DNA of 34,394 nucleotides, from the IMG/VR virus record IMGVR_UViG_3300017752_000067, positions 1-34,394 of that record, one strand, 5' to 3'. The stretch comes from a virus. Below the pieces are notes generated by a model. That model ran no database searches, was not told the DNA's origin, and saw only the letters and a list, made by a program, of their open reading frames with translations. Positions 1-34,394 of the stretch are shown here, one piece after another (position 1 is the first letter of the stretch; the number at the start of each line of letters is the position of its first letter). A program made the position numbers and the translations under genes.

Positions 1-3000
1 ATTCAGGTGTGACTGCAGGTTCATATGCAAGAGCTACTGTAACAGTAAATGCTACAGGACACGTTACGTCTATATCAGCTAATGGTGACGCTCAAGGAGT
101 AACTTCTGTAGCAACTGGAAATGGAATATCTGGAGGAACTATTACCTCAACAGGTACTTTAACTGTAGGAGCTGGTGATGGATTATCACAATCATCTACA
201 GGATTATTAGTAGACAGTACGGTAGTAAGAACTTCAGGTACACAATCAATAGGTGGTGTCAAAACATTTACAAGTAACACACAATTTAACGGTTATCTTA
301 GAGGTAATGGACAACAACTTGTATTAAATGCAGGTGAAGCATATTCTGTAGCAACAGGCCAAACAAATGAATTTCTTTATATAAATGCTGAATCAGGACT
401 GCAAATTAACTCTTCACCTGATAATTGGAGTAGTGGATGGGCAGGAAGAAAAACAACAACAATAAATGATACAAGTGGTAATTCTACTTTTGCTAATGAT
501 ATAACAGTATCAGGTGGTGATATTACTCTTGGAGGCACAGGAAGAATACAAGGTGTTGATACAGTTTCATCTGGAACTGACGCAGCGAATAAAACATATG
601 TAGATAATGCTATAGCTGGTGTACCTCAAGGTGATATAACAGCAGTAGTAGCAGGAAATAAATTAACAGGTGGTGGAACATCTGGTTCAGTAACATTAGG
701 TTTAGCAAGTAACAACATATCTCAATGGACTAATGATTCTGGTTATACAACTAATACGGGTACTGTAACAAGTGTAGGTCTTTCAACAGGTACAGGTTTA
801 GATGGTGGTGGAACTATTACTACTTCTGGATCATTTTCAATAACTTTAGACTTATCTGAGTTAGCTGATATGACGCAGACTATGATAGGCACAGATGAAT
901 TTATAGTATTAGATAACGGTGCTGAAAGAAGAAAAGCTGCTAATGAAATAGGTTTAAGTATATTCAGTAATGATGCTGGATTTACATCTAACGTTGGAGA
1001 TATTACAGCGGTAAACGCTGGTACTAATTTAACTGGCGGTGGAACATCGGGCAGTGTAACATTAAACATGGCAACTGGTGGAATTGGTTCAGGAACATAT
1101 GGTTCTACATCTAACAGTACTAAGATAGATAATATTACAGTTGATGCATACGGTAGAGTAACTGCTGTATCAACTGGAGCTACTGGTCAAGTTAATCAAG
1201 TAAACTCAGGTAATTTATCTACACTTACAGTAAGCAGTGGTACAACAACAACAGTAACACCAATAACTGCCGCAGTAAGTGGTAGTTCTTCAAGTTTAGC
1301 AACAGGAGCGCAAATACAAACAGCTATTAATACTGCTCTTACTGGAGTGGTTCAATTTGAGGGTACATGGAACGCAAGTACAAACACACCGACATTAACA
1401 AGTAGTGTCGGCACATCAGGGGACTATTACATAGTGTCTGTTGCAGGTTCTACTAACTTAAATGGAATAACAGACTGGGCAATAGGTGATTGGGCTGTGT
1501 TTGCTAATACAACATGGACAAAAGTAGATAATTCTCAAGTAGGTAATATGTCTTCTTGGACGTTAAAAGAAGGGAATGGAACAGAAACAAGTACTGTTAC
1601 AAATGGCGAAACAGTAACTTTTGCACAGGGTAATGGTATACAGTCTGAACTTACTTCTACTTCAAGTGGAGGAACATTAACTATAACTAATACAAAACCT
1701 AATATTGTTCAAACAACAGTATCTGGTAACGCAGGATCTGCAACTGTATTGCAAACAGCAAGAACTATAGCTGGTGTTTCATTTAATGGATCAGCTAATA
1801 TATCATTAAATAATAATGCTATAACAAATGGAGCTGGATACATAACATCATCATCTTTACCAACAGTTGGTAATGGTCAAATAGACGGTAGAACAAGTGG
1901 TAATGGATTAAGCGGTTCTATGGATGCTACTGCAAATCAAAGTGGTAACACTACATTTACAGTAACTTCAAACGCAACAACTGCTGCAACAGCAAGTACT
2001 ATTGCTTATAGAGATTCAGCTGCTGATATTAACGCAAGATTATTTAGATCTAATTATCAAAATCAAAGTACTATAGGTGGAGCAATAGCATTTAGAACCA
2101 GTACAACAGACAACTACATACGTTTTTGTAGTGATGCTTCTGCTATTAGAACTTTTATAGGAGCAGCTTCAAGTTCAGTAGTTTCAGGTGTAACTTCTGT
2201 AGCAACTGGTGGTGGATTAACAGGTGGAACAATAACTTCAACTGGAACTTTATCACATGCAGATACATCAAGTCAAGGTTCTGTAAATAACTCAGGCAAT
2301 ACATATATACAAGATGTAACATTAGATACATATGGTCATGTTACAAGTCTAACATCTGCGACAACTACATTAGCCACACTTGGTTATACAGGTGCAACTA
2401 ATGCAAATTATATTACAAACAATAACCAACTTACAAATGGTGCAGGATATATAACTTCAAGTTCTGTTGGGAGTGGTTTGCTTACAATGTCCACAGGCAC
2501 AGGTCTTGACGGTGGTACACAAACATTTAACGCTAATTCATCTGCCAACGTTAACTTTACTATTACTTTAGATTTATCAGAACTTACTGATATGACAGCT
2601 ACGATGGTTGGTACTGATGAGTTCATAGTATTAGATAATAGTGCAGAACGTAGAAAAGCAGCTAATGAAATAGGTCTTAGTATATTTAGTAACGATGCTG
2701 GATTCACATCTAATACTGGAGACATTACTGCTGTAAATGCAGGAACTAATTTAACAGGAGGAGGAACAACAGGTAGTGTAACATTAAATATGGCAACAGG
2801 AGGAGTTGGTGCTGGGACATATGGCTCAACATCCAATTCTACTAAAATAGACAACATTACAGTTGATGCTTATGGTAGAGTAACTGCTATAACTACAGGA
2901 GGTACTGGAGATATAAATGGTATTACTGCAGGAGATGGATTGACTGGTGGAGGTTCAAGTGGAACGCCTACTGTAAGTGTTGATTACACAGGAAGTGATA

Positions 3001-4502
3001 ATATTATATTAGATGCACCTAACACAGCTACAGGTACGTTAAGTACTTCAGATCAAATACTTATTAGTAGTGCATCTACAAATAATGTTGCTAAATCAAC
3101 TATAAGTAACTTGCCATTCACTAATAATTCGGGTGATATAACAAGTGTTACTGCAGGTACAAATATGAGTGGTGGCGGTTCAAGTGGAGCAGTTACATTA
3201 AATTGTACTATTACAAATAATAATCAATTAACTAACGGTAGAGGATTTACAACTAACGTTGGAGATATAACAGCAGTAACTGCTGGATCAGGTCTAACAG
3301 GCGGTGGAACAAGCGGCTCAGTTACTTTAAATGTAGATTACGCAGGTAGTGACTCACTTGTTATGCAGGCTTCGGATGGTACTCCAGATCTGGATGATTA
3401 TATTATTTATGGTGCAGATTCTTCTGCTGGTGGAGATACTCAAAAAATTCAGTTTACAGATGTTAATCTAAGCATGTTTAATAATGACGCAGGATTTAAA
3501 ACTTCTTCTGGAGTTACGTCAATTGCTACATCATCACCTGTATTAGGTGGAACAATTACAAGCTCTGGTACTATTAGTGTATTAAAACCAGTAAGTGGAG
3601 CGTGGCATAATGGTGGAGTAGCGATTGTTGGTGCTGTAACTGAAATAGGTAGATATATAGATTTTCACACAAGCAACACAGGTACATCTGATTATGATGT
3701 AAGACTTGATGCTAATGGATCTGAATTAAACGTATCCACAAACATTAGATCTCAAGGTAACCTTGAAGCGGTAGGAAATATTGTAGCAGGACGTGGTAGA
3801 TATACAAGTGGAAATGCTTTTCAACCAAGTATTGCTTTTACAAGTGACACAAACACTGGTATGTTTAACCCATCTTCGGATACAATACAATTTGCAACTG
3901 GTGGAGCTTATAGAATATCAGTTAATAATTTTGCTACTATAATAAATCAAGATTGTGGTATTGGTGTGACACCATTAGCAAAATTTCATGTAAACGGAAC
4001 TTCATTAGTAAGAACAAGTTCTGGTGTAGGTGATTTTTATTTAGGAAATAACGCAACAGCAAATCACTTTAGATTTCACACAAACAATGCCAATACTTAC
4101 TTTGACATGAATTGCGGTAATGTATACTGGAGAGATGGTGGATCAACAAGATATACCTTCTTCCCTTCAACTGCTAACATGACTGTTAATGGTACTATAA
4201 CTCAGGGTTCTGATGCGAGGATAAAAGAAAATATTGTTGAAATAGATGATTGTCTTGGTAAGGTTAAAGAAATGCGAGGCGTTTACTACAATAGAACTGA
4301 TATAAATACAGAGGTTACTAAAGTAGGTGTTATAGCTCAAGAGGTTGAAAAAGTTTTACCAGAACTTATATTAGAAAATGAAGATGACGGACTTAAATCT
4401 GTAGCTTACTCAGAATTAACTGCTGTACTAATAAATGCGGTAAAGGAACAACAAGTGATGATAGAAGATTTAAAAGCAAGAATAGAACAATTAGAAAAAT
4501 AA
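1..4502 (+). CDS. Long repetitive tail fibre with C-terminal S74 intramolecular chaperone (5' partial)
   Basis: This is the C-terminal part (about 1500 residues) of a trimeric tail-fibre-type protein. The frame is open from base 3. The first in-frame start-like codon (GTG at 9) falls inside a repeat, so the real start lies upstream. Numbering from GTG 9, the shaft is Gly/Thr/Ser/Asn-rich beta-repeat sequence. The motif GDITAVxAGxxLTGGG recurs at about residues 208, 330, 904, 967, 1042 and 1085. A 112-residue block occurs twice (279-390 and 853-964). The end is a Peptidase S74 / endosialidase-type chaperone domain: GSDARIKENI with Ser1401 and Lys1406, the 5-residue Ser-Lys spacing of the known self-cleaving dyad, then the VGVIAQEVEKVLPE region and a terminal coiled coil. 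Family knowledge predicts trimer folding followed by autocleavage next to Ser1401. The role in host binding is inferred. Confidence 0.9.
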   Translation, partial: SGVTAGSYARATVTVNATGHVTSISANGDAQGVTSVATGNGISGGTITSTGTLTVGAGDGLSQSSTGLLVDSTVVRTSGTQSIGGVKTFTSNTQFNGYLRGNGQQLVLNAGEAYSVATGQTNEFLYINAESGLQINSSPDNWSSGWAGRKTTTINDTSGNSTFANDITVSGGDITLGGTGRIQGVDTVSSGTDAANKTYVDNAIAGVPQGDITAVVAGNKLTGGGTSGSVTLGLASNNISQWTNDSGYTTNTGTVTSVGLSTGTGLDGGGTITTSGSFSITLDLSELADMTQTMIGTDEFIVLDNGAERRKAANEIGLSIFSNDAGFTSNVGDITAVNAGTNLTGGGTSGSVTLNMATGGIGSGTYGSTSNSTKIDNITVDAYGRVTAVSTGATGQVNQVNSGNLSTLTVSSGTTTTVTPITAAVSGSSSSLATGAQIQTAINTALTGVVQFEGTWNASTNTPTLTSSVGTSGDYYIVSVAGSTNLNGITDWAIGDWAVFANTTWTKVDNSQVGNMSSWTLKEGNGTETSTVTNGETVTFAQGNGIQSELTSTSSGGTLTITNTKPNIVQTTVSGNAGSATVLQTARTIAGVSFNGSANISLNNNAITNGAGYITSSSLPTVGNGQIDGRTSGNGLSGSMDATANQSGNTTFTVTSNATTAATASTIAYRDSAADINARLFRSNYQNQSTIGGAIAFRTSTTDNYIRFCSDASAIRTFIGAASSSVVSGVTSVATGGGLTGGTITSTGTLSHADTSSQGSVNNSGNTYIQDVTLDTYGHVTSLTSATTTLATLGYTGATNANYITNNNQLTNGAGYITSSSVGSGLLTMSTGTGLDGGTQTFNANSSANVNFTITLDLSELTDMTATMVGTDEFIVLDNSAERRKAANEIGLSIFSNDAGFTSNTGDITAVNAGTNLTGGGTTGSVTLNMATGGVGAGTYGSTSNSTKIDNITVDAYGRVTAITTGGTGDINGITAGDGLTGGGSSGTPTVSVDYTGSDNIILDAPNTATGTLSTSDQILISSASTNNVAKSTISNLPFTNNSGDITSVTAGTNMSGGGSSGAVTLNCTITNNNQLTNGRGFTTNVGDITAVTAGSGLTGGGTSGSVTLNVDYAGSDSLVMQASDGTPDLDDYIIYGADSSAGGDTQKIQFTDVNLSMFNNDAGFKTSSGVTSIATSSPVLGGTITSSGTISVLKPVSGAWHNGGVAIVGAVTEIGRYIDFHTSNTGTSDYDVRLDANGSELNVSTNIRSQGNLEAVGNIVAGRGRYTSGNAFQPSIAFTSDTNTGMFNPSSDTIQFATGGAYRISVNNFATIINQDCGIGVTPLAKFHVNGTSLVRTSSGVGDFYLGNNATANHFRFHTNNANTYFDMNCGNVYWRDGGSTRYTFFPSTANMTVNGTITQGSDARIKENIVEIDDCLGKVKEMRGVYYNRTDINTEVTKVGVIAQEVEKVLPELILENEDDGLKSVAYSELTAVLINAVKEQQVMIEDLKARIEQLEK
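843..1178 (+). repeat. Fibre repeat block, copy A (112 codons)
   Basis: This encodes fibre residues 279-390, beginning TLDLSELADM and including TDEFIVLDN, ERRKAANEIGLSIFSNDAG and the GDITAV repeat. It differs from copy B (2565-2900) at 10 of 112 residues by my alignment, while many codons differ silently. Confidence 0.9.
2565..2900 (+). repeat. Fibre repeat block, copy B (112 codons)
   Basis: This encodes residues 853-964 of the fibre, about 91% identical in protein to copy A. In the first 50 codon pairs I count 4 amino-acid changes and 19 synonymous changes, so the copies are not a recent exact duplication. Confidence 0.9.
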
Positions 4503-4506
4503 AATT

Positions 4507-4839
4507 ATGGCAATTAATTATAAATGGGTAATTTCAAAAATGGAAGCTTATGTTGAATCAGAAGGCGAAAGCAATGTAATACACAAAGTGCAGTGGACTT
4601 ATGTAGGACAAGAAGACGCTTATATGAGTGCTGAAAATGGAGAACAAGATTTTACTTATAAATTTGGTGATCCTTTTGTGCCATATGAAAATACGGAAGC
4701 TTTTGAAAACGTAGTGATAGGTTGGTTAGAAGGAGCTGTAGATGTAGATGAAATGAAAGCAACTATTTCTGCAGCCATACAAGTTGAAAAAAGCCCAGTA
4801 AATGAAGAGTTGTATTTTACGTGGCAAGATTCTATTTAG
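4507..4839 (+). CDS. Small phage protein downstream of tail fibre (DUF7936-like)
   Basis: A 110-residue acidic protein that starts 4 bases after the fibre stop. It has the layout of a small family I recall beside tail-fibre genes in many phages: N-terminal NYKWVISKMEAYVE, a central VIHKVQWTYVG strand pair, a FGDPFVPYE segment, and a later VIGWLEGAV followed by an amphipathic helix. There is no signal peptide or membrane segment. The position suggests a fibre-associated or assembly role, but the function is unknown and the family name is from memory, not a search. Confidence 0.6.
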   Translation: MAINYKWVISKMEAYVESEGESNVIHKVQWTYVGQEDAYMSAENGEQDFTYKFGDPFVPYENTEAFENVVIGWLEGAVDVDEMKATISAAIQVEKSPVNEELYFTWQDSI

Positions 4840-4855
4840 GCAAAAATAAAATTAG

Positions 4856-4863
4856 TATCTTTG
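4856..4863 (+). promoter_or_regulatory. Bacteroidota -7 promoter box (TATCTTTG)
   Basis: A perfect TAnnTTTG box in the 56-base gap after the 110-aa gene, giving a leader of roughly 30 bases before the ATG at 4896. No convincing -33 TTTG is visible. It would drive the small-protein, terminase and portal genes. Confidence 0.6.
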
Positions 4864-4895
4864 TATAAAATAAATAACAAATTAAATTTAATATT

Positions 4896-5153
4896 ATGAG
4901 TAAAAAAGAAGAGTCCGTAAAATTGAATGCAGATGAATTAGTAATCATTCAAGAATTAAATCAAAAATTTATGCAAACTAAAGTTGCGATTGCAGATGCT
5001 GTAATTCAACAACAACAATTAGTTGCAGAATTAAGTGAAGTTCAAAAAGATTTTAAAAAGCAAGAAAAAGTACTTGCTGAAAAATATGGCGAAAACGCTA
5101 CTATAAATTTACAAACAGGAGAGGTTACTCAGCCTGAAGAAAAAAAAGAATAA
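4896..5153 (+). CDS. Small coiled-coil protein
   Basis: 85 residues, charged and Gln/Glu/Lys-rich. Residues 10-65 form a continuous predicted helix with heptad-like hydrophobics (LVIIQELNQKF, IADAVIQQQQLVAEL). A short beta-type tail follows (NATINLQTGEV) and then an acidic/Lys end. It is the first gene after the TATCTTTG box and is followed without a gap by the next gene. It may be a virion or assembly chaperone-like coiled coil, but I do not recognise the function. Confidence 0.6.
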   Translation: MSKKEESVKLNADELVIIQELNQKFMQTKVAIADAVIQQQQLVAELSEVQKDFKKQEKVLAEKYGENATINLQTGEVTQPEEKKE

Positions 5154-5684
5154 ATGGCAAGAATAAGTAACACAACGGCATATCCAGAAATACTAAATTT
5201 AGATTTAGGTGATTATTTAATTTTAACTGACAAAGAAAACCAGTTAATGACTAAGTCTTGTACTGTTAGTCAACTACAATCATTTTTTGGGATAGATACG
5301 TTGGTGGCTCATGTAGAGGTTACATCAGCACAGTTACAAACCTTAGCTTCTACATCTAAAGTTTTAATTGCATCTCCTGGATCAGACAAGGTTATAGATA
5401 TATTATCTATTTCTATTAATTTTGTTCCAGGAACAACAGTTTATAATTTTGGAAATGACTTAACATTTGATTATAATTCTGTGTTAATGGGAACTTTGCC
5501 TAAAGCATCTGTAAATAGTGCTGCTAATAATGTTGCTAAAGTTATGGTAGGAAGCGGTAACTCTGTAACCCTATCCCCTGGACAAGCTTTAAACTTAAAA
5601 ACATCAGCCAATCCTTCGCAAGGAGATGGAAAAATGTTTATTAATGTTTATTATAGAGTTTTGACTACAGGGTCTACATTTTAA
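5154..5684 (+). CDS. Beta-rich structural protein, fibre-related candidate
   Basis: 176 residues. The ATG directly follows the TAA of the previous gene. The N-terminal 45 residues (ISNTTAYPEI, DYLILTDKENQLMTKSCTV) look like the attachment or linker segments seen at the ends of phage fibre subunits. The C-terminal part (about 50-176) is rich in short beta strands (VAHVEVTSAQLQTL, KVIDILSISINFVPG, MFINVYYRVLT) and ends in a hydrophobic strand, as in trimeric fibre or head-fibre heads. No catalytic motif is seen. The structural role is inferred from composition and from the neighbouring fibre gene. Confidence 0.5.
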   Translation: MARISNTTAYPEILNLDLGDYLILTDKENQLMTKSCTVSQLQSFFGIDTLVAHVEVTSAQLQTLASTSKVLIASPGSDKVIDILSISINFVPGTTVYNFGNDLTFDYNSVLMGTLPKASVNSAANNVAKVMVGSGNSVTLSPGQALNLKTSANPSQGDGKMFINVYYRVLTTGSTF

Positions 5685-5693
5685 TTTAATAAA

Positions 5694-5918
5694 TTGGACA
5701 TAAGAAAAATCTCCATAGGATCAGATTATAAATCTGGCGCAATGCATTATATTGTTGGCCAAGAGGTTTTAGGTGGATCATATGCTATTCATTTAATACA
5801 ACACGATAAAGTTATGGATTCATATAAAATATGGATTATGAACGGAGATGAGGTATTGCTTTGGAAAGAATTTAAAATGACTATGCCTATATCTTTGGAA
5901 TATAATATAAACTTTTAA
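5694..5918 (+). CDS. Small conserved-looking phage protein with TTG start
   Basis: 74 residues, read from TTG at 5694. The next in-frame ATG is about 17 codons in and would remove the characteristic N-terminus MDIRKISIGSDYKSGAMHY. The remainder (IVGQEVLGG, IHLIQHDKVMDSYKIWI, WKEF, PISLEYNINF) looks like a single compact beta domain of a type I associate with Bacteroidota podoviruses. The stop overlaps the next start as TAATG, implying translational coupling. Function unknown. Confidence 0.6.
   Translation: MDIRKISIGSDYKSGAMHYIVGQEVLGGSYAIHLIQHDKVMDSYKIWIMNGDEVLLWKEFKMTMPISLEYNINF
5890..5897 (+). promoter_or_regulatory. Possible intragenic -7 box (TATCTTTG)
   Basis: A perfect TAnnTTTG match inside the end of the 74-aa gene, 20 bases before the ATG at 5918. 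In AT-rich coding DNA such matches arise by chance, so support is weak. Confidence 0.25.
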
Positions 5919-6484
5919 TGCAATCCCCATATTCATTTATAGTAAAGCCAGTAAATGGCAGAAGATATGATAATATTAGAAACTATGGTGATAAAGAATT
6001 AATCATTAGTGTTTCTGAAGAAGATCATACAGTTTCAAATAGATTTGCAGAAGTAGTAAATGTTCCAATAAATTATAAGGGTGAGGTTTCTATTGGAGAT
6101 ACTATATTAGTTCATCATAATGTTTTTAAATATTATAATGATATGTATGGTAGGCAAAAAAGCGGTAGAAGCTGGATTAAAGACGATTTATTTATTGTAG
6201 ATTTTGATCAATTTTTTCTCTATAAAAAAAATAATAAATGGAATGCTTTTGATAAATATTGTTTTGTAAAACCTATTGCAAAAAAAGATTCTTATATTGT
6301 AGGTAGTGGTGTTAAAAACGAACCTTTACAAGGAGAGTTAGTTTATCTAAATAAACAATTAGAAGAACTTGGTTTAAAAAAAGGAGATCAAATTTGTTAT
6401 GAGCCTTTTAGTGAATATGAATTTGTTATAGAAGGAGATTTATTATACAGAATGTACACTGATAATATAACCATAAAACTATGA
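5918..6484 (+). CDS. GroES-fold / co-chaperonin-like candidate
   Basis: 188 residues. Residues 44-102 follow the pattern of phage co-chaperonin-type beta barrels: a hydrophobic strand (AEVVNVPINY), then SIGDTILVHHNVF (58-70), an exposed loop containing GRQKSGRSW, then a return strand (DDLFIVDFDQFFLYK). Residues 138-188 form a second half with LGLKKGDQICYEPFSEYEF and LLYRMYTDNITI, similar to the closing strands of a GroES-like barrel. If correct, it would cap a host chaperonin during folding of capsid or fibre proteins, as T4 gp31 does. It could instead be a structural barrel. It is coupled to both neighbours (TAATG upstream, ATGA downstream). Confidence 0.45.
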   Translation: MQSPYSFIVKPVNGRRYDNIRNYGDKELIISVSEEDHTVSNRFAEVVNVPINYKGEVSIGDTILVHHNVFKYYNDMYGRQKSGRSWIKDDLFIVDFDQFFLYKKNNKWNAFDKYCFVKPIAKKDSYIVGSGVKNEPLQGELVYLNKQLEELGLKKGDQICYEPFSEYEFVIEGDLLYRMYTDNITIKL

Positions 6485-7050
6485 TTTATATATTAGATGA
6501 TGTTATAGATAAAGATTTTTTAAAAATAATTAAAGAATATTTAGATAATCCTTTCCAAAAGAAAATATCTGGTGGTAAGGATTTTTATGTTTTAGAATCT
6601 AATGAAGATTTTGATTATTTTATCTTAGATATTTTACAACAAAAAGAAGAAAGAGAATTAGAAAACATACTAAGTTTTTTTAGAGTATCTACGGATAAAT
6701 TAGATATAACTTGGGGTATTCATTCAGACTTGAATATTAAAGGTCAAAAACCTGATAGGGCTATAGTATTATATTTATCACCAAGAGAGTTAGAAGATTT
6801 AAATGGAACGGCTTTTTGGGAACACGATATTTATGGAAAAGAAATGCCAAAAAATATGTCTGATGATGAGTATGATGAAATACTTAAATTAGATTCAGAA
6901 GATTTAAATAAATGGAGATTAAGTACGGTAGTTGGTTATGAAGAAAATAGATTAGTTTCTTATCCATCTAATTATTTTCATAGTAAATATCCTAATAAAT
7001 CTTGGGAAGAAGGACGTAAAGTATTTGTAATGTTTTATAAATTTAAGTAA
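6481..7050 (+). CDS. 2-oxoglutarate/Fe(II)-dependent dioxygenase-like protein
   Basis: 189 residues with the metal and co-substrate signature of the double-stranded beta-helix dioxygenases: His81-x-Asp83 (in TWGIHSDLNI), a distal His167 (SNYFHSKYP) and Arg179 (EGRKVFVMFY) 12 residues later, placed to bind 2-oxoglutarate. A GTAFWEH strand (109-115) sits where these enzymes carry their GGxxxF-type strand. Length and order fit prolyl-hydroxylase-like phage enzymes. Substrate unknown; its place inside a virion/packaging operon suggests hydroxylation of a virion or host protein rather than DNA, which is inference. It overlaps both neighbours (ATGA at the start, TAATG at the end). Confidence 0.7.
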   Translation: MIYILDDVIDKDFLKIIKEYLDNPFQKKISGGKDFYVLESNEDFDYFILDILQQKEERELENILSFFRVSTDKLDITWGIHSDLNIKGQKPDRAIVLYLSPRELEDLNGTAFWEHDIYGKEMPKNMSDDEYDEILKLDSEDLNKWRLSTVVGYEENRLVSYPSNYFHSKYPNKSWEEGRKVFVMFYKFK

Positions 7051-7325
7051 TGGATATAGTAAGTTTAAAAATACAAATAATTCAAGCAGGTGAAAAGGCT
7101 GTAAAGCACCTAATTAAAGTTGCTAATGAAAAAATTATTACTGGTGATCCTGAAGATGAACTTGCTGCTGATAGATTAAAAAATGCAGCTGCAACTAAAA
7201 AACTTGCAATATTTGATGCGTTTGATATTTTAAAACGTATTGAAGAAGAAGAAGATAAAATCAATGGAATAGAAAGAAAAACAAATAATTTACCTAAAGG
7301 ATTTGCAGAATCAAAATCAAAATAG
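7050..7325 (+). CDS. Small helical protein before TerL (possible small terminase)
   Basis: 91 residues, almost wholly alpha-helical and charged: helix 1 around SLKIQIIQAGEKAVKHLIKVA, helix 2 around ELAADRLKNAAATKKLAIFDAFDILKRIEEEE, then a basic/polar tail. Its position immediately upstream of, and overlapping, the large terminase gene is the usual place of a small terminase subunit. No helix-turn-helix is obvious. The TerS assignment rests on position and helical content only. Confidence 0.5.
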   Translation: MDIVSLKIQIIQAGEKAVKHLIKVANEKIITGDPEDELAADRLKNAAATKKLAIFDAFDILKRIEEEEDKINGIERKTNNLPKGFAESKSK

Positions 7326-9555
7326 TTTATATATAAAAGTAAACAGTGTTGTGCCAAAACAAGCCAGGGTTTTAAAAAACCGTAAAAGGTCTTGGCAATA
7401 TGGTTATAATGAAAAATACGATATGGTTATTATATCTCGTGACGGAACAATAGGAGATATATATAATATAAACAACTTAAAAGTAGCTGTTCCAAATACT
7501 CCAAAAGAAATATATAAAAGATCATCTGAAAAGTCAAAGCAATATTGGGAGGCTTCAGAGTATTCTAAAACACTAAAAAGAATATCTACTATATTTCAGT
7601 GGCATTCAATGCCTAATAGTTTTAAAGAACAGTGGGTTGATTATATAGAAAAAGAATTTAATAGAAGAGAGTTGGGTTATTGGTTTTATAATAACGGAGT
7701 TCCCACATATATAACAGGATCTCATTATATGTATCTTCAATGGACAAAAATTGATGTCGGTTTACCAGACTTTCGTGAAGCTAATAGAATATTTTACTTA
7801 TACTGGGAAGCTTGTAAAGCTGACAAAAGAAGTTTTGGTATTTGTTATTTAAAAATTAGACGTTCAGGATTTTCATATATGGGTTCTGAAGAATGTGTGA
7901 ACTTAGCAACTCTTGCAAAAGATGCACGTGTAGGAATTTTATCTAAAACAGGTTCAGATGCTAAAAAAATGTTTACTGATAAAGTTGTTCCTATTTCTAA
8001 TAATTATCCTTTTTTCTTTAAACCCATACAAGATGGTATGGATAAACCAAAAACTGAATTAGCCTATAGAGTTCCTGCTGCAAAAATTACAAAAAAAAAT
8101 ATGTTTGTAATAGATGAAGAAGAACAACTTGAGGGATTAGACACAACTATTGATTGGAAAAACACAGGCGATAACAGTTATGATGGTGAAAAATTAAAAT
8201 TACTTGTTCATGATGAATCTGGAAAATGGGAAAGACCTGATAATATATTAAATAACTGGAGGGTTACAAAGACTTGTTTAAGATTAGGAAGTAAAGTTAT
8301 AGGCAAATGTATGATGGGGTCTACATCAAATGCTTTAGATAAAGGAGGTAGAAATTTTAAACAACTTTTTTATGATTCTGATGTTTCAAAGAGAAACTCA
8401 AATGGTCAAACTAAAAGTGGATTATATTCCCTTTTCGTTCCGATGGAATGGAATATGGAAGGCTTTATAGATCAGTATGGTATGCCTGTTTTAGATAATC
8501 CAGAAAAACCAGTAAGGGGGATTGATGATGAAATAATAAATCAAGGAGCAATTAATTATTGGGAAAATGAAGTAAACTCTTTAAATTCAGATCCAGACGC
8601 TTTAAATGAATTTTACAGACAATTTCCTCGTACAGAATCACATGCATTTAGAGATGAAAGTAAACAATCTATTTTTAATTTAACAAAGATATACCAACAA
8701 ATAGATTACAACGACTCTTTAATTAAAGAACATTTTATAACACAAGGTTCGTTTAGTTGGAAAGATGGGATTAAAGATACTAAGGTTATTTGGACACCAA
8801 ATAAAAGAGGTAGATTTTTTGTAACTTACATGCCAAAAGTAGCATTACAAAATAATGTTATAAAAAAGAATGGCAGGTTTTTTCCTGGAAACGAACATTT
8901 AGGTTCGTTTGGTTGCGATTCTTATGATATTTCAGGTGTTGTTGTAGGTAAAGGGTCTAATGGTTCTTTGCATGGTTTAACTAAGTTTTCTATGGAAGAG
9001 ATACCAAGTAATCATTTCTTTTTAGAATACATAGCCAGACCTCAAACAGCTGAAATATTTTTTGAAGAAGTTTTAATGGCATGTGTTTTTTTTGGTATGC
9101 CAATATTATGTGAAAATAATAAACCTCGTTTGTTATATCATTTTAAGAATAGAGGGTATAGAGGCTTTTGTCTTAATAGACCAGATAAAGCTTACTCTAA
9201 GCTTTCTAAGACTGAAAAAGAATTAGGAGGTATACCAAACACTTCTGAAGATGTAAAGCAATCACATGCGTCTGCTATTGAGTCGTATATAGAAAAATAT
9301 GTAGGATTAGATATGGGTGGTATTTATAGAACAGAAGGAGATATGGGTGATACTTATTTTCAAAGAACATTAGAAGATTGGGCAAAATTTGACATAAATA
9401 ATAGAACAAAATTTGATGCTTCTATAAGCTCTGGATTAGCTATAATGGCTAACCAAAAACACTTATATACACCGTCAAGAGAAAAGACGAAAATAAGCAT
9501 TAAATTTGCAACATATAACAACACTGATTCTCGCAGTAGAATAAATAATAGATGA
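7303..9555 (+). CDS. terL: Terminase large subunit (TerL)
   Basis: About 750 residues: ATPase plus nuclease motor for DNA packaging. Numbering from TTG 7303, the variant Walker A segment is LKIRRSGFSYMGSEE (183-197); it has Lys/Arg upstream and Ser191 but no classic GKS/T. An acidic strand FVIDEEEQ lies at 268-275. The Walker B hydrophobic-DE motif is LLVHDE with Asp304/Glu305, and the coupling motif MMGSTSN follows. The nuclease half shows FGCDSYD (Asp539), ILCENN (Glu604) and a late SEDVKQSHASAIESYI segment. The start is uncertain: TTG 7303 overlaps the upstream gene by 23 bases, and an in-frame GTG at 7351 is an alternative. It overlaps the portal gene by ATGA. The size and motif style resemble crAss-like TerL. 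Confidence 0.9.
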   Translation: MQNQNQNSLYIKVNSVVPKQARVLKNRKRSWQYGYNEKYDMVIISRDGTIGDIYNINNLKVAVPNTPKEIYKRSSEKSKQYWEASEYSKTLKRISTIFQWHSMPNSFKEQWVDYIEKEFNRRELGYWFYNNGVPTYITGSHYMYLQWTKIDVGLPDFREANRIFYLYWEACKADKRSFGICYLKIRRSGFSYMGSEECVNLATLAKDARVGILSKTGSDAKKMFTDKVVPISNNYPFFFKPIQDGMDKPKTELAYRVPAAKITKKNMFVIDEEEQLEGLDTTIDWKNTGDNSYDGEKLKLLVHDESGKWERPDNILNNWRVTKTCLRLGSKVIGKCMMGSTSNALDKGGRNFKQLFYDSDVSKRNSNGQTKSGLYSLFVPMEWNMEGFIDQYGMPVLDNPEKPVRGIDDEIINQGAINYWENEVNSLNSDPDALNEFYRQFPRTESHAFRDESKQSIFNLTKIYQQIDYNDSLIKEHFITQGSFSWKDGIKDTKVIWTPNKRGRFFVTYMPKVALQNNVIKKNGRFFPGNEHLGSFGCDSYDISGVVVGKGSNGSLHGLTKFSMEEIPSNHFFLEYIARPQTAEIFFEEVLMACVFFGMPILCENNKPRLLYHFKNRGYRGFCLNRPDKAYSKLSKTEKELGGIPNTSEDVKQSHASAIESYIEKYVGLDMGGIYRTEGDMGDTYFQRTLEDWAKFDINNRTKFDASISSGLAIMANQKHLYTPSREKTKISIKFATYNNTDSRSRINNR

Positions 9556-11987
9556 AAGAGGTAAATATACAAATTAATCAAGCCGCTTTTCCTGATCAGT
9601 TTGTTACTGACGCACAAAAAGATACCATGGAGTACGGCCTACAAGTAGGGCAGGCGATACAGTACGAGTGGTTTAGAAAAGATAATAGTACATGTAGATT
9701 TTTTAATCAATGGGGAGAGTTTAACAGACTTAGACTTTATGCTCGTGGAGAACAATCTGTATCTAAATATAAAAACGAAATTGCAGTAGACGGAGATTTA
9801 AGTTACTTAAATTTAGATTGGACACCAGTTCCTGTTATTCCCAAATTTGTAGACATAGTAGTCAATGGATTGAATGACCGACTTTTTAAAGTAAAAGCAT
9901 TTGCGGAAGACGCAATGTCGGCTGAAAAAAGAAATGAGTTTCAAAAACAAATAGAAGGTGAGATGATAGCTCGACCTTTATTTCAACAAATCGAACAAGA
10001 CTTTGGAGTTAATGTTTTTCAAACAGAAGAATCTGAACTTCCTAATGATGACGAAGAACTTCAGTTGTTTATGCAAATGAAGTACAAACCAGCAATAGAG
10101 ATAGCTGCAGAAGAAGCAATTGATACGATTTTAAATAAAAACCAATATCAAGAAATTAGAAAAAGATGTGATTACGATTTAATGACTCTTGGAGTTAGTA
10201 TGGCAAAACATCAATTCTTGCCAGGACAAGGTGTTCAATTAGATTATGTTGATCCAGCTAATGTTGTTTATAGCTATACAGAAGATCCTTATTTTAAAGA
10301 TTGTTTTTATTGGGGTGAAATTAAAACTATACCAATGTCAGAGTTGGTCAAAATAAATCCTGATATTACTAATGAAGAAATGGAAACTATATCCAAGTAT
10401 AGTCAATCTTGGTACAACTATTATAATAACGCACAGTACTATGAGAATAGTATGTTTATGCGTGACACTGTTACTTTATTATATTTCAATTATAAAACGA
10501 CTCATTCTTTTGTTTATAAAAAGAAAGAAATGGCGGACGGAAGTTTTAAAGTAGTAAGTAAAACAGATGAATTTAATCCTCCAACAGAAATGCAAGAGGA
10601 AGGTAAATTCGAAAGAATAGAAAAAAATATAGAAGTTTGGTATGATGGTATCATGGTTATGGGTACTAATATTATGCTAAAATGGGAGCTGGCAGAAAAT
10701 ATGGTAAGACCTAAGTCTGCATCTCAACATGCAATGCCTAATTATGTGGCTTGTGCGCCAAGAATGTATAAAGGAGTTTACGAGTCTTTAGTTAGAAGAA
10801 TGATTCCTTTTGCAGACTTAATACAAATAACACATTTAAAAATACAACAAGTAGTTTCACGTGTTGTCCCTGATGGAGTTTTTATTGATGCTGATGGTTT
10901 AAATGAAGTTGACTTAGGAACAGGAAACGCATACAACCCAGAAGATGCATTAAGACTTTACTTCCAAACAGGTTCTGTAGTTGGTAGATCTTATACTCAA
11001 GATGGAGAGTTTAATAATGCAAGACAACCTATTCAGCAATTAACTTCAAGTAGTGGTGCTGGAAAACTTCAAATGCTTATAGGTAACTATAATCATTATA
11101 TGGATATGATTAGAACAGTCACAGGATTAAATGAGGCACGAGATGCTTCAAGTCCTAATCCAGATGCTTTAGTCGGTGTTCAAAAACTTGCAGCTCTTAG
11201 TTCTAATACTGCTACAAGGCATATATTAAACAGTAGTTTGTATATGACTAAAAGATTAGCAGAAGGTGTAGTTATAAGAACTGCAGATATTTTAGAATAT
11301 TCTTCATTTAAAAATCAATTTGCAATGCAGATTGGTAAATACAATTTAAGAATATTAGAAGACTTAAAAGATTTCTATTTATATGATTTTGGTGTTTTCT
11401 TAGAAATGTCTCCTGATGAAGAACAAAAGCAAATGCTTGAACAAAACATACAAATGGCTTTATCTAAAAATGATATAAGCTTAGAAGACGCTATTGATAT
11501 TAGAGAAATCCATAATTTAAAAATGGCTAACCAATTATTAAAAGTAAAAAGAAAAAGAAAGCAGGATGCAGAAATGCAACAAATGCAACAACAGCAAGCA
11601 GCACAAGCTGAACAACAGCAAGCTGGTATAATGGCTCAGGCTCAAGCTGACCAACAAAAAGCACAAATGGAAATCCAAGGTAAAATGCAATTAAAACAAC
11701 AAGAGGTTGCTATGGATATCGAAAAGCTTAAAAACGAAGCTGCATTAAAAGCACAACTAATGGAAACTGAATTTGCATATAATATGCAACTAAGAGGTTT
11801 AGAACAAAAACAAATTGATTTACGTGAACAAGCTAAAGAAAAAGGTAAGTCAGATAGAATTACTATGGCTAACTCGCAACAATCTAAAATGATTGAGCAA
11901 AGAAAAAGAAACTTACCTCCAATAACTTTTGAATCTAATGAAGATAGTTTAGATGGTTTTGATTTAGCAGAATTTAACCCAAGATAA
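9552..11987 (+). CDS. Portal protein
   Basis: 811 residues. It directly follows TerL with a 4-base overlap, the standard position. Residues 60-115 (LRLYARGEQSVSKYK, LNLDWTPVPVIPKFVDIVV) match the start of the wing/stem region of large Bacteroidota phage portals, and DYDLMTLGVSMAKHQF and DYVDPANVVYSYTEDP (about 205-250) are typical portal core strands. About residues 665-775 form a Gln/Ala/Lys-rich coiled coil (barrel-like; QQMQQQQAAQAEQQQAG), and the tail ends with FESNEDSLDGFDLAEFNPR. The dodecameric DNA entry channel is the expected role. The long C-terminal coiled coil fits crAss-like and P22-like barrel extensions. Confidence 0.88.
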   Translation: MKEVNIQINQAAFPDQFVTDAQKDTMEYGLQVGQAIQYEWFRKDNSTCRFFNQWGEFNRLRLYARGEQSVSKYKNEIAVDGDLSYLNLDWTPVPVIPKFVDIVVNGLNDRLFKVKAFAEDAMSAEKRNEFQKQIEGEMIARPLFQQIEQDFGVNVFQTEESELPNDDEELQLFMQMKYKPAIEIAAEEAIDTILNKNQYQEIRKRCDYDLMTLGVSMAKHQFLPGQGVQLDYVDPANVVYSYTEDPYFKDCFYWGEIKTIPMSELVKINPDITNEEMETISKYSQSWYNYYNNAQYYENSMFMRDTVTLLYFNYKTTHSFVYKKKEMADGSFKVVSKTDEFNPPTEMQEEGKFERIEKNIEVWYDGIMVMGTNIMLKWELAENMVRPKSASQHAMPNYVACAPRMYKGVYESLVRRMIPFADLIQITHLKIQQVVSRVVPDGVFIDADGLNEVDLGTGNAYNPEDALRLYFQTGSVVGRSYTQDGEFNNARQPIQQLTSSSGAGKLQMLIGNYNHYMDMIRTVTGLNEARDASSPNPDALVGVQKLAALSSNTATRHILNSSLYMTKRLAEGVVIRTADILEYSSFKNQFAMQIGKYNLRILEDLKDFYLYDFGVFLEMSPDEEQKQMLEQNIQMALSKNDISLEDAIDIREIHNLKMANQLLKVKRKRKQDAEMQQMQQQQAAQAEQQQAGIMAQAQADQQKAQMEIQGKMQLKQQEVAMDIEKLKNEAALKAQLMETEFAYNMQLRGLEQKQIDLREQAKEKGKSDRITMANSQQSKMIEQRKRNLPPITFESNEDSLDGFDLAEFNPR

Positions 11988-11988
11988 T

Positions 11989-12318
11989 ATGAGTAAATTA
12001 GATAAGAAAAAAAGAAAAAAACAAAGACCTGCTGCGATAGCAAAAGAGTCTACACGTACTGTAACAAACGTTCCTACTAAACCTCGTAAAAAACTAATAA
12101 CAAAAAAACAATCAGAGGCACAAAAAGCTAAACTAAAAGAGTATGCTAAAAATCTTAAACCTCTTCCCAAGCCAAAAATGAAAGGTGGCATTGTAGGCGG
12201 AGGATGGATAGGCGGCGGAAAAATTTTAAGTGGCGCTAAACAAATTGGCAAATTTGCAGCTAAACATTTAGCTAAAAAAGGAGGTCCTAAAGTTCTTGAT
12301 AAAAATATAAAAAAATGA
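11989..12318 (+). CDS. Small Lys-rich protein with Gly-rich amphipathic segment
   Basis: 109 residues, of which about 30 are Lys. The N-terminal 60 residues are highly basic (KKKRKKQRP, KPRKKLITKK). Residues 66-78 are a Gly-rich hydrophobic stretch (GGIVGGGWIGGGK), followed by an amphipathic basic helix (ILSGAKQIGKFAAKHLAKK). It starts 2 bases after the portal stop, and its own stop overlaps the next small gene. A DNA-binding, portal-associated or membrane-active virion component is possible. I do not recognise a family. Confidence 0.6.
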   Translation: MSKLDKKKRKKQRPAAIAKESTRTVTNVPTKPRKKLITKKQSEAQKAKLKEYAKNLKPLPKPKMKGGIVGGGWIGGGKILSGAKQIGKFAAKHLAKKGGPKVLDKNIKK

Positions 12319-12449
12319 TGCAAAAAACAGCAGGCCCACAATTAAATCAAGCAAGAGAAGATTTTAATAAAAGGGTTAGTAGAAAAAGTATGTTGGGTAA
12401 ATCAAAAAAAGTCCAATGGGAATCCAAAAGACGTTTTTGTAATATTTGA
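12315..12449 (+). CDS. 44-residue basic protein
   Basis: A short gene whose ATG (12315, or the adjacent ATG at 12318) overlaps the stop of the preceding basic gene as ATGA, as do several real gene pairs here. The product, MMQKTAGPQLNQAREDF through to KKVQWESKRRFCNI, has 12 Lys/Arg in 44 residues and one Cys near the end. It fills the space between the portal module and the promoter before the scaffold gene. Function unknown; coupling and packing are the only support. Confidence 0.55.
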   Translation: MMQKTAGPQLNQAREDFNKRVSRKSMLGKSKKVQWESKRRFCNI

Positions 12450-12478
12450 ACAGCTAAAATATATAATTAAATAAGTAT

Positions 12479-12486
12479 TAACTTTG
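12479..12486 (+). promoter_or_regulatory. Bacteroidota -7 promoter box (TAACTTTG)
   Basis: TAnnTTTG match in the 53-base AT-rich gap before the scaffold-like gene, 16 bases before its ATG at 12503. It would start a scaffold-capsid transcript ending at the hairpins near 15141-15231. Confidence 0.6.
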
Positions 12487-12502
12487 TTAAAAATTAAATC
12501 AA

Positions 12503-13642
12503 ATGAAATTACAAGTAAAAGAAGTTAGTGGAAATGAAAAATCTAAAGCTGAAATAGAAGAGCAGTTACTGCAAAAACACGAAGAAACTACATCTCAGGA
12601 AAAACCTGTAGATAAAGTAGAAGAAGTAAAGGTAGAAGCTCCAGAGCAAGCAAAAGAAGTTGAAACTAAAGAAGTTGAAAATACTTCTAAAGATATACCT
12701 GAATCATCAGGGGTAAATGATGATAACGTTCTTTCATATATAAAAGAAAGATACAATAAAGACATTGAATCAGTTGATCAATTATTTGAGACCAAAGAAT
12801 CAAATGAAAAATTACCTGAAGATGTTTTAAAGTATTTTGAGTATAAAAAAGAAACTGGTCGTGGAATCGAAGACTTTTATAAATTACAAAAAGACTACGA
12901 TAACATGGAAGAAGACGCAGTGATAGCTGATTATATGTCTATTCAAGAAGAAGGTTTGGATGCTATTGATATTCAAGACTTAATGGATGACAAGTTTGGA
13001 TATGATGAAGATGATGATGAAAAAGATATTAGAAAAATAAAATTAGCTAAAAAAAGAGAACTTGCTAAGGCACGTAAGTTTTTTACTGAACAGAAAGATA
13101 AATATAAAATTCCTCTTGAGTCAAGCAGGGATGGATTATCTGATGATCAGGAAAAAAAATTAAGTGACTATAATAAGTATATAGAGGAATCAAAAACAAT
13201 TGCTGAAAGTAATGAAAAGCGATATGATTACTTTTTAAGCCGCACTAAAGAAGTGTTTAACAATGAGTTCAAAGGTTTTGAATTTGAGGTTGGTGAAAAA
13301 AAGATTAATTATAAACCAGGTACAGCAGATGAATTGATGAACAAGCAGTCAGACGTAAACAACTTTGTAAATAAATACATTAACAAAGATGGTTTAATGT
13401 CAGATGCAAATGGATACCATAAAGCCTTATCGGTTGCAATGAATCCAGAAAAGTTTGCTCAGTTCTTTTATGACCAAGGTGTTGCAGCAGCAGTGGATGA
13501 TGTTACACGTAAATCCAAAAACATTAATATGGATGTACGTAAATCGCCACAGCTATCAACAAAAGATGGTTTAAAGATTCGCCCAATTGGTGACAGTAGT
13601 AGCGGAAGAGGACTCAAAATTAGAAGTATTAAAAAAAATTAA
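12503..13642 (+). CDS. Scaffold-like capsid assembly protein
   Basis: 379 residues, immediately upstream of the capsid gene and sharing its transcript. The N-terminal 75 residues are Glu/Lys/Val-rich and probably disordered. The middle is very acidic and helical (DDKFGYDEDDDEKDIRKIK around 165-183; coiled-coil stretches to about 250). The C-terminus turns basic and contains the motif GLKIR-x-I twice, at 356-362 (GLKIRPI) and 370-376 (GLKIRSI). Scaffold proteins commonly bind the capsid through a small basic C-terminal element, so the order acidic helical body plus basic tail fits. There is no protease motif. Assignment by position and composition. Confidence 0.65.
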   Translation: MKLQVKEVSGNEKSKAEIEEQLLQKHEETTSQEKPVDKVEEVKVEAPEQAKEVETKEVENTSKDIPESSGVNDDNVLSYIKERYNKDIESVDQLFETKESNEKLPEDVLKYFEYKKETGRGIEDFYKLQKDYDNMEEDAVIADYMSIQEEGLDAIDIQDLMDDKFGYDEDDDEKDIRKIKLAKKRELAKARKFFTEQKDKYKIPLESSRDGLSDDQEKKLSDYNKYIEESKTIAESNEKRYDYFLSRTKEVFNNEFKGFEFEVGEKKINYKPGTADELMNKQSDVNNFVNKYINKDGLMSDANGYHKALSVAMNPEKFAQFFYDQGVAAAVDDVTRKSKNINMDVRKSPQLSTKDGLKIRPIGDSSSGRGLKIRSIKKN

Positions 13643-13660
13643 CAATTAAAAATTAAAAAA

Positions 13661-15127
13661 ATGGCAGTAAATGTAACCCCTGGTTTCGACTTACAACCTT
13701 CAGCACAACAAGTGCCGTTGGAAAGCAACTATATTACAGACTTCAATTTCTTAAATCAGTATTTACCTGACACTTATGAAAAAGAGTTTGAAAGATATGG
13801 TAATCGAAGCGTATCCTCCTTCCTAAGATTGGTAGGAGCTGAAATGCCTTCTAACTCTGACCTTATCAAATGGGCTGAGCAAGGAAGATTGCATGTAAAA
13901 TATCAAAATTGCACATCTGGATCAGCAGCTGGTGCAGGAACAAGATCAGCAGTATGGACTATTCCAAACAATGTTTCTAACTTTAACCCTGCTTTAGGTG
14001 GAACACCTAACACAGCATCGTTAAGAGTTGGACAAACAGTAATGATCTCTGACAAAACACCTGGTTCAAATTTAACCAACAAAGGTGTAATTACAGTAGC
14101 ACCTACAGCTGGTGCGCCAAACGTTGTAACAATTGCTTACTATGAAGCAAGCGGACAAGTAATGGGAGCTGGTGTAGCGTGTGATATCTTTATCTATGGT
14201 TCTGAATTTAACAAAGGAACTGATGGTATGGTAGGATCTAATGAATCTGACGATTTTATTTTCGATAACAAACCAATCATTATCAAAGACAAGTATTCTG
14301 TTTCTGGTTCTGATATGGCTCAAATCGGATGGATCGAAGTATCAGGTGAAGATGGCGTAAGCGGATACCTATGGTATTTAAAATCTGAGCATGACACAAG
14401 ATTACGTTTTGAAGACTATATGGAGACAGCTATGATTGAAGCTGTGCCTGCAGAAGCTACTTCTGGAGCAGGAGACTTTTTCCAAGGAGTTGGTGCTGGT
14501 GCGTCTGCAGCAAACTTAAATGGTTCTGAAGGTGTATTCTTTGTAGTAGGACAAAGAGGTAATGTATTTGGTGGAGGTAATCCAACAACTCTTGCTGAAT
14601 TTGATTCTATTATCCAAAGATTAGACAAGCAAGGAGCTATTGAAGAAAATGTTCTTTTTGTAAATAGAGACTTTTCATTTGACATTGACGATATGTTAGC
14701 AGCACAAAACTCTTACGGAGCTGGTGGTACTTCATATGGTTTATTTGACAATGATGAAGAGATGGCTTTAAATCTTGGATTCTCAGGATTTAGAAGAGGT
14801 TATGACTTTTACAAGTCTGACTGGAAATATCTGAACGACCCGACAATGAGAGGTGGTCTTGTAGGTGGAGCAATTAACGGAATGTTAGTTCCTGCTGGTT
14901 CAACTACAGTTTACGATCAAATCTTAGGAAAGAATGCTAAGCGTCCTTTCTTACATGTTCGTTACAGAGCTTCTGAAACTGAAGATAGAAGATACAAGAC
15001 TTGGATCACTGGTTCTGCTGGTGGAGCAAAAACATCTTCTTTAGATGCTATGGAAGTAAACTTCTTGACTGAAAGAGCTGTTTGTGTTTTAGGAGCAAAC
15101 AACTTCTTCTTATTTCAAGATGCATAA
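13661..15127 (+). CDS. Major capsid protein (HK97-fold candidate)
   Basis: 488 residues. It follows the scaffold gene with an A-rich 18-base gap and no promoter box. The N-terminal arm (to about 50) is followed by LRLVGAEMPSNSDLIKWAEQGRLHVKY (about 55-81), consistent with the long arm/E-loop region. Residues about 115-182 form a beta insertion (RVGQTVMISDKT, GVITVAPTAG, CDIFIYGSEF). The body ends with GFRRGYDFYKSDWKYLNDP, a glycine-rich turn and MEVNFLTERAVCVLGANNFFLF, a typical closing P-domain. GGT/GCT-type codons and some C-ending codons (ATC, TTC) are commoner than in its neighbours, as expected for a highly expressed gene. Double stop TAATAA. Confidence 0.85.
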   Translation: MAVNVTPGFDLQPSAQQVPLESNYITDFNFLNQYLPDTYEKEFERYGNRSVSSFLRLVGAEMPSNSDLIKWAEQGRLHVKYQNCTSGSAAGAGTRSAVWTIPNNVSNFNPALGGTPNTASLRVGQTVMISDKTPGSNLTNKGVITVAPTAGAPNVVTIAYYEASGQVMGAGVACDIFIYGSEFNKGTDGMVGSNESDDFIFDNKPIIIKDKYSVSGSDMAQIGWIEVSGEDGVSGYLWYLKSEHDTRLRFEDYMETAMIEAVPAEATSGAGDFFQGVGAGASAANLNGSEGVFFVVGQRGNVFGGGNPTTLAEFDSIIQRLDKQGAIEENVLFVNRDFSFDIDDMLAAQNSYGAGGTSYGLFDNDEEMALNLGFSGFRRGYDFYKSDWKYLNDPTMRGGLVGGAINGMLVPAGSTTVYDQILGKNAKRPFLHVRYRASETEDRRYKTWITGSAGGAKTSSLDAMEVNFLTERAVCVLGANNFFLFQDA

Positions 15128-15140
15128 TAAGTAGTAATAT

Positions 15141-15167
15141 TTACCCTCGTTGTAATAACGAGGGTAA
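15141..15167 (+). terminator. Perfect 11-bp hairpin after the capsid gene
   Basis: Left arm TTACCCTCGTT (15141-15151), loop GTAAT, right arm AACGAGGGTAA (15157-15167). Only a short broken T tract follows, so by itself it is a weak terminator or an mRNA 3'-end stabiliser. Confidence 0.65.
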
Positions 15168-15179
15168 TTATTTTAAAAG

Positions 15180-15231
15180 GAGGGTAAACGGCATACATGT
15201 AAACGTTCTCTTAGTAACCCTCTTTTTTTTT
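15180..15231 (+). terminator. Second hairpin with T9 tract (intrinsic terminator)
   Basis: GAGGGT (15180-15185) can pair with ACCCTC (15217-15222), followed directly by nine T residues. Within the long loop AACG and CGTT (around 15187-15205) can pair as a second storey. Its arms repeat those of the upstream hairpin, allowing alternative pairings. Confidence 0.6.
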
Positions 15232-15248
15232 AAATTAAATTATATCAA

Positions 15249-16007
15249 ATGAAAAAAACACAAAAATTTATAGATAAAGCTTACAGGCTTATCGGAGAGA
15301 AAGCCCCACTAAGTTATATGTTGGCATCACGCCATTCAAAAAGATCCCCTTTATTATATTTTGACGAAGACAAAGGAGTAAACAGACCTTTGCGTTATGC
15401 ACGTAATCAAAAAACTCCATTCGAAGATGAACAAGATGGTAATGCTGTTTTAGAGCCTATAGTATTTGAAGACGGTATGCTTTTTGTTCCAAAACAAAAT
15501 CAAGTGCTACAAGAGTTTTTACATTATCATCCCTCAAACGGAAGAGTGTATGAAGTAATTGATAAAGCCAGAGATGCTTCACAAGAACTTGAAATTGTTG
15601 AACAAGCATTGGACGCACAAATAGTAGCCAAAGGATTAAAAGGCGACAAGCTTTTAGCTGTAGCAAGAGTTCTTATAGGGGCAGGTGTAGATAGAATGAG
15701 TACGATTGAAATTAGAAGAGATGTATTAGTTTACGCTCAAAACAATCCGTTTGACTTTTTAGAAACAATTAATGATCCTATGTTAGATTTAACGAACGAT
15801 GTAGTTCAATTTTTTAACAATTCATTTTTAGTATTTAAGAACAACGGAAAAGACGTATATTTTAACTTACCTAAAAATAAAACTAAATTATTAACTGTGC
15901 CTTTTGGTGAAGATGCATATTATATAGTAGCTTCTTTTTTCCAAGGTGATGAAGGTTTAGAAACTTACAAATTATTAGTTAAACGCTTAAAATCTACTAA
16001 CGAATAA
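15249..16007 (+). CDS. Conserved-looking virion-module protein
   Basis: 252 residues, starting 17 bases after the terminator T tract. The N-terminal half carries a strongly patterned region (KFIDKAYRLI, PLSYMLASRH, SPLLYFDEDKG, PLRYARNQKTPFEDEQDG, PIVFEDGMLFVPK, LQEFLHYHP; residues 5-95). This is a layout I recall from phage proteins of several marine groups encoded near capsid genes, without an assigned function. The C-terminal half (110-185) is helical (TIEIRRDVLVYAQNNPFDFLETINDP) and ends with strands. No promoter box is visible in the 121-base gap, so expression should depend on read-through from the capsid transcript. Confidence 0.6.
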   Translation: MKKTQKFIDKAYRLIGEKAPLSYMLASRHSKRSPLLYFDEDKGVNRPLRYARNQKTPFEDEQDGNAVLEPIVFEDGMLFVPKQNQVLQEFLHYHPSNGRVYEVIDKARDASQELEIVEQALDAQIVAKGLKGDKLLAVARVLIGAGVDRMSTIEIRRDVLVYAQNNPFDFLETINDPMLDLTNDVVQFFNNSFLVFKNNGKDVYFNLPKNKTKLLTVPFGEDAYYIVASFFQGDEGLETYKLLVKRLKSTNE

Positions 16008-16011
16008 ACTG

Positions 16012-16019
16012 TATATTTG
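16012..16019 (+). promoter_or_regulatory. Bacteroidota -7 promoter box (TATATTTG)
   Basis: TAnnTTTG match just after the stop of the 252-aa gene, about 41 bases before the ATG at 16061. With the terminator at 16922-16954 it defines a short two-gene unit. Confidence 0.55.
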
Positions 16020-16060
16020 CAAAGAGAATAATCTCATATAACATATTATTTTTATAAAAG

Positions 16061-16339
16061 ATGGAAAAATTTTTACAAATCCCAGTAACTAATGAGCAAA
16101 AACAAATTGTTTCAATACTGGACGTTAAATTAGTAGAACAAGCTTCTACAACAACAGTAACCTTAGCTTATGGTTCAGGTAAAGTAGTAACTATTACTCA
16201 CGCAGCATTGGCATCAGGCAGTGAAACAATGAGAGATGAAGTGCAATCAGCTATTGTATCAGCCCTTGCGACAGGTTGGACTTCAGTAGCAGTGGATTAT
16301 ATCCCAAGCAGTGCAGTTAGCGGAATCGCTATATCGTAA
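16061..16339 (+). CDS. Small candidate decoration protein, minimal paralogue
   Basis: 92 residues, beta strand then helix. The core TITHAALASGSETMRDEVQS (44-63) is clearly related to IKITHAAVAAGNEEMRDGFE in the next gene, as are the flanking KQIVSILDVKLVEQA (15-28 region) and the closing IPSS. It has its own promoter and is translationally coupled to its larger paralogue by TAATG. A small abundant protein beside the capsid gene, cut off by a strong terminator, suggests capsid decoration or head-fibre attachment. That role is inferred. Confidence 0.6.
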   Translation: MEKFLQIPVTNEQKQIVSILDVKLVEQASTTTVTLAYGSGKVVTITHAALASGSETMRDEVQSAIVSALATGWTSVAVDYIPSSAVSGIAIS

Positions 16340-16893
16340 TGTATAGTACTATGCAAAAATACGTTGAAGTCAAAGTTCAAGACACGGTCGCAACTGGAAC
16401 TACGACAGTAGACGAAACAGGTAACCTTGAGTTACAAGATGGCTCTGCTACTTTTACAGGTGGCGTAGTAAATGTTGGTGATGTTGTGCATGACACTTCT
16501 GATGACAGAATGTATACTGTTACTAATGTTGTAAACGCAAACACTTTAGCTTTAGTAGCTATTGGAGCTGCTTCAGGAACTGGTGTAGGTAATAGTAAAA
16601 ACTATATTGTATATTCAGCTACATCATCTTCTAAACAACTAATTGCTTCTGACGGAGTAGTTATTGTAGAAAATGCAGCTGCCGATCCAATTAATAGTGA
16701 AGTAAATATTCAGTATTGTGGAGTAAGTGGAATTGCAATCAAGATTACTCACGCAGCTGTTGCTGCAGGTAACGAGGAGATGAGAGATGGTTTTGAAGAC
16801 GCAGTTACTGCATCTTTAATTCAACCATGGCCTTTAGTAAAGTATTCTTGGGATGTGCCTTCCAGTTTAATATTGGAGGTTGCTAAAGTATAA
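16339..16893 (+). CDS. Candidate decoration protein with inserted beta module
   Basis: 184 residues. The C-terminal part (about 97-184; KQLIASDGVVIVENA, ITHAAVAAGNEEMRD, VPSS) matches the whole of the preceding 92-residue protein. Between the first strand (KYVEVKV, 7-13) and KQLIAS (99) it carries an extra beta domain of about 80 residues (GSATFTGGVVNVGDVVHD, YTVTNVV, NYIVYSA) that resembles segments in the capsid protein and in the 323-aa ring protein. Coupled to the upstream gene and followed by a strong terminator. Virion surface role inferred. Confidence 0.6.
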   Translation: MYSTMQKYVEVKVQDTVATGTTTVDETGNLELQDGSATFTGGVVNVGDVVHDTSDDRMYTVTNVVNANTLALVAIGAASGTGVGNSKNYIVYSATSSSKQLIASDGVVIVENAAADPINSEVNIQYCGVSGIAIKITHAAVAAGNEEMRDGFEDAVTASLIQPWPLVKYSWDVPSSLILEVAKV

Positions 16894-16921
16894 TACTTTA
16901 TAAAACCTAACTAAAACTACA

Positions 16922-16954
16922 AGGGGCTACAAAAAAAGTAGCCTCTTTTTTTTT
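16922..16954 (+). terminator. Intrinsic terminator
   Basis: Stem AGGGGCTAC / GTAGCCTCT (9 bp with one G-U), loop of seven A, followed by an unbroken T9 run. This is the clearest terminator in the window, with a promoter box starting only 3 bases after it. Confidence 0.85.
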
Positions 16955-16956
16955 GT

Positions 16957-16964
16957 TATCTTTG
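16957..16964 (+). promoter_or_regulatory. Bacteroidota -7 promoter box (TATCTTTG)
   Basis: Perfect TAnnTTTG immediately after the terminator, 15 bases before the ATG at 16980. It would start the ring-nozzle-tail transcript with a very short leader. Confidence 0.7.
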
Positions 16965-16979
16965 TAAAAAATAAATTTC

Positions 16980-17951
16980 ATGATTAATTCTGTAAGAAAC
17001 ACGGTACTTGCTGTACTTAATAAAAATAACTACGGTTACCTTTCTCCTCAAGATTTTAATTTGTATTGCTTACAAGCTCAAATGGATTTGTTTGAGGATT
17101 ATTTTTACAATTATAATAACTGGATTGTTAGACAAGTTCAAGGTACTTCAGGAACAGGTTATGCAGATATTCTAAAAGGATTGGAAGAGGTTATAGATAC
17201 GTTTAGTATAACTGCTCCTTTACTTAATGAGAGTACTGCTGGTTTAACGGTAAGTAATTATACGTTACCAACTTTCGCTTTAAACGGAAGTGACTATTAT
17301 TTATTAAATAAAATATTAGTTTATCAAAAAATAAGATCAACTGGATCAACTACAGCAACTCAAGCTCCACTAAATCAACTTATTGATTCAGGAGCTACTT
17401 TTATAACAGATGGTGTTGTAACTGGTGATGTTGTTGGTTATATATCAGGTGGACTACCTTTTAATGCAGTAGTTGAACAAGTTACTTCAGAAACACAAAT
17501 TCAAATAAACGATACTAATTTAAATGCAGTAGGGATTGATTACAATATTTATGACTCGGAAATTTTGAAGGAAGCAGAAAAGGTTACTAATACTAAGATA
17601 ACAATGCTTAATAACTCACTGCTGACTAAACCAACCTTAACTTATCCAGCATATATTCAAGATGCAACAAGAGGAAAAATTTATCCGATAACTATAAATA
17701 AACAAGGTCAAATAGTTAGTCAATATATTAGATATCCATTTGAACCAAACTGGACTTATCTTGATACTTCAGGACAAGATCCGATATATAACCCAAGTGA
17801 TGCATTACATCAAGATTTTGAATTGCCTTTATCTGATGAACCTAATTTAGTAGCAAAAATATTACAGTATGCTGGAGTAGAAATTAGAGAAGGAGATGTG
17901 GTTACGTTTGCACAAGGAGAAGAATCATTAGATACACAAGAAACAAGTTAA
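16980..17951 (+). CDS. Ring / head-tail connector protein 1
   Basis: 323 residues. The N-terminus (SVRNTVLAVLNKNNYGYLSPQDFNLYCLQAQMDLFEDYFYNYN, positions 4-46) has the pattern I associate with ring proteins of crAss-like and related phages, helices that stack under the portal. Residues about 119-193 form a beta module (SGATFITDGVVTGDVVGY, VVEQVTS, DYNIYDSE) similar to one in the decoration protein. A helix (EILKEAEKVTNTKITMLN) and a beta-type C-terminus with YIRYPFEPNWTYL follow, ending in an acidic tail. Its position directly before another ring protein and the nozzle supports a connector role. Confidence 0.65.
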   Translation: MINSVRNTVLAVLNKNNYGYLSPQDFNLYCLQAQMDLFEDYFYNYNNWIVRQVQGTSGTGYADILKGLEEVIDTFSITAPLLNESTAGLTVSNYTLPTFALNGSDYYLLNKILVYQKIRSTGSTTATQAPLNQLIDSGATFITDGVVTGDVVGYISGGLPFNAVVEQVTSETQIQINDTNLNAVGIDYNIYDSEILKEAEKVTNTKITMLNNSLLTKPTLTYPAYIQDATRGKIYPITINKQGQIVSQYIRYPFEPNWTYLDTSGQDPIYNPSDALHQDFELPLSDEPNLVAKILQYAGVEIREGDVVTFAQGEESLDTQETS

Positions 17952-17952
17952 G

Positions 17953-18876
17953 ATGGCATATATAAATCAATATCAATACTACACAAATAACAACACTAAT
18001 CCCAACGATGAAAACTGGGGTTCTTATCAATATATTTCTTTAGAAGATATCGTAAATAACTTTATGCTTATATATCAAGGGAATATGGAGTTGGTAAATA
18101 ATTTAAATAGATTTCAAGTTTTATTTCACGCTAAACGTGGTATACAGGAATTAAATTATGATGCTTTAAAAGAGATAAAAATTTTACAATTAGATATAGA
18201 TTCTAATTATAGATTTGTTTTACCTTCTGACTTTGTAAGTTGGGTAAGGGTTTCACAATGGAAAGATGGATTATTATATCCATTAACTGAAAATATACAA
18301 ACTAATTTTTCTGACGCATACTTACAGGATAATCAAGCTAATCTTTTGTTTGATCAAAACGGTAATGTGTTAAGGCCTCAAGATAGCCAATTAGATTTAG
18401 CCAGGATTCAAGGCGGTGCTAAAAGTATTTACTTAAACTCAGGAAGTCCATTTGATGGTCAAGAGGGATATTGTATTGATGGGTGTTGGTATTTTGATTA
18501 CCATATAGGAGCACGATTTGGTTTAAACACAGAGACAGCTAACGCTAACCCTACTTTTAAAATAGATAAAAAAGCTGGAGTTATAAATTTTAGTTCTACG
18601 GGAGGAGCAATATCAATAGTATTAGAATATATTTCAGACGGAATGGAAAATGGAGACGATGCTTCTGTAAGTTTGAATAAATTATTTGAAGAGTATATAT
18701 ATGCATATATAAGATATTCTATTTTGAACGGGAGACTTGGGATTTCTGAATACATAGTAAATCGTGCGAGAAAAGACAAATCATCTCTTTTAAGAAACGC
18801 TAAATTAAGATTAAGTAACATACACCCTGGTCGTCTTTTAATGAATTTAAGAGGTCAGGATAAATGGATAAAATAA
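17953..18876 (+). CDS. Ring / tail adaptor protein 2 (T7 gp11 / P22 gp4-like)
   Basis: 307 residues. The pattern HAKRGIQELNYDALKEIK then IDSNYRFVLPSDFVSWVRV (59-100) is that of podovirus adaptor/tail-tubular-A proteins: a helix bundle followed by a strand ending in LPxDF. A beta domain (about 120-220) and a helical C-terminus (LFEEYIYAYIRYSIL, basic NRARKDKSSLLRNAKLRL) follow, suited to wedging between subunits or contacting the portal. It precedes the nozzle gene by one base, as gp11 precedes gp12 in T7. Family assignment is by pattern and synteny. Confidence 0.68.
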   Translation: MAYINQYQYYTNNNTNPNDENWGSYQYISLEDIVNNFMLIYQGNMELVNNLNRFQVLFHAKRGIQELNYDALKEIKILQLDIDSNYRFVLPSDFVSWVRVSQWKDGLLYPLTENIQTNFSDAYLQDNQANLLFDQNGNVLRPQDSQLDLARIQGGAKSIYLNSGSPFDGQEGYCIDGCWYFDYHIGARFGLNTETANANPTFKIDKKAGVINFSSTGGAISIVLEYISDGMENGDDASVSLNKLFEEYIYAYIRYSILNGRLGISEYIVNRARKDKSSLLRNAKLRLSNIHPGRLLMNLRGQDKWIK

Positions 18877-18877
18877 T

Positions 18878-21800
18878 ATGCCAATAGTTAACACAAATTT
18901 TATTGCAGGACGAATGAATAAATCTGTGGATGAAAGACTTCTTCCACCAGGTGAATATGTAGATGCAATAAATGTTAGGCTGGGATCAACAGAAAACACT
19001 GAAATAGGAGCTGTAGAAAACTCAAAGGGAAACACATCTTTAACAACTTTAAGTTTTGGAGGTCAACCTTTATCTTCTTCAGCTACATGTTTAGGAGCTT
19101 TTGATGATGGTCAATTTGAAACTATGTATTGGTTTGTTCACGATCCAGCAAATCCTGTAGCTCAAGATAATGTTGTAGATATGATTGTATCATATAATAC
19201 TTCAAATAACCAATTAAGATATCATGTCATAACATTAAAAGTTTTAAAGTTTAATCCAGATTTTTTAATAACAGGAGTAAATAAAATAGAAAACTTGTTG
19301 CTTTTTACTGACGGTACAAATCCTCCCAGAAGAATTAACGTAAATTCAAATTATGATTATCCAACAGGAAACGTAGACGGCATTGAAGAAGAAGATATAT
19401 CTGTTGTTTTAAAACCACCAGGATTTGAAGATCAAACATCTACAGGAACATTACCTCTTTCAGCACCTACATTTCAATTAATAAATGCAGCTGGAGGACA
19501 AAATTATTTAGAGAATAGATTTGTAAGCTTTGCATATAGATATAGATACCTTAATAATGAATATAGTGCAACTTCTTTATTTAGTCTCCCTGCTTTTCAA
19601 CCTTCAAACTTTTTATTTAATACCAAAACTTATGATAATTCTGGTATGCAAAATAACTTTAATGCAGCTAAAATTCAATTTAGTACGGGTAGTGAAAGAG
19701 TTACACAAATTGATTTGTTATATAAAGACTCTAACACAAATAGCATTTATGTTATTGAAAGATTTAAAAAACAAGATTATGGTTGGGCAGACAATTCTCA
19801 ACAAGAATATATTTTTACTAATAGTAAAATATACTCTGTTATTGGAGCTGATGAATTATTAAGATTATACGATAATGTTCCTTTAAAAGCACAAGCCCAA
19901 ACAATAATGGGCAACAGATTAATTTATGGTAATTACACTGACAACTTTAATATAGAAAACATTAATGGTCAAACAATTCCATTAGATTTTTCAACAGCTC
20001 ATCTTGCTCAAACCTTAGATTTTAAAAATGTAGTATCACCAATATTTAGTACAGGAGTAAACTATACAATAAACCCCTCTACTACTACAAGTGTTCCAAA
20101 TTCCTTAGCTACGATAGAATTTGCAGATATAGAAAACCAATTAATAGTTGGAGCTCAGGTATCATTTGACATTAGGTTACAGCATGCATTGATAAACGGA
20201 ACAACAACAACTCCGTGTTATATCGCTAATGCTGGGTTTGCGAGTGCAGATACTTCTTTGAGTATTTCAATTACTCTTACTCAAAACTATACAAGTGTAT
20301 ATGATTTTGTAACTTCTTCAGATTTTGAAAATGCAATAGGTACAATAGAAGGAGTTAATTTCCAACCAATTGCTACAGCTGCAGCTGGGTTTTCTCTTAC
20401 TGATAAATTTAACGCTGCATTAGTTCCACCACAAATTACATGTGCTTTCACCAAACAAGTTAGTAGCATTACAAACGCTACAGCACAACAAGGTTTTGCA
20501 ATAGTAGCAACTCCTGGTTCAACAACGTTTACTTTACAGGCTTTGGCTATGAAGTATACAAATACTACCTCGAGTGTGGTCAGTGACATATATGAGTACT
20601 TTAGATTCTTAAGCTTTAGAATAGAGTTTAGTTCTGACACAAATAAAAACACTTTACACAGTAACAGGGATTTTGAAACGGGCATTGTATATATGGATGA
20701 ATATGCCAGGGCATCAACTGTTTTGGTTTCAGAGTATAATACTATTTATATTCCTGCTTCAGACAGTGTAAATAAAAATTCTATACAAGCAACTATAAAT
20801 AATTATGCTCCTACTTGGGCAACAAAATATAAGTTTGTTGTTAAACCAAGTAAAACAAATTATGAAACTGTTTACTCTAATTTCTTTTATACAAATCCTT
20901 TTGATAATGTAACTCATTTTAAATTAGAGGGTGATAATCAACAAAAAGTAAGAACAGGAGATAGGCTTATTGTTAAAAGAGACACAGGTGGTGCATTAAC
21001 ATCTTTAGTTGAAACCACTGTCCTTGGTGTAGAGGCTCAAAGTTCTGATTTTTTAAATGGAGCTCAAGAGCTTGGATCAAGTTCTGAACAATTACCTGGT
21101 CTTTATATGCAGCTAAAAGCTTCTAATTTTTCTATTGAAATTGCTGATGATGCTGTAGTTGATTACGGAGAAAGATCAAGGTCATCAAAAAGTGAGGATA
21201 CATGTAATAATGTTTGGGCGTTGTCTTATCCTTTATTTACATTTGATTCTACTGCAAATACAACTTCAAATTACGACATACCTGGAGGGTCAATAATAGA
21301 TTTTAAATTTGAATTTAATAGAGAAGCAGACTTTGGCCTTTTCAATAATAGTCCTAAAAGAACTTGGTTTGTTTCGGGTCAAGTTGTAGCATCAGAAAAT
21401 TATAATGATTTTCGGGATTTTTGGAATAATTCTAATATAGATTTGACAGCAGACAGTACTGATGGAACTGATCCACAATTTTTTTACAGCTCAACTGTTG
21501 CTCAACCTACGGGGTCTGGTATTGATCCTAACGTAGGTGGTAGTACTGGAACATATGACAGAGCTGGAGGAATTATTTGTAACGGTATTTTTAGTATGAA
21601 CTTTCAATTTATACAAGCAGTTACAGGAGATTCATCAAGCCCCTTATGGTTTGGAATCAGATGTGGAGGAATAGGAACAAACAGAAGAAAAAAACCAATG
21701 AGGGTTACTGCTGAAATAGTTGTTCAAAGGGCTAATTCAGTATTAGTTTTTGAAACACAACCAGCCGATGCAAATGAAGATATTTATTATGATGCTTCAA

Positions 21801-23677
21801 AAGCACTTTCGTTAGTAAGAGATGCAGGAACAGGATTTATGCTACACCAGTCTGACGGGAACGTTGACGCTGGCGATCAAAACCAAACAACAAGTCAACC
21901 TGCAATTGTAACTCTTGACTTTATGGATTGCTATACTTTTGGTAATGGAGTAGAAAGTTACAAATATTTAGACAGGATTGAGGGAAGATCTGTAGTTATG
22001 GGTCAGAGAGGACTGGCAGTATCAGAGCAAGATTTTAAAGAAACAAATCGTTTTGCAGATTTAACTTACAGTGGAATATATAGTAGTAATTCAGGAGTTA
22101 ATAACTTAAATGAATTTAATTTAGGATTAGCTAATTTTAAAACATTAGAAACTTCATTCGGACCAATACAATTATTGTTTGCAAGAGAAACAGATATTTT
22201 AACTTTACAGGAAGACAGAATTAGTTATGTGCTCGCTTCTAAAAATATTATTAGTGACTCTACTGGAGGAGGAGCTATTGTATCTGTACCTCAAGTTTTA
22301 GGAACTCAAATTGCTCGTGTAGAAGAATATGGAATAAGTTATAACCCAGAAAGCTTTGCTAATTATGGACCTTACTTTTATTTTACAGACACCAAAAGAG
22401 GAGCTGTAATAGAGCTTGTTGGAAATTCTACAAATGATAGATTAAGAGTAATCTCTGATTTGGGGATGAGGTCTTGGTTTAGAGATCAATTTAATTTTCA
22501 ATTAAACACACAAAAAATAGGCGGATACGATCCATACATGGATGAGTACGTGATTGGTACAAACTTAAATTCAGTACCCGTACCTAAACCAATATTAGAG
22601 TGTAATAATGAATTGAATTTTGAAAATCAATTATCATCCGATGTAATTGAATATCAATATGATTTTGGATTATTAATAGGTGATTCTAATATAGATTATA
22701 ATCTTAATAGCGGAAGTATAATTATACAAGTTCTGTGGAACGGAAATACATATAGTTCGGGGACTGTGAGTGGTAGTGGAACTTTTACATGGAGTAAAAC
22801 TTCTTCAACACCATCTACAGCTACTATAAAAATTACTCCTCAATCTACAGCTACTGGAAGTGTTACACCAAAATGTGTTGATTCAATTCCTATAACGGTT
22901 ATTAAATGTGTAATTAACTCTAACACACAGAGTGGAGAGACTATTCATGCTGAATATAGCTGGGCTGACACAACTTCAATTAGTCCTGTAGACAGTGACT
23001 TAGCTACTTTTGGTAATATCGATACCATATTTAGTTTGTATAGTTCTCAAACAGGAATTAGGTCACAAGGAACTTTCCCTTATAATGGTGTAAAATTTAC
23101 TATTAGAACTAATAAAGTAAACTTTGATACTTACGATTTTAGTTATCCGTCTGATAATTTTAAATATTTATCTTCAAACACTTTATATGCAAATACTCCT
23201 ACAGATGTAGCTGCTTTATTAGCTGCAGCTACAACTATACCAAACGGTGATGTAACTTCTCCAACTAATGCTATAAACCAAACTACTATAAATACCTTAA
23301 ATTTGCCTACAAATAATCAGTATTTATATGTAATATATGATTTAAGAACTATTTCTGCACAGCAATTGTGTTTTGACGCAACATCAGCAAGTGATGCGTG
23401 TTGTGTGTGTACATGGAGTTGTGTTTCGTTTGTAGCAAGTTCTTCGAGAGAAACAGCAGCGGAAGTTTGTAATTTGGTTTTAAGTAATACTTATTACCAC
23501 AATAATGGAAGTGGATTATTACCTATAGTTGGAAGTATTGTTTATACAAATTCAACTTGTGAAGATACCCTTTCTGGAACACCTAATGTTTTAGAGACTG
23601 GTTTTTATAAAATATCAGCTACTCAATACATGGAGATTGGAGCAAATGGACTTGTATTACAAATAAATAATTGTTAA
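18878..23677 (+). CDS. Tail nozzle ('muzzle') / DNA stabilisation protein
   Basis: 1599 residues, beta-rich throughout. The N-terminus (NFIAGRMNKSVDERLLPPGE, 6-25, then YVDAINVRLGS and GAVENSKGN) has the signature of nozzle proteins related to P22 gp10 and T7 gp12, in which a FxxGxN start is followed by a beta-propeller. Repeating propeller-like strands continue to about residue 1250 (ENLLLFTDGTNPPRRI, NRLIYGNY, KTLETSFGPIQLLFARETD, GPYFYFTDTKRGAVIEL). The C-terminal third (about 1240-1599) adds immunoglobulin-like and beta domains and a Cys cluster: Cys1508, 1509, 1511 and 1515, with a final Cys1599. It is far larger than T7 gp12 and close to crAss-like muzzle proteins. Expected role: closing the tail tube and holding the DNA. 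Confidence 0.72.
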   Translation: MPIVNTNFIAGRMNKSVDERLLPPGEYVDAINVRLGSTENTEIGAVENSKGNTSLTTLSFGGQPLSSSATCLGAFDDGQFETMYWFVHDPANPVAQDNVVDMIVSYNTSNNQLRYHVITLKVLKFNPDFLITGVNKIENLLLFTDGTNPPRRINVNSNYDYPTGNVDGIEEEDISVVLKPPGFEDQTSTGTLPLSAPTFQLINAAGGQNYLENRFVSFAYRYRYLNNEYSATSLFSLPAFQPSNFLFNTKTYDNSGMQNNFNAAKIQFSTGSERVTQIDLLYKDSNTNSIYVIERFKKQDYGWADNSQQEYIFTNSKIYSVIGADELLRLYDNVPLKAQAQTIMGNRLIYGNYTDNFNIENINGQTIPLDFSTAHLAQTLDFKNVVSPIFSTGVNYTINPSTTTSVPNSLATIEFADIENQLIVGAQVSFDIRLQHALINGTTTTPCYIANAGFASADTSLSISITLTQNYTSVYDFVTSSDFENAIGTIEGVNFQPIATAAAGFSLTDKFNAALVPPQITCAFTKQVSSITNATAQQGFAIVATPGSTTFTLQALAMKYTNTTSSVVSDIYEYFRFLSFRIEFSSDTNKNTLHSNRDFETGIVYMDEYARASTVLVSEYNTIYIPASDSVNKNSIQATINNYAPTWATKYKFVVKPSKTNYETVYSNFFYTNPFDNVTHFKLEGDNQQKVRTGDRLIVKRDTGGALTSLVETTVLGVEAQSSDFLNGAQELGSSSEQLPGLYMQLKASNFSIEIADDAVVDYGERSRSSKSEDTCNNVWALSYPLFTFDSTANTTSNYDIPGGSIIDFKFEFNREADFGLFNNSPKRTWFVSGQVVASENYNDFRDFWNNSNIDLTADSTDGTDPQFFYSSTVAQPTGSGIDPNVGGSTGTYDRAGGIICNGIFSMNFQFIQAVTGDSSSPLWFGIRCGGIGTNRRKKPMRVTAEIVVQRANSVLVFETQPADANEDIYYDASKALSLVRDAGTGFMLHQSDGNVDAGDQNQTTSQPAIVTLDFMDCYTFGNGVESYKYLDRIEGRSVVMGQRGLAVSEQDFKETNRFADLTYSGIYSSNSGVNNLNEFNLGLANFKTLETSFGPIQLLFARETDILTLQEDRISYVLASKNIISDSTGGGAIVSVPQVLGTQIARVEEYGISYNPESFANYGPYFYFTDTKRGAVIELVGNSTNDRLRVISDLGMRSWFRDQFNFQLNTQKIGGYDPYMDEYVIGTNLNSVPVPKPILECNNELNFENQLSSDVIEYQYDFGLLIGDSNIDYNLNSGSIIIQVLWNGNTYSSGTVSGSGTFTWSKTSSTPSTATIKITPQSTATGSVTPKCVDSIPITVIKCVINSNTQSGETIHAEYSWADTTSISPVDSDLATFGNIDTIFSLYSSQTGIRSQGTFPYNGVKFTIRTNKVNFDTYDFSYPSDNFKYLSSNTLYANTPTDVAALLAAATTIPNGDVTSPTNAINQTTINTLNLPTNNQYLYVIYDLRTISAQQLCFDATSASDACCVCTWSCVSFVASSSRETAAEVCNLVLSNTYYHNNGSGLLPIVGSIVYTNSTCEDTLSGTPNVLETGFYKISATQYMEIGANGLVLQINNC

Positions 23678-23690
23678 TTAATTAAATAAA

Positions 23691-24734
23691 ATGGCACAAT
23701 TAGGAATATATTATTTTAACGGAACATCTTTTGCTACAGCTACGTCTGTGTTTACTGATGTGGCCTTAACTACTCTTGCCGCTGATGGATTTTATTCAAA
23801 TGCAGGAATTATAAGACAGCAATTAAACGGTATTTTGTTAAATGCACAGGATTGCGATAGCTGTGCTGTAGCATGTGGACAAGGTGTATCAGCTGCTATT
23901 AGTAATCAAAACGGAGTATTTAATGCTTCTGTAGATATTGCTAATGATATAGGAGCTGTAGTTATTTATGGTTATTGGGGTGCTGTAATTCCTGATGGAG
24001 TTGATATAACATATAACAATACTCATTATAACCGATGGACTGCAAAAGATAATCATAACGGAGTAACTTTAGTAGATGGAGGAGGAACTACTGTAGACTA
24101 TTCTGGTATTGGAAATCAAGGGACAAATTTACCAACGTATTTAGGAAATGAAAATTCTAATTTACTTTCTGATAGTCCTTATAATGGGTCTGGAGTATCA
24201 TGTCCAACTGTTGGAGGTCAAGCAGAAAATTATATTTACAATATTTCAAGTAATACTTATGTAGCTCAAAATACTTTTCAAAACATAACTGTAGCGAGTT
24301 CACAAATAGGCTTTGCTACAGATGCGTCAACGCCAAATTCACCAGCATTTACAGCTGTAATTCCTAAATCACAATTAACTCCAACTATAATTACTGTAGA
24401 TATATATGCACCAATGTGTGGTACTGCTTTTAATTGGGATTTATCATGCCCAATAACATTACCTTCTTGGGTTGCATCAACTGGTGGCCTTACTACTGCT
24501 TGTGCAACTGCATCACAAACTTATTATTTTGCACGTAATGCAACTTTTTCAGGAGGAAGTTTTACTGCTGATACCAATACAATCCCTGATATAGGTAATT
24601 TTGTTTTTACAACGTCTGATGGTTCTACGTACTTAAATGATACATCATCTACATTATATTATGTTATAAGCGGTCAAGCATTAGGCGTTAGAAACGGAGT
24701 GGTAATTTCAAAAGTTACATGTACATCACCATAA
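23691..24734 (+). CDS. Tail-tip protein with Cys-bearing N-terminal module
   Basis: 347 residues, beta-rich and Thr/Asn/Gly-rich. The first 62 residues (YYFNGTSFATATSVFTDVAL, GFYSNAGIIRQQLNGILLNA, then Cys55, Cys58 and Cys62) resemble the last about 60 residues of the nozzle protein. Residues 66-240 look like an extended beta domain containing an NHNGVTLVDGGGTTVDYSG stretch. A second half carries scattered Cys and ends with YYVISGQALGVRNGVVISKVTC. It sits 13 bases after the nozzle gene. A surface-exposed tail-tip or receptor-contact role is plausible but inferred. Confidence 0.55.
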   Translation: MAQLGIYYFNGTSFATATSVFTDVALTTLAADGFYSNAGIIRQQLNGILLNAQDCDSCAVACGQGVSAAISNQNGVFNASVDIANDIGAVVIYGYWGAVIPDGVDITYNNTHYNRWTAKDNHNGVTLVDGGGTTVDYSGIGNQGTNLPTYLGNENSNLLSDSPYNGSGVSCPTVGGQAENYIYNISSNTYVAQNTFQNITVASSQIGFATDASTPNSPAFTAVIPKSQLTPTIITVDIYAPMCGTAFNWDLSCPITLPSWVASTGGLTTACATASQTYYFARNATFSGGSFTADTNTIPDIGNFVFTTSDGSTYLNDTSSTLYYVISGQALGVRNGVVISKVTCTSP

Positions 24735-24745
24735 ATAAATAAAAT

Positions 24746-25525
24746 ATGCCAGCACCATCATTAACAAATTCATTTACATTAACATACAGCGAAAGTGCTG
24801 ACGGTTGGCCATCCTTTTATACTTATTTTCCTGAGTATATTAAGGGGATGAATGGTTTTCTGTATACTTTTTCTGGGGCAAATTTATTTCGTCATAACAC
24901 TAATGAGACAAGAAATAATTATTATGGGCAACAGTTTAATTCTACTGTTATAAGTGCTTTTAATCCTGAGCCAACATTAACTATTAAGTTATTCAAAACT
25001 CTTTCTTTTGAAAGCAATGCGGCGTGGGATTGTACTTCTTTAATTACAGATCTAAGCCAAGGTAATGTTGACAAATTAGAGTTTAAACAAAAAGAAGGAG
25101 AATGGTTTGGTTATGTAAGACACAACACTGGTATTACAAATTATGCTTTACGATATACAAATGGTTTAGGTGTAACTACAGCTGTAAGTGGGCCAGCTAA
25201 TGCGACACTATGTGTTATAGGAAACCCTATTGGTAACCTTATAACTATTGGGGCTACTATGTATGTTTTAACTAATGGATCTGCTCCTATACTTGCAGGA
25301 TTAGTTACTGGAGTAGATAAAAGAAATCAAACAGTTACTTTAGATACAACAATTGCAGGAGCTGTTGCACCTGTAGCTAATGATTTTTTAATGTTTACCA
25401 ATAACACTATTGCTGAAAGTTATGGGATGCGTGGATACTATATGGAATTTACTTTAGTTAACAGCGATACGACTGCAGTTGAGTTGTTTGCGGTAGGAAG
25501 TAATATCATGAAAAGTTATCCATAG
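24746..25525 (+). CDS. Tail structural protein (muzzle-associated type)
   Basis: 259 residues. The N-terminal 125 residues show a distinctive pattern (GWPSFYTYFPEYIKGMNGFL, YTFSGANLFRHN, NNYYGQQFNSTVI, FNPEPTLTIKLFKTLSFESN, KEGEWFGYVRHN) that I recall as a domain within large muzzle/stabilisation proteins of Bacteroidota phages. Here it is a separate gene. Residues about 160-220 form a small beta barrel (NLITIGATMYVLTNG, AGLVTGVDKRNQTVTLD, DFLMFTNN), loosely like the module shared by the capsid and ring proteins. It ends with a beta strand set. Last gene of the nozzle transcript. Confidence 0.6.
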   Translation: MPAPSLTNSFTLTYSESADGWPSFYTYFPEYIKGMNGFLYTFSGANLFRHNTNETRNNYYGQQFNSTVISAFNPEPTLTIKLFKTLSFESNAAWDCTSLITDLSQGNVDKLEFKQKEGEWFGYVRHNTGITNYALRYTNGLGVTTAVSGPANATLCVIGNPIGNLITIGATMYVLTNGSAPILAGLVTGVDKRNQTVTLDTTIAGAVAPVANDFLMFTNNTIAESYGMRGYYMEFTLVNSDTTAVELFAVGSNIMKSYP

Positions 25526-25533
25526 ATTTTTAT

Positions 25534-25541
25534 TATCTTTG
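25534..25541 (+). promoter_or_regulatory. Bacteroidota -7 promoter box (TATCTTTG) abutting a start codon
   Basis: Perfect TAnnTTTG with only 6 bases between its G and the ATG at 25548. If transcription starts the usual 4-7 bases downstream, the acetyltransferase mRNA would have little or no leader. Confidence 0.65.
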
Positions 25542-25547
25542 CTTTAA

Positions 25548-25958
25548 ATGAAATTAAATGTAATGCCTTTAAAAAACACTGACTATGAAAATATATTATG
25601 TCAGTGGTGGCATGACTGGAGATGGACTCCTCCCGTAAAAGATTTTTTACCAGAGAATGGTACAGGAGGGTATATAGTGTATGACGATAATGTTCCTGTT
25701 TGTGCAGGCTTTATGTATACAACAAATTCTAATGTAGCTTGGTGTGATTGGATTATATCAAACCTAAGTTACAAGGACAGAATAAAAAGAAAAAAAGCAC
25801 TTGAGATGTTAATAACACAAATAACTGAAGTTGCTAAACGAAAAGGGTTTAAATACTCGTATGCACTTATAAAAAACAAACCTTTAATTGAAACTTATAA
25901 AAAATTAGGTTACAATGAAGCATCAAGTTATACGAGTGAAATGATAAAAGTATTATAA
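25548..25958 (+). CDS. GNAT-family N-acetyltransferase
   Basis: 136 residues, the normal size for a single GNAT domain. It shows the family order: an N-terminal strand/helix, the central antiparallel strands GGYIVYDDNVPVCAGFMYTT (40-59) and AWCDWIIS (64-71), a basic turn and helix (YKDRIKRKKALEMLITQITEVAKRKG, 75-100), and the C-terminal ALIKNKPLIETYKKLGY (106-122), a typical LIxxYxKLGF motif B. The pyrophosphate loop is basic (RIKRKKA) rather than the canonical QxxGxG/A, but remains plausible for acetyl-CoA. Substrate unknown; its location at the head of the cargo-protein transcript suggests acetylation of a virion or host protein. Confidence 0.8.
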   Translation: MKLNVMPLKNTDYENILCQWWHDWRWTPPVKDFLPENGTGGYIVYDDNVPVCAGFMYTTNSNVAWCDWIISNLSYKDRIKRKKALEMLITQITEVAKRKGFKYSYALIKNKPLIETYKKLGYNEASSYTSEMIKVL

Positions 25959-25959
25959 T

Positions 25960-26721
25960 ATGGCAGTAACAACAGCAGCAGTAATAGGTATTGGTACAGG
26001 TTTAGCAAGTGCAGGGATGTCTTTCTCTGATGCTGCTAAACAAAAACGAGCAGCAAACAAAGCAGCACAGGATCAGAAAAAACTTATGGCAGATGCCAGG
26101 CAAAAAGCTGAAAAAGATTTTTATGCAGGTCTTAACGTTCCTTTAGATGCGTTTGGAGAACAGTATCGACAAAATATTGCTGGACAACAACAAACAATTC
26201 AAGCTCTTCAAGAAGGAGATACTCGTAATTTAGTAGGAGGAGTTGCTAACCTTACTGCAGCTGCAGCTCAAGGTGCAGAACAAACACGTATTGGTATGGG
26301 TGAGGCTCTGTATGACAACAGAAAAATGAAGGCTGATTCAAGACAAAACATTAACCAACAATTACTACAAATGGACGTTGGTGCTGCGGCAGATGAATCT
26401 ATGAGAGAGCGAGATCTTTTAGAAGCAAGAGCTGCTAATATACAAAGTGGTATTGCTGGAGTTGGAACAGCAGCTCAAGGTATAGCAAGTTTAGCTCCTC
26501 TTTATGGTAGAAGCGGTGGACAAGGAAGAGCAGAAAGACTTTTTTCTGAAATTGATACAGACCAAGTAAGTAAAGCAGCGGGAGGTAATTTATCTCGAGC
26601 TCAAACAATAAATACTTTAAGACAGCAGGGTTATTCAGGTAAGGATGCCAGGAATTTAATAAGGGGTAATCAAGAGTTTGATTACAGTATATTTGGTGGA
26701 CTTTATACAAAACCACAATAG
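25960..26721 (+). CDS. Candidate ejected internal virion protein 1 (gp14/gp7-like)
   Basis: 253 residues, Ala/Gln/Gly-rich and helical. The N-terminus has a Gly/Ala-rich hydrophobic segment (VIGIGTGLASAGMSF, 8-22) followed by a long Lys/Ala/Gln helix (KQKRAANKAAQDQKKLMADA), and a second small-residue hydrophobic stretch lies near 160-182 (SGIAGVGTAAQGIASLAPLY). This small membrane-inserting helical type is typical of podovirus internal proteins ejected with DNA, encoded upstream of larger ejection proteins, as here. It starts one base after the GNAT stop. Functional call inferred from composition and order. Confidence 0.6.
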   Translation: MAVTTAAVIGIGTGLASAGMSFSDAAKQKRAANKAAQDQKKLMADARQKAEKDFYAGLNVPLDAFGEQYRQNIAGQQQTIQALQEGDTRNLVGGVANLTAAAAQGAEQTRIGMGEALYDNRKMKADSRQNINQQLLQMDVGAAADESMRERDLLEARAANIQSGIAGVGTAAQGIASLAPLYGRSGGQGRAERLFSEIDTDQVSKAAGGNLSRAQTINTLRQQGYSGKDARNLIRGNQEFDYSIFGGLYTKPQ

Positions 26722-26730
26722 TAATAGTAT

Positions 26731-28740
26731 ATGGCAGAATCAACATCAAAACCATCAGGATCAAATGCATATTCTATATATGTAGATAAGGATACTAAGT
26801 CCACCCAAGTTAATTGGGGGCAAATGGCCAAAGAGCTTAGTGACGGAGCAAACAAAATAGCAAAAGCTCGTGAGGCTGAAAAAGCAGCTATAAATGAAGC
26901 TACTCGAAAAGCAGTAGATGACCTTAGTCAAATTGCAGATACTGATACTCAGTCTTTAGGAACTCTCCTAATAAACGGGTCAGCATATTCAAAAGAAATG
27001 TTGATGGCTAATATGGAGCTTATGCGTAATGGTGGTCTTAAACCAAAAGACTTTCAGCTTATTATGCAACAACAAAAAGACGGCTATAAAAACTTAAGTA
27101 AGTTTGTTAATAGTGCTAATGAAAAGTATAAGATAGCTATGGAACGTTTAAAGAATGGAGAAGATGGTGCATCTATTGCATCTGATTTAGAAATAGCTTG
27201 GAACGATGGTACTTTTGGTTTTGGAGATTTAAGAAATAAAAGAGTAGTAAGTAATGTTAATACAGGTGAACTGGTTTTAGTAACAATGGAAGATGATGGT
27301 TCAGGGAAATTGGTTCAGCCTGATCCTAAAACAAATCCAGAAGCGTATCAAAATGTAGCATACATTAATCAACGTACAAAATTTGAACTTGATAGAAGAA
27401 ATACAAATAACATTGCTGATAGTATTGTAGATAACTTAGCTACCGTTATTGATTCAAGCGTGGGATCTTTCTCTGCTATTGGTGGAGGTGGAGTAGTAAC
27501 TTCAGTAGAAGATTTTAGACAATTGTTTGGTGAGATAACTAAAGTTAGAGATGCCAAAGGCAATATAGTAAGTGAGCTTACAAACGATGATGGCAGTAGC
27601 ATGACGTACGATGAGTTTATGAGTGATCAAATTGATGTTATAACTGGAGGTAAAGATGATTTAAATTCTACTAATGCACTTCAAGTTTTAACTGCTGCTG
27701 GATATGAAGTAGTTCAATCTGAAGCAGAAGCAAAGAAGAGAGGTTTTAAAAAATATATTATATATAATAATGTAAACGGCAGACCTGAGGTACAATTAAC
27801 CGAAGATCAAATGCAGGAGGCTCGTAATATAGCTAAGCGTGCTATTGAGTCTCGTTTAGATCTTAAGATCAAACAAAGTCAACCAGACGTAGGTCAGCAA
27901 GCACAACAACCAAATTCAGTTACTCTTGGAAATGAGAGACTTATAAATAGTAGAGCAAACTTATATTCCACAGTAAACGATCTTGTTTCTGGAGATAGAA
28001 ATACAGCTTCGTCTGCAGGGACAACACTTTCTAATATTTATAACAAAGAACGTGGAAATAGACCCGAGGTAACTGGTGCAATACAAAGAGTTATTGTTGA
28101 TGGTAAAGCTAAGTTTGTATTCCCATTCGATGATCGTGTTATGACTGTAAATGCACAGTTTGACAATGGAGATCCAAAATCTGTTACAGATATAATCAGA
28201 GAAATATATGATGTTGTAAATCCATATAAAGATGACGTAACTGTTGCGGAAGATGCATTCAACAGGAAGAACAAAAAAGTAGGAGAAAGTGTTGGAACAG
28301 AAGGTGCAGCAGGTAGTATAGCATTTAAACTTATTAAGGATGTAGATTACACTTCTGATGTTATGATTGATGGAGTATCTCAAAGTCCATTAGGGTATTT
28401 AGAAACAAAATTAGATGTTAATTTAAATGATGGATATGATGCAGAAGGTCCTGAAATTGAAAAAGCTTTAAGAATAGCAATAGATGCTGTTTTACCTGAA
28501 TCTGCAAAGAACAAATTTGATATTAATATTTCAGCAACAAGAGCTTCTCAAGCATCAAAAGATGCTGATGGTAATATAAATCGCGGTCAGGTTATTTTAA
28601 TTTTGAAAGATAAAAATGGCAGAACAACTGAAAAAACCATTACAGGTACTTACGACATGACTTCGGAACAACTGTGGAAAGAAACACAAAAAGTTTTAAA
28701 TTCCGCTGTAAAAACGTATAATGCAAATAAACCTCTTTAA
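26731..28740 (+). CDS. Candidate ejected internal virion (cargo) protein 2
   Basis: 669 residues, charged, with no membrane segment. The N-terminal 130 residues are helical (QMAKELSDGANKIAKAREAEKAAINEATRKA). A mixed alpha/beta region follows (150-370) with short Gly-Asp turns. A Gln-rich linker (VGQQAQQPNSV, about 388-398) leads to a second alpha/beta part that ends in VILILKDKNGRTTEKTITGT and a closing helix. I do not recognise a catalytic motif. Its place between the small internal protein and the giant protein parallels the middle member of the T7 gp14-gp15-gp16 and P22 gp7-gp20-gp16 sets, but the assignment is positional. Confidence 0.5.
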   Translation: MAESTSKPSGSNAYSIYVDKDTKSTQVNWGQMAKELSDGANKIAKAREAEKAAINEATRKAVDDLSQIADTDTQSLGTLLINGSAYSKEMLMANMELMRNGGLKPKDFQLIMQQQKDGYKNLSKFVNSANEKYKIAMERLKNGEDGASIASDLEIAWNDGTFGFGDLRNKRVVSNVNTGELVLVTMEDDGSGKLVQPDPKTNPEAYQNVAYINQRTKFELDRRNTNNIADSIVDNLATVIDSSVGSFSAIGGGGVVTSVEDFRQLFGEITKVRDAKGNIVSELTNDDGSSMTYDEFMSDQIDVITGGKDDLNSTNALQVLTAAGYEVVQSEAEAKKRGFKKYIIYNNVNGRPEVQLTEDQMQEARNIAKRAIESRLDLKIKQSQPDVGQQAQQPNSVTLGNERLINSRANLYSTVNDLVSGDRNTASSAGTTLSNIYNKERGNRPEVTGAIQRVIVDGKAKFVFPFDDRVMTVNAQFDNGDPKSVTDIIREIYDVVNPYKDDVTVAEDAFNRKNKKVGESVGTEGAAGSIAFKLIKDVDYTSDVMIDGVSQSPLGYLETKLDVNLNDGYDAEGPEIEKALRIAIDAVLPESAKNKFDINISATRASQASKDADGNINRGQVILILKDKNGRTTEKTITGTYDMTSEQLWKETQKVLNSAVKTYNANKPL

Positions 28741-28743
28741 CAA

Positions 28744-31700
28744 ATGGCGATAGGAAAAGACATAAAAGATCTGTATGATATATTGGTTAAACAAGAATTA
28801 ACAGACAAAAGCTTTGATGAGTTTAAATCTGCTGTTGAAGATGAACAGTATAGAAATTTAGTCTATGAGGTTTTAATAGATAGGAATCTATACAAAGGAG
28901 AAAAAACTCAGTTTGATGATAACTATTTTTTTGAGTTTACTCCTGCAGGTATTCAAAAAAAAAAAAACGTTTCCGATGGAACTTTTCAAGAGGAAAATAT
29001 GGAATCCACTTCAGATCTTCAAGGTCTGAATGGTTCATCGGAGTCTTTAACAATTCAAAATGAAGTAGATTCAAGAGGCGATGTCATCAATCCTTTTGAA
29101 AGAAGTCAATCAAGTTTACCACCAGCACCTAAAGAATTAGAGAATCCAGTAGGAACAAGATATGGAGCTAATGTTCAGGTAGGAGAAAAAGATACCTGGC
29201 TTGAAGAAATGCTTGGTAAAAATACTGTTACTGATTTTTTTGGTGATATGTGGAGAGCAGGGCAACAGGGTCTTGGACAAGGTGCAACTGTTGATGATGC
29301 AATAAACTTATACGCAAGCGGTTCATCAATATCAGAAGAAGACTTACAAGAATACATTAAGAGTGTAGAGGAAATGGAAAGTCTTGGAATGTCTGATGAG
29401 ATGAAGAGTTTCAATAAAATCTACGAAAATAATGGTGGTGGTGTTTTAGGTTTTGTTTTAGGAGCTGGTTCAAATCCCAGTGTATTAGGACAATTACTTG
29501 TTTCTTCAATTGCATCTATGGTAAACCCAACGGTTGCTGCAGGTGCAGGTGCAGGTGCTGCTACAGGTGCTGCTACAGGTGCTGCTATAGGAGCAGCAGG
29601 AGGTCCACTTGCTGCACTTACAGGTGCAGGTGGAACTATAACAGGAGCACTTATGGGTGCAGGTGCAACTCTCGAAACAGGTTTATCGTTCACAGAATTT
29701 TTAAAAGAAGAAATAGATAAGAAAGGATTGTCTTTCAATCAAGAAGGCATTCGTGCGGTATTAGAAGATGAAGACGCTTTACAAAGTATAAGAAATAGAT
29801 CAGCTGCTCGAGGTATTGCTATTGGTGCAATAGACGGCCTTACAAGGGGTGTAGCTGGCAAGTTGGCTGGTAAAGGAGTGAAAGCTGCTAAAGAGGCAGG
29901 TAAGGTTGTTACAAAAGGAATGAAGGGTAAAGCCGCTTTAGGGGCTGCCTTGATTGAAGGTGTTGGTGGATCGACTGGAGAGGTTGCAGGTAGAGTTGTA
30001 TCTGGTCAAGATATGGATACTGCTGAAATTTTATTTGAAGGTGTAACAGGACAAGGAACTTCTGTTTTATCTGTACCTCAAGCTGTAACAGGAAAAACAG
30101 TTGTTGAGTTAGTAGCAGGAGAAAAAGGAGCTAAGGTCCAATCACAAATTGATAATTTAAAATCTGAATTAGGTCTGGGTAATTTGGTTTCAAAAGGAAT
30201 AAATGTTTTTAAACCACCTAAGTATGGTATTAAAGATAATTCAGGAAACATAACCAAGCTAAGTAAAGCTGGTATATTAGATTTTATTTCTACTGCAACT
30301 CTTGATGAAATAAGAACCATGCAGTTTGAAATAACTAACGACCCAGAATTGTCAGCTATTGTTCAGGCTAAAAAACAAAAAGCTCAAATAGGAACAGAGA
30401 TACCTTTTTATATTGAAGGGGAAGATAGGGCGAAAATGGTTGCTTTAGAACAGGAAAAAGCAAACATGAAAGATCCTGATCTTAAAATAAATAAAAAAAG
30501 ACTTTCAGATATTGAAGCAGAGTTAGATGCTATCATAGAAAAGTATGATAATGTTTTAGCGGAATCTGTTACAGTAACAGATGACCAGGGTAATACCGAT
30601 ACAAAAAATGTAATGGTAACAAAAGACTTTGCTATAGAACAGTTAGAAGCTGATGGCATTACAAATCCTACTGAGGAACAAGTAATTGAAAAACAAAAAA
30701 CTTTGTTTGAGGAGTCTAAAAAAATTGCATTACAAACATCACCACAACAAAGTGCTGAAGAAATTCGTAACTTAGCAGTAGATCAATTAGCCTCTGATGG
30801 CATCGTTGATCCAACTGAACAACAAATAATACAAAAAGTAAATGCCATTCAAGAGTCAAGCACAAAGACGGTGGATGTACAAGAATCTACCCAAGACAGC
30901 CAAGAAGTGGGAGTCGGAGACGTCCAACCTACTGAGCTTACCCAACAGGGTCAAGAAACGCAAATCGAAAACCAAACTCAACCTGGGATTGGGACGCAGA
31001 CGGAAGAGGAAATAGCAATTAATGTTGCTCCATTCTTTTCAACCAGTGTCGATAATGTAGCAGAAGCAGGTGGTGTAAGAAAAACTCCACAATACCAACA
31101 ATATAAGCAAGGTCTTATTGATTTAGCGAGTGACTTAGGAGTTGAAGTCGAAGTTGATGAATCCGTTGGTGGATATGTAAACGATGCTGGCACAAAGATA
31201 AGAGAGGTTAGCAACGTAGTTAAACTCCAAAATGCAACCTTTGATCAAGCAAAAGAATATGCTTCCTTAGCTGCCGCATTAGCTCCTGAAGTACAAGAAG
31301 CAACCATAGCTGCAGAGACTACTGAGATAGAGTCTCCAACGCATAATGCTGACGCTTTAGAAATAACAGTATCAGACCCTCAAGCCACCTTTGATGCACT
31401 GCAAGAAGTTGGTATTGATGAATATACTTTGAATGAATCGAATAATTTATTAACTTTGCTGGACGTACATGAGTTTAGAAATGATAGTTTCTTTGCTCAA
31501 CGTACCGCTTTATTAGAAAAATTAGATGAAAAAAATGTCCAATACGAACTCGGAAATTTTGAAGCGATTAACTCCGAATATATCGGAACAGACTCGCGAA
31601 GGAAAATATTATCAAATGCTCGCCAACGCCTCATACAACAAGGGCAAGAAGAAACAAACTTATATAGTAAAGTCCTCTCGGCGATAAACAGAGATGCTGA

Positions 31701-34394
31701 AGCATTAGGTATAAGCCCTAATGAATATATTCAGGTTGATGTTACCGAGCAACAAGTTACCGCTGATCCTCAGCGTGTACAAACTATCATAGATGATATC
31801 ATTGAAAAGACCAAGGGCAGGAAAGCTGGTGACAGTACCAACCCAAAGATTCTTTTAGACAACACCTTACAGTATTTACAAAACTCTAAGTTATACCAGC
31901 AGCTTGATGATGTATCAAGAAATGATTTGGTACGACAACTTAATGAACAGTTTGGTATAAAAATTAAAAGACCACCAAGTGTTAAAAAGATTTTAGGTAA
32001 GACAGCTGATAAGAAAGTTGTTGTTAACGAAAGAGTTGCTCTTAAAGATCAGATTAAAATGCAGGCAAAAGCTGCAAGACAATCTGCTGCTGCATATAAA
32101 AAATCAATTCAGAATATAGCAGCTGAAATAAAAGGACTGCGTAAGTCTGGAAAAGTTAGTCAATCAAAAGTATCGGCAATAACTTCTCGTTTTGCAAACA
32201 TTAATCTTAAGAATGAAAAATCAGTAGACAGCTTTTTAAAATTTGTAGATGATGTATTTACTAAGGCTGATCTTGCAGAAAAAATATCAAGAGCTAAGAA
32301 ACTACAGAAACGAGCTAAGAAAAATATCAAGAGCAAAGTAGGTGTGGTTTCAAAAGACTTAGAGGTTTCTTTAAAAGAAGTTCTTGGTTTTAATCCAGCT
32401 ATAATTCCAGACGCACAATTAAACTCTTACTTGCAATTGATGGAGGAGTTTGGTTCAAGCAAAGCTGTACTTGATTTAAAACAAAAATCTGAAACATTGC
32501 AACAGGCGTTAGATATTATCAACGCAGTAGAAGCTGAGGTTGATACTGATGAAAACATTGCTATTGATAATGAAACCACTCCAGATGATTATGATTTGGC
32601 GGCTAACGTAGCTGAAGCAGAATCTATTAAGATTACCTCTGAAGATATTAATAATATAGAAGATACAAGGTCACAAGACTTAGCCAGAACATTAAGTAAG
32701 TTAACTACTAAAGAAATAGAAGCACTTGCCCGTCAAAAGAAAGATGGCACAATGGACTACTCAGCTATTGAAACATTGAAAGCTGTAAAGAAAAATATAC
32801 AGAATGGATATGTTCCTAAAGCTGCAATGAAGCTTGTAAATAAAGTAGATACTAATAATAGGCAAACAAGTGTTCAACCTGTTTTAGAAAAGGTAAAAAA
32901 AGAAGGTATATATAGAAACCTTAGAAGTGCTTACCAAAAAATAAAAAGCTTAGCAACCGATAGAACTTTTTTGTTAGAACGTTTAAGATCTGGACCGTTG
33001 TTTAATGTAGATGATATATTTGGAAACTTTAACAGTAAGACTATTTACAATAATACTTTTGGTAGACTGGCTAAAGCTTTTGAAACTTATAAGTCTAAGA
33101 CAAAACAACTAACAGCTAAAATAGATGCGGCGGATAACATTCTTGAGTTTGACGGTTTAAACAAAGCAAGAAAAGCATCTCGTGCAGGGCGTTCAAGAAA
33201 TGCAATAGTAAAAGCTAAGTATAAAATTAGAATGTTACAATTGCAAAGAGAGTATTTGTCTAACTTTAAAGATGGTAAACCAAACAGTAAAGCTCCTTCA
33301 GCTCTTGCTTTTGTAGATGCAACTCTTAAAGATATTAAAAACAAAGATATACTTTCAGCTCAAGACGAAAAGATATTACAGGATTTACGTGAAAAGTTTA
33401 TAGAAGGAGATCAGTTAAGTTTAGAAAAATTACAAGAGTCTTTAACTACAGGAGAGAAGAAAGCTCTGGCTTTATATGACGAAGTAAATAATAGCTTAGC
33501 AGAAAAAGCTATGTTTATATCTACCATGCACGGTAATCAAGTAGACTTATTAAATAATTATAGTCATCATTCTGTAATACTGACAGGGACGGATGCGGTT
33601 ACTGAACTAAATAATAAAACTAAAAATTATGTTGACACTGTAAATGGTGCAACCAATGCTAACACAGTAAAAGAAAGAACCCCTGGAGCTAAAGCAATTA
33701 GTTTTGATCCATCTTACTCAGCAATACGTGGAGTTCAGCAGACCAACATGGATTACTACATGACTCAGACACTACAACAAGTTGGGGGGTTACTTAATAA
33801 AATGAAATCGGATTTAGAAAATAATCCAAAAGCTTCCAAAATGTCCGTTACCGCTGCAAATGCATTAGTAAAATCAATGAATGAAGTAGTCGAAAATGTT
33901 TTTATGCAGTCTTATGTAGAAGCTGGTGCAGGTAGTGCTTTTATAGAAAAAATTAAAAGATTAGGATATCAATCAGCACTTGCTTCAGCTCCAAGAGCTA
34001 TTGCAGAATTGGCAGGTAACTTTGCAGTGTTTGCATCAAACCCTGCCCGAGCTTCAAGAGCTTTAAAAAACTTTGGGGGTTTATCTACCGACCCAAGAAA
34101 TACTGCTTTAGGATTTGATATACTAACTGCTTTAGGTTCTGGAGTAACAAGTAAACTATTTGATTCAGATGCTTTACAAAGTAAGTATTCTAACATATCA
34201 GACTTTGCTAATCCAAACCAAAGTTCTGGACAAGCTGTAAGTAGAATGGAAAATGTTTTGGGACAAGTAGCAAAGTTTAGTGGATTAAAACAAACAGCTT
34301 CAGTAGTAAATGATATAGCTAATAAAACTCTATCGTATCCTGATCAAATACTTTCAAGACCTATGTGGTTTGGTAGTTTTGCTGATGCATTCGC
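28744..34394 (+). CDS. Giant virion-associated / ejection protein (3' partial)
   Basis: An uninterrupted frame from ATG 28744 (3 bases after the previous stop) to the window end: at least 1883 residues with no stop. A polar N-terminus contains a Lys run coded by A13 (residues 72-74). Residues about 245-330 are a long Gly/Ala glycine-zipper hydrophobic stretch (FVLGAGSNPSVLGQLLVSSI; GAGAGAATGAATGAAIGAA), and a second one lies near 360-430. Helical segments follow, with a repeated motif at 632-651 and 680-697. Then come a Gln/Thr/Glu linker (about 703-757), an alpha/beta segment (760-1045), and a long Lys-rich helical region with coiled coils to about 1600. A region near 1745-1790 (YQSALASAPRAIAELAGNFAVF) resembles membrane-active parts of giant phage proteins. 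Likely ejected with the DNA. No DxDGD-type polymerase motif is seen in this part. Confidence 0.75.
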   Translation, partial: MAIGKDIKDLYDILVKQELTDKSFDEFKSAVEDEQYRNLVYEVLIDRNLYKGEKTQFDDNYFFEFTPAGIQKKKNVSDGTFQEENMESTSDLQGLNGSSESLTIQNEVDSRGDVINPFERSQSSLPPAPKELENPVGTRYGANVQVGEKDTWLEEMLGKNTVTDFFGDMWRAGQQGLGQGATVDDAINLYASGSSISEEDLQEYIKSVEEMESLGMSDEMKSFNKIYENNGGGVLGFVLGAGSNPSVLGQLLVSSIASMVNPTVAAGAGAGAATGAATGAAIGAAGGPLAALTGAGGTITGALMGAGATLETGLSFTEFLKEEIDKKGLSFNQEGIRAVLEDEDALQSIRNRSAARGIAIGAIDGLTRGVAGKLAGKGVKAAKEAGKVVTKGMKGKAALGAALIEGVGGSTGEVAGRVVSGQDMDTAEILFEGVTGQGTSVLSVPQAVTGKTVVELVAGEKGAKVQSQIDNLKSELGLGNLVSKGINVFKPPKYGIKDNSGNITKLSKAGILDFISTATLDEIRTMQFEITNDPELSAIVQAKKQKAQIGTEIPFYIEGEDRAKMVALEQEKANMKDPDLKINKKRLSDIEAELDAIIEKYDNVLAESVTVTDDQGNTDTKNVMVTKDFAIEQLEADGITNPTEEQVIEKQKTLFEESKKIALQTSPQQSAEEIRNLAVDQLASDGIVDPTEQQIIQKVNAIQESSTKTVDVQESTQDSQEVGVGDVQPTELTQQGQETQIENQTQPGIGTQTEEEIAINVAPFFSTSVDNVAEAGGVRKTPQYQQYKQGLIDLASDLGVEVEVDESVGGYVNDAGTKIREVSNVVKLQNATFDQAKEYASLAAALAPEVQEATIAAETTEIESPTHNADALEITVSDPQATFDALQEVGIDEYTLNESNNLLTLLDVHEFRNDSFFAQRTALLEKLDEKNVQYELGNFEAINSEYIGTDSRRKILSNARQRLIQQGQEETNLYSKVLSAINRDAEALGISPNEYIQVDVTEQQVTADPQRVQTIIDDIIEKTKGRKAGDSTNPKILLDNTLQYLQNSKLYQQLDDVSRNDLVRQLNEQFGIKIKRPPSVKKILGKTADKKVVVNERVALKDQIKMQAKAARQSAAAYKKSIQNIAAEIKGLRKSGKVSQSKVSAITSRFANINLKNEKSVDSFLKFVDDVFTKADLAEKISRAKKLQKRAKKNIKSKVGVVSKDLEVSLKEVLGFNPAIIPDAQLNSYLQLMEEFGSSKAVLDLKQKSETLQQALDIINAVEAEVDTDENIAIDNETTPDDYDLAANVAEAESIKITSEDINNIEDTRSQDLARTLSKLTTKEIEALARQKKDGTMDYSAIETLKAVKKNIQNGYVPKAAMKLVNKVDTNNRQTSVQPVLEKVKKEGIYRNLRSAYQKIKSLATDRTFLLERLRSGPLFNVDDIFGNFNSKTIYNNTFGRLAKAFETYKSKTKQLTAKIDAADNILEFDGLNKARKASRAGRSRNAIVKAKYKIRMLQLQREYLSNFKDGKPNSKAPSALAFVDATLKDIKNKDILSAQDEKILQDLREKFIEGDQLSLEKLQESLTTGEKKALALYDEVNNSLAEKAMFISTMHGNQVDLLNNYSHHSVILTGTDAVTELNNKTKNYVDTVNGATNANTVKERTPGAKAISFDPSYSAIRGVQQTNMDYYMTQTLQQVGGLLNKMKSDLENNPKASKMSVTAANALVKSMNEVVENVFMQSYVEAGAGSAFIEKIKRLGYQSALASAPRAIAELAGNFAVFASNPARASRALKNFGGLSTDPRNTALGFDILTALGSGVTSKLFDSDALQSKYSNISDFANPNQSSGQAVSRMENVLGQVAKFSGLKQTASVVNDIANKTLSYPDQILSRPMWFGSFADAF
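28955..28967 (+). other. A13 homopolymer in the giant gene
   Basis: Thirteen consecutive A within codons 71-75 (Gln-Lys-Lys-Lys-Asn) of the giant gene. The frame is continuous across it as written. Loss or gain of one A would lead to early stops roughly 20-35 codons on. Confidence 0.85.
29554..29589 (+). repeat. 12-bp tandem repeat (three copies) in the glycine-zipper segment
   Basis: GGTGCTGCTACA is repeated twice and followed by GGTGCTGCTATA, preceded by GCAGGT hexamers from about 29539. It encodes GAAT-GAAT-GAAI in the membrane-type segment of the giant protein. Confidence 0.85.
30631..30834 (+). repeat. Internal duplicated motif in the giant protein
   Basis: Residues 632-651 (EQLEADGITNPTEEQVIEKQ) and 680-697 (DQLASDGIVDPTEQQIIQ) share the pattern (E/D)QLxxDGIxxPTExQxIxK/Q, 48 residues apart. 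This is a degenerate protein-level repeat just before the Gln/Thr-rich linker. Confidence 0.75.

Follow-up and report, generated by a model that had tools for sequence, protein, structure and literature searches.

Toward its 3′ end, a phage contig carries a giant gene in which one stretch is written with codons unlike those of the other genes. Is this patch the trace of a domain brought in by recombination, as the preliminary description proposed, or does something else dictate its third codon positions? The window, by which we mean the whole stretch of DNA analyzed, is an entire IMG/VR phage record of 34,394 bases, and the gene concerned is the following.

28744 to 34392, plus strand: giant gene, 1883 codons, 3′ end cut by the contig end, phrog_32588 family

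The phrog_32588 profile matches the giant protein with an E value of 8.4e-93, best over residues 143 to 438. Three complete homologues measure 2133 to 2301 aa, and the window protein is 49 to 51% identical to the first three full-length homologues. By its position, the giant gene is probably the last of three ejection or internal-virion genes; this role is suggested by synteny together with the weak match of the gene at 25960 to 26721 to the internal virion protein phrog_805 (E = 0.009). The latter gene also matches the virion structural protein phrog_13764 (E = 1e-8) and is probably the start of the trio.

Relatives were gathered by IMG/VR scans that yielded close homologues, the alignment of which then gave 104 loci; the best 80 of these and the first six make up the 86 loci used below, some of which lie on the same contig. 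The terminase of the window matches 87 phage records at an E value of 1e-5, among them records named after Flavobacterium (68), Cellulophaga (15), Tenacibaculum (2), and Maribacter (1). No match of the giant protein was found in annotated phages by tblastn at E = 0.01, while a profile of the giant proteins later matched gp21 of an elemovirus (E = 4e-24) and the giant protein of MW202828 (E = 6e-39). In two relatives (L017, 7480 to 14054; L019, 7480 to 14065) the giant gene is broken into two open reading frames (ORFs), by a sequencing error or a real break.

The patch had been described as a cluster of ACC, GTC, CTC, CGC, and TCG codons with raised G+C. The line counts given for it are exact (32/60 at 30901, 27/60 at 30961, and 26/60 at 31621, against 15/60 at 30481), and the shift is real: at synonymous sites, no other 341-codon window of the contig deviates as much as residues 703 to 1043. 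These hold 102 G/C-ending codons at synonymously variable sites, whereas the codon usage of the contig itself predicts 52.7 (z = 7.5). The maximum of the scan, which ran over 25 genes, was 7.54, a value reached by 0 of 2000 synonymous resamplings (their maximum, 6.80), and the synonymous chi-square of the segment, 294, exceeds those of all 437 windows compared. ACC makes up 12 of 30 Thr codons in the segment versus 27 of 762 in the other genes, and GTC (6 of 27 versus 13 of 622) and CTC (4 of 26 versus 5 of 654) are likewise enriched; CGC (2 of 11) and TCG (3 of 21), though named with them, are few.

The shift is not uniform, and it is best followed along the features of the segment.

30822 to 30841, plus strand: A-rich stretch ahead of the ATG of gene A, with a stop in the frame of A immediately before the ATG
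30842 to 31015, plus strand: nested gene A, +1 frame, 57 aa, giant residues 700 to 757
31015 to 31743, plus strand: alpha/beta module in the giant frame, residues about 758 to 1000
31526 to 31687, plus strand: putative nested gene B, +1 frame, 53 aa, giant residues 928 to 981
31687 to 31872, plus strand: residual excess of G/C at third codon positions (GC3), residues 982 to 1043, window specific, with no peak in homologues

The observed and expected numbers of G/C-ending codons are 25 and 8.9 in residues 700 to 757 (z = 6.0), 37 and 26.0 in 758 to 927 (z = 2.4), 19 and 8.8 in 928 to 981 (z = 3.8), and 22 and 9.5 in 982 to 1043 (z = 4.5). Only the 700-to-757 and 928-to-981 stretches are peaks that persist in homologues. 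GC3 was compared in 18 aligned giant genes, namely, the window's and 17 others, with near copies included and rows not deduplicated. A peak at residues 701 to 750 reaches a z of about 2.7 or more in 16 of the 18, with the module present or absent; it is found in L014, L018, and L025, which are without the module, and the exceptions are L029 (z = 1.3) and L020 (z = 0.6, with a peak of its own, z = 4.1, at 851 to 900). The second peak lies at 951 to 1000 (mean z = 2.05). Both recurring peaks coincide with ORFs nested in the +1 frame, in homologues that are about 50% identical in protein.

Foreign DNA that arrived by recombination and has kept an unameliorated composition could also produce a deviant segment, and two observations are in keeping with it: the module, with identities that disagree with those of the flanks, is found in some relatives and missing or swapped in others, and the window retains a GC3 excess outside A and B (59 versus 35.5 expected, z = 4.4). 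Against it, the peaks stand at the same places in diverged genes, the first regardless of the module, and between them (bins 751 to 900) the mean z over the aligned genes is only −0.3 to 0.4. Synonymous codons are moreover conserved, which a foreign origin does not predict: in 129 gene pairs, the codons of shared residues at 701 to 725 are identical in 0.930 of cases versus 0.566 expected. We regard a foreign origin as improbable for the patch and as largely refuted for A and B. The codon shift is very probably not mainly a signature of foreign DNA and, in an explanation that includes B, mainly the footprint of two nested +1 genes. The third base of the giant codon is the second base of the nested codon, and the nested residues favor C or G there, hence the rise in GC3; the nested proteins, rich in Arg, Pro, Ser, Thr, Trp, and Gly, would thus push the giant frame to C/G-ending codons. 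Of the roughly 50 surplus G/C-ending codons in residues 700 to 1043 of the window, about 26 can be attributed to A and B; the rises at 758 to 927 and at 982 to 1043 are not accounted for by these two. What exceeds expectation outside them is found chiefly in residues 982 to 1043, where no conserved ORF was found behind it; this tract (31687 to 31872) might be a small exchanged piece. A compositional anomaly inside a gene, then, need not mean foreign DNA.

Synonymous identity is also high at residues 51 to 75 (0.871), together with a conserved AAA AAA AAA run. The run belongs to a Lys stretch at 28954 to 28968 of the window (giant residues 71 to 75) and is present in 17 of the 17 aligned giants covering it; in the window it consists of 13 consecutive A's and is a possible slippage site past a short N-terminal domain. 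A third nested gene at residues 51 to 75 was not adopted, the signal there being accompanied by this run.

The product of gene A is MPFKSQAQRRWM...RKRK. Third-position divergence among 11 module carriers is 0.127 in A and 0.31 in B, compared with 0.45 to 0.55 in the other regions listed. In 48-codon windows beginning at residue 131 or later, the values for A (0.148) and B (0.309) fall below all 1499 windows outside them, of which the lowest (0.366) starts at residue 880, just upstream of B. At the wobble position within A, 380 of 387 single changes are silent in A, whereas 63 control windows average 0.55 with a maximum of 0.78; the amino acid difference in the +1 frame is 0.185 for A versus a control minimum of 0.517. 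In single genomes, shuffling the codons keeps the ORF of A intact in 1 to 15% of draws. Constraint is found in both frames of A, and its ORF is conserved across diverged relatives, so that, at the level of sequence comparison, dual-frame constraint and ORF conservation are both demonstrated for A. The Gln/Thr-rich linker that had been noted at the head of the segment does exist as a sequence and is gene A translated in the giant frame.

Nucleotides could likewise be frozen by a conserved RNA structure or cis element; codons are conserved, and in some homologues A is predicted to form a 7-bp hairpin. Yet folding z-scores of six homologues range from −1.62 to 0.75, and the substitutions track the reading frame of A, as the 380 silent changes indicate. 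Rfam searches of seven sources at the gathering score gave a tRNA in L050 as the sole match. The window holds no Rfam family at the gathering score, and at a permissive threshold positions 30600 to 32000 gave only two matches, with E values of 7 to 9 and far under the gathering scores; no tRNA or tmRNA was found in L064, L066, L074, or L051. We hold an RNA element to be exceedingly improbable as the cause of the constraint.

A nucleotide profile of this stretch detected it in the majority of related loci, where it lies in frame within the giant gene. With a protein profile, A is nested in 59 of the 86 loci (43 once near-identical or same-contig loci are removed), outside the giant gene in 3, and at its end in 1 (L051). 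The profile did not find A in the remaining 23 loci, 8 of which (L003, L006, L024, L031, L038, L040, L052, and L069) start after or stop before a readable A, judging by coordinates; among 14 records without A at the locus, 8 have a match elsewhere in the record. PHROG, Pfam, and NCBIfam gave no match to the A of the window itself. In annotated phages, A is nested in the +1 frame within gp21 of Flavobacterium phage elemoA_7-9A (NC_055852), with its start at position 54224 of that record, and within an 11.6-kb gene of MW202828. The elemovirus A as query retrieved 69 records, that is, 68 Flavobacterium phages (RefSeq copies included) and MW202828. Among the 60 matches listed, none has a CDS name for A and only the host gene is named, and the tables of NC_055852 and MW202828 contain no CDS for A. 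In the annotated phage records examined, A thus appears to be a conserved gene missed by annotation.

All 59 nested copies in loci L001 to L086 are in the +1 frame, as would be expected if A were no independent protein and were made by +1 frameshifting on the giant gene. A stop in the frame of A, however, lies 0 to 20 codons ahead of the ATG in 59 of 59 nested loci (immediately ahead of it in the window), which argues that A is not a frameshift product. The upstream contexts of 20 A starts fall at percentiles 0.64 to 0.99 of 1756 internal ATGs, and A also exists as a free gene (see below); frameshifting is accordingly very improbable in our judgment. Taken together, 20 A and 11 B starts stand at percentiles 0.64 to 1.00 of the 1756 internal ATGs and 0.08 to 0.77 of 291 likely real starts. 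Their contexts are start-like without being strong and are mostly weaker than those of real starts. Contexts of a non-Shine-Dalgarno kind agree with what has been described for Flavobacterium (PMC6847099).

Outside the giant gene, A was found in several arrangements. In L064, L066, and L074, it stands as an ORF of its own immediately past the giant stop (the L064 protein is MPFKSQAQRKWMYANKPEMAKEWEDETPPGRLP...), and the host-equivalent frame of A carries 9 to 11 stops. A scan with A found at least 489 encoding stretches in IMG/VR, from which 80 loci were kept. Loci L112 to L207 contain 94 A ORFs, of which 60 lie in a longer ORF (59 of them in +1) and 34 are free; many of these loci with a nested A are contigs already in the sample. 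A +2-frame nesting in L191 is probably due to chance, the surrounding ORF having 158 codons and no match to the giant profile. For 31 free genes, namely, the 3 after giants and 28 of the 34 (6 copies, fusions, or ORFs with no clear start being excluded), the host-equivalent frame has stops in 26, and the 5 without stops are GC rich (0.58 to 0.61); in nested copies the host frame is open by definition.

In three further loci, A is nested in +1 within a second kind of gene. The ORFs of L170, L196, and L201 have 410, 289 (cut), and 405 codons and lie downstream of a portal gene; those of L170 and L201 are themselves followed by a capsid-like gene. In L201, the one locus tested for this, the neighbors are portal phrog_6547 and structural phrog_13704. 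The window has a homologue of this host gene.

12503 to 13642, plus strand: scaffold-position gene, between the portal gene and the probable capsid gene; its L201 homologue has a nested A near the N terminus

The L201 host gene and the window gene are 37% identical over 275 aligned columns (E = 3e-53), and the A profile found nothing in the window gene. The giant-protein profile matches the L170, L196, and L201 host genes only around the reading of A, so the shared peptide DAVQESS..VDV.EL is the shadow of A in two dissimilar proteins. At the sequence level, A is shown to be nested in two host genes that have no similarity outside A.

A profile of the free-type giants matches the C-terminal part, up to near the ends, in 12 of 18 nested-type giants. 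Because this match reaches near the ends, A in those 12 would have been relocated by more than 1000 codons and not overrun through loss of a stop. Only the N-terminal part is matched in L033, L054, and L079, and nothing in L043, L050, and L057.

More distant relatives of A are also on record. Positions 17 to 69 of phrog_1375 (70 aa) match A relatives from L064 (E = 1e-4) and L074 (6e-5), the nested A of L016 (0.005), and the free A of L149, L187, and L205 (1e-4 to 1e-3), as well as L190 (2e-5) and L159 (0.003). Over ten scanned relatives the E values run from 2e-5 to 0.17; the matches are weak, and the window's A has none. Phage C75C1 has an A-like ORF (tblastn, E = 0.001) that is unannotated and overlaps the start of a short CDS and is not inside a long ORF, and gene 48 of Streptomyces phage FlowerPower is A-like (tblastn, E = 0.02) and stands between genes named peptidase and holin. 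At L190 (3365 to 4015), L207 (3556 to 4206), and L159 (4001 to 4672), an A-like sequence heads a longer protein.

These occurrences bear on whether A was born de novo, by overprinting within the giant gene, and later escaped. Nesting is the commonest state in a tree of 62 N-terminal regions (nested, 44; after or at the giant end, 4; none in the locus, 14; 5 changes), which would fit such a birth; the tree is unrooted, was made by a quick method, and has some long branches. The A-like ORFs outside long ORFs in other phages (C75C1, FlowerPower, and the 34 free ORFs in IMG/VR loci) and the nesting in a second host gene speak against it, and we judge a de novo origin in the giant gene to be highly unlikely. 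The tree does not settle the direction, and the swallowing of A is the direction that we infer.

What, then, of the domain that the patch was thought to contain? A compact alpha/beta part had been recognized, and AlphaFold predicts one at residues about 758 to 1000 (pLDDT 88.6, pTM 0.84). The segment is not common to all homologous genes, since some lack the module: it is present in 12 of 16 aligned genes and absent or replaced in L014, L018, L020, and L025, so the question whether relatives without it exist is answered by yes. Scanning with the module recovered 19 loci that have it. Between pairs of genes, its identities disagree with those of the flanking residues. L009 and L023 are 85% identical in residues 1100 to 1883 and 53% in 861 to 1000, L022 and L013 are 94% and 54%, and L013 and L007 are 57% and 93%. 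By sequence comparison, exchange of the module among these phages is shown. The proposal of a recombination-acquired domain thus survives insofar as the module is exchanged among relatives, and is not supported where it reads a foreign origin into the codon shift. Residues 1010 to 1090 exist in two unlike versions, one in L013, L014, L020, L021, L022, and L025 and one in the others; the division crosses the module types and suggests another recombination point.

A likeness to domains of phage polyvalent proteins had also been suggested, and it is borne out by partial structural matches, one of them so named, and not by a Pfam LPD match. The best viral structure match of the predicted module is A0A516LWZ3 (E = 4e-25, 39% identity, TM 0.84). 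Seventeen further matches at E ≤ 0.001 are partial (TM 0.35 to 0.54) and mostly in large uncultured-phage or unnamed entries; many partial matches lie in phage entries of 770 to 1440 residues and some in proteins of about 210 to 265 residues from phages and giant viruses, and one is named "large polyvalent protein associated domain-containing." Thirteen module sequences were compared with Pfam, and none of the matches at E ≤ 0.1 is to an LPD family; the Pfam and PHROG matches of these members are weak and do not agree with one another. The module alone found no match in phages by tblastn and none in the PDB at E ≤ 0.001. A further structural comparison gave tandem ferredoxin-like folds, namely, the AcrB porter (Z 9.3, rmsd 3.6, 164 aligned) and a phage SAM lyase (Z 8.2, rmsd 3.4, 106 aligned); this arrangement is common, and we draw no function from it.

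Gene B sits in the right-hand part of the module. In the 16 aligned genes, all 12 module carriers have a second +1 ORF of 47 to 53 codons with a common stop site, and the 4 without the module are also without B. In L001 to L089 a B profile had no good match (E < 1) outside those carriers and their duplicates. A scan with B gave 16 loci, including L124 (which matches the giant profile) and L116 (host ORF of 1089 codons), both on new contigs, and B is also present in L112, a new contig from the module scan. By tblastn, B alone had no match in phages at E = 10. When codons are shuffled, its ORF survives in 0.02 to 10% of draws per genome. The constraint at residues 934 to 981 may have another cause, for example a recent exchange of the module, in which case B would not be a gene: the codons upstream of B are also somewhat conserved, the module bearing it is exchanged among relatives, and the silent-change fraction of B, 0.71, is inside the control range. 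Opposed to this are a third-position divergence lower than in every window outside A and B, a +1-frame protein (amino acid difference, 0.453) more conserved than in 63 of 63 control windows, and a stop identical in 12 of 12 carriers. We find this alternative rather unlikely; on the sequence evidence, B is well supported as a gene, less firmly than A.

Our explanation of the patch, which we consider very likely as a whole, is that it is mainly due to two +1 nested genes, A having been swallowed by the giant gene and B lying in an exchanged module. A would be an existing, widespread small phage gene, and B would lie within the right part of an alpha/beta module passed among these phages by recombination. 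Ribosomes in the giant frame would read the DNA of A as a Gln/Ser/Thr/Glu/Val linker, while A would initiate at its own ATG, independently, on the late mRNA.

As to what A does, its predicted structure (pLDDT 75) consists of two short helices and a basic tail that is disordered. Of 7 free-A loci, picked from 18 listed for their long neighbors, 5 have a gene for a terminase, portal, or head-tail adaptor nearby (L187, L175, L150, L182, and L194; not L172 or L203). Our best guess, which we put forward tentatively, makes A a small basic late protein, one that may act with DNA in packaging, assembly, or delivery. Nearly an even proposition, to our mind, is the wider idea that A is a movable late-gene cassette, swallowed more than once by virion-assembly genes (ejection and scaffold) and always in +1, whose shadow frame was purged of stops to become a disordered linker, the nesting being selected because it ties the dose and timing of A to those of the host protein. 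What was already an established small gene seems to have been taken up into two host genes in one phase and retained across diverged phages, and the nested A loci could serve as a natural test set for how dual coding starts and is maintained.

In the literature within reach, which leaves out most subscription papers, we recognized no description of this nested arrangement. Among named families and phages, the giant gene belongs to phrog_32588, which has no named function, and its ejection role comes from synteny, as does its likeness to the internal virion or ejection proteins of T7-like phages. Gp21 of elemoA_7-9A, annotated as a structural protein, ends a structural cluster as the window giant does, in agreement with the profile match noted above. 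Phrog_1375 is a family of unknown function linked to A weakly and through relatives; the nesting seen here is absent from its entry. Polyvalent proteins with LPD domains (PMC5512222) resemble the module by the one structural match so named and differ in that no Pfam LPD family was matched. An out-of-frame HNH insertion in the methylase of phage ShiLan (PMC11855218) is alike in that a protein gene in another frame sits in a phage gene whose own frame stays open. It differs in that A is kept across a diverged phage group, is free in others, and is nested in probable virion-assembly genes; the window's A, of 57 aa with two short helices and a basic tail, matched no nuclease family in Pfam or NCBIfam. 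With viral overlapping genes (PMC8227390), the arrangement shares two proteins encoded by one stretch in different frames. Overprinting is usually described as a new protein arising inside an old gene, whereas the nested A belongs to a wider family and the linker in the host frame is the likely newcomer.
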